DNA from: Komagataeibacter xylinus
GTDB taxonomy: Bacteria > Pseudomonadota > Alphaproteobacteria > Acetobacterales > Acetobacteraceae
Reading direction: 5' to 3'
Assembly: GCF_031081985.1 (NCBI RefSeq)
Contig: NZ_JARWSK010000009.1
Span: forward strand, 62,001-126,000
Length of the DNA stretch: 64,000 bases
In this document: one piece after another, positions 1 through 64,000 of the stretch
Layout: each line of letters opens with the position of its first letter
Numbering within the stretch: position 1 is the first letter of the stretch
Program-made: the position numbers and the translations under genes
Notes under the pieces: generated by a model
What the model was told of the DNA's origin: nothing
Seen by the model: the letters and a program-made list of their open reading frames with translations, nothing else
Database searches by the model: none

Positions 1-562
1 TGCTGTATGGCGGCACCGGCAGGTTGTAGGGCGCGGGGGCACCACGGAACACACGGCCCGCGAGGTCGAATTTGGAGCCATGGCACGGGCAGGCATAGCC
101 GCCGGGCCAACTGGCGTCTCCCTTGCCCTCGGGCAGGGGTTTGTAGGCGGGCACGCAACCCAGATGGGTGCAGATGCCCACCACCACGCCGTAGCGCGGG
201 TCAAGCGAGCGGTGCCAGTTTGTGGCATAGGGCGGCTGCTGGTTGTCGTGCGATGGCCCATCGCGCAGGCGGGCGGTCTGGGCCGCATCCTGCAGCACGG
301 CCAGCGCCTCGGGCGTGCGGTGGGTAATGAAAACCGGCTTGCCCTGCCATGTCACCACAATCTGCTGCCCCGGTGGCAGGGCGGATATGTCCACGTCCAC
401 CGGCAGGTGAGCGGCGGCGCTGTCGCGCGGGGCAAGACTTTGCAGGAAAGGCCACAGGCATGCCCCGGCCCCCGCAGCAGCGGTGGCGGTGGTGACAAGC
501 CCGAGGAAATTCCGGCGCCCTCCGGGGGCGGGTTGTGTATCCGACGCGTTTTCCATCATCAT
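1..562 (-). CDS. petA: Ubiquinol-cytochrome c reductase Rieske iron-sulfur subunit, partial
   Basis: The gene runs off the left edge, so only the first 187 codons are seen. An N-terminal twin-arginine stretch (RRNFLG near residues 16-21) precedes a hydrophobic anchor, as in bacterial Rieske subunits placed by Tat. The two [2Fe-2S] ligand boxes are intact: CTHLGC and, about 25 residues later, CPCHGS. The protein would pass electrons from ubiquinol to cytochrome c1 in the bc1 complex on the periplasmic side. Three ATG codons in a row (556-562) make the exact start ambiguous. petB and petC would be expected to the left, outside the window. Confidence 0.95.
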   Translation of the reverse strand, partial: MMMENASDTQPAPGGRRNFLGLVTTATAAAGAGACLWPFLQSLAPRDSAAAHLPVDVDISALPPGQQIVVTWQGKPVFITHRTPEALAVLQDAAQTARLRDGPSHDNQQPPYATNWHRSLDPRYGVVVGICTHLGCVPAYKPLPEGKGDASWPGGYACPCHGSKFDLAGRVFRGAPAPYNLPVPPYS

Positions 563-716
563 GTTTTTACTGCGCTCCCCCGCCAAAAGGAAGAGGATAC
601 AGCGCACATGCATCATGTTGCCCCAGCCGTGCCACACAGGCAGAAATATGAGGCGAACCCATCCGTGCATGGCGTCATGCCCGCTGCCCTGCCGGACTCC
701 AAGAAAGGTATTGTTG

Positions 717-902
717 ATGCGCCTGATCCTGGCCCTTTTGCTGCCCTGGCTACAGTTTTTCACCATCGGGCGGCCCTTTGCAGGCATTGTGTGCCTGATC
801 CTGCAGGTTACCGTCATTGGCTGGATTCCCGCCGCCATCTGGTCGGTCTATGCGCTGAGCCAGTTCACCACCGACCGCAAGATCGCGGCCCTCAAACGCT
901 AA
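717..902 (+). CDS. YqaE/Pmp3-family small membrane protein
   Basis: This 61-aa protein has two hydrophobic helices separated by a short polar turn, with the GxIPAxIWSVYAL pattern in the second helix typical of the Pmp3/YqaE family, which are small inner-membrane proteolipids linked to salt and envelope stress. The ATG at 717 is chosen because AAAGG lies 8-13 bases upstream; longer readings in this frame add low-complexity residues. The stop is only 10 bases before grxB, so the two may be co-transcribed. Confidence 0.8.
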   Translation: MRLILALLLPWLQFFTIGRPFAGIVCLILQVTVIGWIPAAIWSVYALSQFTTDRKIAALKR

Positions 903-912
903 CGGGACCGGC

Positions 913-1557
913 ATGAAACTCTATATCTACGACCACTGCCCTTTCTGCGTGAAGCCACGCATGATTTTTGGCCTCAAGCACATACCGGTGACCGATATCG
1001 TGCTGCTCAATGATGACGTGCAGACCCCCACCCGCATGATAGGCCGCAAGATGGTGCCGATTCTGGAACAGGACGGCCATTTCATGGGGGAAAGCATGGA
1101 TATCGTCACCCATGTCGATGCCATGGATGGCAAACCCCTGCTGACCGGCCCCACGCGCCCCGAAGTCACCGCGTGGATGAAGGAGATGCACGAACCCTAC
1201 CTGAACCTGACACTCCCGCGCACGGCGGCAACGCCCCTGCCGGAGTTCGCGACCACGGCGGCGCGGCTGTATTTCATCCGCAACAAGGAGGAGATGGTCG
1301 GCCCGTTTTATCAGCGCCTGGCTGAAAGCCCGGCCCTGATCGCCCGCATCAATGCGGCCTTCCCGCGCCTGGCCGGACTGATTCGCAGCCCGGACGCGGT
1401 CAACGGCCAGCTTTCAACCGATGACATCCATCTCTTTCCCTTCCTGCGCAACCTGACGCTGGTGGCGGGGCTTGTATGGCCCGAGCCGGTGCGGGCCTAT
1501 GCCACGCGCATGGCGCAGGCCACCGGCATTGGGCTGCTTGACGCCATGGCGGCCTGA
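913..1557 (+). CDS. grxB: Glutaredoxin 2
   Basis: The 214-aa protein has the N-terminal thioredoxin-fold start MKLYIYDHCPFC with the dithiol active site Cys9-Pro-Phe-Cys12, followed by the TPTRMIG-K-VPIL segment (cis-proline region) and an all-helical C-terminal domain. Length and order match the GST-like Grx2 family, which uses glutathione to reduce protein disulfides in the cytoplasm. The usual Tyr in CPYC is Phe here, a mild variant. It follows the Pmp3-like gene closely. Confidence 0.93.
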   Translation: MKLYIYDHCPFCVKPRMIFGLKHIPVTDIVLLNDDVQTPTRMIGRKMVPILEQDGHFMGESMDIVTHVDAMDGKPLLTGPTRPEVTAWMKEMHEPYLNLTLPRTAATPLPEFATTAARLYFIRNKEEMVGPFYQRLAESPALIARINAAFPRLAGLIRSPDAVNGQLSTDDIHLFPFLRNLTLVAGLVWPEPVRAYATRMAQATGIGLLDAMAA

Positions 1558-1674
1558 GCGGGGCGTGCCAGCCACGCACATGGCAGCCCCGCCGGGGCGG
1601 GGCGGCAGGAAACTGTCAGCCCGGCCTGGCCGTTTGCGGTGCAGGACACGCCCGGCATCACAGGGAGGGACACC

Positions 1675-1881
1675 ATGCCAGCATTTCACGACACGCCGCG
1701 CCTCCCCGTCAGGCGTGGGGGCACGCCGTTCGAGGTCTGGGTCCGTCAGGCGCTGCATGCGCGATTCGACCGGGTCTTTGCCGAAAATCTGCCTCATGAA
1801 ATTCTGGTTCACCTCGCCCAGCCTGACCCGATGTTCCCTGACCTTGCGGAACATGATGGTGAACCGGAGCTCAATGGCTGA
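1675..1881 (+). CDS. NepR-like small protein (putative anti-sigma factor)
   Basis: This 68-aa protein starts at an ATG preceded by GGGAGGG at a suitable distance. The central segment has the pattern LxxRFDxVxxExLPxEILxHL, which resembles the NepR core (LRxxYDxVxxExxPxxLxxLL) of anti-sigma factors that hold the ECF sigma factor EcfG in the alphaproteobacterial general stress response. PhyR and EcfG, normally adjacent, are not here. The assignment rests on the pattern alone; the alternative is an unrelated small helical protein. Confidence 0.45.
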   Translation: MPAFHDTPRLPVRRGGTPFEVWVRQALHARFDRVFAENLPHEILVHLAQPDPMFPDLAEHDGEPELNG

Positions 1882-2157
1882 GTCCCTGATGGAACGGGTG
1901 GGTCAGGTGTGGATTTTTTTCACCGTAATCCGCCCGAGTCCCCTGCACAGGAAACTGCAGGCGTAAAGAAGGGTGCAAAAAGAATCCTGTTTATGGCGGA
2001 AAATAGCCATTTATTGTCGCTTTGCCGCAACAGGAAACAGGATTCGCAAGATGGAATCTTTCACGCAAGCCTGTGGATAAGTCTGTTGACGCTTGAGGAG
2101 ATCAGGCATCGGAATGCAGAGTCCTCCTTTTTTCGTGATTTGTTCTGGCGCCCTTTT

Positions 2158-2796
2158 TCAGCCCGGCAGGTGCATGGTCACATGCGGCTGTCCGTTGGCC
2201 TGCCATTCGCGGCGTAGCTGGGGGGCGCCTTCCTCGGTCGTGGGGCAGACGATGTGCCACGGGTTGCCATCAAGCCGCAGGGCAACCCAGCCATGAATGG
2301 TGTCACTGCCGGGGGCCAGACCGACAAGGGTTATGTCCGTCATGGGGTCATAGGCGGCAAACTGCCGTGCATGGCCTTCAAAGACCAGCTTCAGCGTGGC
2401 GTGGGAGTCGCACATGCGCTTGAGGTCAACGAGCAGGCTGCCACCATGCATCGTGTCCCTGCCAAACATCAGGGTGCCTCCGCCCGCCCGTATGTTCACC
2501 GGCAGCATGGTCACGCTCGTGCACTGGGCATGGCCTACGATGATCGTGCCCCCATCAAGGTGCAGGGCACCCGTGTTCCAGCCGTCGAGTTCGGGCAGGG
2601 TCATGCTCATCCACGCGCCGCTCTGCGCAACGATGGGGCATTGATTGCCCCGGTTGGCCGAGATGCGGCCTTCCCTGCGGTACTGGGCCACGGCCTGCTG
2701 GAGCGAATCGGTATCGAAATGACCGGATACAAGGGTCAGTTGCCCATTTTCACAGGACACCGCCTGCGTGGAGCCATACCTGTTCCTGCTACCCAT
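2158..2796 (-). CDS. Conserved hypothetical protein
   Basis: A 212-aa reading frame with sustained coding character and GGAGG nine bases before the ATG. No signal peptide, membrane segment or known motif is visible; the middle is rich in Gly and beta-branched residues and the sequence contains five Cys. It stands alone, with AT-rich intergenic DNA on both sides. I do not recognise a family. Confidence 0.6.
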   Translation of the reverse strand: MGSRNRYGSTQAVSCENGQLTLVSGHFDTDSLQQAVAQYRREGRISANRGNQCPIVAQSGAWMSMTLPELDGWNTGALHLDGGTIIVGHAQCTSVTMLPVNIRAGGGTLMFGRDTMHGGSLLVDLKRMCDSHATLKLVFEGHARQFAAYDPMTDITLVGLAPGSDTIHGWVALRLDGNPWHIVCPTTEEGAPQLRREWQANGQPHVTMHLPG

Positions 2797-3148
2797 GAAA
2801 TCCTGCCTCCAGGTGCTGCATGCATGCCACCTGCGCGGGAGACATGATTAAAATATTGTCATTTTTAAGATATTGGCGCTGATCAACTGAAAAAATGCCG
2901 CCATCCGTCATGGGCGCGGCGTGCTGATGACTTTCATGCCGTTTGGGAAATGACGGAAATTAGTTTCATATAATAATTAATACATAATACCTGTTACTGT
3001 CTGGAAAATTCCTAACATCATATGAAGCGGCTGTCCACTTACAGGGCGGGTCGTCCATAATCGGGGCTAGAGCAGATCTGGTTTGAATAGACACATTCGA
3101 ACTGACGAAGATGATTTATAAACAATGAGTTAGAGAAAACATACAGCG
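2797..3148. other. AT-rich intergenic region upstream of the 2158-2796 gene
   Basis: About 350 bases without a convincing gene. It should hold the promoter of the leftward hypothetical gene and the 3' end of the photolyase transcript. The only structured element seen is the short hairpin repeat at 3075-3106. Confidence 0.6.
3075..3106 (-). repeat. Short GTTTGAATG/CATTCAAAC hairpin element, copy 1
   Basis: A stem of about 8 bp with a GACA loop; one pair is a G-T wobble and the innermost is mismatched. The same sequence, inverted, recurs at 28174-28202 with a perfect 9-bp stem and a TGTC loop. The copies share loop and flanks (CAG before, CCRGAYC after, read on one strand), so this is a dispersed element rather than chance. 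Confidence 0.6.
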
Positions 3149-4582
3149 TCAGGGTTCAGTGGAGTTGCCCTGGAGCGCCTTCCACGCGGCCAGCGCGCGG
3201 GCCCGCCCGCCTGCCAGATCAACCACGGGGACGGGGTAGCGCGTGCCTGCGGGCAGGTCGGCTTTCCACGGCGTGTGGATGGCCCGCCCGGGCAGGCGCG
3301 CGAGTTCGGGCACCCAGTGCCGCACATACGCACCTTCGGGGTCGAATTTTTCGCCTTGCAGCACCGGGTTGAAAATACGGAAATACGGGGCCGCATCCAG
3401 CCCGCACCCGGCCACCCATTGCCAGTTGAACGGATTGCTCGCCACATCGGCATCCACCAGCGTATCGGCAAACCACCGTTCGCCCACCCGCCAGTCCAGC
3501 AGCAGGTGCTTGGTCAGGAAAGACGCCACGATCATGCGCACGCGGTTATGCATGCAGCCCGTGTGCCACAATTCGCGCATGCCCGCGTCGATGATGGGGT
3601 AGCCGGTGCGCCCGCGCTGCCAGGCCTGCAGCCCGGCAGGGTCGGTGCGCCAGGGCATGGCATCGAATTCGGGGCGCAGGCTGCGCGTTGCCATATCGGG
3701 AAACTCGAACAGGGTGGAATGGGCGAAATCCCGCCACCCCAGCTCGCTCAGGAAGCTCGCGCTGTCACGGTCGCCTGCGCCCCGCGCCTCTACCGCGTGC
3801 CAGACCTGCCGGGGCGAAATGTGACCAAAGCGCAGGCACGGCGACAGGCCCGATGTAGCGGGTCGGGCGGGCAGGTCACGCGCGGTGGCATAACCGGGCA
3901 GGCGCTCGGCTACGAATGTATCAAGCCGCTCAAGGGCCGCTGCCTCGCCCGGTTGCCATGTAGCGCGCAGGCCCGCCGCCCAGTCGGGCGTGGTGGGGCG
4001 CAGCGACAGGCCGGCCAGCTTCACGAGCCGTTCGGTTACGGCATCTGGCACCGGGGCTGCTGCCAGGGCGGCATTCAGCCCATGTGGCACGGGCAGCGGC
4101 GGCGGCGGCGTGCCCATGGCCTGCACCGCCCGCCACCATGGCGTGAAAACGCGAAAGGGGCTGCCCTGCTTCGTGCGCACCTGCCATGGCTCATGCAGCA
4201 TATTGCCGGGATGGCTCTGGGCCATCAGGCCCCCGGCTTTCAGTGCGGTCTTGATCGCGGCATCACGCGTGCGGGCAGGCCCTGCGTAACGGCGGTTCCA
4301 TTCCACGCCACGCGCGCCCAGCGTCCGGGCAAGCCACAAAAGGCTTTCCTGTTCCGGCCCGGCCATGAGGCATAACTGGCCGCCTTGCGCGCGCAGGTCG
4401 GCATCAAGGGCCTCAAGTGCGCCGTGCAGCCACCATTTTTCGGCGCCACCCAGATTCAGCGCGGGGTCATGGATATACACGCATACCACCGGCCCCGCCG
4501 CCACCGCGGCAGACAGGGCCGGGTTATCCGCCAGCCGCAGATCATCACGAAACCACATGATGGTGGGAGCATAATCAGCCAT
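3149..4582 (-). CDS. phr: Deoxyribodipyrimidine photolyase
   Basis: A 477-aa class I photolyase. The N-terminal antenna-binding Rossmann domain begins TIMWFRDDLRLADNPAL, and the C-terminal FAD-binding domain shows the family blocks TGYPIIDAGMRELWHTG, MHNRVRMIVASFL and SNPFNWQWVAGCG-DAAPYFRIFNP. It repairs UV-induced cyclobutane pyrimidine dimers using blue light. The ATG at 4582 is preferred over one 60 bases upstream because it matches the family's usual N-terminus and has a GGAACGGGG stretch before it. The Cys-rich secreted protein lies 93 bases upstream on the same strand. Confidence 0.95.
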   Translation of the reverse strand: MADYAPTIMWFRDDLRLADNPALSAAVAAGPVVCVYIHDPALNLGGAEKWWLHGALEALDADLRAQGGQLCLMAGPEQESLLWLARTLGARGVEWNRRYAGPARTRDAAIKTALKAGGLMAQSHPGNMLHEPWQVRTKQGSPFRVFTPWWRAVQAMGTPPPPLPVPHGLNAALAAAPVPDAVTERLVKLAGLSLRPTTPDWAAGLRATWQPGEAAALERLDTFVAERLPGYATARDLPARPATSGLSPCLRFGHISPRQVWHAVEARGAGDRDSASFLSELGWRDFAHSTLFEFPDMATRSLRPEFDAMPWRTDPAGLQAWQRGRTGYPIIDAGMRELWHTGCMHNRVRMIVASFLTKHLLLDWRVGERWFADTLVDADVASNPFNWQWVAGCGLDAAPYFRIFNPVLQGEKFDPEGAYVRHWVPELARLPGRAIHTPWKADLPAGTRYPVPVVDLAGGRARALAAWKALQGNSTEP

Positions 4583-4675
4583 GACGACCCCGTTCCAGAA
4601 AATACCGGCTGTTTGTGTGGGGTACAAATGGCAGGCCGTCAAATAACCACCCGATCGCCGCGCACCGGCACGTTT

Positions 4676-4993
4676 TCAGCGCGGGGCAGGGGCTGCTGGC
4701 GGCACAGGCTGCGCGGGCGTGTTGGTGGGCTTGGGTGGGTCATCATCCTCGAACATGGCCCGGCATTTGGGCGAGAGCTGGTCAAGCTTGCTTTCCAGGC
4801 ATTCCGTCATCAGCTTTTCGTTCGGAATGTCGAGAAAGCAGAGCCTGAACACATCGCCCTTGCATGCGCTGGCCTGATCCCCGCGTTCGGCCGCATGGGC
4901 AGTTGACAGGGCGCAGGCAGCACCCGTGGCCACACAGATGAGCGCAAGCAGTCCATGCGTGGTGGCGCGCCGGACATCGGGCAGGCGTCGCAT
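4676..4993 (-). CDS. Secreted Cys-rich repeat protein
   Basis: A 105-aa protein with a signal peptide (hydrophobic residues about 12-32, ending AHA). The mature part follows the pattern C-x-GDVFRLC-x(3)-IP-x(4)-MTECLxxKxxxLSxxCRxxF, a short Cys-rich motif of small periplasmic alphaproteobacterial proteins, and ends in a Pro-rich tail. Four Cys suggest two disulfides. AAGGAG lies just before the ATG; a longer reading to 5047 adds residues without signal-peptide character. Function is unknown. Confidence 0.75.
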   Translation of the reverse strand: MRRLPDVRRATTHGLLALICVATGAACALSTAHAAERGDQASACKGDVFRLCFLDIPNEKLMTECLESKLDQLSPKCRAMFEDDDPPKPTNTPAQPVPPAAPAPR

Positions 4994-5222
4994 TGCATTT
5001 TCTCCTTTGTGTTTAAGGTCGCGTGACCTTGCTGCATCACAGCGCATTGCAGTTTGCTACAACTGTCAACCCTTTTTGTCATAACAGGACCGCGAAGGGT
5101 GTGCTTTGAAAGTTCCCTGAAAAATACATGACAGTATTCATAAATCCGTGATGGCACGAATGCCGTCCCGCCCTCGTTGGCCTGTCATGACCACAATGTC
5201 AGACCACAAAGGAGCAGATACC

Positions 5223-5579
5223 ATGGCTACCACCCGTACTGATCAGATCGGACAGGCCGCAGGCAAGGTTGCCGATGTGCTGACCGGAGCCCGCACCGAT
5301 ACATCGGGCCTGATGAGCGCGGTCATTGCCTATATGGGCGATGCCAACAGCCCCGGCCGCAAGGACCTGCATGCCCGCGCCCGCAAGGCCGGGCTGGAAG
5401 AACAGGTCATCGGCTGGGAAACCCGCCCCACCAACACATCGGTTGATGAAAGCGTGGTCACGACCCTGATCCCCGAGCCCGTCATTGACCGGTTCTCAAA
5501 TGAAACAGGGCTGTCGCATCCTGCCACCATCAAGGGGCTGAGCGACCTGCTGCCCCACCTTGCGCGACTGGATGGCTGA
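5223..5579 (+). CDS. YidB/DUF937-like protein
   Basis: A 118-aa cytoplasmic protein with AAAGGAG before the ATG. The C-terminal half (AGLEEQVIGWETRPTNTSVD, then FSNETGLSHPATIKGLSDLLPHL) follows the YidB/DUF937 layout: a GL-x-QV-x-SW segment, then a helical hairpin ending in LLPxL. The Gly-rich linker usual in YidB is missing. The family's role is not established. Confidence 0.65.
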   Translation: MATTRTDQIGQAAGKVADVLTGARTDTSGLMSAVIAYMGDANSPGRKDLHARARKAGLEEQVIGWETRPTNTSVDESVVTTLIPEPVIDRFSNETGLSHPATIKGLSDLLPHLARLDG

Positions 5580-5682
5580 TATACGCCGCCCGCCTGCAAA
5601 CAGGCACGTTTTCCTGTTTGCAGGCGGGGGCAGGGGCCTATGATCCCCTGACCAGACACCCATTAGCAGGCAGGATGATTTC

Positions 5683-6447
5683 ATGAACAATGCCCATTCC
5701 CCCGCCCCGGCCCAGACGCCCGGCGTCGTGATCGTAACGGGGGGCAGCCGGGGCATTGGCCATGCCATCAGCACCCTGCTGGCGCGTGAGGGGCATGCGG
5801 TGGCCATCAATTACGCCACCAACGCCGCCCCGGCCGAGGCGCTGGCCCGCGCCATTACCGAGCGCGGTGGCCGCGCGATGGCCATCAAAGCCGACCTTTC
5901 CCAGCCGGGCGAGATCCGCACCCTGTTCACGCGCGCGCATGAACTCGGGCCATTGTGGGGACTGGTCAACAATGCGGGCGTGACCGGCACCAAGGTGCGG
6001 GTGGATGAACAGACCGCCGAGACGCTTGATGCGCTGTTCAACATCAATATCCGCGCCACCATGCTGGCGGCGGGCGAGGCGGTGCGCCGCATGTCCACCC
6101 GCCATGGCGGCAGGGGCGGCGTGATCGTGAACCTGTCTTCTGTTGCGGCGCGGCTGGGCGGGCTGCCGGGGCTGGTGCCCTATGCCGCCACCAAGGCGGC
6201 GGTCGAGACCTTTACGCGCGGCCTGGCCAATGAGGTCGCGCGCGAGGGCATTCGCGTCAATGCGGTCGCACCCGGCCTGACCGCGACCGACATGGTCCCC
6301 CCCGAGACCGCGAAACTGGCCGAGACCGTGGTGCCCATGGGTCGCGTGGGCCATGTGGACGAGATTGCGCAGGCGGTGGCGTTTTTGCTTTCGCCCGCAT
6401 CATCGTACATGACTGGCAGCGTCATGACGGTATCGGGCGGGCGCTGA
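5683..6447 (+). CDS. SDR family NAD(P)-dependent oxidoreductase
   Basis: A 254-aa classical short-chain dehydrogenase. It shows the cofactor-binding TGGSRGIG near residue 20, the NNAG motif, the catalytic Ser in NLSSVAA, and YAATK (Tyr-x-x-x-Lys), followed by the RVNAVAPG and SGGR ends typical of the family. Substrate cannot be read from the sequence; closest in style to FabG- or glucose-1-dehydrogenase-like enzymes. It stands alone and is followed at once by a two-hairpin repeat that probably ends its transcript. Confidence 0.9.
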   Translation: MNNAHSPAPAQTPGVVIVTGGSRGIGHAISTLLAREGHAVAINYATNAAPAEALARAITERGGRAMAIKADLSQPGEIRTLFTRAHELGPLWGLVNNAGVTGTKVRVDEQTAETLDALFNINIRATMLAAGEAVRRMSTRHGGRGGVIVNLSSVAARLGGLPGLVPYAATKAAVETFTRGLANEVAREGIRVNAVAPGLTATDMVPPETAKLAETVVPMGRVGHVDEIAQAVAFLLSPASSYMTGSVMTVSGGR

Positions 6448-6452
6448 AAATA

Positions 6453-6537
6453 TAAAGGTTTTGGGTGTCGTCTTTTTTCAAGAAGGCGGCATTCTTCTTT
6501 GAAGCTTTTTGCAAAAAGCTTCGCCAAAAACTTTCAT
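6453..6537. repeat. Two-hairpin intergenic repeat (B then A order)
   Basis: A degenerate GCCGCC-type hairpin (B) is followed by the GAAGCTTTTTGCAAAAAGCTTC hairpin (A), framed by GGTTTTGGG on the left and CCAAAAACTTT on the right, which are imperfect inverted ends. It sits between convergent genes and likely works as a bidirectional terminator. Confidence 0.8.
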
Positions 6538-6556
6538 TACTTTTCAATGATTTATT

Positions 6557-6766
6557 TTAAAGCGATGGCCCCCACATGCCAGCCACGAACACGATGGCGC
6601 CAAGGGCCAGCATGGCGATATGGAACATGACCTGACCCGGCATGGCGTCAGGGCTGATGTTCAGCCCGTGAATGAACTGGACAAGAACCAACGTCAGCCC
6701 GATCACGCACAGCCCGATCCGCACGGGGCTGACGGTGGTGGGCCATATCGGGTTTCTGCGGTTCAT
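6557..6766 (-). CDS. Small two-helix membrane protein
   Basis: A 69-aa protein with two predicted membrane helices (about residues 15-35 and 44-64) and a short basic N-terminus. GGAGG lies 10 bases before the ATG at 6766. A much longer frame continues upstream but is a shadow on GC-rich DNA. Function unknown. Confidence 0.55.
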   Translation of the reverse strand: MNRRNPIWPTTVSPVRIGLCVIGLTLVLVQFIHGLNISPDAMPGQVMFHIAMLALGAIVFVAGMWGPSL

Positions 6767-6921
6767 CGGGGCGTGCCTCCAGCTTATTGGCGCAGCATGC
6801 CATAAAACCCGCCAGGGCAGAAGATGTGTCTGGCGCGCGCGGCATTTGCCCCTTCCGCGCCTCATGCTATGGGCAGGGTGTGGCCGTGGCCTGCGGCAAA
6901 AGGTGAACTGACAGGAACAAG

Positions 6922-7767
6922 ATGCGTCTCGATCGTTCTGCCATGGCGCGCGGGCTGGCCGCCTGTGCCGCAATGGGGCTGCTGGCCATGCCGCCTGTGG
7001 CGGCCCGGGCGCATCCTCACGCCCATCATCATGCCGCCCATGCCCACCCTGCCGCGCAGGCCGATGTGCCCGCAGGCCCGCCCTTGCCTGACGGGCAGGT
7101 GTTCCTGCCACCCCCACCCGGCCCGGACACGGCGCAGCGCGCGGCCGATGCCTCCATCTTTGCCGCCACCCGCGCCCTTGAAGGCACGCCACGGTGGAAA
7201 CTCGCGCAGGCCGATAACCGCGATACGCCTGCGCATATGGTCTCGGCCTTTTCGTGTGCGGCGGGCTTTACCCTGCCGCCCGAGCAGTTGCCCGAGCTCG
7301 TGGGCCTTGTGGCGCGGATCGAAAAGCGCCTCACGCCTGCCGTCAATGCCGAGAAGGCGCTATGGAATCGCCCCCGCCCCTTTACCGAGGCTGAACTTTC
7401 CACCTGCATTCCACTGCGCGCCGACCTCAAGCGTGATCCGTCCTACCCCTCGCTCCACGCCACGCTGGGCTGGGTGACGGGGCTGATCCTGTCCGATATC
7501 CTGCCTGATCGCACGGCTGCGATCATGCAGCGCGCCCGCGTGTTTGGCGAGAGCCGCGTGGTGTGTGGCGTGCAGTGGCAGACCGATGTCGCGGCGGGGT
7601 GGCTCAATGGCGGCGTGCTGTATTCGGCCATGGAGCAGGATGATGGCTTCAGGCAGGAAATGGATGCCGCGCGGGCGGAAGTGACGGCGCTGCACGCCAC
7701 CATGGCCGCTCCCCCTGCGGCCGAATGCGCCATCGAGGCCGACGCCGCAGCCCATCCGCCCCAGTGA
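6922..7767 (+). CDS. Class A (PAP2-type) acid phosphatase homologue, nucleophile His replaced by Gln
   Basis: A 281-aa secreted protein: signal peptide (residues 1-30), a His-rich segment, then the PAP2 domain of PhoN-like class A acid phosphatases. Motif 1 (K145-x6-R152-P153) and motif 2 (SYPSLHA, residues 174-180, with Leu for the usual Gly of SGH) are present. Motif 3 reads SRVVCGVQWQTDV: residue 218 is Gln (codon CAG) where the family has the His that becomes phosphorylated. The fold therefore looks complete but the enzyme is probably inactive or altered. It stands alone, transcribed toward sodC. Confidence 0.85.
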   Translation: MRLDRSAMARGLAACAAMGLLAMPPVAARAHPHAHHHAAHAHPAAQADVPAGPPLPDGQVFLPPPPGPDTAQRAADASIFAATRALEGTPRWKLAQADNRDTPAHMVSAFSCAAGFTLPPEQLPELVGLVARIEKRLTPAVNAEKALWNRPRPFTEAELSTCIPLRADLKRDPSYPSLHATLGWVTGLILSDILPDRTAAIMQRARVFGESRVVCGVQWQTDVAAGWLNGGVLYSAMEQDDGFRQEMDAARAEVTALHATMAAPPAAECAIEADAAAHPPQ

Positions 7768-7768
7768 C

Positions 7769-7822
7769 CGGAAGTTTCCGGGCGCCGCCTTTTTGAAAAG
7801 ATGCGGCAGCCGGAAGTTTTCA
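7769..7822. repeat. Degenerate B-hairpin intergenic repeat
   Basis: GCCGCCTTTTTGAAAAGATGCGGC framed by GGAAGTTTCCGG and CCGGAAGTTTTC. It is a diverged B-only copy of the family, between the convergent acid phosphatase and sodC genes. Confidence 0.65.
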
Positions 7823-7865
7823 TTGCCTGATTACGGTGGGCTGCGTCCCGACAGTGCCTGACTGG

Positions 7866-8426
7866 CTACCCGCCCTGATGAATGACGGCGCAGGCCACGC
7901 GGTCGCCCGCCCCGCCAATCGGCTGCGTGCGGTAATCATCGGGGTTGGCGTGGATGACAAGGGCCGACCCATCGGAATCAAGCAGCCCCGGGTGGCTATC
8001 CGTGCCGTTAAGGGTCACCAGCGTCGAATACAGTTCGACCGTCGCGCTGCCGTCCTGCCCGACGAAGATATTGGGCAGGTCCCCCGCATCGTTCGCATTG
8101 GCGTTCAGCAGGCCATGGACCACCGGTGTGGCGGCATGGACATGTGCGCCCGCATCGGTGAATTTCGGCGGCCCGCAGACGCCTTTTTCATGGAAATGCA
8201 CGCCGTGCCAGCCGGGAATCAGCCCGGTGGCCTCGATACGCAGCAGCACCCCCTTCGGTGCCGCCGTCACATGGACCGACCCCCGCGCCGTGCCGTCCGT
8301 GCCCATCAGGGCGCCCGATGCCGTATCGGCGGCCCGGGCGGGGGTGGCGAACGCCGCGTAACCGCTGGCAAGGGAAAGCAGGCCGAGCGAAAACAGGCCA
8401 GAAAGCCGGAAACGTCGTGTGGGCAT
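7866..8426 (-). CDS. sodC: Superoxide dismutase [Cu-Zn], periplasmic
   Basis: A 186-aa protein with a signal peptide ending ARA (about residue 32). Copper ligands are visible at His77, His79 (HVHFH-type box reading HGVHFHEKGVC) and His159, with the disulfide Cys84-Cys179 and the active-site Arg in GGAGDRVACAVI. In the zinc loop His95/His104 and Asp116 are present, but the position of the third His is Asp113 (NDAGDLPN), a variant I have seen in related alphaproteobacteria. It removes superoxide in the periplasm. AAAGGAAA precedes the ATG. Confidence 0.93.
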   Translation of the reverse strand: MPTRRFRLSGLFSLGLLSLASGYAAFATPARAADTASGALMGTDGTARGSVHVTAAPKGVLLRIEATGLIPGWHGVHFHEKGVCGPPKFTDAGAHVHAATPVVHGLLNANANDAGDLPNIFVGQDGSATVELYSTLVTLNGTDSHPGLLDSDGSALVIHANPDDYRTQPIGGAGDRVACAVIHQGG

Positions 8427-8703
8427 GGATGGATTTCCTTTTCGACGGAGGCGCGATGTCGCGGATGGGCATGCAGTCTCGACCCATGCGCGGGGAACCG
8501 GAATCCAACTCTTTGTGAGGGCGGAATACCCACGATGAAAATACGCTCACGCGACAGGCCGCTGCCTGGAACCAGACGCACTGTCCTGTGTCTGAATGCC
8601 GCCTTGTAAACATGCTCACAGATGCCCGGCACCTGATGGATGCCGGCCTGCGACAGCAGGGGTAAAAAACAGGTGGTGACAGGTTCCGGGCGGCGCCTTT
8701 TTT

Positions 8704-10794
8704 TCAGGAAAGAAAACCGATCTTTCGGTTGCCCTCGCGGCCTGCGGTTTCCGTGCGCAGGCGCTCGAGCAGGTCGTCGGGCGTGGGGTTTTCATCGAGC
8801 AGCCGCGCCCGGCGCAGCACCAGCGCAAAGTCGGAGGGCACAAGCGTGTGCAGGTGCCGCAGGGCAGCGGGCGCTTCCTGCCCGAAAAAGCGCGAGAACG
8901 CATGCGCCGCCTGCACCGTGTTCAGGTAGCCAAAGCGCGCGCGGAACAGGAAGCGCCGCATGCTGGCCGGGTCCAGCTTTTCCACCAGGTTGGTGGTGCA
9001 GGCGAATGGCAGCGGGTGCTGCTCCATCCAGGTCAGCATCTCGTTGACCTGGCTGATCTCCCATGACCGCTCGGCGGAGCGACGGTCGCCCAGCAGGCTG
9101 TCGGCTTCGTCAATGATCAGGAAGGCCCCGCTGTCGCACGCCTCGGCAAAGGCTGCGGCAATCTGCTGCTCGCTCTGGCCCACATATTTGTCCAAAAGGT
9201 CGGAGGCGCGCTTTTGCAGCACTGGCATGTCCATCTCGGCGGCGAGGTGGCGGGCATAGGCACTCTTGCCCGAACCCGGCGGCCCGGACAGCAGCAGCGA
9301 GACCGCACGGGGTGCCCCGGGGCGGGCAAGGCGTTTTGTCAGCGCCTGCAGGTCGCAATCGGCGTTGATGAGGGTCGCGTCATAATCCGTCACGTCGGGC
9401 TGCGATGGCATGGGCATCTGCCCGCCCGCGGCGGCGCGCGCAATGCCGGTGGCGATCAGGCTGGCCATGCCCGAATCGCCGCCTGCAAGGTGGGTGGAGC
9501 GCAGGGCGTTGCGAAAGATGCCCGGCGCTGCCGGTATGGTGCGCGCAAGGTCGGCCGCATCCTGCGGGGCGAGGGCCACTTTCTCCTCACGCGCCATGTC
9601 CTGCCACAGCCGCGTGCGCACGCTGATGCCGGGCTGGCGCACCTCGATGCACAGCGCCATGCGCCGGGCAATGGCGGGGCCGAGGGTATCAAGGTCGTTG
9701 GCGGTCCAGATGACCGGCGTGCCCCCCTGCTCAAGCAGGCGGTGGAAGAACACGCGGCTGTAGGATTGCGGCGCGTCGAACAGGCTGGAGGTGAACAGGT
9801 CCTCCGCTTCATCGAACAGAAGGATGGACTCGGTGTTGCGCAGCAGGCGCGTGCTGCACCGCAGGTCGGCGAGGCGCTCATGGCGCGAGGGTTCATCGCC
9901 CGCGCTGTCGGCCTCGCCCACGGGGTACAGCGTGGCCCCGATATGCCGCGCAAGGGTGGCTGCGAACTCGGTCTTGCCGGTGCCCGGCGGCCCATAAAGC
10001 AGGATGTTGATGCCGCTGGCATGGGTGGCCACCGCTGCCTTGAGCAGCTTTGCCGCAATCTCGGCCTGCTGGCCCAGATGGGCAAAGGCCTCCCACGGCA
10101 GGGTGGCGGTGCGGGGCTGGCCGAGCAGCATGGAGCGGATATCGCCCACCACGCTGGCGCGGCGGTTCATCAGCGCCATCAGCCGGGGCAGGAGCGTGAT
10201 GTCGCCGTCCTCGTCCACGGTCATCAGCCCGCTCATGCGCAACTGACCATCAGGCGCGAGGGCGGTGGCGATGTCATCCTCCTCCTGGCCGAGCAGCAGG
10301 TGCAGCAGCGGAATGTCCTCGCACAGGAACGGCCCGCGCGAGCGGTTCTCGCACAGATCATCCCATAACTGCTCGAAATGCCCGTTCAGGCGGTAGCACA
10401 TGGCAAGGCCGAGCACCTCGCTGGCCACACTGCCAAGGCCGGTGGCGTGGCTGAGTTCATCAAGCCAGGCATCCACGTAGCCCCGGTCGTTCATGTGCTG
10501 GAGGCGGATTTCCTCCAGCGCATGGCCCAGGCGCTTCCATTCCGTGGCGGTGGGTGGGTTCTCGCCATCATGGCGGGGGGCGGCGGGCAGGTCCTTGTCG
10601 GACAGGCCAAGATCGGGCTGGGCCTGTACCACGCAGCGCACGAGGGCACCGGCATCACGCGATCCGCGATGGATCGACCCATGCAGCACGCACAGCATTT
10701 CCAGCAGGCGGCGTGTCTCGCCGCGCACGCGCGGCGAGCGGGGCTGTACCGTCCTGCGGCGGGGTGCCGGTCGTCTGCTCTTGGCCAATGCCAT
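8704..10794 (-). CDS. Tandem-AAA family ATPase
   Basis: A 696-aa protein with two different AAA+ modules after a roughly 260-residue helical N-terminal region with a very basic start. Module 1 has Walker A GPPGTGKTEFA and Walker B SILLFDEAEDLF; module 2 has GPPGSGKSAYARHLA, LIIDEADSLL, the sensor-1 region CTTNL and RRFLFR. Both look catalytically competent. No protease or DNA-binding domain is visible, so a remodelling role is inferred only. The unknown 331-aa gene lies 102 bases upstream on the same strand and is a candidate partner. Confidence 0.85.
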   Translation of the reverse strand: MALAKSRRPAPRRRTVQPRSPRVRGETRRLLEMLCVLHGSIHRGSRDAGALVRCVVQAQPDLGLSDKDLPAAPRHDGENPPTATEWKRLGHALEEIRLQHMNDRGYVDAWLDELSHATGLGSVASEVLGLAMCYRLNGHFEQLWDDLCENRSRGPFLCEDIPLLHLLLGQEEDDIATALAPDGQLRMSGLMTVDEDGDITLLPRLMALMNRRASVVGDIRSMLLGQPRTATLPWEAFAHLGQQAEIAAKLLKAAVATHASGINILLYGPPGTGKTEFAATLARHIGATLYPVGEADSAGDEPSRHERLADLRCSTRLLRNTESILLFDEAEDLFTSSLFDAPQSYSRVFFHRLLEQGGTPVIWTANDLDTLGPAIARRMALCIEVRQPGISVRTRLWQDMAREEKVALAPQDAADLARTIPAAPGIFRNALRSTHLAGGDSGMASLIATGIARAAAGGQMPMPSQPDVTDYDATLINADCDLQALTKRLARPGAPRAVSLLLSGPPGSGKSAYARHLAAEMDMPVLQKRASDLLDKYVGQSEQQIAAAFAEACDSGAFLIIDEADSLLGDRRSAERSWEISQVNEMLTWMEQHPLPFACTTNLVEKLDPASMRRFLFRARFGYLNTVQAAHAFSRFFGQEAPAALRHLHTLVPSDFALVLRRARLLDENPTPDDLLERLRTETAGREGNRKIGFLS

Positions 10795-10896
10795 ATATCG
10801 GGTCTCCTGCTATTCCTGCTGAATATAGGGAGTGCAGGCCCGGATGTCGTGGGGGGAGAAGAATATGTTTTCGCCTCCCCCCGGTCTTACGGCCTC

Positions 10897-11892
10897 TTAT
10901 CGTCCGCCCGAGAGGGCGAAGCCGGTTTCAACCCGGTTGAGCATGGCCACGAGTTCCGCCTGGCGCAGCGGGTCGGTGCCGGTGGTGACATGGGCATGCG
11001 CGCGGCGCTTGAGGCTGTCGACCATGTTGGGGTTGACCGGGTGCCCGTCGCCCTGGTGCAGGAGTTCGGCCAGGCTCAGCCCCTGCTCATGGGCTGCATG
11101 GGCCACGGCAAAGGCCATGTGGTTGACGATGTTCTCGAACGCAAAGCGCCCGAAACGCGACTGGCACTGGCTGAACTGCTCGAGGGCGCGCGCATAGCGC
11201 GCCACGGGATCGGCCTGCCCCACGATGTGGAAGTGCCGGGCATGGTGGCGGGCGGCCTGGATGTGCTCCTCGCGCGCCTGATCCCATTCGCCAATGGCGG
11301 CGCATTCCGTCTCGATCAGGCAGTGCAGCGCGCGGGCGTTGAGGCTGGCGGCGATGAAATCCGCATGGGTGATGTCGTTCCACGCCAGTGGCTGGCCGGG
11401 GCGCTGCATGGCGAAGCGGAAGCCCCGATGCCCGTCGATGCCGTACACGATGGTGGTGTTGCCACGATAGAGCGGGTCGGTGCCGGTCACCATGATGTGG
11501 CCGCTATCGGCGCGGTGCATGTAATGCTGCCATGTCATGACATCGAGCAGCGTCTCGTCATCCACGTGCCGTGCGGTATGGCGGTGGGCGTGCGCCATGA
11601 AATTGGGCGCTGACAGCCCCGTTACGGCGCGGGGCGAGAAATCGACCTGCCACCACACGCAGGCCCTGAGCAGGTGAAAGGCCAGCGAATCACGCAGTTG
11701 CGCCAGCGCGTCATCCTCGGTGGCGAGGCTGTCGCGTTCGGCATCGCACAGGGCTTTTACGGCCCCGAAGCGGCTGGCCAGCAGGTCAAGCTGCCGGGCC
11801 ACGGGCTGCCAGGGGTCGAAATAGCTTACCAGGCATTCGGGGCGGGAATGCTGCAGATGCCAGGCAGCCATGGCGGTACGTGTTTCACGCAT
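10897..11892 (-). CDS. Protein of unknown function upstream of AAA ATPase
   Basis: A 331-aa protein, mostly helical, rich in His and Trp, without signal peptide or membrane segment. The ATG at 11892 has AAGGA eight bases upstream; a longer reading to 12006 lacks a ribosome site. I recognise no family. Its strand and position directly before the tandem-AAA ATPase suggest a shared transcript, and the ATPase's lack of an obvious substrate domain makes this protein a candidate client or adaptor. Confidence 0.65.
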   Translation of the reverse strand: MRETRTAMAAWHLQHSRPECLVSYFDPWQPVARQLDLLASRFGAVKALCDAERDSLATEDDALAQLRDSLAFHLLRACVWWQVDFSPRAVTGLSAPNFMAHAHRHTARHVDDETLLDVMTWQHYMHRADSGHIMVTGTDPLYRGNTTIVYGIDGHRGFRFAMQRPGQPLAWNDITHADFIAASLNARALHCLIETECAAIGEWDQAREEHIQAARHHARHFHIVGQADPVARYARALEQFSQCQSRFGRFAFENIVNHMAFAVAHAAHEQGLSLAELLHQGDGHPVNPNMVDSLKRRAHAHVTTGTDPLRQAELVAMLNRVETGFALSGGR

Positions 11893-12310
11893 CGGACGGT
11901 CCTTGAAGTATCTGTGGCCAGAACGGTTGGTACTGGTGGTGGAGCGGGCAGGAGGGGCCTGCGCCGCGTGGAACCATGCGCCACAGTCGATGGGGGCGGG
12001 CCACATGGGGGGCTACGGCATGCGCCTTGTTATGGAGTGAGGCCTGCAGGGTGGATCGTTTAATGCCGTATTGATGTATATCATAGGCATATTATGTGAT
12101 AATAGTAATTAATATCATATTAAATCCAGGACAGGTTTCTCCCCGGTCGAACGGATAGGTCTCTTTCAGTTCTGTAAATCAACGGTGTGGCGCGTGCTGT
12201 GGTTCCGACCGGATCGGGCGCGCGCCCGATCGAGGCGGGCTGGGGATTTGCCAAGACCGATGGGCTGCAATATCCAGATATCATCATAATGCAACGGATA
12301 TGGCAGGAAA
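11893..12310. other. Intergenic region between divergent genes, promoter region of panB
   Basis: About 420 bases without a gene. The section 12061-12130 is strikingly AT-rich and is likely promoter DNA. A perfect 20-base palindrome lies at 12212-12231, 80 bases before panB. Confidence 0.5.
12212..12231. promoter_or_regulatory. Perfect 20-base GC-rich palindrome upstream of panB
   Basis: The half-site GATCGGGCGC is followed directly by its reverse complement. There is no T-run, so it is not a terminator. It could be an operator or an RNA hairpin in the panB leader. No known regulator is assigned. Confidence 0.35.
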
Positions 12311-13150
12311 ATGGCAGGCATGGGCAAGGGCGAACAGCCCCGGCGGCGGACCATCCGCGATGTGCGCAAGGGCGCGGAACCCGGTGTATGGCTTACGGCC
12401 TATACCGCGCCCATGGCCCGCAGGCTCGATGCGCATGTTGACGTGATGCTGGTGGGGGATTCGCTGGGCATGGTGGTGTACGGCATGCCCGATACGCTGG
12501 CCGTGAGCATGGACATGATGATTGCCCATGGCGCGGCCGTGGTCCGGGCCTCGCAGCGCGCGCTGGTGGTGGTGGACATGCCTTTTGGCTCCTATCAGGA
12601 ATCACCGCAGCAGGCCTTTCGCAACGCGGCCCGCCTCATGGCTGAAACCGGCTGTGGCGCGGTCAAGCTCGAGGGCGGGGTGGAAATGGCCGAAACCGTG
12701 CGTTTCCTGGCCGAGCGCGGCATTCCCGTTTGCGGGCATGTGGGGCTGATGCCGCAGGCGGTCAACGCCACGGGCGGCTTTCGCACGCAGGGGCGTGACG
12801 AGGCGCAGGCGCGCAAGGTGCGTGATGATGCCCATGCCATTGCGGATGCGGGCGCCTTTGCCGTTGTGCTCGAGGGCACGGTCGAATCCGTCTCGCGCGA
12901 GATCGTGGCCGCCGTGCCGGTGCCGGTCATCGGCATCGGGGCCTCGCCTGCGTGCGATGGGCAGGTGCTGGTGGTCGATGACATGCTGGGCGTGTTCGGC
13001 ACGGACACCCCGCGCTTCGTGCGCCGTTACGCCGATGTGGGCGATGTGATTGACGGCGCCGTGGCCCGCTATGCCGAGGATGTGCGCACCCGCAGCTTTC
13101 CGGGGCCGGAAGAATGTTTTGGCACCCGCCGCGCAGTAACGCCGGGATGA
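12311..13150 (+). CDS. panB: 3-methyl-2-oxobutanoate hydroxymethyltransferase
   Basis: A 279-aa enzyme that transfers a hydroxymethyl group from methylenetetrahydrofolate to 2-oxoisovalerate, giving ketopantoate for pantothenate and CoA. Family blocks are clear: [52 protein letters not shown] and [16 protein letters not shown]. Length matches the family. Its TGA overlaps the ATG of the next gene (ATGA), so the MFS gene is probably translated by coupling. panC is not in the window. Confidence 0.95.
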
Positions 13151-14520
13151 TGCGCCCGCCCGCGCCGGTGCCCCCTCCTCCTGCCCTGCGCGTGGGGCTG
13201 AAGGAGATCGTGGCATTTGGCGCGGGTGATGCGGGGTTCAACATCATCTGGGGGCTGATGCTCAGCTACCTTGCGTATTTCTATACCGATATCTGCTTTT
13301 TCCCTGCCCGCATGGTGGGGTTCATGCTGCTTGCAGCACGCGCGGCAAGCCTCGTGACCGATCCCGCCGTGGGGCTGTGGATCGACCGCAGGCCCGCGGG
13401 CCATCAGGCCCTGCCGCTGCTGCGCGGCGGGCTTGTGCCGTTCATGGTGCTGGTGGTGCTGACCTTCGTGCCGCTGCCGCGTGGCTGGCCCATCGTGGCG
13501 CGCGGGCTGTGCGCGGGCATGGCCTATATGGGGCTGTGCGTAAGCTACGGAGTGGTCAATACCGCCTACGGGGTCATGACCAGCCTGATTTCATCCGATC
13601 CCGCCATCCGCCTGCGCCTGGCCACGAGCCGCATGGTGGGGGCAACACTGGGCGGGCTTGTGGTCAGCATGGTCACCCTGCCTGCCGTGGATTTTCTGGG
13701 CCATGGCAACCGGCAGGCGGGCTTTGCCCTGTTCATGATGGTGGTGGCGTGCGTGGTGGGCGCGCTGGTGTGGCTGCCTGCGCGGCTGTGCCACGAGCGG
13801 GTGGCGACGGATTGCGGCGATGCGCCCCCCCGGCAGCTCGTTGTATCACTGCTGGCCAACCGGGCATGGCGGCGGCTGACGGGGGCCATGCTGCTGACCA
13901 TGCTGGGCAGCACCTTCCTGTTCGGCGCGCTGGTCTATGACGTGCGCTACGTTTTGCATGCGGGCGACCACATGGCGGGCTGGCTTTTGGGCATGATGAG
14001 CCTGATGGTGCTGGCCGGGTGCGGGCTTTCCCTGCCCCTGTGCGCCCGGTGGGGCGCAGGTGTGGTCATGCGCTGCGGCACGGTTGCGGCGGGGTGCATC
14101 CTGCTGCTGGCCTATGGGCTGCCTGCGCGGCTGGACCTGACCGGGGCCGGGCTGGGGCTGTTCGGGCTGTGCGTGGGCGTGTGCAACCCGGCCTGTTTCA
14201 CCCTGCTGGCGCACGCCATGCGGCACGAAGGCGGGGCGGATGGCCTGCACACGGTGGGGCTGGGCTGGGCGCTCAATTCCATGGCATCAAAAATGGCATT
14301 TGACGTGGGTGGCAGCCTGCTGGCGGGCGTGCTGGCGGCGGCGGGGCTGGCCAGTGGCGCGGGACATCAGACGGCGCAGGCGCAGGCAGGCATTCATGCG
14401 GGCTGCCTGCTGGTGCCTGCCGTGCTGTACCTGCTGGCGGGCACGGTGGTGCTGCGGGGCCTTGGGGTTCAGAACCCCGTGGCGGCGGTAAACAGCACCG
14501 CAAGTCCGCCGCCCACGTAA
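13147..14520 (+). CDS. MFS transporter, GPH (sugar:cation symporter)-like
   Basis: A 457-aa protein with about 12 hydrophobic segments. The N-terminal [25 protein letters not shown] block and the [10 protein letters not shown] loop are typical of the glycoside-pentoside-hexuronide symporters related to MelB. The start at 13147 overlaps the panB stop; the frame extends upstream inside panB but without a better start. Because of the coupling to panB, a pantothenate-related cargo is possible, though this is inference. Its 3' end overlaps the convergent TonB receptor gene by 52 bases. Confidence 0.8.
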
Positions 14521-16796
14521 TATTGCGGCCCGTCGGCTTTGGTCAGCGTGGGTGTCGCCACGCCGGAGAGGTAATGCTGGTTGGTGATGTTGATGAAGTT
14601 CATGCGGAATTCGGGATGCGAGAAAAACGCGTGGTCATCCATGCGGTAGCCGATGGCGAGGTTGCCCGTGGTGTGGTCAGGCATGCGCTCGTCATTCATG
14701 AAGGTTGAATACTGCCGCCCGGTATAATGCACCGAGGCCAGTCCGAAGAAATGCCCGTCATCATAACTCAGCCCTGCTGATGCCTGCAGCGTCGGGCTTT
14801 CCACCGCTGTCTTGCCACGGGTTGCCAGCGTGCCGGTAGCCGATGGAATGTCGCTATCAATGGTCGCGTGCAGGTATTCGCCGGACAGGTAGGGGGCGAA
14901 GTGGTGCCACGGCCTGAGCCCGATCTCCACATCCACCCCGCGCGAGGTCTGGCCGCCGCCATTGATGGTGGAATCCACCTGCGCGCCATTCACGTTGAGC
15001 AGGGTCTGGATTTCGCGGTTGGTGAAGTCATAGTTGAACAGTGTCAGGCTGCCCACGATCAGGTCGCCATTGTAGCGGTAGCCCAGTTCCTCGGACACGG
15101 AATATTCGTTTTTAAGCTGTGTCGTGGTGCCGCTGGCCGTCACGCCGCCAAACAGCGCGCTTTCATCAGGCGTGCGGAAATTGGTGGTGGTGTTGAAGAA
15201 CACCATATGGCGCGGCGTGATCTGGTAGCGGATGGCGATGCGCGGCAGCGGTGTGGCGCTGTTGCTGCCCGCTGCCGTCTGCACGCCGCCCGATGTGGTG
15301 GTGCCGGTGCGGTCGAGCATCACTTCCTTGAAGCCGACATCGACCATCAGTTTTTTGTGCAGGAAGTGCATCCGGTCGCCGATATAGAGCGCGTTGGTCT
15401 GGGAGATCATGTGGTAGCTGCCCGCATCGACCTGCTGGCCGCTGGCATCAAGCAGGGTGCGGCTGATGCGGTCCACCCAGATATCGGGCGCATAGCCCTG
15501 CGCGTTCACGGCGGTGAAGGGCTGGTGCTCGCTGTCATCGGAGTAGTCGTACCAGTAGCCGAACACGAGGTCATGGTTGCCAAGCTGCCAGTCGAGGGTT
15601 GCGTTGAAGCCCGAGCGGTAGCTGGTCTGGGTCCAGTTCGAGCGCACCACCGTGGCCGCATCCGCCCCGCCTGAAAGCCCGGCATCGCCCAGCGTCGTGC
15701 CGCCGGGGTCGTTGCCGTAGCTCCACTGCGCATAGGGCGTGACCTTGAGGTGCAGCCCGCGTGCCAGTGTAAAGCGCGCGGGGGCGGCAAGGTAGGCAAT
15801 GCGCTCGGGCTGGCGGTACAGCGCCCAGTAATCGGTGCCGCCTGCGGCGTTATTGGGGTTGTAGGTGGCGGCGAGGTTGTTGGCCGCACCATGCACGCCC
15901 TGGGCCTGCCAGTCGGTTTTGTCGACCGGCGGGTAGTAGCTGGCCACCATCGTGTTCCATGTGCCGATCAGCGAGACCCGGTTGCCCTGACCCCATTCGC
16001 GCAGGAACTTGAAGTCGATATGCTGGCGCTCGTCATGGCCCGGCCCGCGCCAGTTATCGGTATAGCCATGCGAGTAGGACACGAAGCCCCGCAGGCCGGT
16101 ATGCCCGATCTGCCCGGTTTCCAGCCGCAGGAACTGGCGGTTGGTGTTGTACGAGCCATAGGACACATCAGCATATCCCCCCGCCCGCATGGACGGATCG
16201 CGGAAGGTCATGCTCATCAGCCCGCCTGCCGCGTTGAGCACGGGGGAGTCAATATCCGCCGAGCCCTGCGCGAGCGAGACGCTCTGGTAATTTTCGGTAT
16301 CGGCAAACTGGCCGGGATAGCCGTTGTAATAGGCAATATCATTGAGCGGCATGCCCTCGAGCACATAGCCCAGCGAATCCCCGCCCAGGCCCCGCACGCT
16401 GATATTGGTCTGTGGTGAAAAGCCCAGCGGGTCGGAGGATGAGACATTGGCGCCGGGCAGCAGGCTGACCATGTCGAACGCCGTGGCACTTGGCGCCTGC
16501 TTGCGCATGAAATCCGTGCCGATGGTGCTGACCGATTTCGCCGCATCCTCCGCCCGGATCAGCCCGCCACCGGGCTCGGTGCCCACCACGCGCTGGCTGG
16601 TCACGGTCAGCCGCTCCACCTTGCCCGTGGCAGGCGGGCGGGGTGGTTTTGTAGCAGCAGGCATGGTGGCGGTGTCATCAGCCGCTGCCATGCCCGGGCC
16701 GAGGCCAAGCAGGGTGCTGAGGGCGAGCGTGAGCACATGCAGGTGGCCCGCGGAGGCGGCGGGGAACACAACGGGGCGGCGAGGTGGGCGCGGCAT
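14469..16796 (-). CDS. TonB-dependent receptor
   Basis: A 775-aa outer membrane receptor: signal peptide (ending near residue 39), then the plug domain (SVSTIGTDFMRKQAPSA through NISVRGLGG and AGGLMSMTF), then a long beta-barrel ending in an aromatic residue (Phe775). A TonB-box-like stretch, RLTVTSQRVV, follows the signal peptide. Ligand is not evident; there is no adjacent periplasmic binding protein or ABC transporter. The gene converges on and overlaps the MFS gene by 52 bases, and is divergent from phoU. Confidence 0.92.
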   Translation of the reverse strand: MPRPPRRPVVFPAASAGHLHVLTLALSTLLGLGPGMAAADDTATMPAATKPPRPPATGKVERLTVTSQRVVGTEPGGGLIRAEDAAKSVSTIGTDFMRKQAPSATAFDMVSLLPGANVSSSDPLGFSPQTNISVRGLGGDSLGYVLEGMPLNDIAYYNGYPGQFADTENYQSVSLAQGSADIDSPVLNAAGGLMSMTFRDPSMRAGGYADVSYGSYNTNRQFLRLETGQIGHTGLRGFVSYSHGYTDNWRGPGHDERQHIDFKFLREWGQGNRVSLIGTWNTMVASYYPPVDKTDWQAQGVHGAANNLAATYNPNNAAGGTDYWALYRQPERIAYLAAPARFTLARGLHLKVTPYAQWSYGNDPGGTTLGDAGLSGGADAATVVRSNWTQTSYRSGFNATLDWQLGNHDLVFGYWYDYSDDSEHQPFTAVNAQGYAPDIWVDRISRTLLDASGQQVDAGSYHMISQTNALYIGDRMHFLHKKLMVDVGFKEVMLDRTGTTTSGGVQTAAGSNSATPLPRIAIRYQITPRHMVFFNTTTNFRTPDESALFGGVTASGTTTQLKNEYSVSEELGYRYNGDLIVGSLTLFNYDFTNREIQTLLNVNGAQVDSTINGGGQTSRGVDVEIGLRPWHHFAPYLSGEYLHATIDSDIPSATGTLATRGKTAVESPTLQASAGLSYDDGHFFGLASVHYTGRQYSTFMNDERMPDHTTGNLAIGYRMDDHAFFSHPEFRMNFINITNQHYLSGVATPTLTKADGPQYYVGGGLAVLFTAATGF

Positions 16797-16972
16797 GGGG
16801 GCGTTCCTGAAAAATATCTTTTTATTTCATTATTCTGTCTCATCCGGGTGGGATATGACATCGTCTTGAACAAATCGGGGACCGATATAGTATAGTCCCG
16901 CAAGGCATCGTAAGCCCTGTTATCGGGCGGGTCGTGCGGAGTGACGCGGGCAGGCAGGCAAAAAGGTTGCGG

Positions 16973-17680
16973 GTGGTGGGACAGGAATCAGCACATATCG
17001 TACGCAGTTACGAGCAGGAACTCGAGCAGTTGCGCTCCATGATGGCGCGCATGGGCGGATTGGTGGAACGCCAGACCTCGCAGGCCGTTGCCGCCATTGC
17101 CGACCGTGACGAGAACGCCGCCGGCATCGCCGCCGACCTCGACCCGCAGGTCGATGCGCTCGAGCGCGATGTAGAGGCGATGGTGATCCGCATCCTCGCC
17201 CTGCGCTCGCCCGTGGCGGGGGATCTGCGCGAAGTGGTCTCCGCACTCAAGATTACCGGCGACATGGAACGCATTGGCGATTGCGCCGCCTCCATCGCGC
17301 GGCGTTCGCTGCGGGCCGAACTGTTGGCCTCGCGCATCTCGCTCAGCGGCCTGCGCAGCATGGGCCGCCTGGTGCAGGACAACCTGCGCCGCGCCATTGA
17401 TGCCATGAGCCAGCGCAACCCCGATCTTGCGCGCGAGGTGTGGCAGTCCGATACGGCGGTGGATGAACTCTACAACGCCATGTTCCGCGAACTCGTGACC
17501 TACATGATGGAAGACCCGCGCAATATCGGGCCCTGCACCCACCTGTTGTTCATTGCCAAGAACCTTGAGCGTATTGGCGACCACGCCACCAACATTGCCG
17601 AGCGCGTGTACTACACCGCCACCGGCGAGATCCTGCCCGTGGTGCGGCCACGCGGCGGGTTTTCGGGCCAGGGAGGCTAG
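16973..17680 (+). CDS. phoU: Phosphate signalling protein PhoU
   Basis: A 235-aa, all-helical protein with the two PhoU repeats. Each carries the metal-binding E/DxxxD signature: TGDMERIGDCAASIARR in the first and AKNLERIGDHATNIAERV in the second. It links the Pst transporter to the PhoR/PhoB response. The GTG at 16973 is chosen because AAAAAGG lies six to seven bases upstream and the product then begins as the family does (HIVRSYEQELEQL); an earlier GTG at 16934 is possible. phoB follows after five bases. Confidence 0.92.
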   Translation: MVGQESAHIVRSYEQELEQLRSMMARMGGLVERQTSQAVAAIADRDENAAGIAADLDPQVDALERDVEAMVIRILALRSPVAGDLREVVSALKITGDMERIGDCAASIARRSLRAELLASRISLSGLRSMGRLVQDNLRRAIDAMSQRNPDLAREVWQSDTAVDELYNAMFRELVTYMMEDPRNIGPCTHLLFIAKNLERIGDHATNIAERVYYTATGEILPVVRPRGGFSGQGG

Positions 17681-17685
17681 ACCCC

Positions 17686-18414
17686 GTGCAGGTTGATCAG
17701 CCGCTCCGCATCCTTGTTGCGGAAGATGACGCCGCCCTGTCCGTCATGCTCACCTACAACCTCGAGGCGGCGGGGCATACGGTCATGCCGGTCGATAACG
17801 GGCTCGATGCGCTGACCGGGGTGACAAGCTGGAAACCCGACCTCGTGTTGCTGGACTGGATGATGCCCGGCCTGTCGGGGGTGGATCTGTGCCGCAGGCT
17901 GCGCATGGCGGCGGCCACGCGCTACCTGCCCATCATCATGCTCACCGCACGCGGCGAGGAGCGCGATTCCATCCACGCGCTCGATACCGGGGCGGATGAC
18001 TACCTCGTCAAGCCCTGCGGCATGGATGTGCTGCATGCCCGCGTGCGCGCGGTGATGCGGCGCAGCGCCGGGCGCGGGGCTGCGGCGGCTGCCGTGGCAG
18101 AGGGCGATGTCCTGACCTTTGCCGATGTCACGATCGACCATGGCGGCCGCCGCGTGTCACGCGCGGGCAGCACCATTGCACTGGGGCCGACGGAATACCG
18201 CATCCTGCTGCATCTCATGCGCCATCCGCGCCGGGTGTTCTCGCGCGCTGAAATTCTGGCCGCCGCGTGGGATGACCGCATCCATGTGGAGGAACGCACG
18301 GTGGACGTGCATATCCGCCGCCTGCGCCTCGCACTCAACGCCACCGGCGGGGCGGACCTGATCCGCACCGTGCGTTCAAGCGGCTACATGCTTGATGACG
18401 GACAGGCGGACTGA
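17686..18414 (+). CDS. phoB: Phosphate regulon response regulator PhoB
   Basis: A 242-aa OmpR-class regulator. The receiver domain shows the acidic pair EDD (residues 12-14), the phospho-acceptor Asp in LVLLDWMMPGLSG, Thr in MLTARGEE and Lys in YLVKPCG. The C-terminal winged helix contains LGPTEYRILLHLM and the recognition segment EERTVDVHIRRLR. The GTG start lies five bases after the phoU stop. The sensor kinase phoR and the pst genes are absent from this locus. Confidence 0.92.
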   Translation: MQVDQPLRILVAEDDAALSVMLTYNLEAAGHTVMPVDNGLDALTGVTSWKPDLVLLDWMMPGLSGVDLCRRLRMAAATRYLPIIMLTARGEERDSIHALDTGADDYLVKPCGMDVLHARVRAVMRRSAGRGAAAAAVAEGDVLTFADVTIDHGGRRVSRAGSTIALGPTEYRILLHLMRHPRRVFSRAEILAAAWDDRIHVEERTVDVHIRRLRLALNATGGADLIRTVRSSGYMLDDGQAD

Positions 18415-18423
18415 AGAAAACCG

Positions 18424-18504
18424 ATAAAATTTTTTGGTGAAGCTTTTTTCAAAAAGCTTCGAAAAATACGTCTTTTTTGGAAAAAAGGCGGCGCCTGAAA
18501 ACGC
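18424..18504. repeat. Two-hairpin intergenic repeat (A then B order)
   Basis: GAAGCTTTTTTCAAAAAGCTTC (A) followed by an imperfect CGTCTTTTTTGGAAAAAAGGCGGCG hairpin (B), framed by AAATTTTTTGG. It fills the gap between convergent phoB and the deformylase-like gene, so it probably terminates both. Confidence 0.8.
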
Positions 18505-19002
18505 TTATCCCCGCTCCAGCTTGGCATAACGCCTGAGCGCACGCTCGCGCCGCAGGCGTGACAGCCGCCGGGTCCAGAAAATGCCGTTGGTCTGGTCGAT
18601 CTCGTGCTGCAGGCATGCACCCAGCAGGCCGCTGGCCTCGTCTTCGGCCACGGTGCCGTCGGGGCGGTCGTAGCGCACCCGCACGCGGGCAGGCCGGGTG
18701 ACGGGCGCGTGGATGCCCGGCATGGACAGGCTGCCTTCCTCCATCGTGGCGGTGTCATCCGCGTGCCAGATGATCTCGGGGTTGGCATAGACATGCGCGC
18801 CCGCGCCATCATGCAGGTCGATCACCACCAGCCGCAGGGGCTGGCCCACATGGCTGGCGGTAATCCCCAGGCCCGGTGCCGCGCGCAGGGTATCAAGCAG
18901 GTCGTGGGCCAGTCGGGCCGTTTCGGCGCTGGTGGCGTCAACGGGGCGGGCGACCTGTTCGAGGCAGGCATGCGGGTAGCGGATGATCGGCACGATGGCC
19001 AT
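18505..19002 (-). CDS. Peptide deformylase-like protein lacking metal ligands
   Basis: A 165-aa protein with the full peptide deformylase layout, but all three catalytic motifs are altered. Motif 1 reads GLGITASH (Gln replaced by His51), motif 2 EEGSLS (metal ligand Cys replaced by Ser91) and motif 3 HEIDQ (second metal-binding His replaced by Gln137; His133 and Glu134 remain). The fold should form, but removal of N-formyl groups by the usual mechanism is unlikely. A canonical def gene is expected elsewhere. The gene lies 17 bases after the 19020-19652 gene on the same strand. Confidence 0.88.
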   Translation of the reverse strand: MAIVPIIRYPHACLEQVARPVDATSAETARLAHDLLDTLRAAPGLGITASHVGQPLRLVVIDLHDGAGAHVYANPEIIWHADDTATMEEGSLSMPGIHAPVTRPARVRVRYDRPDGTVAEDEASGLLGACLQHEIDQTNGIFWTRRLSRLRRERALRRYAKLERG

Positions 19003-19019
19003 GGCGGGTGTTCCGGGCT

Positions 19020-19652
19020 TCAGTACAGGAAGGGACCGTTATCATCCGCGTTGAGGTTGGTGTAGTAGGGAATGTAGAAATTCAGGCCAAACGGGCTGTA
19101 GGTATGCTCCACGCCCGAGACGGGGCGCAGCGGCTTGACGTTATGCTCGGCAAGGCAGTCATACAGCGTCTCGCGCAGGTGGTCGGTTTCCTTGTCCGAT
19201 TTCGGGGCGCCATAGAACAGGTCATGCGCGTAGGGCTTGCAGGCCTGCGGCGTGTGTTCGTAATAATTGGCGTAACGGTCCTGCTGGTTGCGCGCGATAT
19301 CGGCATCCGACATCCACTGGTGGGTTGCAGCCGTGGTGCTCCACAGGGCCTTCCAGTCCGTATGCATGTGCGACAGGCGGGCAATGGCCACGCCATCCTC
19401 GCGCGTGCCATCGCCGCGCACGAGGCTGCCATGGCAGGCGAGCACCTGAACGTGGTCGTTATAGACCGAGCTCTTGACCGTGCCCCCCTCGAACCGGATG
19501 GCGGGCGAGGCTTTGGGCGCGCCCTGGTTTGCCGTGCGCACGATGGCCGCGGTAATGGCGGGCTGGCTGCAGTAATTGACCATGGGGCGGGGTGCATGCT
19601 GCGCGCAGGCGGCCATGGCGAGCGGAAGACATAAAGCAACAAGACGGCGCAA
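19020..19652 (-). CDS. Putative lipoprotein of unknown function
   Basis: A 210-aa protein with a lipoprotein signal (basic start, hydrophobic stretch, LAMAAC lipobox near residues 10-15). The TTG at 19652 is preferred: AAGGA lies about eight bases upstream and gives a standard signal length. An ATG at 19691 would add 13 mostly basic residues. The mature part has four Cys and no family that I recognise. It sits just upstream of the deformylase-like gene. Confidence 0.65.
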   Translation of the reverse strand: MRRLVALCLPLAMAACAQHAPRPMVNYCSQPAITAAIVRTANQGAPKASPAIRFEGGTVKSSVYNDHVQVLACHGSLVRGDGTREDGVAIARLSHMHTDWKALWSTTAATHQWMSDADIARNQQDRYANYYEHTPQACKPYAHDLFYGAPKSDKETDHLRETLYDCLAEHNVKPLRPVSGVEHTYSPFGLNFYIPYYTNLNADDNGPFLY

Positions 19653-19818
19653 CGGTTTTTTCCTTTTTGGCGGGGCGCGCAAACCCGTCATGCGGCGGGT
19701 TGTTCGGGCCGGATCATCAAGGCTGCATATAATGCAAAAAGAAGGCGTGAAACTGTTTTTTGCCTGATGGCTGCGATGTTTTTTCAAGGCAGCTACGCGC
19801 CAGCGCATGTGGGCGGCC

Positions 19819-20397
19819 TTACGCCGCGTATTTTCCGCCGCCGCGGCCCGGCGGCGTGAAGAACCATTTCACCAGCCCGAAGAAACCACGCCGCCTGCGC
19901 TGTCTGGGCTTGCTGCGTGCAAGGGTGGGGTTATAGCGCAGGGTGACGCTGGCGTAGTCATAGACGATGCAGACCGGCGTGGGCGGGCGGGCATACAGGG
20001 CATATGTCGCGCAATGGATCATGCTGCATACGGTATAGGCCGGGCCGGGCTGCGCCCGTGTTGGCGCACCCGCGCCCAGTATTTCGTAATCCTCAAGGTC
20101 ATGCAGCACGATGTAGTCCGGCTGCATGATGTGCGTGATGGTTTTTACGCCCAGCCTGCCCGCAAGTTCATGGATGGGAGCATCAAAATCATGCAGCGGA
20201 TAGCGCAGGGCATCGCCGATATTGCGGTACAGGGCCGTGCCATCATATTCCAGCTTCAACTGGATGATATTGCAGATGTCGAGCAGGATGAAGGTGGTCC
20301 TGCCTTTGGGGTCGATGGGGGAGCATGCCAGCCAGCGCCCGTTTGCCGCCGTGCGCATGATGGTCCGGACATCATCAAACCTGTCGTAGTAAGACAT
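19819..20397 (-). CDS. Conserved hypothetical protein
   Basis: A 192-aa protein with GGGGAGG before the ATG. There is no signal peptide. The first 110 residues look globular (alternating hydrophobic pattern); the C-terminus is very basic (SKPRQRRRRG) with an aromatic GFFGLVKWFF segment and a Gly-rich end, which might associate with membrane or nucleic acid. No family recognised. Confidence 0.6.
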   Translation of the reverse strand: MSYYDRFDDVRTIMRTAANGRWLACSPIDPKGRTTFILLDICNIIQLKLEYDGTALYRNIGDALRYPLHDFDAPIHELAGRLGVKTITHIMQPDYIVLHDLEDYEILGAGAPTRAQPGPAYTVCSMIHCATYALYARPPTPVCIVYDYASVTLRYNPTLARSKPRQRRRRGFFGLVKWFFTPPGRGGGKYAA

Positions 20398-20480
20398 GGA
20401 TTCCTCCCCTTTTGTTTATAGGGCGGGGGGAGGACGTAACAAGAATACAAATTTTCAATGCGGCCCTGTGCTTTTTGCCT

Positions 20481-20606
20481 TTACCGGGATGTATTGTTGC
20501 GGGGAGGGGAAGCATTGGCCCGTCCGGGCGCTAAAAGCAGCACCATGAGCAGCAGCACGATAGCACCCGACCAGCCCCGCATGCGCGGGGTGGCGGGGTC
20601 ACCCAT
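20481..20606 (-). CDS. Micro-protein translationally coupled to porin gene
   Basis: A 41-aa frame whose ATG (20604-20606) shares a base with the porin stop codon (TGATG). The peptide has a single hydrophobic segment, GAIVLLLMVLLLAPG, and a polar C-terminus, like an uncleaved anchor or a short signal peptide. Coupled translation is the main evidence that it is real. No homologue is known to me. Confidence 0.4.
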   Translation of the reverse strand: MGDPATPRMRGWSGAIVLLLMVLLLAPGRANASPPRNNTSR

Positions 20607-22225
20607 CAGAACGTAATGCTGCTGTGCAGGCCAAAAATGGCCTCGTTTCCCACGCGGCGATTGTAGCTCACGCCATAATCGGGCACGCCGCCCGAGGGGT
20701 TCCACACGTACTGGAAGTCAGGCTGCATGACCATCCACGGCGTGACCTGTGCCTGGTAGGTCAGTTCAAGGTGGTTTTCATTGCCCTGCACGGGTGTGTA
20801 GGCGCTCAGGGCCGAGTTGCGGTCGAACTGGCGCTCGCCCGAACTGGCCCGGCCAATGCCCCAGCCCAGACCGATCGTGTCGTTATCGCGGCCCTTGAAC
20901 GGGGCCTTGAGGTTCAGCCCCGCATCAATGGCGAAGCTGATCAGGTTGCGGTCGCCGCTATTGCCGGTGGCGCGCACGAACAGGCCCAGCGACCGCGCTG
21001 ACGTGATGGAAGGCCGCCAGAGCATCTGGTCGATGATGCCATACACCATCCAGTTGCCCCGGTCCCAGCGCGGGATGCCGGTGGTGTCATTCGGGCTGCC
21101 GAGCGCCTGGCCCAGATTGTTGTAGCGGTAGTCGGCAAACTTCGCGGTATCGTAGTAGCCGCCCAGCTTGTACACGCCCGGCAGGCCGGGGTTCTTGGTC
21201 GCGTGCGCCATGTCGGCGGGCTGGGGGTTCAGCGCGTATTGCAGCTCGGTGATGAGCAGCGCGCCGGTGCCCATGTTGAAGTTGGTGCCGTTGGCGCCGT
21301 TATAGGTCTGGCTGGTGGGGTCGGAGTTGCTGCCGGCCGCCGAGCCGGTGGCCTGCTGGATGGGCAGGGAGTTGTAGCGGTTGCCCGGCGGGTTGTCGTC
21401 GGCTGCGGCAAACATGAAGGTGAACTTCTCGCTCGGTCGGTAGCGGATGCGGATGGCAGGCGACGACAGCGGCCAGGACGGGCCGCCGCCATACAGGTTG
21501 ACCGAGGGCGCCATGGGCCAGCCAAAGTTTGCGTTGAGGTAGAGCGAGGCGTAATCGCTGATCAGGAATTCGGTATCAAGATCCTGCTGGCCGATCTTCA
21601 CATCAAGTTTGCCCTTGAGGAAGGACTGCTGGTACCACAGTTCGAACAGGCGGGTGGAGCGGTCGGCCTCGAACCCGCTGACGGGGTTGAAATTGGCCAG
21701 ATGATCCTGCGAGATCGAGCGCCCGCGCGTCTGCAACGCACTGACATTGAACAGGCCGCCCTTCAGCCCGAACAGCTTTTCGGTATCCACGGTAAGCGTG
21801 GGCATGGTCACGCCATCATAGGACGGTCCCGTGCCCGAGCCACTGGCGCCATCATTGCCCGATGGCGTGCCGCCGGTGCCGTTGCCCCACACTTCATCGA
21901 CTTCCTGAATGTCGAAGCTGATGCCGTGCCTGTACAGCCATGGCCGCGCGCCCCACATATTACCCAGAAGGTTGCCGCTGGTGTCGAGCTTATCGCCGTC
22001 ACCCGCGGCTTTTTCCTCCGCTTCGGCGGTGGCGCGTTCTGAATCGCGCACCGTGGCGGGGTCGATCTGCACGATCAATGGCGTGGAGTTGCCCAGGCGG
22101 GCGCGGTCCTGCGCGATCTGGGTCTGGGCATGGGCTGCGGTGCAATACGCGCCGCTCAGGGCGCCCGACAGCAGCAGCAGGCGCGACAGGCGCCGCCGGC
22201 GCGGGAGGAGAATAGGCAATTTCAT
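20606..22225 (-). CDS. OprB-family carbohydrate porin
   Basis: A 539-aa outer membrane protein with a signal peptide (ending AHA near residue 33), a polar segment, then a beta-barrel with OprB marks: GISFDIQEVDEVWGN, the FELWYQQSFL-K-DVKIGQQDLDTEF block, SDYASLYLNANFGWP and a terminal Phe. OprB porins let mono- and disaccharides cross the outer membrane. The unusual point is its leader: a cobalamin riboswitch with its own promoter sits on the same strand, ending about 165 bases before the ATG. A micro-ORF overlaps its stop codon. Confidence 0.9.
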   Translation of the reverse strand: MKLPILLPRRRRLSRLLLLSGALSGAYCTAAHAQTQIAQDRARLGNSTPLIVQIDPATVRDSERATAEAEEKAAGDGDKLDTSGNLLGNMWGARPWLYRHGISFDIQEVDEVWGNGTGGTPSGNDGASGSGTGPSYDGVTMPTLTVDTEKLFGLKGGLFNVSALQTRGRSISQDHLANFNPVSGFEADRSTRLFELWYQQSFLKGKLDVKIGQQDLDTEFLISDYASLYLNANFGWPMAPSVNLYGGGPSWPLSSPAIRIRYRPSEKFTFMFAAADDNPPGNRYNSLPIQQATGSAAGSNSDPTSQTYNGANGTNFNMGTGALLITELQYALNPQPADMAHATKNPGLPGVYKLGGYYDTAKFADYRYNNLGQALGSPNDTTGIPRWDRGNWMVYGIIDQMLWRPSITSARSLGLFVRATGNSGDRNLISFAIDAGLNLKAPFKGRDNDTIGLGWGIGRASSGERQFDRNSALSAYTPVQGNENHLELTYQAQVTPWMVMQPDFQYVWNPSGGVPDYGVSYNRRVGNEAIFGLHSSITF

Positions 22226-22391
22226 GGTGGAAACATCCCGTCAGGATGGGTCTGGCGCTACAGGGCCAGAAGATGACAGGCCAACACAAAGGCCCATCGC
22301 TGGTACGGCATACGGGATGTCAGGTCGGAGGGCGCATGGTCTCATATCCATCTCCGGTCATGCCCGCCCGGCGATATCGTTAAAGGACAAT

Positions 22392-22589
22392 GGCAGGTCT
22401 CCTGACTTGCGGGTCATTGCACGCCATCTCCCTTCCCGGCCGGAGCCAGTGGTTGCCATCGGCATGGCACCAGATGAAGCACTCTCCGCCTACAGTTGCG
22501 GGTACAGTTGCCGACTGAGCCCCCGGGCCTGAAGACCCTGCCGAAGCTTACGGCATTCCCTTTTTCACCCGTTTGCACGGGACCATTGA
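22392..22589 (-). promoter_or_regulatory. Cobalamin riboswitch
   Basis: Read on the minus strand, the region contains the conserved blocks of the AdoCbl aptamer in order: GGTGAAAAAGGGAA near the 5' end, CCCGCAACTGTAGGCGG, the B12-box-like ACCACTGG, CCGGGAAGGG, and the closing GCAAGTCAGGAGACCTGCC. Spacing and order match the class. The next gene downstream is the OprB-like porin. In the leader, ACATCCCGT near 22308-22316 can pair with ACGGGATGT near 22229-22237 just before the porin ATG, a possible translation switch (inference). Confidence 0.9.
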
Positions 22590-22602
22590 CTTGTCGGGCT
22601 GG

Positions 22603-22630
22603 ACTATACCGTGCGCGGATCAATGTGCAA
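22603..22630 (-). promoter_or_regulatory. Sigma-70-type promoter of the riboswitch transcript
   Basis: Minus-strand TTGCAC (22625-22630) and TATAGT (22603-22608) are separated by 16 bases and lie just upstream of the aptamer 5' end, where transcription of the riboswitch should start. Confidence 0.6.
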
Positions 22631-22814
22631 GATCAGCGTGTTACCGCGCGGCTGCTCCGCCCGGTGCAGGCATGGGCCGTGCCATGCGGCGCGCAGGCCC
22701 GGTTATGCGTGCGTGGCCGGGGCCTGCACGCCGGGCGGGCTTTTTGTGCCTGCGGGAAGGGTATGGCATCTAATATATTGACAGGAAACAATTTTATTAA
22801 AAAAGACAGCTGTT

Positions 22815-22855
22815 TTATGAAGCTTTTTGGAAAAAAGCTTCACCGGAAATTTTCC
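22815..22855. repeat. A-hairpin half of the intergenic repeat
   Basis: ATGAAGCTTTTTGGAAAAAAGCTTCACCGG is an A-type hairpin with a GGAAATTTT flank. The B hairpin is absent. It lies just past the stop of the GGDEF/EAL gene. Confidence 0.65.
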
Positions 22856-22875
22856 TATGGTTCACAGGCCGGTTT

Positions 22876-25404
22876 TCAGGCTGCTGGCACAGGCTCGGCC
22901 CGGCGTTCCCTGATCCATGTATCAAGGGCTGCGGTATCCATCGGGCGGCCAAAATAATAGCCCTGTATCACGTCGCAATCGATGTTGCGCAACTGGGCGC
23001 ACTGGGCGGCGTCCTCCACCCCTTCGGCCACCACGGTCATGCCCAGCGTGTGGCCGATGCGGATGATGGCGGTCACCACCTGGCGCACGTTGCCGGTGCT
23101 GCCAAAGCCGTTCATGAAGCTGCGGTCGATCTTGACCTCGCTTATGGGCAGGCTGGCAAGGTTGGACAGGCTGGAATACCCGGTGCCGAAATCATCCATC
23201 GACAGGCCGATGCCCAGTTCACGGATGGCCCGGGCGGTGGCCACCGTCTGCTCGAAGTTCTCGATCATGGCGGTCTCGGTCAGTTCCACGATCAGGCGTT
23301 CGGGCGGCACGTTGGTCTCGTGCAGGATGGTGGCAAGCTGCGCCACGAGTTCAGGGTCCTGGAACTGGATGGCCGAGACATTGACCGATACGGTGGGCAC
23401 GGGAATGCCGTGCGCGATCCACTGCGCCATCTGCGCGCACGCCGCCCGCAGCGACCACACGCCAATGGCGCGGATCTGCCCGGTTTCCTCCGCCACGGGA
23501 ATGAACCGCCCCGGCGAGACCATGCCCAGCACCGCATCGTTCCAGCGCGAGAGCGCCTCCACGCCATGCAGTTCGCCCGTGCTCAGGTCAACCTGGGGCT
23601 GATAGACAAGGCTCAGCCGGTTATCGGCAATGGCCTCGCGCAGGGCGGAGGCGAGGATGATGTGATCTTCCGCCTGCCGGTTCATGGAAGGGTGGAAGAA
23701 GCGGTAACAGCACCGCCCCGCCTTCTTGGCCTGCGCGAGCGCGGTATAGGCCTGGCGCAGGGTTTCTTCCACGGCCTGCCCGTCCTGATGGGTGCTGATG
23801 CCAATGCTGCCCGAAATGTTGATGGGAATGTTATCGACCGTAAACGGCTCTTCAAGCGTGTGGAGGATGCGCTCGGCCAGATGCGTGATGTCGGTGGCGT
23901 CCTGCGTGGTCAGCACCACGAATTCATCGCCCTCCGTGCGCACCAGCACGTCGCGCCCCACAATGCCGTGGCGCAGGCGGCCCGCGAGTTCGAGCAGCAT
24001 CTGGTCGGCCCGGCCCTGGCCGAGCGCCTGCACGATCTTGCGGAAACGGTCGAGGTCGATGACCATGATGCTCAGCGCTGTTGCAGGCGGCCGGGCCACG
24101 AGTTCGTTGAGGCGGCGGTTGAGCCACAGGCGGTTGGGCAGGCTGGTCAGCCGGTCGGTATAGGACAGGCGGATGATGGATTCACGGCTGCGCTGCTGCT
24201 CGATGGCCAGCATGGCCAGATGCACGCAGGCATTGACAATGCGCCGGTGCCACGCCCCCGGCTGGCCGGGCGTGCGGAAATAGAGCGAGAAGCTGCCCGC
24301 AACCTCGCCATTGCGCAGGATGACGGGCACCGCCCACTCGGCTGCCAGCGCATGCTCGGCCACGACCGCGCGCAGGGCGGGCCAGCGCTCCTCCGCCGCA
24401 AGATCGGGCACCTCCACTTCCTTTGCCGTGGCGATGGCCGTGCCGCATGCGCCGCCTGCCGTGCCGGCCTCCAGCCCCTCGAATGCCTGCAGCACGGGCA
24501 GGGGCATGGCGCCGTGGCCACCGGCATGCAGCACGCCGCCGTTGCTGAGCATGACCACGGCCAGGCAGTCCGGCGCGATGAGTTCGATGCGGCGGCACAT
24601 GAAATCAAGCATCTCGCGCAGGGAGAACTGGTCCGTCAGTGCCTCGACCACGTCGCGCTGCAGGTTGCGCAACTGCCGGTCATGCGTGATGTCGTGGATG
24701 ATGATGATGATATCGGCCAGCGTGCCGTCATCCGCGTAATGCGGCGTGACCGCGCAGCGCAGCCACAGCGCCACGCCCTGCGGGCCACGGGCCTGCACAT
24801 CCACCTCGAAGCCGGTGCGGCGGGCAAGGTGTGCGCGGAACTGGCGCAGGGTGCCGATATCGTTTTCCGCCCCCGCCAGCAGCGTGCCAAACGGCGCGCC
24901 GTGCAGCGCGTCGCGCTCCACGCCAAGCATGGTGGCGATGGCGGCATTGGCATGGGTGATGCGGTACTGCGCATCGAGCACCACAATGCCCCGGTCGGTC
25001 GCCTGCACGATCATGGCGCTGATCTCGGCCTGCTCGCGCACCAGATCCTCGTGCGTGCGGTCATGCAGGGCGATCAGTTCATAGGGCACGCCATCCCATT
25101 CTACATGTTCACGGTACAGGCGCACGGGCAGGCCCAGCCCATCCCTGCGGCGCAGCGTGGTGCAGTGCGATGGTGTTGTCCCCTGTTCCGGCAGGCCCGG
25201 CGTGGCCGCGGCATCCGCACCGGGCCGCATGCCCTGGGTAAACAGGCGGCCGAGGCGGGTGGCGGCGAGTTCCGTGGCGCTGTAGCCGGTCATGGCGCAG
25301 GCGCATGCGTTGCCATAGAGTACATGACCCGCGCTGTCCGCCATCATCAGCGCCAACGGCAGTTTCTCCAGAAGCGGGGAAGAAATCTGTGTGATGTCTG
25401 GCAT
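22876..25404 (-). CDS. PAS-GAF-GGDEF-EAL protein, probable c-di-GMP phosphodiesterase
   Basis: An 842-aa cytoplasmic protein. Order: PAS domain (about 10-120), second PAS (about 125-245), GAF-like domain (about 250-410), GGDEF domain, EAL domain. The GGDEF signature is EGDEF (first Gly replaced by Glu), so cyclase activity is doubtful and a GTP-sensing role is possible. The EAL domain is intact: EALSRW, NVSAIQF, ELTET, DDFGTGYSS, KIDRSF, AEGVE and QGYYFGRP. It should hydrolyse c-di-GMP, which controls cellulose synthesis in this bacterial group. The ATG at 25404 gives the normal N-terminus; an upstream ATG at 25467 exists. Confidence 0.9.
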   Translation of the reverse strand: MPDITQISSPLLEKLPLALMMADSAGHVLYGNACACAMTGYSATELAATRLGRLFTQGMRPGADAAATPGLPEQGTTPSHCTTLRRRDGLGLPVRLYREHVEWDGVPYELIALHDRTHEDLVREQAEISAMIVQATDRGIVVLDAQYRITHANAAIATMLGVERDALHGAPFGTLLAGAENDIGTLRQFRAHLARRTGFEVDVQARGPQGVALWLRCAVTPHYADDGTLADIIIIIHDITHDRQLRNLQRDVVEALTDQFSLREMLDFMCRRIELIAPDCLAVVMLSNGGVLHAGGHGAMPLPVLQAFEGLEAGTAGGACGTAIATAKEVEVPDLAAEERWPALRAVVAEHALAAEWAVPVILRNGEVAGSFSLYFRTPGQPGAWHRRIVNACVHLAMLAIEQQRSRESIIRLSYTDRLTSLPNRLWLNRRLNELVARPPATALSIMVIDLDRFRKIVQALGQGRADQMLLELAGRLRHGIVGRDVLVRTEGDEFVVLTTQDATDITHLAERILHTLEEPFTVDNIPINISGSIGISTHQDGQAVEETLRQAYTALAQAKKAGRCCYRFFHPSMNRQAEDHIILASALREAIADNRLSLVYQPQVDLSTGELHGVEALSRWNDAVLGMVSPGRFIPVAEETGQIRAIGVWSLRAACAQMAQWIAHGIPVPTVSVNVSAIQFQDPELVAQLATILHETNVPPERLIVELTETAMIENFEQTVATARAIRELGIGLSMDDFGTGYSSLSNLASLPISEVKIDRSFMNGFGSTGNVRQVVTAIIRIGHTLGMTVVAEGVEDAAQCAQLRNIDCDVIQGYYFGRPMDTAALDTWIRERRAEPVPAA

Positions 25405-25622
25405 GATGGCGTCTTTCCACAAGGTCCTGGTCCTTTGCCGCATGGCACGCCCATGATGACGGGGCATGAAATGCGCGGTTTTTCAGGCGATAAGGGGCAT
25501 TGGCGTATCTTTAACTTTATTGCGGCAGTTTTATGGCCTGCTTTTGTAGTGTATTTACCGATTCATGTTTCGTTTTGACTGTTCCATCACCTGCACATAC
25601 AGGGGCATAATGTGGCGGTGGA

Positions 25623-26075
25623 TCAGTATTCCGGTTTTTCCCCCTTCGCGGGAACGGAGGTGGGCGTGCCCGGCGTGCCGGCATAGGTCAGCAGCACCAC
25701 GGTGCGGGTATCCCCTGTTTCCCCGCGATGGGTGTCATTGACGGATTCAGCGAACGCCTCACCCTGATGGAAAGTTTCAGTCCTGCCGCTGTCACGATCA
25801 TGAATCGTCAACTGCCCTTCAAGCACGTAGCCTGCGTTGGGCATGGGGTGGGTGTGCCATGGCAGCGCGGTATGGGCGGGAATGGTCAGGCGGATCATGG
25901 TCAGTTCGGGGCGCGTGGCGGGGTAGGGTTCGTACGCCACGCCATTCCATGAATGATCGGCCTGAAGCAGGATGTCCCGATGCCCCGAGGCGACTGACTG
26001 GGTATGGGCCACAAGGGGCAGGGCGGCAGACAGGCCAAGGATGGCCAGGGCAAGGGTGGTGTGTATTCTTGGCAT
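25623..26075 (-). CDS. Secreted cupin-domain protein
   Basis: A 150-aa protein with a signal peptide (ending near residue 25). The cupin barrel shows motif 1 PWHTHPMPNAGYVLEGQLTI with two His and a partial motif 2, GEAFAESVNDTHRG. Similar small periplasmic cupins bind a metal. Ligand or activity is unknown. Longer readings upstream lack a signal peptide, so the ATG at 26075 is preferred. Confidence 0.8.
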   Translation of the reverse strand: MPRIHTTLALAILGLSAALPLVAHTQSVASGHRDILLQADHSWNGVAYEPYPATRPELTMIRLTIPAHTALPWHTHPMPNAGYVLEGQLTIHDRDSGRTETFHQGEAFAESVNDTHRGETGDTRTVVLLTYAGTPGTPTSVPAKGEKPEY

Positions 26076-26268
26076 CGTGGCGCATTTCCCGTCAGTTCTG
26101 GTACTCCGTGGGGAAATAGCGTGCGATGCCCCGGCATGTTTCCATTGCGTTAAGGGTAAACGCGCTGCCTCACACCCTTTTGAGACTGTCTGGAACGTTG
26201 GCCGGGGAAACATCCAGAAATCATAAGGACGTTTCTGGTGAGGCTTTCTTTTGGAAAGCAGCCAGGTT

Positions 26269-26619
26269 TTATCCTTCTGTATTATCCTTATGCCAGACAT
26301 CTTCATAATCAGGCGTAACAATAAAGCGCCATCCCGGCGCTAGGCCCAGATAGGGAATGACGATTTTGCACCAGTGCGGGATATGGTGGGTATGCAGCGG
26401 CACGAAAAAGTCCTCCGCCTGCGACATTTCCTCCCCGGCCCAGATATACCAGCCACTCGTGCCGTTTTCGGGCGGCGTGCGCACGCCCCTTATGGGGAGC
26501 AGCCCGGTCCTGACATTTCTTGATATGCCCAGTTTCAGATTCCACCCGCAATCGTAATAAGGCGCATGGAACCTGTTACAGACATCCATCTGGATTTCTT
26601 TATACGGATTGTTTTCCAT
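26269..26619 (-). CDS. DUF2185/Imm33-like immunity protein
   Basis: A 116-aa cytoplasmic protein with the family pattern GVRxPPENGTSGWYIWAGEE, then DFFVPLHxxHI and YLGLAPGWRF-x(5)-YEDVW, which I associate with DUF2185/Imm33 immunity proteins of polymorphic toxin systems. Its base composition is clearly more AT-rich than the neighbours. No toxin gene is adjacent. It is 15 bases after another immunity-type gene on the same strand, between the cupin gene and tRNA-Tyr. Confidence 0.65.
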   Translation of the reverse strand: MENNPYKEIQMDVCNRFHAPYYDCGWNLKLGISRNVRTGLLPIRGVRTPPENGTSGWYIWAGEEMSQAEDFFVPLHTHHIPHWCKIVIPYLGLAPGWRFIVTPDYEDVWHKDNTEG

Positions 26620-26634
26620 GTCAGGGCATATTCA

Positions 26635-26961
26635 TCATGATGACCGACCGGACACGGATTTTTTGATGACAGGCAGCGCCCTGTTTATGACGGCATCGAG
26701 TTCCGTTGCCCCAATGGTGTATGCATCCCGGTCTTTTTTCATGGGTTCATAACTGACTGATGCAGTAAAGATTTTGTCGAATGCCCCGCGTGTTGTGCCA
26801 TCCTGATGGTTTAGGCTGAAATTGCCATTGTCACGCACGCTTTTCCATAAAGAAATATAGTGGTCAGCAAATTCACCCGGGCTGACCCTTGCCTTCAGGC
26901 GGTCGTGGCATAAGGCGATCATCTGTTGTGGGATATTTCTTTCGCGCGGGGAATCTGCCAT
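26635..26961 (-). CDS. Colicin-immunity-domain-like protein
   Basis: A 108-aa, mainly helical protein. The stretch SPGEFADHYISLWKSVRD, followed by FDKIFTASVSYEP and a final helix containing ATELDAVINRALPVI, resembles colicin D-type immunity domains (F-x(5)-LWKxxRD, iF...vs.y.P). Low GC like the next gene. It is upstream of the DUF2185/Imm33-like gene by 15 bases and likely shares its transcript. The family assignment is from pattern memory and is moderate. Confidence 0.5.
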   Translation of the reverse strand: MADSPRERNIPQQMIALCHDRLKARVSPGEFADHYISLWKSVRDNGNFSLNHQDGTTRGAFDKIFTASVSYEPMKKDRDAYTIGATELDAVINRALPVIKKSVSGRSS

Positions 26962-27124
26962 CAGGCCACCATGAACTTATCGGTATAATATCAGGAGGCT
27001 ACCTGAAAAAGCCGGTTCGGCAAATCCTGGCAATGATGGCCGGTCTGCATCACAGCGCAGCAACACGGAAAGCGCCGGAAAACCAGCGCTTTGATACATG
27101 ATGCTACTGCATGTGAAAGGGAGT

Positions 27125-27210
27125 TGGTGGAGGGAGTTGGATTCGAACCAACGTAGGCGTACACCAGCGGATTTACAGTCCGCCCCCTTTAGCCACTCGG
27201 GCATCCCTCC
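27125..27210 (-). tRNA. tRNA-Tyr (GTA)
   Basis: On the minus strand an 86-base tRNA with encoded CCA: acceptor GGAGGGA pairs with TCCCTCC, the anticodon loop reads CTGTAAA (anticodon GTA), the long variable arm is typical of type II tRNA-Tyr, and the T-loop is GTTCGAATC. It lies divergent from rlmB and next to the two immunity-type genes, so it may be an old integration site. Confidence 0.97.
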
Positions 27211-27328
27211 AGGTTGGGCGGGTAAATACGGGGTATGAGGGGGGTGAGTCAAGGGCATGGGTGAAAAATTTGCGACAATTTTCGTTTGGGGGAATGACGC
27301 CGGTGCGCGTTGGGCTTAAAGAGCGATC

Positions 27329-28159
27329 ATGAACATGCGCACACCCCGCCGCCGTGGGGCCTCGCCCGGGGCTCATTCCGCTTCTTCCGCCCGCGCCACA
27401 CCCGAAAGGGGCGGCAGGCGGGGTGGCCGTGGGGCCGCATCGGCACCGCACGGCACGTGCTGGCTGTATGGCCTGCATGCGGTTCAGGCCGCGCTTGAAA
27501 ACCCGGCCCGCAAGCTGCGCCAGCTTCTGGTCACGGCGGAAGCGCAGGAGAGCCTGGCAGCAAGGCTTGAAGGCGGCTTTCCCATCCAGGCCGTCCGCGC
27601 CGAGCGCGCCCAGCTTGATGCGCTGTGTGGTCCTGACGCCGTGCATCAGGGCATGGCGCTGCTGGCCGATATGCTGACCCCGCCCGATCTTGATACGGTG
27701 CTCGAGCAGCCCGGCCCGGTGCTGGTGCTCGACCAGGTGACCGATCCGCGCAATGTGGGTGCCATCCTGCGCTCGGCGGCGGCCTTTGGCGCGGTGGCGG
27801 TGGTGATGCAGGACCGCAATGCCCCTGACGAGACTGGCACGCTCGCGCGCGCGGCCTCGGGCGCGCTCGAGATCGTGCCGCTGATCCGCGTGGTCAACCT
27901 CTCGCGCGTGCTTGATGCGCTCAAGGCGCGTGGCCTGTGGGTGGTGGGGCTTGATGCGGGGGGTGGCGTTCTTGATGGCGCGGCCTTCCACCAGCGCCGG
28001 GTCGCCCTTGTGCTCGGGGCCGAAGGGGCAGGGTTGCGGCGGCTGACGCGTGAGCATTGCGATGAAATCGCGGGCCTTGCCATGAGCAGCCAGATGGAAA
28101 GCCTCAATGTATCCAACGCGGCCGCCGTGGCGCTGTACGAGATGTTCCGCCACCGCTAG
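27329..28159 (+). CDS. rlmB: 23S rRNA 2'-O-methyltransferase RlmB-like (TrmH/SpoU family)
   Basis: A 276-aa SpoU-class methyltransferase. After a basic, low-complexity N-terminus comes the substrate-binding domain (YGLHAVQAALENPARK) and the knotted SAM domain with motif 1 VLVLDQVTDPRNVGAILRSA, motif 2 VLGAEGAGL and motif 3 SQMESLNVSNAAAVALYE. RlmB methylates G2251 of 23S rRNA. The basic extension of about 40 residues is longer than in E. coli. It starts divergently from tRNA-Tyr. Confidence 0.93.
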   Translation: MNMRTPRRRGASPGAHSASSARATPERGGRRGGRGAASAPHGTCWLYGLHAVQAALENPARKLRQLLVTAEAQESLAARLEGGFPIQAVRAERAQLDALCGPDAVHQGMALLADMLTPPDLDTVLEQPGPVLVLDQVTDPRNVGAILRSAAAFGAVAVVMQDRNAPDETGTLARAASGALEIVPLIRVVNLSRVLDALKARGLWVVGLDAGGGVLDGAAFHQRRVALVLGAEGAGLRRLTREHCDEIAGLAMSSQMESLNVSNAAAVALYEMFRHR

Positions 28160-28173
28160 CGCCGCCTCTTCAC

Positions 28174-28202
28174 CAGTTTGAATGTGTCCATTCAAACCGG
28201 AC
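28174..28202 (+). repeat. Short GTTTGAATG/CATTCAAAC hairpin element, copy 2
   Basis: A perfect 9-bp inverted repeat (GTTTGAATG, loop TGTC, CATTCAAAC) 15 bases after the rlmB stop. It is the inverted counterpart of the element at 3075-3106. There is no T-run, so it is not a standard terminator. Confidence 0.65.
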
Positions 28203-28409
28203 CCGCCCAGTTCTGATCGCGCCCCTGCGCGGGGTGTGGGCCATCGCCCGTAACGCGTGGCAAAGGGCTGGGAAACATGAAAAACTATTTACGTTATAAC
28301 ATGTAGATTTGTGCCCCCGTTATTGTCATTGGGAGGGCATGACACGATTACGTGATAGGGCCATTGCGCCAGCCCGCGGCAGGTGGGGCAGGGGGCTGTG
28401 GCGCCCGGC

Positions 28410-30554
28410 ATGACGGATGGCTTCCTGCGTCGGTTCCGTTGGCTTTACGCCCCGCGCCTTGCGGATTTCGGCTTTGCGCTGCGCACGACCATTGCCGCCC
28501 TGCTGGCCCTTGTGCTGGCGCTGTGGATGGAGATGGACGACCCGCAATGGGCCCCCATGACCACATGGATCGTGGCCCAGAATTCACGCGGGCAGAGCAT
28601 GTCCAAGGCGCGGTGGCGGCTTTTGGGCACCTGCCTTGGCGCAGTAGCGGGCGTTGCGCTGATTGCCGCCATGCCGCAATCGGCGTGGCTGCTGTTTCCC
28701 GTGCTGGCCCTGTGGGTGGGGGTGTGCTGCGGGCTGGCCACGTTCCTGCGCAATTTTCACTCCTATGCGCTGGTGCTCATGGCGTTTACCAGCGGGCTGA
28801 TTGCGCTCAATGCCGCCAATGCGCCGCATCAGGTGTTCGACATTGCCCTGTCGCGCTCGACCTACATCTTTGTGGGCATATTGTGCGAGAGCGCGCTGGC
28901 CGCCGTGTTCGCCCCTAGCCTGATTGACGTGGCCCGGCGCGAGATCGGCCAGAAGGTGGGCGCCGCCATAGGCCAGGCAGTGCAGGCGCTCGGCAGCATG
29001 ATGCAGGGGCGCGAGGGGGCATTCCTCAAGTCACGCACGCTGCTGGGCTCGGTCTTTTCCGTATCGGACCAGATCGAGTTCAGCGAGGTGGAAATGCAGC
29101 ACCGCACCCATGCGGGCGATCATGCGCGCGCAGCCCTTGCCTCGATTGCGGTGGTGATGTCGCGCGGGCTGGGGCTGAGTGCGCGCATGCATGCCACGGC
29201 TGCCCTGCCGCCTGCCTTCGTCACCCCGCTTGCGCGCGCGCAGGCGCTGTTTGCCAACATCCAGGCCGCCATGGCGGGGCCTGACCCGCTGGCCACCATT
29301 GATGCCCTGCGCGCGCAGTTGCGCAACCTTGGGGCGGAATGCCGCCAGCAGCTTGTCAATGACATCATCGCCGCATCCGGCTCTGCCCCGCCGGGCCGGG
29401 CGGCGGGGCAGCAGCATCTTGATGGCTATATCCTCAACGCCTCGCTTGGCGTGCTGCTGGTGCGGCTTGATGCGGCGCTGGGGCATCTGGCGGCAACGCA
29501 GGTGGCGCCTGCGCATGATCGCTTTCATTTCTCCATCCCGCCATGGCGCGACCGCACGGCGGCGTGGCATAACGGCATCCGCTCGGCGGGTGCGGTGCTG
29601 ATGGGTGGGCTGGTATGGGAGTGTACCGGCTGGCCCGATGGCGCGACGTTTGCCATGTTCGTGGTGGTGACCTGCAGCCGCTTTGCCGCCAATGAAAACC
29701 CGGTGCGCGACAGCATCGGCTTCCTGCGCGGGGCGGTGTGGTCGGTGCTGGTTGCGGCCATCATCACCTTCATGGTGCTGCCTGACCAGGCGGTGTGGGA
29801 GACGCTGGTGCTCTCGCTGTTCCTGCCCATGATGGTGGGCGGCCTTGCATTGCGCGATGCGCGCACGGCAGGCACGGCAGCACCCTATAACAACTTCCTG
29901 CCGTTCATGGTCTATCCGGGCAACCAGTCGCGGCTGGATGAACTGACCTTTTTCAATACCAACAGCGCGGTGGTGCTGGGTATCGGGTGCAGCGTGCTGG
30001 TGTTTCGCCTCGTGCTGCCCTTTGACCTTGATGCCGAGCGGTGGCGCATGCGCCGCCAGATCGTGCGCGACCTGCGCCGCATTGCCCTTGCCCCCGCCAT
30101 ACCCGACCCCGGCGCATGGGTGAACCGGCTCACCACCGGCTTTGCGCGGCTGGTGCGGCATGCGTCCACCATGTCCGATGCGCAGACCAATGCGTATCTG
30201 GATGGCGTGCTGTCGGCCATGACGGTGGGGCTCAACCTGATCCGCCTGCGCGGCCTGCTGGCCCGCGGCAGCCTGCCACCTGCCGTTGGGGCTGCGGTGG
30301 AGCGCACGCTGGCCGCCTTTGGCTCGTGGAAGGGCGGCCCGCCGGAGGGGCTGGCCCGCATCGTGGCAGCCACGCTTGCGCAGATAGGCAGCGCGGTGGA
30401 CGGTGAGACCAACCTGTCGCGCCGCCTCGATCTGGGGTGGTGCATGGCCTATCTGGAAATACTGGTGCGTGAACTGCACATGAATGCGCGGTTTTTCGAT
30501 GTGACGCGCCGCTTTCACCTGCCGCCTGATGGGGCGGGCAAGGGCGGCGCATAG
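28410..30554 (+). CDS. FUSC family inner membrane protein (aromatic acid exporter-like)
   Basis: A 714-aa protein with two membrane blocks, each of about five to six helices (residues about 15-165 and 395-540), separated by a helical cytoplasmic region. The FALRTTIAALLALVLALWMEMDDPQWAPMT start and the later MGGLVWECTGWPDGATFAMFV block are typical of the FUSC/AaeB family, which export aromatic carboxylic acids. The ATG at 28410 is preferred over a GTG at 28383. There is no adjacent membrane-fusion gene, which AaeB-type pumps usually have. Confidence 0.85.
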   Translation: MTDGFLRRFRWLYAPRLADFGFALRTTIAALLALVLALWMEMDDPQWAPMTTWIVAQNSRGQSMSKARWRLLGTCLGAVAGVALIAAMPQSAWLLFPVLALWVGVCCGLATFLRNFHSYALVLMAFTSGLIALNAANAPHQVFDIALSRSTYIFVGILCESALAAVFAPSLIDVARREIGQKVGAAIGQAVQALGSMMQGREGAFLKSRTLLGSVFSVSDQIEFSEVEMQHRTHAGDHARAALASIAVVMSRGLGLSARMHATAALPPAFVTPLARAQALFANIQAAMAGPDPLATIDALRAQLRNLGAECRQQLVNDIIAASGSAPPGRAAGQQHLDGYILNASLGVLLVRLDAALGHLAATQVAPAHDRFHFSIPPWRDRTAAWHNGIRSAGAVLMGGLVWECTGWPDGATFAMFVVVTCSRFAANENPVRDSIGFLRGAVWSVLVAAIITFMVLPDQAVWETLVLSLFLPMMVGGLALRDARTAGTAAPYNNFLPFMVYPGNQSRLDELTFFNTNSAVVLGIGCSVLVFRLVLPFDLDAERWRMRRQIVRDLRRIALAPAIPDPGAWVNRLTTGFARLVRHASTMSDAQTNAYLDGVLSAMTVGLNLIRLRGLLARGSLPPAVGAAVERTLAAFGSWKGGPPEGLARIVAATLAQIGSAVDGETNLSRRLDLGWCMAYLEILVRELHMNARFFDVTRRFHLPPDGAGKGGA

Positions 30555-30573
30555 ATCAGGATAAAAGCGTCAG

Positions 30574-30622
30574 AAGAACGCGGCCTTTTTGAAAAAAGGC
30601 GACGCCCAAAAACTTTTATTAT
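30574..30622. repeat. B-hairpin intergenic repeat
   Basis: CGGCCTTTTTGAAAAAAGGCG hairpin with the right end CCCAAAAACTTTTATT. B-only copy, just after the FUSC gene. Confidence 0.7.
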
Positions 30623-30672
30623 TTTCATAAGGTGTTATTCTTGAAAACTCTCAGTAATAAGGGATTTGTTTC

Positions 30673-31023
30673 ATGACCATCAAACGCCTGCAACCTGAAG
30701 AACGCCTCGCCGGGGCTGTCGTGCATGGTGGCCTTGTCCATCTTGCCGGGCAGGTCGCCGATGATGACAACCTCGATGCCGAAGGCCAGACCGCCGACAT
30801 CCTGCGCCAGATTGACGCCATCCTTGCCGAGGTAGGCACCAGCAAGGCCAACCTGCTTTCGGTCCAGATCTTCCTGAGCGACATGAACGACATGGCCGCC
30901 ATGAACCGCGCATGGGATGCCTGGCTCGACCCCGCCAGCAAGCCCGCCCGCGCCACGGTGGAAGCCCGCCTGGCCAACCCGAAATGGAAGGTCGAGATCA
31001 CGGGCATCGCTGCCCTGTCCTGA
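30673..31023 (+). CDS. RidA family protein
   Basis: A 116-aa protein of the YjgF/YER057c/RidA family. Marks: VVHGGLVHLAGQVADD, then the trimer-interface FLSDMNDMAAMNRAWDAWL and PARATVEARLA with the conserved Arg that binds the substrate carboxylate. RidA hydrolyses reactive enamines/imines from PLP enzymes. A single-gene unit between two repeat copies. Confidence 0.9.
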   Translation: MTIKRLQPEERLAGAVVHGGLVHLAGQVADDDNLDAEGQTADILRQIDAILAEVGTSKANLLSVQIFLSDMNDMAAMNRAWDAWLDPASKPARATVEARLANPKWKVEITGIAALS

Positions 31024-31027
31024 AAAA

Positions 31028-31075
31028 GATAAAAGTTTCTGGGTGCCGCCTTTTTTCAAAAAGGCGGCGTCTTTC
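31028..31075. repeat. B-hairpin intergenic repeat
   Basis: AAAAGTTTCTGGGTGCCGCC, loop TTTTTTCAAAAA, GGCGGC. It directly follows the ridA-type gene and likely terminates it. Confidence 0.75.
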
Positions 31076-31231
31076 TATGTGCAACCTATTGACCCGATAG
31101 GATTTCCACGAAGTCGTTTTGGTACCGGACGGTCACAAAACCCGCTCCGCATGCAACCGCGCGGCAGGCGCACTGTTTGATCTGTAGCCCCGGGGTCACA
31201 AGCCCCCTGTTACAGATACGGAGCCTGCACC

Positions 31232-32233
31232 ATGCCAGATGACAGCCATATTGCCTCCTCCCGCCGCACCGTGCTGGCCGCAGCAGCAGGTCTTGTAACG
31301 GCAGCGGCGGCCTCTGGCCGGGCGCAGGCAGCCGAAATGGCAGCCCCCCGCCCGCCACTGGTCGACCCGGAAAACGCCTATCCCCGCCCGCCTTTTCCCG
31401 AGCAGTCACAGCCTTGGCCCGGCCTTGCGGGCAAGATGAACCCGCGCCCCGACCATGGCGAGACAAGCTACCGTGGCTCGGGCCGCCTGGCCGGGCGCAA
31501 GGCGCTGATTACAGGCGGGGATTCCGGCCTCGGCCGCGCCGCCGCCATCGCCTATGCCCGTGAGGGGGCGGATGTGGCCATAGCCTACCTGCCGCAGGAG
31601 GAACCTGATGCGCGTGAAGTCGTGGCCCTCATTCGCGAGGCCGGGCGCAAGGCGGTTGCCCTGCCCGGTGACCTGCGTGACAGTAAATACTGCGCCCAGC
31701 TCGTCCAGCACGCGCATGATGAACTCGGTGGGCTGGACATACTGGTCAGCAACGCGGGCCGCCAGCGCCATCAGGCCAGTATTCTTGATATTACCGACGA
31801 GCAGTTCGACGAGACCTTCCGCACCAATATCTATGCGCTGTTCCACCTGAGCAAGGCCGCCATTCCGCTCATGCCGCGCGGGAGCGCGATCATCGCCACG
31901 GCCTCGGTCAATGCGTTCAGCCCATCGGAGATCCTGCTGGATTATTCCGCGACCAAGGGGGCCATTGTCGCCTTCGTCAAGTCGCTGGCCAAGCAGATGG
32001 TGCACAAGGGCATTCGCGTCAACGCTGTCGCCCCCGGCCCGTTCTGGACCGCGCTGCAGGTCAGTGGCGGGCAGACGGAGGAGAACATCCACAATTTCGG
32101 TGGCGAGACCCCGATGGGCCGTGCAGGCCAGCCGGCGGAAATCGCGCCGATCTATGTGCTGCTGGCCTCATCCGAGGCAAGCTACATCACCGGGCAGGTC
32201 TATGCGGCCTCGGGCGGCACGGGGGTGGGCTGA
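31232..32233 (+). CDS. Tat-exported SDR family oxidoreductase
   Basis: A 333-aa protein. The N-terminus has a twin-arginine signal (SRRTVLAAAAGLVTAAAAS), then about 50 Pro-rich residues, then an SDR core with TGGDSGLG, SNAG (Ser for the usual first Asn), catalytic Ser in ATASVNA and YSATK, and the NAVAPGPFWT end. It resembles E. coli YghA-type proteins. Tat export suggests that it folds with NAD(P) in the cytoplasm and acts in the periplasm. Physiological substrate unknown. Confidence 0.88.
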   Translation: MPDDSHIASSRRTVLAAAAGLVTAAAASGRAQAAEMAAPRPPLVDPENAYPRPPFPEQSQPWPGLAGKMNPRPDHGETSYRGSGRLAGRKALITGGDSGLGRAAAIAYAREGADVAIAYLPQEEPDAREVVALIREAGRKAVALPGDLRDSKYCAQLVQHAHDELGGLDILVSNAGRQRHQASILDITDEQFDETFRTNIYALFHLSKAAIPLMPRGSAIIATASVNAFSPSEILLDYSATKGAIVAFVKSLAKQMVHKGIRVNAVAPGPFWTALQVSGGQTEENIHNFGGETPMGRAGQPAEIAPIYVLLASSEASYITGQVYAASGGTGVG

Positions 32234-32272
32234 AGCCTTGCGCTGTGCTGCGCGCGGTGGCACAGCACAGGC

Positions 32273-32386
32273 ATGCGCATGATCATTCCTGCCCTGCTGA
32301 TGCTCCTTGGTGTTGCAGCGTGTTATTTCGCCATAGGCATGATTACCGATGCCGGGCGGTTCATCTCGGACTCCCATCCGTGGTGA
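32273..32386 (+). CDS. Possible 37-aa membrane micro-protein
   Basis: Begins at an ATG 39 bases after the SDR stop and encodes one hydrophobic helix (MIIPALLMLLGVAACYFAIG) followed by a short polar tail. No good ribosome site is seen. Kept because of the clean single-helix design; it may be chance. Confidence 0.3.
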   Translation: MRMIIPALLMLLGVAACYFAIGMITDAGRFISDSHPW

Positions 32387-32426
32387 CGCGTGCCTTCATG
32401 AAAGAGCGTTTTAAAACAGCGTTTTG

Positions 32427-32512
32427 ATAAAAGTTTTTGGTGAAGCTTTTTTCAAAAAGCTTCGAAGAAACGCCATCTTTTTAAAAAAAGGCGGCACCCC
32501 AAACTTTTATCA
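32427..32512. repeat. Two-hairpin intergenic repeat (A then B order)
   Basis: AAAAGTTTTTGGTGAAGCTT starts hairpin A, then hairpin B, here with a mutated left arm (CGCCATC), and the right end CCCCAAACTTTTAT. The two ends are inverted repeats. One of the most complete copies. Confidence 0.85.
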
Positions 32513-32574
32513 TTTCAAGGCATTATCGGGTCTGCCTTTTCAAGCAGTGTCTTGACGGTAAAGGGGATGACAGG

Positions 32575-32712
32575 ATGACTGATCACGATGTCACCACACC
32601 GGGCCTTGCGGGCCTGTTATGGCCCCGCCGCAGCCTGTGCTACCGGCGCCTTGCCAGGTGGCTCATCCCCGACATGCGCTGGATGGAGCGGCCCCGCCCG
32701 CTGGATATCTGA
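32575..32712 (+). CDS. Small basic protein, hypothetical
   Basis: A 45-aa frame with AAAGGGG about nine bases before the ATG. Rich in Arg and Trp (LLWPRRSLCYRRLARWLIP), no hydrophobic helix. It lies alone between a repeat and the CHRD gene. No family recognised. Confidence 0.4.
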   Translation: MTDHDVTTPGLAGLLWPRRSLCYRRLARWLIPDMRWMERPRPLDI

Positions 32713-32874
32713 AAAAAGCGCCATCAGGATTAAGTATCTGGCAACATCATGGCCCTACAGGGATTTGTGTTGCGCTGCGTCAGGCTTCATGCATGTGATA
32801 CGCATTCACGTTACGCGTATCCCATAAAAACCGGAACAAGGCATGCGGGCCATACCCGCACTGGAGTCAGAGAG

Positions 32875-33312
32875 ATGATCCGTTTTTCCACCCTGCCAGC
32901 CCTTGTCGTGGCCAGTGTTGCCTTCGCCTCGCCCGCGCTGGCATCGGTCGTGCGTCTTGAAGGGCATTTTGCAGGGGAACATGGCGCGACATCCCACCCC
33001 GAGGGCAAGGTCGAAGCGGCGCTGAACACGCGCACCAACCTTGTGAAGTATGTCATTACATGGAGCGGCCTGAGCGGCCCGGTCACGGCAGCGCATTTCC
33101 ATGGCCCCGCCCCGGCAGGCGAGGAGGCGGGCGTGCTCGTGCCCATTCCCAGCCCCTACAAATCCGGCCAGCATGGCGCGGTGCTGCTCTCGGCCGAGCA
33201 GGCGCAGGCGCTGCAGAACGGGCAGGTTTACGTCAACCTGCACACTGCCGCCCTGCCCAATGGCGAGGCGCGCGCCCAGATCGAGCGCCTGACCCCGCCG
33301 GCCAGGCCGTAA
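32875..33312 (+). CDS. Secreted CHRD-domain protein
   Basis: A 145-aa protein with a signal peptide ending ALA (about residue 23). The rest is one CHRD domain: LVKYVITWSGLSGPVTAAHFHGPA, then GQVYVNLHTAALPNGEARAQI. CHRD domains, first found in chordin, are common in small bacterial exported proteins of unknown role. GGAGT precedes the ATG at 32875. Confidence 0.88.
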   Translation: MIRFSTLPALVVASVAFASPALASVVRLEGHFAGEHGATSHPEGKVEAALNTRTNLVKYVITWSGLSGPVTAAHFHGPAPAGEEAGVLVPIPSPYKSGQHGAVLLSAEQAQALQNGQVYVNLHTAALPNGEARAQIERLTPPARP

Positions 33313-33410
33313 AGCGGGCCTGCCTGGCATAAAGTCCATGATAGGGTTTGCATGGCTGCTATTTGTGCGGCACTGTTGGCGTTACGGCATGGAAGCCATG
33401 CCAATCCTTC

Positions 33411-33986
33411 ATGGAGCCGGGCGATACATTTCGCCAGAAGTCAGGGAGTCTGCTTTTGCGCCTAGCATGTGTGGCCGCCACCGCGGCTGTTATATCCCTG
33501 TCCGGTTTTGGTCCGCTATGCGCCCATGCCCGCGCGGCGGATGCGCTTGGTGACCATACGGGAACGATCACCTTTGCCATTTCAGCGGCGGATGTCGGGG
33601 CGGGTGTATCATGGGGCAAGGGCGTGCTGACCTTCGAGGGGCATGATTATCCCTTCCGCATCCGTGGTGGTTCGGGAGCCGCCATCGGTTTTTCACGCAC
33701 CAAGGCGGTGGGCACCGTCTATAACCTGTACCGCGTGCAGGATATCGAGGGCACGTACTGGTCCGTTCAGGGCGAGGCCACGGTGGGGGCTGGCAAGGGT
33801 GGGGCCGTTATGGAAAACAATAACGGCATCTATATCAAGTTCACTTCCACAAGCAGCGGCGCGCGGCTTGCCTTCTCGGTCGAGCGCCTGACCATTCGGC
33901 TCAACCCCGGCACCACGCTGCCCGCGCAGCAGCCTGCCACGGCGCCCGCTCCCGCGCCGGCCACCAGCCCTGCATCACACCAATAG
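33411..33986 (+). CDS. Exported protein of unknown function
   Basis: A 191-aa protein. A hydrophobic export signal (LLLRLACVAATAAVISLSGF) is followed by a beta-rich domain with GTITFAISAADVGAGVSWGKG and YPFRIRGGS-GAAIGF, a layout I have seen in uncharacterised proteobacterial secreted proteins. The C-terminus is a Pro/Ala-rich tail. Several starts are possible (33348 to about 33450); the ATG at 33411 is a compromise. Confidence 0.65.
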   Translation: MEPGDTFRQKSGSLLLRLACVAATAAVISLSGFGPLCAHARAADALGDHTGTITFAISAADVGAGVSWGKGVLTFEGHDYPFRIRGGSGAAIGFSRTKAVGTVYNLYRVQDIEGTYWSVQGEATVGAGKGGAVMENNNGIYIKFTSTSSGARLAFSVERLTIRLNPGTTLPAQQPATAPAPAPATSPASHQ

Positions 33987-34047
33987 GCAGGTGGCCCCCT
34001 GATCGTGCATGGTAGGCTCCATCATGAAACCTGATGGAGCCGCCAGC

Positions 34048-34917
34048 ATGACAGAGAATACCCATAGTTTTGGCGATGGCCGCCTTGCCGCCAGCGTGCA
34101 TGCCAGGGGGGCCGAACTATGCGCCCTGCGCGCGGGCGGGCGCGACCTGCTATGGGGCGGTGGCGCGCCGTGGCAGCGGCAGTCGCCCGTGCTGTTTCCC
34201 ATCGTGGGGCGGCTGGTCGATGATACCGCCCTCGTGGAGGGCAGGCCCTACCGCATGACCCAGCATGGCTTTGCGCGCGACTGCACCTTCCGCTGGCTTG
34301 AACGCGACGAGACCGGCTGCCGCCTCGAACTTGTCGATACGGACGGGACGCGCGCGATGTTCCCCTTCGCCTTCAGCCTCGTCATCGAATACCGGATCGC
34401 GCATGGCATCCTGTCGGTGAGCTACTGCGTAACCAACCCCGACAGTGCGCGCGTGCTGCCAGCCTCGCTTGGCGCGCACCCGGCCTTCATCTGGCCACTC
34501 GCGCCCGATGTGCCCAAGAACCGGCATGTCATTACTTTTGATGAACCCGAACCTGCCCCCATCCGCCGCCTGCACGGCGGCCTGCTGCTGCCCGAAGCCC
34601 TGCCTACCCCCATCAAGGGCCGCACGCTGGCGCTTGACGAGGCCCTGTTCGCGCCGGACGCGCTGATTCTCGACCAGTTGGCCAGCCATGGGCTGACCTA
34701 CCATATCCCCGATGGGCCGGGCCTGCGGCTGACATGGGAGGGCTTTCCCTATCTGGGCCTGTGGATGAAGCCGGGCGGTGATTTCCTGTGCATCGAACCC
34801 TGGCATGGCATTGCAAGCCCGGTGGGTTTCAGCGGTGAATTTTTCACCCGTCCGGGCGTGTTTCACCTTCAGCCGGGGCAGGAATGGCGGGCTGGCTGGC
34901 AGGTCGGCTGCATCTGA
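34048..34917 (+). CDS. Aldose 1-epimerase family protein (LacX-like)
   Basis: A 289-aa cytoplasmic protein of the galactose mutarotase superfamily. Marks: GAELCALRAGGRDLLWGG, PVLFPIVGRL, MTQHGFARDCTF, LGAHPAFIWPL and CIEPWHGIASP. The absence of a signal peptide and the HGFAR/GAHPAF motifs place it in the LacX/YeaD-like branch rather than GalM. It probably epimerises a sugar or sugar phosphate. The ATG at 34048 has GGAG upstream; a strong hairpin follows the stop. Confidence 0.85.
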   Translation: MTENTHSFGDGRLAASVHARGAELCALRAGGRDLLWGGGAPWQRQSPVLFPIVGRLVDDTALVEGRPYRMTQHGFARDCTFRWLERDETGCRLELVDTDGTRAMFPFAFSLVIEYRIAHGILSVSYCVTNPDSARVLPASLGAHPAFIWPLAPDVPKNRHVITFDEPEPAPIRRLHGGLLLPEALPTPIKGRTLALDEALFAPDALILDQLASHGLTYHIPDGPGLRLTWEGFPYLGLWMKPGGDFLCIEPWHGIASPVGFSGEFFTRPGVFHLQPGQEWRAGWQVGCI

Positions 34918-34930
34918 GCATGGCAGGGGT

Positions 34931-34964
34931 CCGGCGGGTGTATTTTCCGCGCAACACCCGCCGG
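34931..34964 (+). terminator. Strong hairpin after the aldose epimerase gene
   Basis: Perfect 11-bp stem CCGGCGGGTGT/ACACCCGCCGG with a 12-base loop, 13 bases after the stop codon. The T-run is weak, so termination is likely but not certain. Confidence 0.55.
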
Positions 34965-35104
34965 AATAAGCCTTGCGAAAACAGCATGGATCGGCCCGTA
35001 AATCTGCGAAAATATCGGATGTGCAAGGCGTTGGTTGCAGCGTAGTAGAGCAACAGGAGCAGCATGCGGCAGTATCGCCCGCTAGGCTCACGGGAAACGC
35101 CTTG

Positions 35105-35332
35105 ATGCGTAGTTTTTCTCCTGTCCCCGCCGTGGGATTTTCCCCGTCTTCCCCTTCCCTCCCGATCCGTTCCTTCCGCCAGCGCGTGAGTGCGTGGGTG
35201 GGTGCGGCCTATCGCAAGCAGGGGATGATGCTGCTCTCTACACTGCCCAGCGTGGCCGTGCCCTCGGGCTGCCATAGCGGCATGGAGGGCAGCCCCTCGC
35301 TGCTCGCGTTGCGCGGCTGGGACCGCGGCTGA
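35105..35332 (+). CDS. Doubtful 75-aa hypothetical protein
   Basis: The only frame of any size in the 475 bases between the hairpin at 34964 and the next gene. It has a weak GGGAAA site and a mixed composition with no known motif. It may be non-coding. Confidence 0.2.
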   Translation: MRSFSPVPAVGFSPSSPSLPIRSFRQRVSAWVGAAYRKQGMMLLSTLPSVAVPSGCHSGMEGSPSLLALRGWDRG

Positions 35333-35440
35333 AGCTGCTGCCTGCGGGCAGGCCAGTTCTGTGATATTGTATATGGCGGCATACCCCGGTGTGCCGCCAT
35401 ATTCATGCGTGCCGTATGGCGCGGGCAGACAGGAAGGCAC

Positions 35441-36085
35441 ATGGCAATGCACAGGCGCATGTTGAACTGCATGGGGGGGATTGGCCTTGCCATGCTGGCG
35501 CATGGGGGCACGGCCGGGGCGGCGACAACCGCCTTCAACAAAATGCCGGATTACGAGAAATTCGGCATTACGGTTTCCTCCGCCTATCACGTGCGGCGCT
35601 GCGAGGTGACGGTGCGCGTCAACCCCGCCCGCTTTGCCCAGAGTGCCACCGCGCTGGAAAATGAGGGCATTCTCGATAACGCCACGACCGATCTCATCAA
35701 CAAACGGCCCGAATATTATATCGGCCAGGCCATGCACGAGATCGTGCCGACCATCATCTACCATACCTTCCTGCGCTATACCGATGCGGCGACGTGCCGG
35801 TTCATGTTCCGTAACCGGGCGGGGCAGGACGATGCGCTGTACGGCTATGCCGTATCCGAGCCGACCTTCCTCAGCTTTGTCGTGCGCAGCCACACCATGA
35901 CGCAGGTGGACTGGTACAAGGCCAGTTTTGACGAGATCAAGGAAGTCTCGGCCCAGTTCAGTGAAGACCCCGCCTACGCCACGCCCGCAACCCAGGAGGA
36001 AGGCATTCCCCCGGCCCAGCCCACCGCCACGGGCCTGCCCGGCGCGGGCGATGAGGGGCTGGGGGTGACAGACGGGCTGCGATGA
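35441..36085 (+). CDS. Secreted hypothetical protein
   Basis: A 214-aa protein with a signal peptide (ending AGA near residue 27). The mature part has two Cys and a defined alternating pattern, and ends in a Pro/Ala-rich tail. GGAAGG lies before the ATG at 35441. The stop is 13 bases before bluB, so the two may be co-transcribed, but no functional link is evident. Confidence 0.6.
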   Translation: MAMHRRMLNCMGGIGLAMLAHGGTAGAATTAFNKMPDYEKFGITVSSAYHVRRCEVTVRVNPARFAQSATALENEGILDNATTDLINKRPEYYIGQAMHEIVPTIIYHTFLRYTDAATCRFMFRNRAGQDDALYGYAVSEPTFLSFVVRSHTMTQVDWYKASFDEIKEVSAQFSEDPAYATPATQEEGIPPAQPTATGLPGAGDEGLGVTDGLR

Positions 36086-36098
36086 ACCACAAACAGGC

Positions 36099-36743
36099 AT
36101 GACCACCACCGCGCCGGAATTTTCATCCCCCTTCATGGACCAGTTGCGCGACCTGCTGCGCTGGCGGCGCGACGTGCGCCATTTCCGCCCCGACCCGGTG
36201 CCCGAACCCGTGCTCGATGACCTGCTGCGTACGGCCTGCCTTGCGCCTTCGGTCGGGCTAAGCGAGCCGTGGCGCTTCGTGCGGGTGGATGACGCGGCCC
36301 GGCGGGCTGCGGTCCGCGCTGATTTTGCCCGCTGCAACGAAGCCGCCCTGGCCGATCGTGACGGGCCGGATGCCCAGCGCTACGCGCGGCTGAAACTGGC
36401 CGGGCTGGATGATGCGCCCCACCATGTGGCCGTGTTCTCGCACCCCGACCCCACCCAGGGGCGCGGACTGGGGCGGGCAACCATGCCGCAGACCACCACC
36501 TGGTCCACCGTCATGGCCATCCATACCTTCTGGCTGGCGGCGACTGCGGCAGGGGTTGGGGTGGGCTGGGTCTCGATCATCGATCCCGACCGGGTTGCTG
36601 CCGTGCTGGAGATGGACCCCGCACTCGAACTCGTGGCCTATCTGTGCGTGGGTTACCCCGCAGCCCCTGCCAGCACCCCTGAACTGGAGCGGCGCGGCTG
36701 GGAACGCCGCGCGCCCGAGCGGCGGCAGTGGATCCGGCGCTAG
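36099..36743 (+). CDS. bluB: 5,6-dimethylbenzimidazole synthase
   Basis: A 214-aa flavin-dependent enzyme of the nitroreductase fold. Diagnostic blocks: LLRWRRDVRHFRPDPVPE, LAPSVGLSEPWRFV, MPQTTTWSTVMAIHTFWLAA and GVGWVSI. BluB breaks down FMNH2 with oxygen to make DMB, the lower ligand of vitamin B12. No other cob genes are in the window, but a cobalamin riboswitch lies at 22.4 kb. It is followed after 14 bases by an unknown gene. Confidence 0.92.
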   Translation: MTTTAPEFSSPFMDQLRDLLRWRRDVRHFRPDPVPEPVLDDLLRTACLAPSVGLSEPWRFVRVDDAARRAAVRADFARCNEAALADRDGPDAQRYARLKLAGLDDAPHHVAVFSHPDPTQGRGLGRATMPQTTTWSTVMAIHTFWLAATAAGVGVGWVSIIDPDRVAAVLEMDPALELVAYLCVGYPAAPASTPELERRGWERRAPERRQWIRR

Positions 36744-36757
36744 GCGCGCCGTTAGCC

Positions 36758-37123
36758 ATGCGTGCCAATGAGCGGATGCTGCGCGCCCTGGCCCGCGTGC
36801 CTGCCCGCACGGTGCTGCACGTGGCGCGCCGTTTTGCCCCGGTGCTGGATGCGGGCATTGTGGATGAAGGCGGATGTACCTACCTGGCCTATTGCCGCAC
36901 GCGCGTGGCATTGCCCGCAGGGCTTGATGAGACGGGGCGGGAATGCTGGGTCAATTCCCTGCATGTGGAAGACTGGTACCGGACCCATGTGCTGCTCGCC
37001 GCCCTCGGGTTTTCCGATGCGGTTTTTGCGTTATGGGAACAGCAGCACGGCAGGCGTGATGGCCTTGTGTGCCTGATCTCGAAAAGCCGGGTGGCGGGCA
37101 GTGTGCGGCACGCCGTTGTGTGA
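36758..37123 (+). CDS. Hypothetical protein downstream of bluB
   Basis: A 121-aa protein with an Arg-rich N-terminus and a globular remainder (DEGGCTYLAYCRTRVALP, NSLHVEDWYRTHVLLAALGF). No signal, helix pair or known motif. The ATG lies 14 bases after bluB, and a 42-aa frame follows after 3 bases, so the three genes look like one transcript. Confidence 0.5.
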   Translation: MRANERMLRALARVPARTVLHVARRFAPVLDAGIVDEGGCTYLAYCRTRVALPAGLDETGRECWVNSLHVEDWYRTHVLLAALGFSDAVFALWEQQHGRRDGLVCLISKSRVAGSVRHAVV

Positions 37124-37126
37124 AAG

Positions 37127-37255
37127 ATGCATCGCCACCGCCCCGGTCAGGACTGGCTGGCCCCTGATCTGTCGGGTTATGACGATGCGGTGCTGGAACT
37201 GACATCACGCAATGACATAGCCCTTGTAAAGGCGCAGCTCTGCCTGCGCGGATGA
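37127..37255 (+). CDS. Possible 42-aa small protein in bluB cluster
   Basis: The ATG lies three bases after the upstream stop. The peptide (N-terminus MHRHRPGQDW, C-terminus ALVKAQLCLRG) is soluble and mixed in charge. Tight spacing is the only support. Confidence 0.35.
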   Translation: MHRHRPGQDWLAPDLSGYDDAVLELTSRNDIALVKAQLCLRG

Positions 37256-37561
37256 GGGGCAGGCGCACAGGAATACGGGCCAGACTTGCCGGTGTGCGTG
37301 TATTCGTGGCGCGGTTACATGGGGCTATCGCGTATCGGGGGCCGGTATTATGGGCCATCTTCACGGATGGTTGAAAAAACGGGTGGCAGATATTCGTTAA
37401 ATCCGGTTTTGCCTTGCGTCTGTTTCACCCATTGTACCGACCGGATTTCAGGCCGGGGGGCAGGCGCCCTGCGGCTTTGTATCGCGTATCTGGTCCGGGC
37501 GTGCCCTGTCTATGTTCCGCTAAGAAATCATGATGACCTGCCCGGCACGGAGGACTGAACG
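37256..37561. other. Intergenic region before dedA-like gene
   Basis: About 300 bases. A 90-aa frame exists but has atypical composition for the genome and no ribosome site. Promoter DNA for the DedA gene is expected here. Confidence 0.4.
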
Positions 37562-38212
37562 CTGCTGCACCATTTCGAATCCCTGTTCCAGCACTATGGC
37601 TATGGGGTCATTACCTTCATTGTCATGCTGGAGAGCATGGGCCTGCCGCTGCCTGCCGAGACGCTGATCATTTCCGCCTCCGTCTATTGCGCCGCCACCC
37701 ACCGGCTCGATATCCGCTGGGTGGCCCTTGCCGCCGTGATGGGCGCCGTCATTGGCGATAATATCGGTTACATGATCGGGCGCCGCGTGGGCCTGCCGCT
37801 GCTGCAGAAATATGGCAGCCGCATCAAGCTGACGCCGCAAAGGCTGCTGCTTGGCCGCTTCCTGTTCCGCCATCATGGCAGTGGCATCGTGTTTTTCGGG
37901 CGGTTCATTGCCCTGCTGCGCGTTTTCGTGGCGTTGCTGGCCGGGGCCAATCACATGCCCTGGCCGCGCTTCATGATCTTTAATGCGCTGGGCGGGCTGT
38001 GCTGGGCAGGGGGGTATGCCACGGGGGCGTATTACCTCGGGCGCAAGGTCACGGAGGTATCGGGGCCGGCAAGTATCGGGCTTGGGATTGCGGTGGCGGC
38101 GGGGCTTGTGGCGAGTGCGGTATTCCTGCGCCGCAATGAACAGCGCCTGACCGCGCAGGCCCTGCGTGAGGCCGAGGCGGAAAATGCAGCGGGTGGAACG
38201 CAGGCGGCCTGA
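37562..38212 (+). CDS. DedA family membrane protein, probable CTG start
   Basis: A 216-aa protein of the DedA/SNARE-associated family: N-terminal amphipathic segment HHFESLFQHYGYGVITFIVMLESMGLPLPAET, then RFLFRHHGSGIVFFGRFIALLRVFVALLAGANHM and three later helices. The N-terminal block is conserved in DedA, yet between the upstream in-frame stop (37556) and ATG 37625 there is no ATG, GTG or TTG. GGAGG at 37549-37553 points to CTG 37562 (8 bases away) or ACG 37559. DedA proteins flip lipids or support membrane homeostasis. Confidence 0.82.
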   Translation: MLHHFESLFQHYGYGVITFIVMLESMGLPLPAETLIISASVYCAATHRLDIRWVALAAVMGAVIGDNIGYMIGRRVGLPLLQKYGSRIKLTPQRLLLGRFLFRHHGSGIVFFGRFIALLRVFVALLAGANHMPWPRFMIFNALGGLCWAGGYATGAYYLGRKVTEVSGPASIGLGIAVAAGLVASAVFLRRNEQRLTAQALREAEAENAAGGTQAA

Positions 38213-38221
38213 CCGCTCGGG

Positions 38222-38710
38222 TCAGGCGCTTTTGGCCAGCGGTTGCTGTACCTGCTGCATCTGTGACGGGCCGGGCAGGCGGCTCAGCAGGTGCGGACGG
38301 TCATGCGCCGGCAGCAGGTCGGCCAGCGTTGTGCCATCAAGCACGCTCATGAAGGCGCCAAGTGCCGTCGAGAGCACGCCGCGCAGCTTGCACATGTCAG
38401 AGAGGATGCAGCAGTTACCCTCTGGGTGGCTCGGTACGCAGTGCACCAGTTGCAGGTCATCCTCGGTCTGGCGCACGACATCGCCAATGCGGATATCCTC
38501 CGGGGCGTGGGCGAGCACAAGACCACCCCCACGGCCGCGCCGGGCATCAACCAGCCCGAGGCGGGACAATCGGTGAATGACTTTCACCAGATGATTTTCA
38601 GAAATGTCGTACGCGCTGGCTATCTCATGGATCGAGACACGCCTGTCGGCATGCAGTCCCATGTATAACAGCGTACGTAAGGCATAATCAGTGTGCAGGG
38701 TCAGGCGCAT
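38222..38710 (-). CDS. nsrR: Rrf2 family regulator NsrR
   Basis: A 162-aa winged-helix regulator. The N-terminal MRLTLHTDYALRTLLYMG and helix-turn-helix ISENHLVKVIHRLSRLG match NsrR/Rrf2. The cluster-binding Cys lie at 91, 100 (or 101) and 107, the C-x8-C-x6-C spacing of the Fe-S NsrR, which senses nitric oxide. An inverted repeat resembling the NsrR site lies 49 bases before the start, overlapping a TATAAT box, so it probably represses itself. No NO-detoxifying gene is adjacent. Confidence 0.88.
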   Translation of the reverse strand: MRLTLHTDYALRTLLYMGLHADRRVSIHEIASAYDISENHLVKVIHRLSRLGLVDARRGRGGGLVLAHAPEDIRIGDVVRQTEDDLQLVHCVPSHPEGNCCILSDMCKLRGVLSTALGAFMSVLDGTTLADLLPAHDRPHLLSRLPGPSQMQQVQQPLAKSA

Positions 38711-38758
38711 ACCGATAGCTAGCATGGGGCGAACAAGCAGAAACAGACCTCTATAAAT

Positions 38759-38773
38759 TGCATAATAAATGCA
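38759..38773. promoter_or_regulatory. Probable NsrR operator
   Basis: Inverted repeat TGCAT-AATAA-ATGCA, extended by AATT/ATT flanks, close to the known NsrR half-site ATGCATTT. A minus-strand TATAAT lies at 38775-38780 next to it. Confidence 0.55.
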
Positions 38774-39760
38774 TATTATAGGGGAAAACTCTCTCCAACC
38801 CTTGATTTCAGGGCATTGAATACCCTTAAAGGCGACAAATGCGGTGCTCTACTATCACGGTAATGTGATTGAAGTAACAGATAACCGCCATCATCCTGCC
38901 ACGATATCTCAGCGTGAATCCTGTCCGTGAACCGGGCTGGCAGGACGTATTGTTCTGCCAGGAATTTGCCTGTTTTCAGCGGTTTTCCGGGCAGGGCATC
39001 ATGCTACGGCACGGCCTGCGCTGCAGGATGAATGGGAGGCTGGCATACGATTCCATCAGGCGAGTAATCAGGTTGAGCAATAAGCCGCTGCGTAACAGGT
39101 GGCGAAAGCCGATCTTTCATGCATCAGACAGACCCTGAGCACAGGATCTTCTTTATGCCCGATGCATTGAGACAATATTAAAAACCAAGAAAAACTGCCA
39201 AAAACGGGCGCGCACGAAACCAGCCCGCCACCTCCGGTGGCAGGCCTGCCTGCAGGCTCATGGCTCTCCCTCGATGCGGCCCGCATTTTACAATGCGATT
39301 CGCGGCATCGTTTCCCCAGCAGTGCTGAAGGGTGGCCTGAAAAGGACGGCACCGCTGCATCCTGCTGCACTGCGCGCGGTTGCGACGTAGCCAGCACGAT
39401 AACTGACCAGCCCGAATCAGCCAGTTGCCAGCCTGCTTCGGTGTGGTGCGCCATCCTTCGCGAATGTCTGTCCGCTTCATCTCTCCTTCCCGTCCAGGAT
39501 GCGCCCCACGGGGTGAGGAAGAAGATGACGCGGTACATACACCCACGATGGTCATCCTATAACGCCATCCTACCCAAAAGGGTAGGTGGGTAGATGCATA
39601 ATCAATGAATTTTTTATCATGCCCCTGCCTGTGCGCCGGATCGGGGCAGGGCTTTCAGGGCCTGCACCCGTGGGCGTGCCCTGTGTCCGCCTTGCAAAAC
39701 CGGGGGGGCGTGCGTTAGTTCCGGCGTTATCTTCTGATTAATGGCAGCAGGATTCTTGAT
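38774..39760. other. Nearly 1 kb without a convincing gene
   Basis: Several 75-155-codon frames overlap on both strands, but none has a good ribosome site, a consistent composition or a recognisable motif. A perfect hairpin (CCTACCC, AAAA, GGGTAGG) lies at 39569-39586. The region could be a decayed gene, an sRNA locus or long promoter DNA for the DAACS transporter. Confidence 0.5.
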
Positions 39761-41020
39761 TTGGCCCAGCCCGGAAAACGTAATGCCAGCGGGCGCACGC
39801 GCGCCATTGTGGTCGCGCTGCTGCTCGGCGTGGTCGTGGGGCTGGGGCTGCATGCGGCGGGTCCGGCTGCGATCGACGCAGCCACCCGCTGCGCCACCCT
39901 GCTGACGGGGCTGTTCCTGCGGCTCGTGCGCATGATCATCGCCCCGCTTGTTTTCGCCACCCTTGTGTCGGGCATTGGCAGCCTTGGCGATGGCACGCAG
40001 GTGCTGCGCATTGGCGGGCGCATCCTGCTGTGGTTCATCGTCGCCTCCTTCCTGTCGCTCGTGACCGGCCTGCTCGCCGCCAACCTGCTCCAGCCCGGCG
40101 TGGGCTTTACCGTGCCCACGGCAGCAGGCGATACGGGGCTGGCGCATGCGCATTTCGATCCGGTCGAGTTCGTGCTGCATGTGGTGCCCACCAGCATTTT
40201 CGATGCCATGGGCCGCAACGACATTTTGCAGATCGTGGTGTTCTCCGTGCTGTTTGGCCTGGCCCTGCCCGCGGCGGGCAAGGGGGCGCAGCGCATGATC
40301 CTGCCCTGGACGACCGAACTCGCCCGCATCATGCTGCGCATGACCGATATGGTGATGTATGCCGCCCCCGTGGCCGTGTTCGGCTCGGTCATGGGCAGCG
40401 TGGCCCATAGCGGCGTTGGCATTCTGGGCCTGTTTGGCGTGTTCCTGTGCAAGTTCTACGGCACGCTGGGCGTGCTGTGGGTGCTGCTCACCACCATGAC
40501 CTTCTGCGTGCTGGGCAGGCGGGTGTTCGCGCTGGCGAAGCTGCTGATCCAGCCCATCCTGCTCGGCTTTGCCACCGCGAGCAGCGAGGCGGTCTATCCG
40601 CTGCTTGTCGAGCGGCTGGAGCTGTTTGGCGTGCCCGACCGCATCAGCGGCTTCGTGCTGCCGCTAGGCTACAGCTTCAACCTTGATGGCTCGGTGCTGT
40701 TCCAGTCCTTTGGTGCGCTGTTCATCGCGCAGGCCTATGGCATCCACATTCCCGTGGGCCAGCAGATCGCGATGGTGCTGGTGATGATGCTGAGCAGCAA
40801 GGGCATTGCGGGCGTGCCGCGCGCGGCCTTGGTCACGCTGGCTGCCGTCATGCCGCAGTTCGGCCTGCCCGAGGCGGGGCTGGCGCTGATCCTGGGCATC
40901 GACCACTTTCTCGACATGGCGCGCACGGCCACCAACGTGCTGGGCAATGGCTATGCTGCCGCCGTGGCCGCCCGGTGGGAAGGCGAACTGGCCGACCATG
41001 CGCTGGAGGAAGGCGAGTAA
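39761..41020 (+). CDS. Dicarboxylate/amino acid:cation symporter (DAACS family)
   Basis: A 419-aa protein with the glutamate/dicarboxylate symporter fold: RLVRMIIAPLVFATLVSGI (helix 2), the serine-rich SSEAVYPL in place of the usual S-rich reentrant loop, GYSFNLDGS, SSKGIAGVPRA (second hairpin) and ILGIDHFLDMARTATNVLGN. Substrate is probably a C4-dicarboxylate or glutamate. No ATG fits in frame; the TTG at 39761 has CAGGA about nine bases upstream. Confidence 0.9.
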   Translation: MAQPGKRNASGRTRAIVVALLLGVVVGLGLHAAGPAAIDAATRCATLLTGLFLRLVRMIIAPLVFATLVSGIGSLGDGTQVLRIGGRILLWFIVASFLSLVTGLLAANLLQPGVGFTVPTAAGDTGLAHAHFDPVEFVLHVVPTSIFDAMGRNDILQIVVFSVLFGLALPAAGKGAQRMILPWTTELARIMLRMTDMVMYAAPVAVFGSVMGSVAHSGVGILGLFGVFLCKFYGTLGVLWVLLTTMTFCVLGRRVFALAKLLIQPILLGFATASSEAVYPLLVERLELFGVPDRISGFVLPLGYSFNLDGSVLFQSFGALFIAQAYGIHIPVGQQIAMVLVMMLSSKGIAGVPRAALVTLAAVMPQFGLPEAGLALILGIDHFLDMARTATNVLGNGYAAAVAARWEGELADHALEEGE

Positions 41021-41036
41021 CCTCCTGCAAAGCATA

Positions 41037-41095
41037 AGAAGCTTCAGAAAGAATGCCGCCTTTTTGAAAAAAGGCGGCACCCTAGAACTTCTGTT
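41037..41095. repeat. B-hairpin intergenic repeat with remnant of A
   Basis: An AGAAGCTTC half of hairpin A, then GCCGCCTTTTTGAAAAAAGGCGGC. It separates the convergent transporter and isocitrate dehydrogenase genes. Confidence 0.8.
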
Positions 41096-42316
41096 TTATG
41101 CCTTGGCCAGCGCCGTGCGCAGCTTTTCATCCAGCACGTCAAGGAAAGGCTGGGTGTCGAGCCATTTGGTGTCCTTGCCCACGAGCAGGGCGAGGTCCTT
41201 GGTCATCTGGCCACCTTCCACCGTCTCGATGCACGCGCGCTCGAGCGTGTGGGCGAAGTGGGTGACATCGGGCGTGTCATCGAATTTGCCGCGATAGGCC
41301 AGGCCGCGCGTCCACGCAAAGATCGAGGCGATGGGGTTGGTGCTCGTCGGTCGCCCCTTCTGGTGCTCGCGGAAGTGGCGGGTCACGGTGCCGTGGGCGG
41401 CTTCCGCCTCCACCACGTCGCCCGTGGGGTTGAGCAGCACCGAGGTCATCAGGCCAAGGCTGCCGAAGCCCTGGGCCACGATGTCGCTTTCCACGTCGCC
41501 ATCATAGTTCTTGCACGCCCACACATAGCCACCCTTCCACTTGAGCGCACAGGCCACCATGTCATCAATCAGGCGGTGCTCGTAGGTCAGGCCCAGCTTT
41601 TCAAACTCGGCCTTGAACTCGCGCTCGTACACCTCCTGGAACACATCCTTGAACATGCCGTCATAGGCCTTGAGGATGGTATTCTTGGTGGACAGGTAGA
41701 CCGGCAACTTCCGGTCGCGCCCATAGGCCAGCGAGGCGCGGGCAAACCCCTCGATCGAGGCGCGGGTATTGTGCATGCCCAGCGCCACGCCGGGGCCCTT
41801 GAAGTCATGCACGTCAAGCACCTGCTCGGGGCCGCCATCGGCGGGCGTGTAGCGCAGCGTGACCTTGCCGGGGCCGGGAATGCGCGTTTCGGCCGCGCGG
41901 TAGATATCGCCATAGGCATGGCGGCCGATCACGATGGGCTGGGTCCAGTGCGGCACGAGGCGCGGCACGTTGGTGCAGATGATCGGCTCGCGGAAGATGG
42001 TGCCATCAAGGATGTTGCGGATGGTGCCGTTGGGCGAGCGCCACATCTTTTTGAGGCCAAACTCCTTCACCCGGTCCTCATCGGGGGTAATGGTGGCGCA
42101 TTTCACGCCCACGCCGTAGCGGCGCACGGCCTCGGCGGCGTCCACGGTCACGCGGTCATCGGTTTCGTCGCGGTGAGTGATGCCGAGGTCATAATATTTC
42201 AGGTCGATATCGAGATAGGGCAGGATCAGCCGCTCGCGGATGAAATGCCAGATGATGCGGGTCATCTCGTCGCCATCCATCTCGACAACGGGATTCTTGA
42301 CCTTGATCTTTGCCAT
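41096..42316 (-). CDS. icd: NADP-dependent isocitrate dehydrogenase
   Basis: A 406-aa enzyme of the eukaryotic-like NADP-IDH type ([20 protein letters not shown]). Substrate residues are visible in [15 protein letters not shown] and [19 protein letters not shown]; metal ligands in [13 protein letters not shown] and [16 protein letters not shown]; cofactor loop in [15 protein letters not shown]. It oxidises isocitrate to 2-oxoglutarate in the TCA cycle and supplies NADPH. A single-gene unit. Confidence 0.96.
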
Positions 42317-42548
42317 GGTACGTCTGTGTGCCTTTGTTGAATCTGGTTTTTTTGAAGGGTGTTTTCTTGTGGCGCCCGTCTGCGCGGGCCCTCCCGGCGG
42401 CCCGCATTATTAGGCGCGTGCCCGGACGATAAAAAGCATTGCCGCCTGCCGGTTCGTTCACAAACGTGCCAGCCCCGCGGCGCGTGGCCGTTTGCCGCCA
42501 TTGCGCGCGGGTCTACCCGCCCGTTCGCGCCCGTGGCATGAAGGCGGC

Positions 42549-44204
42549 ATGAACTGGCATTTCCCCCCACGCGCGCTGTGGCGCAGGCAGCCCTCATGGC
42601 GGCAGGCCTGGCCTGACGTGCTGCTGGGGCTGATGGCTGGCCTGGCATTGCTGCCTGCCTGCACGGCGTTGCAGGGCATTGCGCGTGCGCTCATGCTGTG
42701 GGGGGTGATCGCGCTCGCCTTCAACAGCAGGCGGGTGCTGCTGGCGGTCTTGCTGCCTGCCGTCGTGCTGCTGCCCGGCGCGCTGTATTACATCCATATC
42801 AGCGGGGTGCCGCCGGGTTATCCGTTATGGCTGATCCTGTTCTACTGCTCGGTGCCGGTGGTGATGGGGTATGTCGCCCCGGTGCTGCCGTGGCTGTGCG
42901 CGTGGGCGGTGTTCTGGTCGGGGCTGGCCGCGCTTTACGTATCGCGCCCGCGTGGGGCGGTGGTGCCGTGGCCTGCCCGGTGGCGTCTTGGCGCGGTGGC
43001 GGTGCTGGTGACGATGCTGGTGGTGCCCGTGATGCGGCTGTGGCACAGCCTGCCGCCCACCCGCGCGGGTACCGACAACCCGCTGGTGGCCATCCATGCC
43101 CGCTTTGACCGCGCCTGGCCGTGGAGCCTGCTGACCGGCTATGCAGCAGCAAGGCGCGAGACATGGCGCGTGACCGCCATGGCGCGGCGCATCAGCCATG
43201 AGCCGGTCCACTTTCTGACCCCGCCCGCAACCGATGCGCGGCAGGTGATCGTGCTGGTCATTGGCGAGAGCGCGCGCCGCGACCACCATCATGGCTTTGG
43301 CTACGCCCTGCCCACCACGCCGGAAATGGACCGCCTGCCCGGCCTGCTGCGCTTTGACAATGTGGTTACGCCGTTTGACTACACGGTGGGTGCCGTGCCG
43401 GTCATCCTGTCAGGCTATGACCGGCTGCAGCCGGGGGCCGTGCCGGGGCATGACCTTGTATCCGTGTTCAACGCGGCGGGGTTCGATACGTGGTGGATCA
43501 GCAACCACCCCCGCCTTGGCCCGTATGACAGCGTGATCGGCGCCTATTCGGAGCAGGCGCATCACATCGCCTATACCACCGTGCAGGGTGGCGTGATGAG
43601 CAGGCCGGTGCTTGATGAACGGATGCTGCCCGTGTTCGATCAGGCGGTTGCCGGGGCGAAGGGGCCGGTGCTGATCGTGCTGCACCTGTTTGGCAGCCAT
43701 GAGAACGCGGCGGACCGCGCCCCGCCGGGCTTCGCCCATCTGGGCAGCGCCTATGACAACAGCATTGCCTATACCGACCACATCCTTGCCCGCGTGCAGG
43801 CCAGCCTGCAGGCGCATGGGGGGGAATCGGCCCTGTTTTACGTGCCGGACCATGGGGTGCGGGTGAATGAATGCACCGGCGGCATTCCCGCGCATGGCGA
43901 TGTGCGCGCAGCCTATGAAGTGCCGCTCTATTTCTGGGCCTCGCCTGACTGGCAGGCCGCCCACGCCCCGGCCATGCAGGCCGCGCGCGCCAACGTGCAT
44001 GCGCCGTTTACGCTGGCCAGCATGCCCGCCAGCGTGCTTGAGGCGGCGGGGCTGGCCTATGCGGGGTTGGATCGTAGCCTGTCGGTGCTGTCAGCGGACC
44101 CGGCCCGCCCGCGCCGGATCGTGCATGGCGATAATGCTGCCAACCAGAACGTGGATTACGACCAAAGCCATGACGACCAGAGCTGTCATATCGCGAGCGA
44201 CTGA
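42549..44204 (+). CDS. Phosphoethanolamine transferase (EptA/CptA-like, sulfatase superfamily)
   Basis: A 551-aa protein with five N-terminal membrane helices (about residues 20-175) and a periplasmic sulfatase-fold domain. Catalytic elements: VIGESARRDHHHGFGY (metal Glu), the nucleophile Thr region PFDYTVGAVPVILSGY, LHLFGSH and VPDHGVRVNE (metal Asp-His). Such enzymes add phosphoethanolamine to lipid A or core sugars and change surface charge. The usual Cys-rich nucleophile loop of EptA is absent, so it may belong to the CptA/OpgE side. Confidence 0.85.
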   Translation: MNWHFPPRALWRRQPSWRQAWPDVLLGLMAGLALLPACTALQGIARALMLWGVIALAFNSRRVLLAVLLPAVVLLPGALYYIHISGVPPGYPLWLILFYCSVPVVMGYVAPVLPWLCAWAVFWSGLAALYVSRPRGAVVPWPARWRLGAVAVLVTMLVVPVMRLWHSLPPTRAGTDNPLVAIHARFDRAWPWSLLTGYAAARRETWRVTAMARRISHEPVHFLTPPATDARQVIVLVIGESARRDHHHGFGYALPTTPEMDRLPGLLRFDNVVTPFDYTVGAVPVILSGYDRLQPGAVPGHDLVSVFNAAGFDTWWISNHPRLGPYDSVIGAYSEQAHHIAYTTVQGGVMSRPVLDERMLPVFDQAVAGAKGPVLIVLHLFGSHENAADRAPPGFAHLGSAYDNSIAYTDHILARVQASLQAHGGESALFYVPDHGVRVNECTGGIPAHGDVRAAYEVPLYFWASPDWQAAHAPAMQAARANVHAPFTLASMPASVLEAAGLAYAGLDRSLSVLSADPARPRRIVHGDNAANQNVDYDQSHDDQSCHIASD

Positions 44205-44214
44205 CCGCTTATGA

Positions 44215-44280
44215 CTCAAAAAGCTTCGAAAGAATGCCGCCTTTTTGAAAAAAGGCGGCACCCAAAAACTTCTATTTTTT
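44215..44280. repeat. B-hairpin intergenic repeat with remnant of A
   Basis: TCAAAAAGCTTC (right half of A), then GCCGCCTTTTTGAAAAAAGGCGGC and the right end CCCAAAAACTTCT. It lies between convergent genes. Confidence 0.8.
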
Positions 44281-44287
44281 CAGGATT

Positions 44288-44683
44288 TTACTTCCCGTTG
44301 GGGTGGTCCTTGCGCCAGGCGTCATAGCGGCGCTTGTCCAGGCAGTAGGCCAGGTCACGATAGAGCTGGATGTGGCGGATATGGGTCACTTCCTCCTGGC
44401 AGGCGATCTTGTCGCTGTCCTTGTATTCCTCCCATGCGGGTTGCAGCACCAGGGCGCGCTCCTTTTCCGCCGTGACGCAGGCATTGGTTACTTCATCGCC
44501 AAACTCGGTGGTGCAGACATCGACCACCGGATAGTTGGGGAATGTCAGCGATGGTGCTGCAAGCTGCACCTCGGGGCGGATATACAGCGAGTTCAGTTCC
44601 GCCTCGGGCACGTCGGCGCGGGCGGCGGGCATGCAGGCCACGGCCAGCGCGCCCAGCAGGGCACAGGTGATGATCTTGTTCAT
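44288..44683 (-). CDS. Secreted hypothetical protein
   Basis: A 131-aa protein with a signal peptide ending ARA (about residue 23). The mature part has four Cys in CTTEFGDEVTNACV, ACQEEV and YCLDKRRYD, and charged helices. No family recognised. Start at ATG 44683; an in-frame ATG six codons earlier is possible. Confidence 0.6.
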   Translation of the reverse strand: MNKIITCALLGALAVACMPAARADVPEAELNSLYIRPEVQLAAPSLTFPNYPVVDVCTTEFGDEVTNACVTAEKERALVLQPAWEEYKDSDKIACQEEVTHIRHIQLYRDLAYCLDKRRYDAWRKDHPNGK

Positions 44684-44731
44684 GTCTCTGTATGCCTTCA
44701 TTCGAAAAAGCGCGGCACGAAGCTGCGTGCC

Positions 44732-45376
44732 TTATGTGGCCATAATGCCTGTTCCTGCCAAGGGGAATGGGGATATGCGTTTCGCCCCGGCCATCAGGTT
44801 CCGCCAGGCGGGCCAGTCATGCACCAGCCGGGCCAGCACGGCATGGCCCGCCCCGCCGGGATGCAGCCCGTCACCCTGGGCAATCCCGCCACACCATGCG
44901 GCGCTGCCCAGCAACGGTGCCCAGACAGACAGGAAGGGCACGCCAGCCCGACTGCATAATGCCGCCATCGCCTGCTCCAGCACGCGGGTGCGCTGGTCGG
45001 GGCCGGGCCGCCCTACGGGCGGAGGGCCGATCATCAGGGTTGGCCACGTGGCGCGGGTGCTGCGCAGGATCCGTTCGGTGGCATGCAGGCTGTCCTGTAG
45101 CGCCAGCCGGGGCTGGCCTGCGGCATCGACCCTTGCGTCATTGGCCCCGAATGACAGGATTATGCCGCCATCATCGCGCCCGTGCAGGCGGGCCTGTGCT
45201 TCAGCCTGCCAGCGTTGCGCGATGTCGTGGCTGGTCTGGCCCCTGACGCCAAGGTTGTAGAGGGTGAGATCATGCCCCGCCTGCCGCTCGATTGCGCAAA
45301 GCCGACCGGCCCAGCCCTGGCAGGTTTCATCGCCCGTTCCCGTGACATAGCTGTCACCGATAAAGCAGAGTCGCAT
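44732..45376 (-). CDS. SGNH/GDSL hydrolase
   Basis: A 214-aa esterase/lipase-like hydrolase. Block I LCFIGDSYVTGTGDE (nucleophile Ser), block II NLGVRGQT (oxyanion Gly), block III LSFGANDAR (Asn) and block V DGLHPGGAGH (Asp/His dyad) are in order. No signal peptide, so it is probably cytoplasmic. Acyl substrate unknown. The start ATG 45376 places GDS near the N-terminus as usual. Confidence 0.88.
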   Translation of the reverse strand: MRLCFIGDSYVTGTGDETCQGWAGRLCAIERQAGHDLTLYNLGVRGQTSHDIAQRWQAEAQARLHGRDDGGIILSFGANDARVDAAGQPRLALQDSLHATERILRSTRATWPTLMIGPPPVGRPGPDQRTRVLEQAMAALCSRAGVPFLSVWAPLLGSAAWCGGIAQGDGLHPGGAGHAVLARLVHDWPAWRNLMAGAKRISPFPLAGTGIMAT

Positions 45377-45490
45377 GCGGGCATGATAGGCCCACACCCG
45401 GTGCGAAGGCACTGGCATTTCTCTACTTTCTTATTTTGTTCTCACGTTTTAGACTGGTTGCGTCACGAATGCAGGGGAGCAGAAATACAA

Positions 45491-46582
45491 ATGCGGGCAG
45501 GCATCACGCCAGGGTTGGGCTTGTGGCTTTTGCTGGTCCCCGTGCCCGTGCTGGCAGCCCCCACCGCCTATCAGGTCGCGCCTGGCGCCATAGGGTGCAT
45601 GCAGGCCGCCAGCCTGCGCCGGGTGGGGGAGCTGTCCCTTTCCATGCCTGCTGCTCCTTACGCGCAGGCGCTGGCGCAACTGCATTGCCAGCGCGTTGAC
45701 GGGGCGGGAACATGGCAATTACTGGGCAGGCGCGACGACGACACCGTGGCGCGGCTGCGCCCGCTGCCCGCACGGCGGGGAAACACGCCGCTATATTTTG
45801 CCGCCAGTGCCGTCAGTGCCGTGGGTGTGGCGGGGGCCACGCCCGCAGTGCTGCCATCAGGGGTATGGCGGCTTGTGCTGGCGGGCGGCGTGGTGATGGT
45901 GCTGTGGCTTGTGCTGCGTTATGGCAGGCGATGGTGGCGGCGCAGGCGGGCGTGGCGGCTGTGCAGGCAACTGGTGCACCATCATGGCGAGGCCCTGCGC
46001 ATCCGCCGCCGGCAACTGGTGCAGTTCAACAGTTACGGGGTGGAGCGCACCACGAAATGGGAGCGCGAGCAGGCGGAATTCGTCAAGACGATCATCCAGC
46101 CTGCCCTGCGCGGCAAAAGGCTGGCGGCAACGTGGCCTGCCCTCGCCCGGCGCGTGCTGGCGCTGATTGATCAGGTGGCGCGTCAGGCCCCCTCCGGCAG
46201 TGATGCAGCGGATGGCTTTTCACCTGACATGGACCCCATCGCCTATGAGCGGTACTGCGCCGACCGCCTGCGGGCCTGTGGCTGGGATGCCCACGCCACC
46301 CCGCCGGGCGGTGACCAGGGGGCGGATGTTATTGCCGTGCATGGTCCTGTGCGGCTGGTGGTGCAGTGCAAGCTGTACCGCAACGCCGTGGGCAATGAGG
46401 CCGTGCAGCAGATTGCAGCCGCCCGCCTGCATTACCATGCGGATGTGGCGGCCGTGGTCTCGAATGCGGATTACACGATCCCGGCCCGGCAGCTTGCGCG
46501 GTCCAACAACGTGTTCCTGCTGCATCACGATGAACTGCCAGCCTTTGCCGCCCGGCTGGCGCGGGCGCGAAAGAAGGCGTGA
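45491..46582 (+). CDS. Membrane-anchored Mrr-type restriction endonuclease-domain protein
   Basis: A 363-aa protein: signal-like N-terminus (residues 1-23), a region of about 100 residues with paired Cys, a membrane helix (about 125-143), a very basic linker (RRWWRRRRAWRLCRQ), then a PD-(D/E)xK domain. The nuclease core reads GGDQGADV (Asp279) and VVQCKLY (Gln292, Lys294), the Mrr/Type IV restriction signature. The anchored design suggests that the nuclease domain faces the cytoplasm. There is no methylase or partner gene nearby. Confidence 0.82.
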   Translation: MRAGITPGLGLWLLLVPVPVLAAPTAYQVAPGAIGCMQAASLRRVGELSLSMPAAPYAQALAQLHCQRVDGAGTWQLLGRRDDDTVARLRPLPARRGNTPLYFAASAVSAVGVAGATPAVLPSGVWRLVLAGGVVMVLWLVLRYGRRWWRRRRAWRLCRQLVHHHGEALRIRRRQLVQFNSYGVERTTKWEREQAEFVKTIIQPALRGKRLAATWPALARRVLALIDQVARQAPSGSDAADGFSPDMDPIAYERYCADRLRACGWDAHATPPGGDQGADVIAVHGPVRLVVQCKLYRNAVGNEAVQQIAAARLHYHADVAAVVSNADYTIPARQLARSNNVFLLHHDELPAFAARLARARKKA

Positions 46583-46654
46583 CGGACATAGTATGTCATA
46601 ACATGACAGGTGCCTGCCCACCCGCTTGCGCGCCCCACCCTGCGGGAGAGGCGG

Positions 46655-46756
46655 TCAGTCCTTCGTGGGCTGGGAAACTGTTGAAGAAGGCCGATTACGC
46701 GTGCTCAGCCGAACTGTAATCAGCAGATGGGCGATCATACGTGCAGAGTTGCTCAT
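46655..46756 (-). CDS. Possible 33-aa micro-protein with strong ribosome site
   Basis: The ATG at 46756 is preceded by GGAGG at eight bases. The peptide starts MSNSARMIAHLLITVRLSTR. Too short for composition tests. It sits in otherwise empty DNA between the Mrr-type gene and the SMR cluster. Confidence 0.35.
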   Translation of the reverse strand: MSNSARMIAHLLITVRLSTRNRPSSTVSQPTKD

Positions 46757-46902
46757 GGATCATACCTCCTATCCTCTTCATACATGAATCGTTTCGTAAA
46801 AGCGAAGGTTTCCTGAAAAATGGCCGCATTTTATGCTGCTGTTGCGCCTCATGGCCGCCATCCCCATCTGTAGGGCGGAACAGAACAGGACAGGATCAGG
46901 GC

Positions 46903-47106
46903 TTGAGACGACATCGTGTGATGCTGGACGGGCGTGAACTCTATGCCGGCGCGCAGTGGACGCATGTGCAGCGCTTTGCCGCCGCCCTGCAGGCCAAAGG
47001 GCAGAACGCCGTGGCGATTCGCGATGAAACACCCCCGCGGCCGCGTGCGCCCCGCACCCGCCTGCGCGGCCTGCCCCCGCGCGCGACGCCGCCCGCAAGG
47101 GATTGA
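46903..47106 (+). CDS. Small basic protein upstream of SMR efflux gene
   Basis: About 67 aa from a TTG (46903) or 61 aa from ATG 46921. The N-terminal half is a plausible globular or beta-strand unit (LDGRELYAGAQWTHVQRFAAALQA); the C-terminus is Arg/Pro-rich. Its stop lies two bases before the SMR gene's GTG start, which suggests coupled expression. No family recognised. Confidence 0.45.
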   Translation: MRRHRVMLDGRELYAGAQWTHVQRFAAALQAKGQNAVAIRDETPPRPRAPRTRLRGLPPRATPPARD

Positions 47107-47108
47107 GG

Positions 47109-47441
47109 GTGGCGTACTGTTACCTGATCATCGCCATCGTGGCGGAGGTGACGGCCACGTTCTGCCTGACCCTGTCCGTTGGTTTTACACGGGTGGGGCC
47201 ATCATGCGTGACGGTGGTGGGGTATGGGGTGGCGTTTTATGCGCTGTCGCTGGCGTTGCGGGTCATTCCCACCGGCGTGGCCTATGCCATCTGGTCGGGT
47301 ATTGGCACGGTGCTCATTACACTGGTCTGCCGCGTGGTGCTGGGGCAGAAACTCGACTTGGCCGCCATTGCGGGCATGACCCTGATCGTGTGCGGCGTGC
47401 TGGTCATGAACCTGCTTTCCGGAGCAGGGCAGCACGGATGA
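47109..47441 (+). CDS. Small multidrug resistance (SMR) family efflux protein
   Basis: A 110-aa protein with four membrane helices. The first carries the essential Glu in IIAIVAEVTATFCL; the second and third contain GPSCVTVVGYGVAFYALSLAL and GVAYAIWSGIGTVLIT, close to EmrE/QacE. It would exchange cationic compounds for protons. GTG 47109 is preferred (AAGGGA six bases upstream); an in-frame TTG at 47103 is also possible. It is downstream of a small basic gene. Confidence 0.9.
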   Translation: MAYCYLIIAIVAEVTATFCLTLSVGFTRVGPSCVTVVGYGVAFYALSLALRVIPTGVAYAIWSGIGTVLITLVCRVVLGQKLDLAAIAGMTLIVCGVLVMNLLSGAGQHG

Positions 47442-47489
47442 AAAGGTCTGGCGAAGCTTTTTTCAAGCTGGATGCCGCCCATTAAAAAA

Positions 47490-47513
47490 GGCTGGCTCCG
47501 CGTGGAGCCAGCC
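47490..47513 (-). terminator. Rho-independent terminator of the Gly-rich lipoprotein gene
   Basis: GGCTGGCTCC/GGAGCCAGCC with a short loop, followed on the minus strand by a run of six T (A-run at 47484-47489). It is placed 11 bases after the stop. Confidence 0.8.
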
Positions 47514-47523
47514 CATGTCATGT

Positions 47524-47946
47524 TCAGCGGTGATGATCACCACCCCCGCCGGGACCATGACCGCCGCCACCACCCGGACCGCCGGGGCCACGCCCGCCAC
47601 CTCCCGGTCCGCCGCCGCCCCCAGGCCCGTGGCCACTCCCACCGAAGCCACCGCCATGATCGCCGCGCGGTCCGCCGCCGCCCATCGGCGGGCCACCGCC
47701 ACCACCCCGGCGCGGGCCGCCAAAGCCACCCCTGAAGCCACCGCCACGGGGACCGCGGGGACCACCGCCGCGCCCGATATATTCCGGTGCGCCACCATAA
47801 TAGTCGCCATAGCCACTGTAGTAGCCGCCGCCACCATAACCGTAGTCGCCATACCCGCCATAATAGCGGCCGGGCGGACCGTCCACGCAGGCGCTCAGGC
47901 CACTGGCCACGGCCAGTACGCAGAGGGATCGGGTCAGTTTTTTCAT
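47524..47946 (-). CDS. Glycine-rich lipoprotein
   Basis: A 140-aa protein with a lipoprotein signal (LAVASGLSAC lipobox near residue 20). The mature chain is almost only Gly, Tyr, Arg and Pro: first Tyr/Gly repeats (YGGYGDYGYGGGG), then GRGGGPRGPRGGG and Gly-Pro tracts ending in HHR. Such low-complexity chains are probably disordered and surface exposed. Other frames over this region are composition artefacts. Confidence 0.7.
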   Translation of the reverse strand: MKKLTRSLCVLAVASGLSACVDGPPGRYYGGYGDYGYGGGGYYSGYGDYYGGAPEYIGRGGGPRGPRGGGFRGGFGGPRRGGGGGPPMGGGGPRGDHGGGFGGSGHGPGGGGGPGGGGRGPGGPGGGGGHGPGGGGDHHR

Positions 47947-48091
47947 GGGGCAGCTCGTCCTTGATTGTCATTGCGGAGGCAGGGTCTGAGCCTGCGGGGC
48001 GCATATGAGTGCATTAAGGCGACTGTTCCGGTCTTTTCACGCACATGCAAGGGCGTGGGGAAACCGTGGTCCTGTTTTTTCACGCAAAGAC

Positions 48092-48140
48092 GTCTTTGGT
48101 GAAGCTTTTTTCACAACGCCGCAAAAAACGCCGTTTTTTG
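48092..48140. repeat. Degenerate A-hairpin remnant
   Basis: CTTTGGTGAAGCTTTTTTCA matches the left side of hairpin A and then diverges into a separate CGGCGTT-like AT/GC inverted repeat. It looks like an eroded copy. Confidence 0.45.
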
Positions 48141-48213
48141 CACGTCTTTCCCGCCGTGGGAAAAGGGAAAGGCCGGGGGAGAAGGCATTACCTTCCCATC
48201 CCGGCCAGCCCGC

Positions 48214-48390
48214 TTATTTCAGGCCATCGGCCTTGGCGAGTTCCTTGACGCGGCGCAGCAGCGAGGTTGCGTAGTCTTCCGCTTCCATCTTGGAACTGAA
48301 CCCCGCAATGGCGCCGGTCAGGCCACCGATGTTGATTTCAAGCGCGAATTTGCCCTGTGCGTCGGGTCCGGTCGCTACGGCTTTGCTCAT
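48214..48390 (-). CDS. Small conserved hypothetical protein
   Basis: A 58-aa soluble protein with AGGA about eight bases before the ATG. Pattern KFALEINIGGLTGAIAGFSSKMEAEDYATSLLRRV suggests a beta-beta-alpha unit. Function unknown. A much longer frame upstream is a shadow of the psiE gene. Confidence 0.55.
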   Translation of the reverse strand: MSKAVATGPDAQGKFALEINIGGLTGAIAGFSSKMEAEDYATSLLRRVKELAKADGLK

Positions 48391-48648
48391 GATGGCATCC
48401 TGTTCGTCATGTTGTGTATCAGGGACACACGCGGTGTCCGTTCCACCATAATTGGGGTGGCACAGGGCCATCATCCAGACCCGCGCCTGCATGGCAGGAT
48501 GCCGCGGCGCAATCTTGACATGGCGCCGCGCGATACAGAGGCCAGCCGCCGGTTTTGCACGGGGCGGGGTAAGCTTGTTACAAGGGTTGCCTTTCGTGGC
48601 GCGGCATGATGGCCGCCAGCGCCCTCCAGCAAGGATACCGCCCCGCAT

Positions 48649-49119
48649 ATGATGAAGCGCCTGCCCGGTTTTTTTCAGATGGCCCGCCTGTTCGACCTGT
48701 TCGAGGAGGGGGTGATGCTCATCCTGACCCTGCTGATCGTGGTGATCGCGGGCACGTCGCTTGTGCATGTGGTGGTGGCGGTGGGGCGCATGGTACTGAC
48801 CTCGGGGCTGAACCCGACAAGCCCGGAGGTGCTGCAGGGCATTTTCGGCATGTTCTTTACCGTGCTGATTGCCCTTGAGTTCAAGCATTCCATCCTGGTG
48901 CTGCCCGATGCGCAGCCGCACAGCATGATCCGCATGCGCTCGGTGCTGCTGATCGGCATGCTGGCCACGGTGCGCAAGTTCATCGTCATCGACCTCAAGG
49001 AAGTCGATGTGATGGAACTGCTGGCCCTGTCGGCGGCCGTGCTGTCACTGGGCATTGTCTACTGGCTGGTGCGCGCGCCAACACCCGGCGCCACGGCACC
49101 CACCACGCCTGAAGAGTAG
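48649..49119 (+). CDS. psiE: PsiE family protein
   Basis: A 156-aa protein with four membrane helices and the PsiE layout (phosphate-starvation-inducible E, role unknown): FDLFEEGVMLILTLLIVVI, then FTVLIALEFKHSILV and VLLIGMLATVRKFIVIDLKEVD. Two ATG codons at the start. A two-hairpin repeat follows the stop. No Pho box was confirmed upstream. Confidence 0.85.
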   Translation: MMKRLPGFFQMARLFDLFEEGVMLILTLLIVVIAGTSLVHVVVAVGRMVLTSGLNPTSPEVLQGIFGMFFTVLIALEFKHSILVLPDAQPHSMIRMRSVLLIGMLATVRKFIVIDLKEVDVMELLALSAAVLSLGIVYWLVRAPTPGATAPTTPEE

Positions 49120-49124
49120 AAGAA

Positions 49125-49210
49125 CAAAAGCTTCCCGGTGCCGCCTTTTTTCAAAAAGGCGGCGTTTTTTACGAAGCTTTTTGAAAAAAGGCTTCAACAG
49201 GAATTTTTAT
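49125..49210. repeat. Two-hairpin intergenic repeat (B then A order)
   Basis: GCCGCCTTTTTTCAAAAAGGCGGC, then GAAGCTTTTTGAAAAAAGGCTTC, framed by AAAAGCTTCCCGG and CAGGAATTTTTAT. It lies between convergent psiE and a small gene. Confidence 0.85.
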
Positions 49211-49221
49211 CTTTTCAGGTC

Positions 49222-49383
49222 TTATTTTGCGCGGGCGAGGTCGTCTTCAAGCTTTTTCATGCGCGCGGCAAGCGCATGGGCGTGCTCGGGGCGGTCCTTG
49301 AGTGCAATGGCGTGGTCGCGGCGCACCTGCTCGAGTTCACGCTCGAGGTCGGTGCTGGACGGCATGTGATGGTCTGCGGACAT
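49222..49383 (-). CDS. Small coiled-coil protein
   Basis: A 53-aa protein with GGAG nine bases before the ATG. Almost entirely a charged amphipathic helix (DLERELEQVRRDHAIAL, ARMKKLEDDLARAK), predicted to form a coiled coil. Divergent from the next small gene by only 14 bases. Role unknown. Confidence 0.5.
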   Translation of the reverse strand: MSADHHMPSSTDLERELEQVRRDHAIALKDRPEHAHALAARMKKLEDDLARAK

Positions 49384-49397
49384 ATGAAACTGGCTCC

Positions 49398-49565
49398 ATG
49401 AAAAATGTTGCTCCTGTTCATGTCGGAATGCGTTGGGGATGGCGCAACCTGTTCTTTGCGCGGATGTGGTATGCCATGGCGCATCAGTGGCTTGCAGCGC
49501 GCAGGCGTGCTGGCATGATGCGCGAAGGAATTTCAACGCGCATGAGGGAAAGGAGTAAGGGCTGA
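49398..49565 (+). CDS. Small basic protein, hypothetical
   Basis: 55 aa, rich in Arg, Met and Trp. The stop (TGA) shares a base with the next gene's ATG (TGATG), suggesting coupling. No ribosome site is seen before its own start, so it is uncertain. Confidence 0.4.
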   Translation: MKNVAPVHVGMRWGWRNLFFARMWYAMAHQWLAARRRAGMMREGISTRMRERSKG

Positions 49566-49741
49566 TGGATTTCAAGGACGGCGATATCGTGGTGGTGAAG
49601 GATAATGCCGCGGTCAGCCCCGAGCAGCGTGGCTTCAAGGGGGCCATCGTGGAAATGATAGAAAACGGGCAGGTGCGCGTTCGTAACGACAGGACCGGTA
49701 ATGATGCCTGGTTCTCGACGGGCGACCTGCGCCACGAATAG
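49565..49741 (+). CDS. Small KOW-like beta protein
   Basis: A 58-aa protein with AAGGAG upstream. FKDGDIVVVKDNAAVSPEQRG-FKGAIVEMIENGQVRVRN has the look of a short KOW/SH3-like barrel that binds RNA or protein. The family is not firmly identified. It is coupled to the preceding small gene through TGATG. Confidence 0.6.
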   Translation: MDFKDGDIVVVKDNAAVSPEQRGFKGAIVEMIENGQVRVRNDRTGNDAWFSTGDLRHE

Positions 49742-49754
49742 CGGGGGCGTGTGG

Positions 49755-49871
49755 TCAGTCCCCATCCCACAGGCGCAGAAAGGCGTATGGATAGGCCATG
49801 CAGCTCCGCATCAGATGCATCATGCGGCCAGACCAGTCGGCGGCGGGCGCGGGGGCTGTCAGTATCTGCAT
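49755..49871 (-). CDS. Possible 38-aa micro-protein
   Basis: ATG at 49871 with AAGGAG upstream. Peptide MQILTAPAPAADWSGRMMHL, then a Met/aromatic-rich end. No homologue known to me. It lies opposite, just past the KOW-like gene stop. Confidence 0.4.
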   Translation of the reverse strand: MQILTAPAPAADWSGRMMHLMRSCMAYPYAFLRLWDGD

Positions 49872-50112
49872 GGCCGTGCTCCTTGAATGCTTTTGCACAG
49901 GTGGACGGGCCAGAAGGCCAGCCGGTTATCCCTGTAACGAAATGCAAGCATGAAAGTGGCCGGGGCGGGTATCACATCTGCATGAGTAATGCGCCGTTGC
50001 CCGGCTGGCGCATTGCCGCCGCGCATGTCGGGTTTGGACGGTTGTAGTTACATGGTGATAGAAGTACGCACGCCGGCCCCGCCGGGAACCAGACAGACAG
50101 CGAAGAGATTTG

Positions 50113-50304
50113 ATGAACCGCGGCAAGATTGTAAAATGGGGGACCATCGTGTCCCTTCTGCTGATGATGGGCAGCGTGGGCGTGCTGGTGCGCGGCATGA
50201 CGGCTGATGGCATTGGCCCCATCTCATGGATGGTGGCCGAAGGGCTTGCTGGGCTTGGCCTGCTGGGGCTGGGAATCATCAACATAAGTGGCGGGCGTGA
50301 CTGA
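50113..50304 (+). CDS. Small two-helix membrane protein
   Basis: A 63-aa protein with two hydrophobic helices (VKWGTIVSLLLMMGSVGVLV and WMVAEGLAGLGLLGLGII). GAAGAG is a weak ribosome site. Function unknown. Confidence 0.5.
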   Translation: MNRGKIVKWGTIVSLLLMMGSVGVLVRGMTADGIGPISWMVAEGLAGLGLLGLGIINISGGRD

Positions 50305-50326
50305 CCGCCCGCCGGGGCCGTGGGGC

Positions 50327-50500
50327 CTAACCGCCCATGCCGGGGCCGCCTGAGCCGCCCGGTCCGTCGCTGAGCGAGTCCTGGCCGGGCGAGCCGGTCA
50401 TGCCGCCCACGCCGCCGCTCTGGTCGGGATCGGTGGGCGGATGGCCGGCCTGGCAGGCTGCCAGCCCTGCAAGAAGCAGCAGAACGGTAATTTTTTTCAT
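50327..50500 (-). CDS. Small Gly-rich lipoprotein
   Basis: A 57-aa protein with a lipoprotein signal (LLLLAGLAAC). The mature 42 residues are Gly/Pro/Ser/Asp-rich and probably disordered. Similar in style to, but distinct from, the larger Gly-rich lipoprotein at 47.5-47.9 kb. Confidence 0.6.
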   Translation of the reverse strand: MKKITVLLLLAGLAACQAGHPPTDPDQSGGVGGMTGSPGQDSLSDGPGGSGGPGMGG

Positions 50501-50582
50501 TGAGGGTTTGCGTCCTTCGATCACGATATGGCGAGGTATGTAAGGACATTGCTGCCAGAATCAAAGCCTTTCCCCCTCATCT

Positions 50583-51770
50583 TCAAGGGGCGGAGGCTGC
50601 AACGGGTTCCACGCCAAGGCGGTAGATTGTCATTTCATCATATGTCTGGCCGGGGCGGAGTGTGATCGAGGGGAAGTCCGGGTGGTTGGGACTGTCGGGA
50701 TAATGCTGGGTTTCGAGCGCTATGCCATCACCCTGCCGGTATGTGCGGCCTGAAGGCCCGGCATAGGCGCCATCAAGGGAATTGGCCGTATAGACCTGCA
50801 TGCCGGGCTGGGTGGTCAGCACCTCGAGCACCCGGCCCGATTCCGGGTCGCGTAACCGGGCCGCGGGCACCAGTGTTGCGGCCTGGGCGCGGTTGATGAC
50901 CCAGTTCTGGTCATAGCCATGGGCATGAAGCATCTGGGGCATGCTGTCGCGCAGGCGCGCGCCGATGCGCTGGGGCGTACGGAAATCAAGCGCCGTGCCC
51001 GCCACCGGGGCGATGGTGCCGAGCGGCAGCGCATTGGCATCGGTGGGCGTATAGGCATCGGCATTGAGCTGGAGCACATGGTTTTCCACCGTGCCGCTGC
51101 CCTCGCCGCTCAGGTTGAAGTAGCTGTGGTTGGTCAGGTTGACCACCGTGGGCCGGTCTGTCGTGGCGCGGTAGTGCAGTGAAAGTTCATTGCGCGTGTT
51201 GAGCGCGAACGTGACATGCGTGGTCAGCGTGCCGGGAAAGCCTTCCTGCCCGTCGGGGCTGACAAGCTTCAGGGTCACGCTGGCGGTGTCTGCCGTGTGG
51301 CCCGTAGCCTCAACGGTCCAGACCTGTTTATCAAACCCCCTGCGGCCGCCATGCAGCGCGGTCGTGCCCTCGGTGGGGGGAATATGGTAGCGCTGGCCTT
51401 CAAGCACGAAGGTAGCGTTGGTGATGCGGTTGGCCACGCGGCCCACTGTCGCCCCAAAAAACAGGCCGCCCTGTGCGCTGTCCACCGTATAGCCCGCCAG
51501 CGTGGGGAAGCCGAGCACCACGTCATCGACATGGCCGGTGCGGTCCGGCGCTTCGATGGCGGAAATGATGGCCCCATAGCTCAGCACCTGCACGCGCATG
51601 CCGTGCGCATTGCCCAGGGTGAACCGTTCCACCCGCTGCCCGTCGGGCGCGGCGCCAAATGGCGCGCGGGTCACGGTGGGCGCGGGCAGGGGCTGCGCCC
51701 CGGCTGGGGCGGGCATGAGCAGGGCCGCCACGAGCAGGGCGGCGTTCGGGCGTGAAAAAAGGGCCTGCAT
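50583..51770 (-). CDS. galM: Aldose 1-epimerase (mutarotase), exported
   Basis: A 395-aa protein with a signal peptide ending AGA (about residue 25) and the full GalM fold. Sugar-contacting residues: GATVGRVANRI, TALHGGRRGFDKQVW, catalytic His in VNLTNHSYFNLSGEG and catalytic Glu in GIALETQHYPDSPNHPDFPS. Periplasmic location fits organisms that oxidise aldoses with membrane dehydrogenases, where rapid anomer exchange helps. A single-gene unit. Confidence 0.93.
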   Translation of the reverse strand: MQALFSRPNAALLVAALLMPAPAGAQPLPAPTVTRAPFGAAPDGQRVERFTLGNAHGMRVQVLSYGAIISAIEAPDRTGHVDDVVLGFPTLAGYTVDSAQGGLFFGATVGRVANRITNATFVLEGQRYHIPPTEGTTALHGGRRGFDKQVWTVEATGHTADTASVTLKLVSPDGQEGFPGTLTTHVTFALNTRNELSLHYRATTDRPTVVNLTNHSYFNLSGEGSGTVENHVLQLNADAYTPTDANALPLGTIAPVAGTALDFRTPQRIGARLRDSMPQMLHAHGYDQNWVINRAQAATLVPAARLRDPESGRVLEVLTTQPGMQVYTANSLDGAYAGPSGRTYRQGDGIALETQHYPDSPNHPDFPSITLRPGQTYDEMTIYRLGVEPVAASAP

Positions 51771-51917
51771 GGCGGCTTCCTGTCAGCGCGAAGCGATATG
51801 CGACGTGTTTGCGGGTGGTTTGTCTTGCCGCTCCTGGCATGATCCTGCAAAACAGTCTCGTGATGTAGGGTCTGGCATGCATGGGCATCGTCCATGCAAT
51901 GCAATGAAAGGGAGACA

Positions 51918-52382
51918 ATGGGATACAGGGTAGTGTTGGCGGTGATGGCCGGAGGACTCGCCTGCGGTGGCCTGGCGGGCGGCGCGCGGGCGGCACTGGC
52001 GCAGGAACCTGCTTCCCCCGCCCCGCACGTGGCGGCGAACCTGCAGAAACTGCCGCCGTACCAGAACAAGGTGAACGAATATATCGACCTTGCCTCGGTG
52101 CAGGCGCGTGGCACCCATTCGTCGGCCACCTTCATCCAGGATTTTGACGAGGACATGATCCGCCACGGGCTGCCTTTTGCCTCGGTGCGGTTTTCCGTTG
52201 TCTATAACTGCGCGGGCGATACCTATCGCACAATGGCCTATTCCACCTGGTCGGGGCATATGGGCACCGGCCACCGCATTGCCGATGGCCCGGTGCCGCG
52301 TGGCGAAATGACGGTTGACCCCTCCCTGCGCGATGGACGTCGCATTGCCTGCGGCAAGGGAGCGCATGGCGAGGGGGAATGA
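51918..52382 (+). CDS. Surface-adhesin-E-like exported protein
   Basis: A 154-aa protein with a signal peptide (ending ALA near residue 27). The mature domain YIDLASVQARGTHSSATFIQDF, then SVRFSVVYNCAGDTYRT and RDGRRIACG resembles the protein-E/surface-adhesin family, with one likely Cys pair. GGGAGA is before the ATG. Function is uncertain. Confidence 0.65.
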   Translation: MGYRVVLAVMAGGLACGGLAGGARAALAQEPASPAPHVAANLQKLPPYQNKVNEYIDLASVQARGTHSSATFIQDFDEDMIRHGLPFASVRFSVVYNCAGDTYRTMAYSTWSGHMGTGHRIADGPVPRGEMTVDPSLRDGRRIACGKGAHGEGE

Positions 52383-52476
52383 GTTTTCACCCTGTGGATA
52401 AAACAGTAAATAATGTGGATAAACGGGTGGACGAGCCACGGGCTTACGCACCACATGGCTGAGGGAACAGATAAAA

Positions 52477-52845
52477 ATGAGCGATCAGGCGACTGTGGAC
52501 AGTCATGTGATTGACGCCGTGGCAACAGCCCTGGAAGGGGACGGGGCAACCCCCGCTCTCACCCCCGCCGCGCGCGAGCAGGCCCGCGCCTTCATGCAGC
52601 GGCTTGAACAGCAGGGGCTGAGCGTGACCTCCGCAGGTGGCGAATCCGCCCTACGCCTGATTTCAGACGGGTTTATCGACCTGTTCTCGAATGAGGACCG
52701 CAAGCTGAAATACGGCTCCCTTCTTGTGCTTTTCGTGGTGCTGGTGGTGCTTTACGTGCAGCCGCTGGTCATCCTGTTCGGCCTGCTGCTGAGCGGCGTG
52801 ATCTTTTTCATACAGGCGCTGCGGCGCGACAACGCGGCCAACTGA
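52477..52845 (+). CDS. Hypothetical protein with C-terminal membrane helices
   Basis: A 122-aa protein: acidic soluble N-terminal 75 residues, then a long hydrophobic stretch (LLVLFVVLVVLYVQPLVILFG followed by LLLSGVIFFIQAL), two helices in a hairpin. It has no known motif. Confidence 0.55.
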   Translation: MSDQATVDSHVIDAVATALEGDGATPALTPAAREQARAFMQRLEQQGLSVTSAGGESALRLISDGFIDLFSNEDRKLKYGSLLVLFVVLVVLYVQPLVILFGLLLSGVIFFIQALRRDNAAN

Positions 52846-52906
52846 CACTTCAACGGTGGTGCCGCCCGCAGGTTGCATGACTGTGCCCGCAACCGCTTTC
52901 AGATCA

Positions 52907-52939
52907 TGAAAGTTTCCGGCTGCCGCCTTTTTCCATAAA
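52907..52939. repeat. Truncated B-hairpin repeat
   Basis: GAAAGTTTCCGGCTGCCGCCTTTTTCC matches the left end and left arm of hairpin B; the right arm is lost. Confidence 0.5.
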
Positions 52940-52946
52940 GAACCGT

Positions 52947-53867
52947 TTACTGTTTCTGCTCAGGGGCCTGTCCTGTCGCGGCTGGCGCTGCGTTCTTGGC
53001 GGGCAGGATGTCATCGCTGCCACTCGAGCCTGATACGAGCTGCCACTGCCGCCGGTCATCCTGATAGCGCGAGAGGCACATGAGCAGGGCCTGATATTTT
53101 TCCAGCCGGCCCGGATCATTCACCAGCGACAGGCAGGCCCCGCGCAGGTCGCTGTCATAGCCGGTCCAGTGTGTGCTGAGCGCGGCCTGGCTTTTCTGCT
53201 CGGCGCTGACGCATTCGCCATCCGTATCGAGCATTTCCACATGGGCGCGGTCGCAGTTGGCGGCAATGTCGTATTGCGGCAGCGCCACCCTGCGTCCGCG
53301 CTGGGTGTCATAGGGGTGGTGGGCCAGTTTTTCTATGTCCAGCCCCGGCTGGGCGGGGGCTGTGGCAACGGCGGGTTCAAGCGGTGGTGGCAGGCTCTCG
53401 CCATGGGCCATCGCGTAATGGGCCAGGTCCTCAAGGGCGGGCATCGCGCCCTTGAGCGAAAACGAAATGGGATCATGCTCGAAGGGAATGAGCGCGCCGG
53501 TGCCAGCGTTTTTCAGCGCGTTGACCAGGTCGGGCACGGTATCGGGCTTGAGGTCGCCACCCGCCGTGTCCCATTTCTGGCCGGTCAGGAAGGTCTGGAG
53601 GGCTATGGTGAACTTGCCGATCATCGCCATGGCGGTTTCCACGCCCTTGGGGTTGCGGTACCTGCCATGGCGCTGGTGAAAGGCAATGCCCAGCGTGCCG
53701 CTGGCCGCGCGGTAGAACATCACATCCAGCGTGCCCTGATGCGATATGACCATGGGCTGGCCGCCGGGGCCGCTATTGGCAAAGATCCAGTCCGGATCGG
53801 CCGCGCGCGCCTGTGTTGAGGCGCAAAGGGTTCCGATTGCCAGGATGGCAGCAGGTAACAGGCGCAT
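52947..53867 (-). CDS. Secreted hypothetical protein
   Basis: A 306-aa protein with a signal peptide ending ARA (about residue 22) and GGAAGG upstream. The first 140 residues form a beta-rich unit (SHQGTLDVMFYRAASGTLGIAF); the C-terminal part has paired Cys (ANCDRAHVEMLDTDGECV, ACLSLVND, LMCLSRY). No known family. A longer frame to 54113 lacks a signal peptide and starts in AT-rich promoter DNA. Confidence 0.6.
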   Translation of the reverse strand: MRLLPAAILAIGTLCASTQARAADPDWIFANSGPGGQPMVISHQGTLDVMFYRAASGTLGIAFHQRHGRYRNPKGVETAMAMIGKFTIALQTFLTGQKWDTAGGDLKPDTVPDLVNALKNAGTGALIPFEHDPISFSLKGAMPALEDLAHYAMAHGESLPPPLEPAVATAPAQPGLDIEKLAHHPYDTQRGRRVALPQYDIAANCDRAHVEMLDTDGECVSAEQKSQAALSTHWTGYDSDLRGACLSLVNDPGRLEKYQALLMCLSRYQDDRRQWQLVSGSSGSDDILPAKNAAPAATGQAPEQKQ

Positions 53868-54182
53868 CCCGGCTTTTTCCTTCCAGATCCATGAAAAAAC
53901 AGTGTGGGCGAACCACATGATAACGGCCCCGCGCCCGCAGGCCAATGCCGTGCGCGCACGGCGGCCGTGTGGGGATGGGAAAATGAAAATCTTCTTTAGT
54001 ATTATTATGCGTGCCCGCGTGGCAGGCATCGGCTGGGTGGAGCGACATGCTCTGTCGCGGGGCAGGCAGGCCCTTTCCTTATCCACAATTATGACAATAT
54101 ATGTCAACATCACGCCTGGGTGAAGCTGAAATCACCCACCATTCCGATTCGTCGGTCCTTGTTGCAATGGGATTGTCGCAAA

Positions 54183-54794
54183 GTGAGCACGAAATTTAAG
54201 GTTCTTCTGGGTTGCCTCACCTGTCTTGCCCTGCCGGGCGGGGCGTGGGCGCAGTCCTATGACAACACGGCGCATGCCATGCCGGTGGCCATGCAGCCGC
54301 AGGATGAAGACAGCAGTCCCAGCCCGTCGCAGATGCTCGTTGATGAACATGGCGGCGGCTGGGTCGCCATCCATCACACGCCCGATGCCGGGGTGCATAC
54401 CGACCTGTGCATCGCCGGGTCGGAAAGCGAGATCCTGATGTTCCGCGCCGATGCCGACTCGCTACAGGTGCGCAGCGCGGATGATCACTGGACCCTCGCC
54501 AATGGCGAAAAGGGGGACATGACGGTCACGGTTGGCGCCTATACGCATGTCTTTCACATGCAGGCCAATGATGCCACGACGCTGGTCGCCAACATGCCCG
54601 CAGCCGACATGACCAGCCTGCTCGATGCCATGGCCCACCAGCACCTTGCGGTGGTGCGTTTTGGCAACCAGCCGCCGCTCAGCGTCAATCTTGCTGGCAG
54701 CGTGCCCGTGCTCGACCGCTTTCGTGGCTGCGCGGAAACCCAGCATTTTGCCGATCTTGGCCAGGGTGCGGGGCAGAAATCCTCGCCGTTCTGA
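54183..54794 (+). CDS. Secreted hypothetical protein
   Basis: A 203-aa protein. From GTG 54183 the N-terminus is a good signal peptide (KVLLGCLTCLALPGGAWA). The mature domain is beta-rich (SEILMFRADADSLQVRS, GAYTHVFHMQANDATTLVANM) with a late Cys. An upstream GTG at 54120 gives a longer but unlikely N-terminus. Function unknown. Confidence 0.6.
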   Translation: MSTKFKVLLGCLTCLALPGGAWAQSYDNTAHAMPVAMQPQDEDSSPSPSQMLVDEHGGGWVAIHHTPDAGVHTDLCIAGSESEILMFRADADSLQVRSADDHWTLANGEKGDMTVTVGAYTHVFHMQANDATTLVANMPAADMTSLLDAMAHQHLAVVRFGNQPPLSVNLAGSVPVLDRFRGCAETQHFADLGQGAGQKSSPF

Positions 54795-54943
54795 TCGTCT
54801 GACCGGCCGTCCAGCCGCCGTCCAGCCGCGCATGCATGGCTGCCCGCACGTTGCGTTGTGGTCACAGGCTGCGTGTCTATGGCAAAAATGGCCCTGCCGA
54901 ATGCAGGCCGCAGGCTGATTTCTTGACGGAAGGACGACACGAC

Positions 54944-55471
54944 GTGAGGCGACGTTTTCAACTTGGTGCGCTGGCCGGGCTGGCTCTCATGGCCACGGGC
55001 ATGGCCGCCACACCCGCCATGGCCCGCGACCCCAGGGGGCATGCTGCCCCGCCCGCGCCGCCACCCACGCTTGATGTCGCTTCCTTTCAGGCGCAGGCCG
55101 CTCAGTATGTGGGCAAGCCCGTGCACATTGAGGGGTGCACCATTACCTCGGCCAATTCGGGCGGGGCGGATTGCGCGGCCTTCCGCATTGCCGACCTGCC
55201 GGGCAAGGTGGACTGGAATGGCGCCATCCCGCTCGATGGCCCCACGATGGAGGAAGCCTCCTTTCGCAAGGCGCAGCAGATCTGTGGGGATACCGGCCAG
55301 CATGAGCAGTGCCGTGCCGATGTGACCGGCGTGGTCTATGACCCGTTTGGGGATATGGGCGTGCAGAGCCAGCGCAATTTCGAGCTGCGTCAGGTCCGCA
55401 TTCACTGGCTGGCGGAACCGGCCCCCAAAAAGGGTGATGGCCATCGCGCCATGCGGCAGGCCGCCCGCTGA
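54944..55471 (+). CDS. Secreted hypothetical protein
   Basis: A 175-aa protein with a GTG start, GGAAGG upstream, and a signal peptide ending AMA (about residue 24). The mature domain QYVGKPVHIEGCTITSANS through CGDTGQHEQCRADVTGVV is typical of a small OB-fold-like exported protein with three to four Cys. It is followed by a strong terminator. Confidence 0.6.
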   Translation: MRRRFQLGALAGLALMATGMAATPAMARDPRGHAAPPAPPPTLDVASFQAQAAQYVGKPVHIEGCTITSANSGGADCAAFRIADLPGKVDWNGAIPLDGPTMEEASFRKAQQICGDTGQHEQCRADVTGVVYDPFGDMGVQSQRNFELRQVRIHWLAEPAPKKGDGHRAMRQAAR

Positions 55472-55480
55472 TTTGAAAGA

Positions 55481-55514
55481 CGCCGCCCAGTTGAAAAACG
55501 GGCGGCGTTTTTTT
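55481..55514 (+). terminator. Rho-independent terminator
   Basis: CGCCGCCC/GGGCGGCG stem with a TTGAAAAAC-type loop and a run of seven T, nine bases after the stop of the preceding gene. The T-run touches the 3' end of the opposite gene. Confidence 0.85.
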
Positions 55515-55692
55515 ATCCCGCGTGGCCTAGCAGATGCGAGAGCAGGGTGAACACGCCGCCGCACAGCATGCTGCCCATGACCACCATCGGCACGATCCAC
55601 GCCTCGCGGATGAAGGTTGTCACATGCGTCATGGCGCGGCGCGTGGCCGGGCTGCGCATGGGCGACAGGGATGGATTGAGCATGGTTGTCAT
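55513..55692 (-). CDS. Small single-helix membrane protein
   Basis: A 59-aa protein with one C-terminal hydrophobic helix (WIVPMVVMGSMLCGGVFTLLSHLL). GGGA lies upstream. Function unknown. Confidence 0.45.
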   Translation of the reverse strand: MTTMLNPSLSPMRSPATRRAMTHVTTFIREAWIVPMVVMGSMLCGGVFTLLSHLLGHAG

Positions 55693-56047
55693 GGCGTGAC
55701 GTCCCGGGGCGCTAGGGCCCAAAAAAGCGACTGCGGTGCGTAACCGGTGGCGCGTAATGGAGACATGGCGGCACGCTGTCAAGCATGAAAAACGGCCGCA
55801 GGCGCGGCATGGAGTTGGCAGGTGGAAAAAAATCCCGGTTTCAGGCTGTTTCCACGCACGCATGCATGTTTTACCTGCAGGGCGGTCGTGCCGCAGGTGC
55901 CTGTGCCCTCAGCCGTTGGGGGAAGAATCGTATGGATGCCGTCAAGGTGTCTGGCTGAACGGTCATGGGAGCCAGACCAACAGGACTGCGCCTGTCGAGA
56001 GTGGGGTATAAGCCCCCGTTTTCAATGAATGGATGACAGGACAGCTC
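55693..56047. other. Intergenic region, no gene seen
   Basis: About 355 bases between divergent small genes. No frame with a ribosome site, repeat or hairpin stands out; promoters for both sides are expected. Confidence 0.5.
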
Positions 56048-56557
56048 ATGCGTTTTTATCAGTGGATCATGGCGGCAGCCTGCCTGACGGTTGTGCCAGG
56101 TGCGTACGCGTCTACCCCGAGTGAACAGCAGGCCGTGCCCGAGATCAGGGCGGCCATGGCCAGCCCGGATACCAAAAACCTGTTTTCCATTGCCACGCAT
56201 GAGAAATGTAATGTCCGCGTAGAATACAAAAACGGGTCTGATCGGTCAGACACCTGCAATGTTGCCTTATACAAAGTGAACAACAGGCTGTTCATCAGCA
56301 CGGAAATATTCGGAAACAATAATATGCAGGTCGTATTTTATGGTTTCTTTTCAGATGCTGCGAGCAATAGTACAACCATTGGCCAGAACATCAACGGGAT
56401 CCAGGTCATCACCAATGGTCAGTCTTATGCTGAAGATGCGACTGGCACCTGCAAGTTTGCGGGGGAAACCAAGGAACTGATCTGCAATGCCCAAGGCACT
56501 GCCAAGATCAGCAAGGCCGAGTTCTATGCAGCGGGTGTCGTGCACTCGTTGAAGTAA
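56048..56557 (+). CDS. Secreted hypothetical protein of lower GC
   Basis: A 169-aa protein with a signal peptide ending AYA (about residue 21) and AGGA seven bases before the ATG. Mature protein has four Cys in two pairs (CNVRVEY-x-DTCNVALYK; CKFAGETKELICN) and many Asn. Codon use is more AT-rich than its neighbours, suggesting transfer. No family recognised. Confidence 0.6.
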   Translation: MRFYQWIMAAACLTVVPGAYASTPSEQQAVPEIRAAMASPDTKNLFSIATHEKCNVRVEYKNGSDRSDTCNVALYKVNNRLFISTEIFGNNNMQVVFYGFFSDAASNSTTIGQNINGIQVITNGQSYAEDATGTCKFAGETKELICNAQGTAKISKAEFYAAGVVHSLK

Positions 56558-56625
56558 AAGCCTTTTCTGTGCGCGCATTGTCGGTTTTCAGGCATTGTTT
56601 GAGAACAACGCATTGATAAAAAATA

Positions 56626-56696
56626 ATAAAAGTCTCTGAGTGCCGCCTTTTTCCAAAAAGGCGGCATTCTTTGAAGCTTTTTGAAAAACGCTTCAT
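56626..56696. repeat. Two-hairpin intergenic repeat (B then A order)
   Basis: GCCGCCTTTTTCCAAAAAGGCGGC, then GAAGCTTTTTGAAAAACGCTTC. The left end is AAAAGTCTCTGAG. Between two co-directional genes. Confidence 0.8.
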
Positions 56697-56888
56697 GATT
56701 TCTGGATATTTTCCGGGCTGACGTTTCAGGCAGTCTCTCAAACGCTGGCAGGCCCGCCTTGGGCATGCCTCCGTGCCGGGCAGGCTTTCGGGGGGTGCGT
56801 GCAAGGTTGTTGCTTTCCCGCATGGCTGCCCCTTACAAGGCGCGTCTGGCTGGATGAGACTGGCCGCTCTCATGCACGGGACCGCTCC

Positions 56889-58298
56889 ATGACTTCGTTC
56901 ACGCTGATCCTGACCGGCATCGGTTCCATTGCCGTTCTGCTCCTGCTTATTCTCAAACTCCGGCTGCATTCTTTCATAGCCCTGCTGGCCGTGGCCGTGG
57001 CCGTGGCCCTGCTCACCGGCATGCCCGTTGCAAAACTGGCTGATGCCATTCAGGGCAGCATGGGCCGTATCATGGGCCATATCGCCATTATCGTGGCCTT
57101 CGGGGCCATGATCGGGCGCATGGTTGACCTCTCGGGCGGGGCGGCAACCGTGGCGAATGCGCTGGTCCGCCGCGTGGGGTCCGCCCATGTGCCGCTTGCG
57201 CTGGTCATTGCCGCCTTTGGCGTGGGCATTCCGGTGTTTTTCGAGGTGGGCGTGATCATGCTCATGCCGCTGGTCTATGGCATGGCGCGGCAGACGGGCT
57301 GCGTGCCCGCCGTGTTCGGCATTCCCATGGCCGTGACCATGCTGACCGTCCATGCCCTGCTGCCGCCCCACCCCGGCGCGGTGGCGGTTGCGGCAGCCCT
57401 TGGCGTGGGGGCAGGGCACATGCTGCTGCTCGGCCTGCCGCTGGCAGCCGTGGCCACGGTGCTGACCTATGTGCTGACCCGGCCCATCATGGCGCAACCG
57501 CTGGGCTGCGCGCCCGATATCCGCGCCGTGGTGGAGGAGGCCCGCACGCCTGCACAGGGGCAGGGGGCGGGTGATGACGCGGCAGGCGCCTTCACGCAGG
57601 CCACCGTGCGCAGCCCGGTGAGCGTGGGCGAGATCCTGACCGTCATCGCCGTGCCGGTGGTGCTGATGGTGGCGGGCACGCTGGCGGGCGAGCTGATGGG
57701 CTCAGGGCGGTTGCGCACTGTGCTGGTCTTTACCGGGATTCCCTTCGTGGCGCTGGGGCTGGACGTGCTGCTCTGCGCGTGGCTGCTGGGGCTGCGGCGT
57801 GGCATGGCGCTGGCTACCGTATCCGATGTCGTGGCCGCCGCCCTGCCGGGCACCGCCATCATCATTCTCATTACCGGGGCGGGGGGCGCGTTTGCGCAGG
57901 TGCTGGTGGGGAGCGGCGTAGGCGATGCGCTGGGTGGCCTGCTGGCTTCTACCGGCCTGCCGCTGCTGGTGCTGGCCTTCGTGCTGACCATGATCCTGCG
58001 CGTAGCCCAGGGGCCGACCACGGTGGCGCTGATGACCACGGCGGGCATCCTTGGCCCCATGATCGGCCGCCTGCACCTTGACCAGACCCATCTGGCGCTC
58101 ATGGCGCTGGCCATGGGGGCGGGGGGCATGGCGCTGTCTCATGTCAATGACGCGGGGTTCTGGATCGTAACAAGGCTGTGCGGCGTGAACGTGCGCGAGG
58201 GGCTGCGGAGCTGGAGCCTCATGACGCTGGTGGCATCGCTGCTGGTCTTTGCAGGTGTTGCGGCGCTGTGGGGCGTGCTGCCCGCCTCGCGCGGGTAA
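56889..58298 (+). CDS. gntP: Gluconate:H+ symporter, GntP family
   Basis: A 469-aa protein with about 12-14 membrane segments. Family marks: LRLHSFIALLAVAVAVAL near the start, the GAMIGRMVDLSGGA loop, GIPVFFEVGVIMLMPLVY, LPPHPGAVAVAAALG and the late RVAQGPTTVALMTTAGI and SHVNDAGFWIVTRL. It imports gluconate, a main product of glucose oxidation in acetic acid bacteria. No gluconate kinase is adjacent. Confidence 0.93.
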   Translation: MTSFTLILTGIGSIAVLLLLILKLRLHSFIALLAVAVAVALLTGMPVAKLADAIQGSMGRIMGHIAIIVAFGAMIGRMVDLSGGAATVANALVRRVGSAHVPLALVIAAFGVGIPVFFEVGVIMLMPLVYGMARQTGCVPAVFGIPMAVTMLTVHALLPPHPGAVAVAAALGVGAGHMLLLGLPLAAVATVLTYVLTRPIMAQPLGCAPDIRAVVEEARTPAQGQGAGDDAAGAFTQATVRSPVSVGEILTVIAVPVVLMVAGTLAGELMGSGRLRTVLVFTGIPFVALGLDVLLCAWLLGLRRGMALATVSDVVAAALPGTAIIILITGAGGAFAQVLVGSGVGDALGGLLASTGLPLLVLAFVLTMILRVAQGPTTVALMTTAGILGPMIGRLHLDQTHLALMALAMGAGGMALSHVNDAGFWIVTRLCGVNVREGLRSWSLMTLVASLLVFAGVAALWGVLPASRG

Positions 58299-58301
58299 CA
58301 G

Positions 58302-58386
58302 GTAAAAGTTTTTGGTGAAGCTTTTTTCAAAAAGCTGCGGAAGGATGCCGCCTTTTTGAAAAAAGGCGGCATCCAAAAACCTCTGT
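58302..58386. repeat. Two-hairpin intergenic repeat (A then B order)
   Basis: AAAAGTTTTTGGTGAAGCTT opens hairpin A, then GCCGCCTTTTTGAAAAAAGGCGGC and the right end ATCCAAAAACCTCT. One of the most complete copies; between convergent gntP and uvrA2. Confidence 0.9.
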
Positions 58387-58394
58387 TCTGTACT

Positions 58395-60935
58395 TCAGCC
58401 CGTAAGGGGCAGCAGGAATGGCGCAGTCGCGCTGCCTTTCGCACGCGCCACGTCATGCGGCGTGCCAGCGGCCACGATCGTGCCGCCCCCGTCGCCCGCG
58501 CCCGGCCCCATGTCGATCATCCAGTCGCTTCGGGCGGCCACCCGCATGTCGTGCTCGGCCACCACCACGGTGTGGCCGCCATCCACCAGCGATTGCAGGT
58601 GGGCCTGCAACCGGTCCACATCGGCAGGGTGCAGGCCGGTGGTGGGCTCATCGAGAATATAGAGCGTATGGCCCCGGCGCTGCTTGCGCAGTTCGGTGGC
58701 AAGCTTGATGCGCTGCGCCTCGCCGCCTGAAAGCTCGGTGGCGGGCTGCCCCAGCCGCAGGTAGCCAAGCCCGCCCTGCTGCAATGTGGCGAGCGTGCTG
58801 GACAGGGCCGGGTTATGCGCAAAGAAGGCGGCGGCTTCATCCACCGTCATGGCCAGCACATCGGCAATGGACTTGCCGCCTATGGTCACTTCCAGCACCT
58901 CGGGCCGGTAGCGCGTGCCGTGGCAGGTGGGGCAGGGGGAATACACGCTGGGCAGGAACAGCAGCTCCACCATCACCGAGCCTGCGCCCTCGCAGGTGGG
59001 GCAGCGGCCTTTGGGCAGGTTGAACGAAAAACGACCCGCGTCATACCCGCGCGACCTGGCCAGATCGGTTGCGGCATAGATCTGGCGAATCATGTCGAAC
59101 AGGCCGGTATAGGTGGCAAGGTTGGAGCGCGGGGTGCGGCCGATGGGTTTCTGGTCGATCATGACCAGCCGGCTGATCTGCTTGGCGCCCGACACCACAT
59201 GGCCCTGCGGCGTGCCTTCGGGCATGTCCTCGATGGTATCGGCATCTGCCGTATCGGGCAGTTTCTGCCCCAGCGCGTGCGCCATGATGGCGGGCAGCGC
59301 CTGGCTGACAAGGCTGGACTTGCCTGAGCCTGACAGCCCGGTCACGGTCACGAACGTGCCCAGTGGAATCTCCACGCTCAGATCGTGCAGGTTGTTCCAT
59401 GTCAGTCCCGCAAGCTTCAGCCACCCCCTGGCCGGGCGGGGCGTGCCCGCTATCGGGGCGTCACTGCCAAACAGGTAGGGCGCGGTGCGGGAGTTCTTGA
59501 CCCCCCGCAGGCCATCGGGCAGGCCGCTATACAGCACCGCGCCCCCGCCCGTGCCCGCATCGGGGCCGACATCGACAATCCAGTCCGCCCGGCGGATGAG
59601 GTAGAGGTTATGCTCGACAATGAACAGCGAGTTGCCGGCCTGCTTCAGCCCTTCCAGCGCATCAAGCAGGTTGTGGGCATCGGCGGGGTGCAGCCCGCTT
59701 GAAGGTTCATCAAGCACATACACCACGCCAAACAGGCTGGAGCGGATCTGCGTGCCCAGCCGCAGGCGTTGGTATTCGCCCGGCGAAAGGGTGGTGACCG
59801 AGCGGTCGGCCTGCAGGTAGCCAAGGCCCAGATGCTCCAGCACCGCAATGCGGCCGAGCAGGTCGGTGGCCATGCGCCGCGCGGCAATGGCGGTGGCGTC
59901 GCCCGCCTGCGGGGCGTGCTCGGGTGCCTGCGTGCCGTCAGCCAGCGGGGCCAGCGTGCGCGCGATGGTGGCCAGCGGCTGGCGCGTGAGTTCGGCAATG
60001 TTCAGCCCCGCGATGGTGACGCGCAGCGCATCGGGGTTGAGGCGGCCGCCATGGCAGGTGGGGCACGGGGTTGCGGTGAGGAACCGCTCGGCCCGTCTGC
60101 GCATGTTCGCACTCTGCGATGTGGCAAAGGTATGCAGCACGTAGCGCCGCGCACCGGTAAAGGTGCCGTTATAGGCAGGGGGCACCTTGTCGCGCAGCGC
60201 GCGCTGCACGGCTGCGTGGTCAAGGCCGGGATAGACGGGGTAGGTGGGCGTTTCCTCGGTGTAGAGGATCCAGTTGCGGGTTTTTTCCGGCAGGTCGCGC
60301 CAGGGGCAGTCCACGTCCACGCCCTTGGTGATCAGGATATCGCGCAGGTTCTGCCCCTGCCATGCCGTAGGCCACGCCGCGACCGCGCGCTCGCGGATGG
60401 AAAGGCTGTCATCAGGCACCAGCAGCGCGGTGGTGGTGTCCATGATGCGGCCCTGGCCGTGGCATTGCGGGCAGGCGCCTTCTGGCGTGTTGGTGGAGAA
60501 CGATTCCGCCTCCAGCCGCGTCATGCCCGCAGGGTAATGCCCCGCGCGGGAATAGAGCATGCGCAGCAGGTTCGACAGCGTGGTGATGCTGCCCACGGTG
60601 GAGCGCCCGGTGCCGGTGCCGCGCTGCTGCTGGAGCGCAATGGCAGGCGGCAGCCCCTCGATGGATGTGACATCGGGCACCGGCATCTGCCGAAACAGCC
60701 TGCGGGCATAGGGCGAGACCGATTCAAGGTAGCGCCGCTGCGCCTCCGCATACAGCGTGCCGAACGCCAGCGAGGATTTGCCCGAGCCGGACACGCCGGT
60801 GAACACGACCAGCCGGTCACGCGGAATGTCCACGCTGACATCCTTGAGGTTGTGCTCGCGCGCGCCGCGCACATGCACGAAGTCGGGCCGGGTGGACGGA
60901 TCAGCCGCGGGAGCAGGAACGGGGCGCTGTGACAT
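58395..60935 (-). CDS. UvrA-like ABC ATPase, class II (UvrA2 type)
   Basis: An 846-aa UvrA homologue, about 100 residues shorter than UvrA proper. Both ABC cassettes are present (Walker [13 protein letters not shown] and [12 protein letters not shown]; signatures [13 protein letters not shown] and [24 protein letters not shown] and [11 protein letters not shown]), as are the Cys pairs CPQCHG and CPTCEG...CPTCHG. The chain runs directly from the LRMLYSRAG segment to [13 protein letters not shown], so the UvrB-binding domain that normally lies between is missing. Such UvrA2 proteins are linked to resistance against DNA-binding antibiotics rather than standard excision repair. Confidence 0.9.
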
Positions 60936-61183
60936 GGCAAGACGGGCCTTTGATGCAATGGGCGGCCACGGGGCCGGCAGGAGGAACCTGTTATAACCCG
61001 GCTGGCGCGTGGTTCACGCCCCCTCTTGCGGTATTCATATTATCACTCATAACGGTATTGCTATTGTTGGATTACGGGGCATTCGGCTTGACCGGTCAGG
61101 TCAGGCAACGCATCCCAATAGCGGTAAGAAGTTATGTTGGGTTTACGCTATGCGAACGGTTCAGGATATGGATTGATCCTCCC

Positions 61184-61580
61184 ATGGAAAAAAGCAGGAA
61201 GATGTATTGGTACATTGGTGAGAAAGGATGCCATGGCTGTGGAAATTTAAAAGATTTCACACTGGGGCATTTAATACGCCAATTGGAGATGACCCATAAA
61301 TTTTGGGGAGTCGTTGGTTTGGACTATTTAAATGAAACATCAGATTTACAATTAAGATGCGATGGGGGAAGAATGTCTTCTTACATACTTATGCGATGAC
61401 GATGAAGATGATGATGTAGTTGTCAAAACATTGTATGATGATAGCAAGCCTGACAATATGGTTATTATATTGGGAGATTTTTATGATTTAAGAACATTAA
61501 CGAATAATTATGATGTTGTTACGCATATTTTCACAGAATTTTATAAAAACGGCAATATACCAGAAGGATTTATGGTATGA
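61184..61580 (+). pseudogene. Low-GC gene with frameshift at a G5 tract
   Basis: Two overlapping frames make one protein if one base is dropped or added at GGGGG 61364-61368: the first part starts MEKSRKMYWYIGEKGCHGCG and ends at LQLRCDGG; the second continues EECLLTYLCDDDEDDDVVVK to GNIPEGFMV. The region is far more AT-rich than its surroundings. The start may be further upstream (a hydrophobic stretch lies near 61030-61080). I do not recognise the family; size, acidity and context would fit an immunity protein. Whether it is decay, slippage or a sequencing error cannot be told. Confidence 0.6.
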
Positions 61581-61733
61581 ATATTTTACAATTCAAGGTC
61601 GTGTTTCAATAAAACGATACACAAAGGCCTGCAATGAGAATTAGGCACTGTTAGTGATTGATCCAGTCTGCTACGGCAGGGATATGGATGAGCGCAAGCT
61701 ATGGCTAAAAATGAGTAAGCAGGCGGTGGAAGC

Positions 61734-62192
61734 ATGAAACGAGTCATTATGGCAGGCGTGTCCCTGTGCCTGTTTTCCGGGCTGGCCCATGCGGCGGGCA
61801 GCGGGCGGGGCAGTTCGGCCGTCATCACCGAGGCCGAGCGCCATGTGGCCGCCACCCTGCCCGACCCGCATGCCGCCACCTTCCGCAATGCCGTGGTGCA
61901 TGCCATGGATGGCGCAGCCGTCGTGTGCGGCGAGATGGCGGAACACAACCCGCCTGCCGATGGGGTGTATAAAAAATTCGGCTATGTGCAGGGCCAGGAT
62001 GACCCGGTCATTTTCAGCGGGCGCCCGGTTCCGGCGAAGATCCAGTTCAATGAGGTCAATTCCTGGCTCAATGACAGCATCAAGCTCGAAGACCTTGAGG
62101 AAATGGGCTGCGTGCCAAAGGGCACCTATCACCATTACAACGAGCAGCTTAATCAGGTCATGGCCCAGCGCAGCCAGTTTGGTGTGAACTAG
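61734..62192 (+). CDS. Secreted hypothetical protein
   Basis: A 152-aa protein with a signal peptide ending AHA (about residue 20). The mature domain VAATLPDPHAATFRNAVVHAMDGAAVVCGEM resembles a pattern seen in small alphaproteobacterial exported proteins (LKDPESARFRN...VVCGEVN). Its role is unknown. It follows the frameshifted low-GC gene. Confidence 0.65.
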   Translation: MKRVIMAGVSLCLFSGLAHAAGSGRGSSAVITEAERHVAATLPDPHAATFRNAVVHAMDGAAVVCGEMAEHNPPADGVYKKFGYVQGQDDPVIFSGRPVPAKIQFNEVNSWLNDSIKLEDLEEMGCVPKGTYHHYNEQLNQVMAQRSQFGVN

Positions 62193-62407
62193 GCCAAAAC
62201 AACTTCAGCCCATGCCGGGCGTTCAACGTGCAGATGCGCCCACAGCGACCCGTGCCGGGCGTGTGCGGCATGGGGGAAAGTCCGGAGTGGTTGGACTGTA
62301 AAGAACTCCGGCGCACAGAAGGCGGCCGACAGGGCTTGCCATGCGAGAAAAGGGGCAGGGGCGGCACGCAGGTGCCAGCCCGCATGCCCGGCAAGGAAAG
62401 GGAATTC

Positions 62408-62641
62408 ATGACGGATGTAACGCAGGCCATGCTGGGTCAGGACGTGATCGCGGCAGGCACGGGCCGCATGGGCACGCTCACGGCCGTCAATACGGATGGC
62501 ACGATTCAGGTTACTGTTGATGGCCCGGCCGAGAGCGCCTTTACCATTCCCGCAGCATGGGTGCAGTCTGCCGATAACGGCAAGATCCTGCTCAGCCATA
62601 CGGTGGAAGATGTACAGGCCTACACGCCCCCCACGAACTGA
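62408..62641 (+). CDS. DUF2171-like small protein
   Basis: A 77-aa protein with GGAAAGGG before the ATG. MLGQDVIAAGTGRMGTLTAVN-x-GTIQVTVDGPAES, then IPAAWVQSADNGKILLSH, resembles the beta-rich, PRC-barrel-like DUF2171. Earlier in-frame starts lie in non-coding DNA. Confidence 0.6.
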   Translation: MTDVTQAMLGQDVIAAGTGRMGTLTAVNTDGTIQVTVDGPAESAFTIPAAWVQSADNGKILLSHTVEDVQAYTPPTN

Positions 62642-62674
62642 AGGGTCTGCGCTGCCCCTGAGCGGGATGTGGTA

Positions 62675-63385
62675 ATGCATGCACCCGCTTCCCCGTCCGG
62701 CCCTGTGCTGGAGGCCGATGACCTGTTTCGCGTGCCCGCGCGCCTTGCGCCCGGTGCATTGCAGGCTTTGGCCGGGCAGGCAGTCATGCCCGCCTTTGCG
62801 CCAGCACGCAGGACTGCGGACCTTGTTGACATAACGCGGGTTGATCCGGCGATTGCGCTTGATATCCGCTATGCTGGCCGCCGGAATTTTCTGGGCTTTC
62901 CGGTTTATCCGGCGGCGCGGGCGTTCCTGCAGCGCCCGGCAGCACTCGCCCTGTCGCACGCGCGCAGGCTGGCCGGGCAGCATGGTTATGGGCTGCTGGT
63001 TTATGATACGTATCGACCCTGGCATGTCACGGCGCTGTTCCGTGCTGCCGTGCCGGAGTCCTTGCATGAATTCGTGGGTGATCCGGCCACCGGCTCACGC
63101 CATAACCGGGGTTGTGCGGTTGACCTGACCCTGTGGGAGCTGGCAACGCGCTGTGTTGTGCCCATGCCATCGGGCTTTGATGAAATGACGCCGCGCGCCC
63201 ATGTTGACTATGCGGGGGGTGATGCCCAGGCACGGCGGCGGCGTGACCTGCTTGCACACATCATGCAGGCCAGCGGCTTTGTGCCGCTGGCGGAGGAATG
63301 GTGGCATTTCGACTTCGCGGACTGGGCAGATTACCCGGTGCTTGATCTTTCGTTTGATGCAGTGGCGCAGGCTGAAAAGGCGTGA
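62675..63385 (+). CDS. D-alanyl-D-alanine dipeptidase (VanX/DdpX-like)
   Basis: A 236-aa zinc peptidase of the M15D family. Core motifs: DIRYAGRRNFLGFPVY, DTYRPWHVT (catalytic Arg), SRHNRGCAVDLTL (zinc His and Asp), and EEWWHFDF (catalytic Glu, zinc His). It hydrolyses D-Ala-D-Ala for recycling or turnover. No signal peptide, so it should be cytoplasmic. No van-type resistance genes are nearby. ATG 62675 is preferred over the GTG two codons earlier. Confidence 0.9.
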   Translation: MHAPASPSGPVLEADDLFRVPARLAPGALQALAGQAVMPAFAPARRTADLVDITRVDPAIALDIRYAGRRNFLGFPVYPAARAFLQRPAALALSHARRLAGQHGYGLLVYDTYRPWHVTALFRAAVPESLHEFVGDPATGSRHNRGCAVDLTLWELATRCVVPMPSGFDEMTPRAHVDYAGGDAQARRRRDLLAHIMQASGFVPLAEEWWHFDFADWADYPVLDLSFDAVAQAEKA

Positions 63386-63465
63386 AAGTTTCTGGATGCC
63401 GCCTTTCTTCAAAAAAGCGGTGTTCTTTACGAAGCTTTTTGAAAAAAGCTTTACCAAAAACTTTT
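63384..63465. repeat. Two-hairpin intergenic repeat (B then A order)
   Basis: GCCGCCTTTCTTCAAAAAAGCGG (imperfect B), then GAAGCTTTTTGAAAAAAGCTTT, and the right end CCAAAAACTTTT. It begins at the dipeptidase stop codon. Confidence 0.85.
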
Positions 63466-63477
63466 GCCTGCATGGCA

Positions 63478-63516
63478 ATAAAAATGCCGCCCTTTTGAAG
63501 TGAAAGGCGGCATTTT
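63478..63516. terminator. Bidirectional terminator hairpin
   Basis: AAAAATGCCGCC ... GGCGGCATTTTT: a GC stem flanked by A-run and T-run, so it can stop transcription from both sides. Related to hairpin B but with a different loop. Confidence 0.7.
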
Positions 63517-63537
63517 TCAGTATTGTTCTAAAAAATA

Positions 63538-63849
63538 TCAGTCATCATGCAGAGTGCGGTCGATCGTGCGACCTGCCTTTTCACCGGGGCCTTTGGGCGG
63601 ATCAAAGGTGTCCTGCATCTTGTCGCCAAAATGATCGATTTTCTCGCCCGTCGTCTCGTGGTGGCGCTTGCATCCGCTCAGCCCCGTAGCTGCCACCATC
63701 AGGGCCAGGCCAAGGGCGGCAACGGAGCGCAGGCGCCGCCGTGGTGCGGCCGGTGCGGGCGTGAAATGGTGCAGGGCAATGCGGAACTGGAGGCGGGCTG
63801 GCTCCGTGCCGGAAGGGGTGTGCGTGCGGTTGCGTAAGGCGCTATCCAT
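63538..63849 (-). CDS. Putative small lipoprotein
   Basis: A 103-aa frame. An internal hydrophobic stretch with lipobox (LALMVAATGLSGC) is followed by a charged tail (KIDHFGDKMQDTFDPPKG). The signal lies about 40 residues from the first ATG, which is unusual; no better start codon was found. The mature tail resembles small entericidin-like or DUF-type lipoproteins but is not identified. Confidence 0.5.
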   Translation of the reverse strand: MDSALRNRTHTPSGTEPARLQFRIALHHFTPAPAAPRRRLRSVAALGLALMVAATGLSGCKRHHETTGEKIDHFGDKMQDTFDPPKGPGEKAGRTIDRTLHDD

Positions 63850-63962
63850 GCCCGATATCCTGTTGCGATGTCATATGCAGCCTTAAGTGGGCAATCTCCG
63901 TTCCGGTTCCTGCATCACGGGAATGTGAGAAACCGTTTCAAATCAACTTATTGATAACAATG

Positions 63963-64000
63963 ACAAAAGTTTTTGAATGCTGCCTTTTTTCAAAAATGCG
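63963..64000. repeat. B-hairpin repeat, cut by right edge
   Basis: ACAAAAGTTTTTGAATGCTG, then CCTTTTTTCAAAAA, the left part of a repeat copy that continues beyond the window. Confidence 0.7.

Follow-up and report, generated by a model that had tools for sequence, protein, structure and literature searches.

In a 64,000-nucleotide stretch of Komagataeibacter xylinus DNA (the window), we found a cobalamin riboswitch directly upstream of a gene encoding an OprB-family porin. Comparison of this porin with its relatives and with the rest of the genome puts at about even the chance that a metal-uptake porin is present here in a copy repressed by B12, most likely aiding the entry of cobalt. A fuller history is more tentative, and its chance falls somewhat short of even: an iron-uptake porin would have been duplicated into a copy under Fur-type control and a copy under a B12 riboswitch, conversion would have kept the two alike, and the B12 copy would give a B12-maker without BtuB a dedicated outer-membrane route for cobalt, which might travel complexed with a sugar acid.

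The riboswitch leader and its predicted expression platform

The original prediction quoted three conserved AdoCbl aptamer blocks on the minus strand, and all three were found there. The covariance search that it had proposed bore this out. Specifically, cmscan matched the Rfam cobalamin model (RF00174) at positions 22602-22375 of the minus strand with 99.2 bits (gathering score 31.5, E 1.4e-23), and the match spans the full model (1-189) and is not truncated. Among 16 leaders, all of them originally found with the RF00174 model itself, RNAalifold revealed paired changes that keep the pair in 22 of 87 predicted pairs, and 17 of the 22 are located in the aptamer. The candidate promoter TTGCAC-16-TATAGT, placed upstream of the aptamer in the same prediction, is located at 22630-22603 of the minus strand. 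The pattern TTG[C/T]NN-16-TATAGT is present in 15 of the 16 syntenic leaders of the genus, and a generic sigma-70 scan did not include this promoter in its list.

The end of the aptamer and the start of the porin gene are separated by 149 nt. This region contains a P13-like hairpin, CCGG-GCGGGCATGA-CCGG (22354-22371, minus strand), whose loop GCGGG (L13) can kiss the aptamer loop CCCGC (L5). The kissing contact is a requirement of B12 riboswitches. Four of the five GCGGG/CCCGC pairs are invariant in all 16 leaders and the fifth is formed in 15, that is, the L5-L13 kissing loop of RF00174 has full complementarity in 15 of the 16 syntenic leaders.

Outside the aptamer and directly before the start codon is an 18-nt element, CCCATCCTGACGGGATGT (22233-22250, minus strand), which is the longest stretch of the leader without variation. 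Its 18 columns are invariant in all 16 syntenic leaders. All 18 letters are thus present in the 16 porin leaders of the syntenic locus, compared with at most 14 of 18 in the remaining 83 leaders followed, seven of which belong to island-type porin copies elsewhere in the genus. Judged by eye, the 3' part of this element, ACGGGATGT (22241-22233, minus strand), is the likeliest ribosome-binding segment. It also forms the 3' arm of a predicted long-range platform helix, whose 5' arm, ACATCCCGT (22312-22320, minus strand), is located 70 nt upstream. All nine ACATCCCGT/ACGGGATGT pairs are present in both the minimum-energy fold and the centroid, the helix was also recovered by RNAalifold, and 96.5% of the cells are paired across the 16 leaders. 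Changes in the helix among these leaders are one-sided only, and at least one pair is broken in three of them. Compared with shuffled sequences, the full-length leader shows no excess of fold stability (z -0.53; 31 of 100 shuffles were equally or more stable).

A scan of the minus strand between 19700 and 22900 found no terminator-like site. Control of the porin looks translational, acting via the 18-nt element, and the predicted direction of control is that AdoCbl represses the porin. When adenosylcobalamin is plentiful, the leader would be bound and the L5-L13 contact made; with ligand, ACGGGATGT would be locked in the long-range helix with ACATCCCGT, leaving the porin untranslated. When B12 is low, the ACGGGATGT region would be released and the porin synthesised. 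By eye, a second leader type, found in the island copies and in Novacetimonas, has other letters at the equivalent positions, where the segments CUGUC and GACAG likewise seem complementary. A candidate leader peptide in the 3' region of the riboswitch (ATGGAT...TGA), also noticed by eye, was rejected because, depending on the leader, its frame stays open, stops early or runs into the porin frame.

The porin, its neighbours and its distribution

The gene downstream of the riboswitch encodes, as predicted, an OprB-like porin of 539 aa (22225-20606, minus strand). It matches PF04966 with 343.3 bits (cut-off 22.9; profile positions 3-372 of 372), this family alone in Pfam, and nothing in NCBIfam. 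A phmmer search matched the solved Porin B entries 4gey/4gf4 (E 4.8e-19), and the closest named relative is found in Komagataeibacter xylinus K2G30 (97%). Neither Pfam nor NCBIfam revealed a plug domain or TonB-dependent barrel, which places the protein outside the BtuB family. Slr1908 of Synechocystis is reported to be an iron-selective porin (Qiu et al. 2021). Porins of its type combine SLH and OprB domains. No SLH match was found with Pfam in the window porin, which by domain content is not of the Slr1908 type. A structure predicted from 24 sequences (mean pLDDT 45) was too poor for judging the pore.

A 41-codon ORF (20606-20481, minus strand) overlaps the porin stop by TGATG. The ORF and its overlap are thus as described in the original prediction, and the part that did not hold is its role as a coupled, functional peptide. 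To evaluate its conservation, we compared 13 syntenic rows, which include four repeats and therefore represent nine distinct sequences. In three of the nine (this genome, G135 and G136) TGATG opens a full-length ORF, in G060 it opens one of 21 codons, and the other five have none. Synonymous and non-synonymous codon differences number 5/5 for G135 and 9/11 for G136, which gives no hint that a peptide is under selection. The ORF is probably not functional, and we dropped it as a coupled gene for its lack of conservation. In the alignment of the nine distinct sequences, a conserved block, AAAAAGCACAGGG...ATTGAAAATTTGTATTCTTGTT (20438-20476, minus strand), was found after the porin. This block is perhaps the start region of the next gene and would hence mark the boundary of the porin unit. 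With no terminator-like site found, the porin transcript may run on as far as the ORF at 20397-19819.

Conservation of the arrangement in related genomes, another check proposed beforehand, was evident. Cobalamin riboswitches are present in all 19 genomes of the genus, with 118 matches in total. We followed 99 of these, omitting the 19 weakest (24-33 bits, three above the cut-off), and found that 23 of the 99 are located directly before this porin, in 18 of the 19 genomes. The genomes used are partly fragmented at the near-identical porin repeats; G126, where no riboswitch-porin pair was found, has its porin copies cut by contig ends. The GGDEF/EAL gene of the window lies within 3.2 kb upstream in 12 of 15 riboswitch-porin stretches (absent in G131, G128 and G123), some of its EAL matches being clipped by the ends of the examined stretches. 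On the downstream side, the two genes that come next in the window, orf262 and def165, recur at all eight riboswitch-porin loci of other genomes with downstream sequence. Beyond the genus, we checked six loci of Novacetimonas, Gluconacetobacter entanii and Acetobacter okinawensis, and in each an RF00174 match (92-114 bits) immediately precedes the porin. No OprB match was found near the 30 best-scoring family-level riboswitch loci with flanks of up to 1.5 kb, which suggests that the riboswitch-porin pair may not extend beyond these acetic acid bacteria.

A twin porin in an iron-uptake locus

The same genome contains a twin of the window porin without a riboswitch (G000:C9:358710-360290). The two proteins are 98.2% identical over residues 31-539, with seven amino-acid differences from residue 35 on, and the genes have 47 nucleotide mismatches in 1530 aligned positions. 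Nucleotide identity begins at about codon 31 and ends at the stop codon; in the leader and flanks, identity is at most 0.25-0.5 per 60 bases. Divergent from the twin are genes for a PF10634 iron-transport protein (P19), a periplasmic binding protein and a FecCD permease. Of 64 named porin loci, 14 have a relative of the PF10634 protein nearby, and none of these 14 carries a riboswitch. At the 16 named porin loci that do carry one, no such relative was found; some of these 16 have short flanks, which makes the absence of P19 weaker there, and L038 has a FecCD relative at 34%. Gluconacetobacter, Novacetimonas and Acetobacter are represented among the 14 P19-linked loci, none of which has a riboswitch; the porin of the iron locus therefore looks like the older form and the riboswitch copy the derived one.

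Upstream of the twin we identified a palindrome, ATTGAGAACCATTATTAATGATATTGATTCTCAAT, which resembles overlapping Fur boxes. This Fur-like box stands at the twin where the window copy has its riboswitch. To extend the comparison, a 19-letter Fur consensus was scored upstream of 19 close loci without a riboswitch, from 18 of the 19 genomes (none for G134); same-place duplicates, a group at 64-67% and two fragments without upstream sequence were excluded. The best match is 12-14 letters in these copies, with at least 13 in 16 of the 19, compared with 9-11 letters in 12 riboswitch copies. The riboswitch of L206 escaped the pattern used in this comparison, though it is among the 118 genus matches. 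Three of the 19 copies are no better than 12 of 19 letters, and L222 has no clear box. In the shuffle control, 8 of 300 draws reach 13, and 14 of the 300 score 0 because the sequences drawn had no upstream letters.

Our first genome-wide Fur pattern, TTGAGAATNATTCTCAA, gave no matches in the genome with two mismatches allowed. The 7-1-7 pattern TGAKAATNRTTMTCA, with one mismatch, is found at nine positions, two of them overlapping, which gives eight sites in the 3.5-Mb genome, and its reversed control matched no position in the same genome. Because TGAKAATNRTTMTCA was built on the boxes found at the twin/P19 locus, three of the eight sites are located there by construction; a 35-letter motif was likewise derived from these sequences. 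Among the other five sites, one is located between ExbB-like and TonB-receptor genes, a second is no more than 1.5 kb from a ferritin-domain gene, a third is close to an outer-membrane efflux gene, and for the last two no link to iron is evident. The neighbours of these two, named by eye, are a decarboxylase-like gene and a pair of citrate-synthase-like and orotate-PRT-like genes. Taken together, the box and the locus suggest Fur as the regulator of the twin.

The coding sequences of the two copies are alike, with differing flanks, in further genomes as well. Mapped onto a 53-row protein tree, the riboswitch label changes 11 times, and well-supported branches force seven or more of these changes. 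Rows L206, L223, L225 and L226 were set to riboswitch by hand, L224, without upstream sequence, counts by default as lacking one, and L066 was labelled in the same way despite its riboswitch, and correcting this would lower the 11 changes by one or so. The riboswitch copy and the other copy of the same genome are located side by side on the tree in G131, G060 and G123. In nucleotide comparisons, 7 of 10 genomes have a riboswitch copy that is closer to the second copy in the same genome than to any other, with identities of 98.7% (G123), 97.4% (G000), 96.8% (G131), 96.1% (G060), and lower values of 89.8% (G125), 86.4% (G133) and 86.0% (G132, where the copy compared is that of the riboswitch-island locus, not the syntenic one). 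Porin copies across different genomes have a mean identity of 84-85%, and in G135, G136 and G128 the own-genome copy is not the best partner. Because the coding parts are alike and the riboswitch locus keeps its place, gene conversion is the simplest reading, and the comparison points to conversion of the coding part keeping the copies alike in several lineages. Repeated capture of the leader, case by case, is a possible alternative.

Candidate cargo and comparison with known systems

Two more cobalamin riboswitch matches are present elsewhere in the genome (3.53 Mb, 16 contigs). One precedes genes encoding DUF1636, CobW and CobN and a gene with nitrite/sulfite-reductase domains, presumably CobG. 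The other precedes the gene for the cobalt transporter CbtA; at 31.4 bits it is just below the cut-off of 31.5 and is among the 19 weak matches omitted from the genus count. MetH, cobT and cobW-cobN are present (by eye, the 'stop inside' MetH is the natural stop at the gene end), and MetE, sought by its N-domain alone, gave no match in the genome. With MetH, B12-synthesis genes and no MetE N-domain, the cell should need cobalt for methionine. The best match to the BtuB model TIGR01779 in this genome is partial and scores 77.7 bits, compared with 210-230 bits for 14 BtuB-like receptors in nine relatives; the cut-off of the model, 599.7, was reached in none of the 19 genomes. This genome therefore appears to be without a BtuB-like receptor of the relatives' kind.

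A corrinoid, cobalt or a substrate of a B12-dependent pathway had been proposed as the cargo, and cobalt is the proposal best supported by the context: the twin is located in an iron locus, and the other riboswitches precede cobalt and B12 genes. A twin in an iron-uptake locus, together with a sensor of a cobalt-containing cofactor, makes a metal pore the simplest reading, with cobalt as the probable metal. The same pore would be opened on an iron signal (the twin, with its Fur-like box) or on a B12 signal (the window copy, with its riboswitch). Cobalt, free or bound to a sugar acid, would cross the outer membrane via the B12-controlled copy and then reach CbtA and cobaltochelatase. General porins might already admit cobalt, in which case a dedicated pore needs a reason.

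The name that Pfam gives to the PF04966 family, carbohydrate-selective, counts against a metal as cargo and favours a general or sugar-acid pore, for which the box and the riboswitch would raise permeability in nutrient stress, the cargo being methionine, peptides or carbon. We consider this unlikely, though it deserves serious weight. The Porin B structures are solved relatives of the sequence, the nine full-length OprB genes and one fragment found in the genome fit a broad nutrient role, and with MetH and no MetE N-domain match, B12 shortage should mean methionine shortage. However, a general pore leaves unexplained both the iron-linked copies near PF10634 genes in four genera and the presence of the other two riboswitches before cobalt and B12 genes.

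Passage of a corrinoid precursor (cobinamide, cobyric acid) or of B12 itself would suit control by a cobalamin riboswitch, and the low, partial score of the best BtuB-model match in this genome would agree with it. Nevertheless, we regard it as improbable. The twin is associated with iron genes, the porin is under a riboswitch also in the nine relatives that have BtuB-like receptors, and a corrinoid, at about 1 kDa or more, exceeds the sugars for which OprB pores are known. This part of the original prediction is accordingly the less likely one. We give still less credence to a regulatory capture that put the riboswitch before the porin with a neutral present effect and no dedicated role. Neutrality would not keep the 18-nt invariant platform and the conserved kissing loop, and the leader has stayed in the same genomic place across much of the genus, even if the occurrence of the same porin with and without a riboswitch, and the 11 label changes on the tree (at least seven forced), speak for capture.

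For a B12-repressed metal-uptake porin, the separate parts are known from other systems. Cobalt transporters have been identified computationally through their AdoCbl riboswitches (PMC7689651, section 5.1.1), so cobalt entry genes under a B12 riboswitch are a shared feature. The legend of Fig. 4 of the same paper gives porins as a route of cobalt through the outer membrane, whereas its Table 1 of uptake proteins lists no porin. In Geobacter sulfurreducens, an OprB-family porin before feoAB is predicted to be under Fur and was proposed for ferrous iron (PMC545781). It shares with the twin described here the family, the predicted Fur-type control and the position beside iron transport. It differs in that the passages concerned mention no B12-controlled twin and name targets of the B12 element without a porin (PMC545781).

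In Synechocystis, the OprB-like porin Slr1908 is reported to pass inorganic iron (PMC9705863, PMC9723758); the window porin differs in having the OprB match without SLH, and the passages on Slr1908 describe no B12 control. The introduction of PMC9705863 notes that specific porins were suggested for manganese, zinc or cobalt transport, and its discussion reports no link to cobalt or iron uptake for Anabaena mutants in OprB-domain porins. In the open PubMed Central literature, mostly without subscription papers, we found no description of a cobalamin riboswitch before an OprB porin. Nor did we find there the combination seen here, in which an iron-locus porin has a twin under a B12 riboswitch and the two stay alike. 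A duplicated porin of this kind, under an iron-type box and a B12 riboswitch, offers a genetically simple test of the porin route of cobalt, in cellulose-producing acetic acid bacteria.

The btuB riboswitch of E. coli and other bacteria (RF00174) shares with the window element the aptamer core, the kissing loop, an outer-membrane beta-barrel as target and a leader acting on translation start (PMC7689651), the last being predicted here from the leader. The target there is a TonB-dependent receptor, whereas here it is an OprB porin in a genome with no high-scoring BtuB-like receptor. If our reading is true, the outer-membrane targets of cobalamin riboswitches extend beyond TonB-dependent receptors.

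Sequences flanking the riboswitch porin

Upstream of the riboswitch porin, we found a gene whose product has PAS, GAF, GGDEF and EAL domain matches (window 22876-25467, minus strand), and this gene is conserved as a neighbour in 12 of the 15 stretches compared. The top NCBIfam match of the protein was DosP, with a score of 635.7 bits, under the DosP cut-off of 857. On the other side, a conserved block, AAAAAGCACAGGG...ATTGAAAATTTGTATTCTTGTT (window 20438-20476, minus strand), lies between the porin and the next gene. In a comparison of 9 distinct syntenic sequences, this block is conserved although its surroundings are not, and it is perhaps an unusual promoter.

Other OprB porins of the window genome

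Directly upstream of the Fur-box porin, the copy without a riboswitch, we identified a gene encoding a 185-aa probable membrane protein (L227:6474-7031, minus strand), which had no match in Pfam. Relatives of this protein are encoded close to the porin in 14 named loci, the very ones that also carry the PF10634 iron-transport gene. Two more OprB genes, with 66% and 39% identity to the window porin, are arranged tail to tail in the same genome (L228, G000:C1:145000-158000), and the same pairing is seen again in further Komagataeibacter genomes.

Cobalamin riboswitches in related genomes

Novacetimonas hansenii (L038) carries three cobalamin riboswitches in 12.5 kb; one precedes the porin, and the additional two are located at 6766-6984 and 11967-12207. 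Within Komagataeibacter, genomes hold up to 17. In genomes of the genus other than the window genome (L127, L128, L137 and related loci), we observed a gene cluster whose members have cobalamin riboswitches of their own. It comprises metE (identified by eye), an operon resembling BtuB-F-C-D, a gene for a DUF2147 protein, a second porin copy, and pairs of a MetE N-domain-only protein with an oxygenase. The MetE N-terminal domain (PF08267) was the sole domain match in the two such proteins scanned (318 and 360 aa), and the one oxygenase partner scanned is of the Rieske/VanA_C type. Under B12 control, these pairs might provide an oxygen-dependent, B12-independent methionine route.
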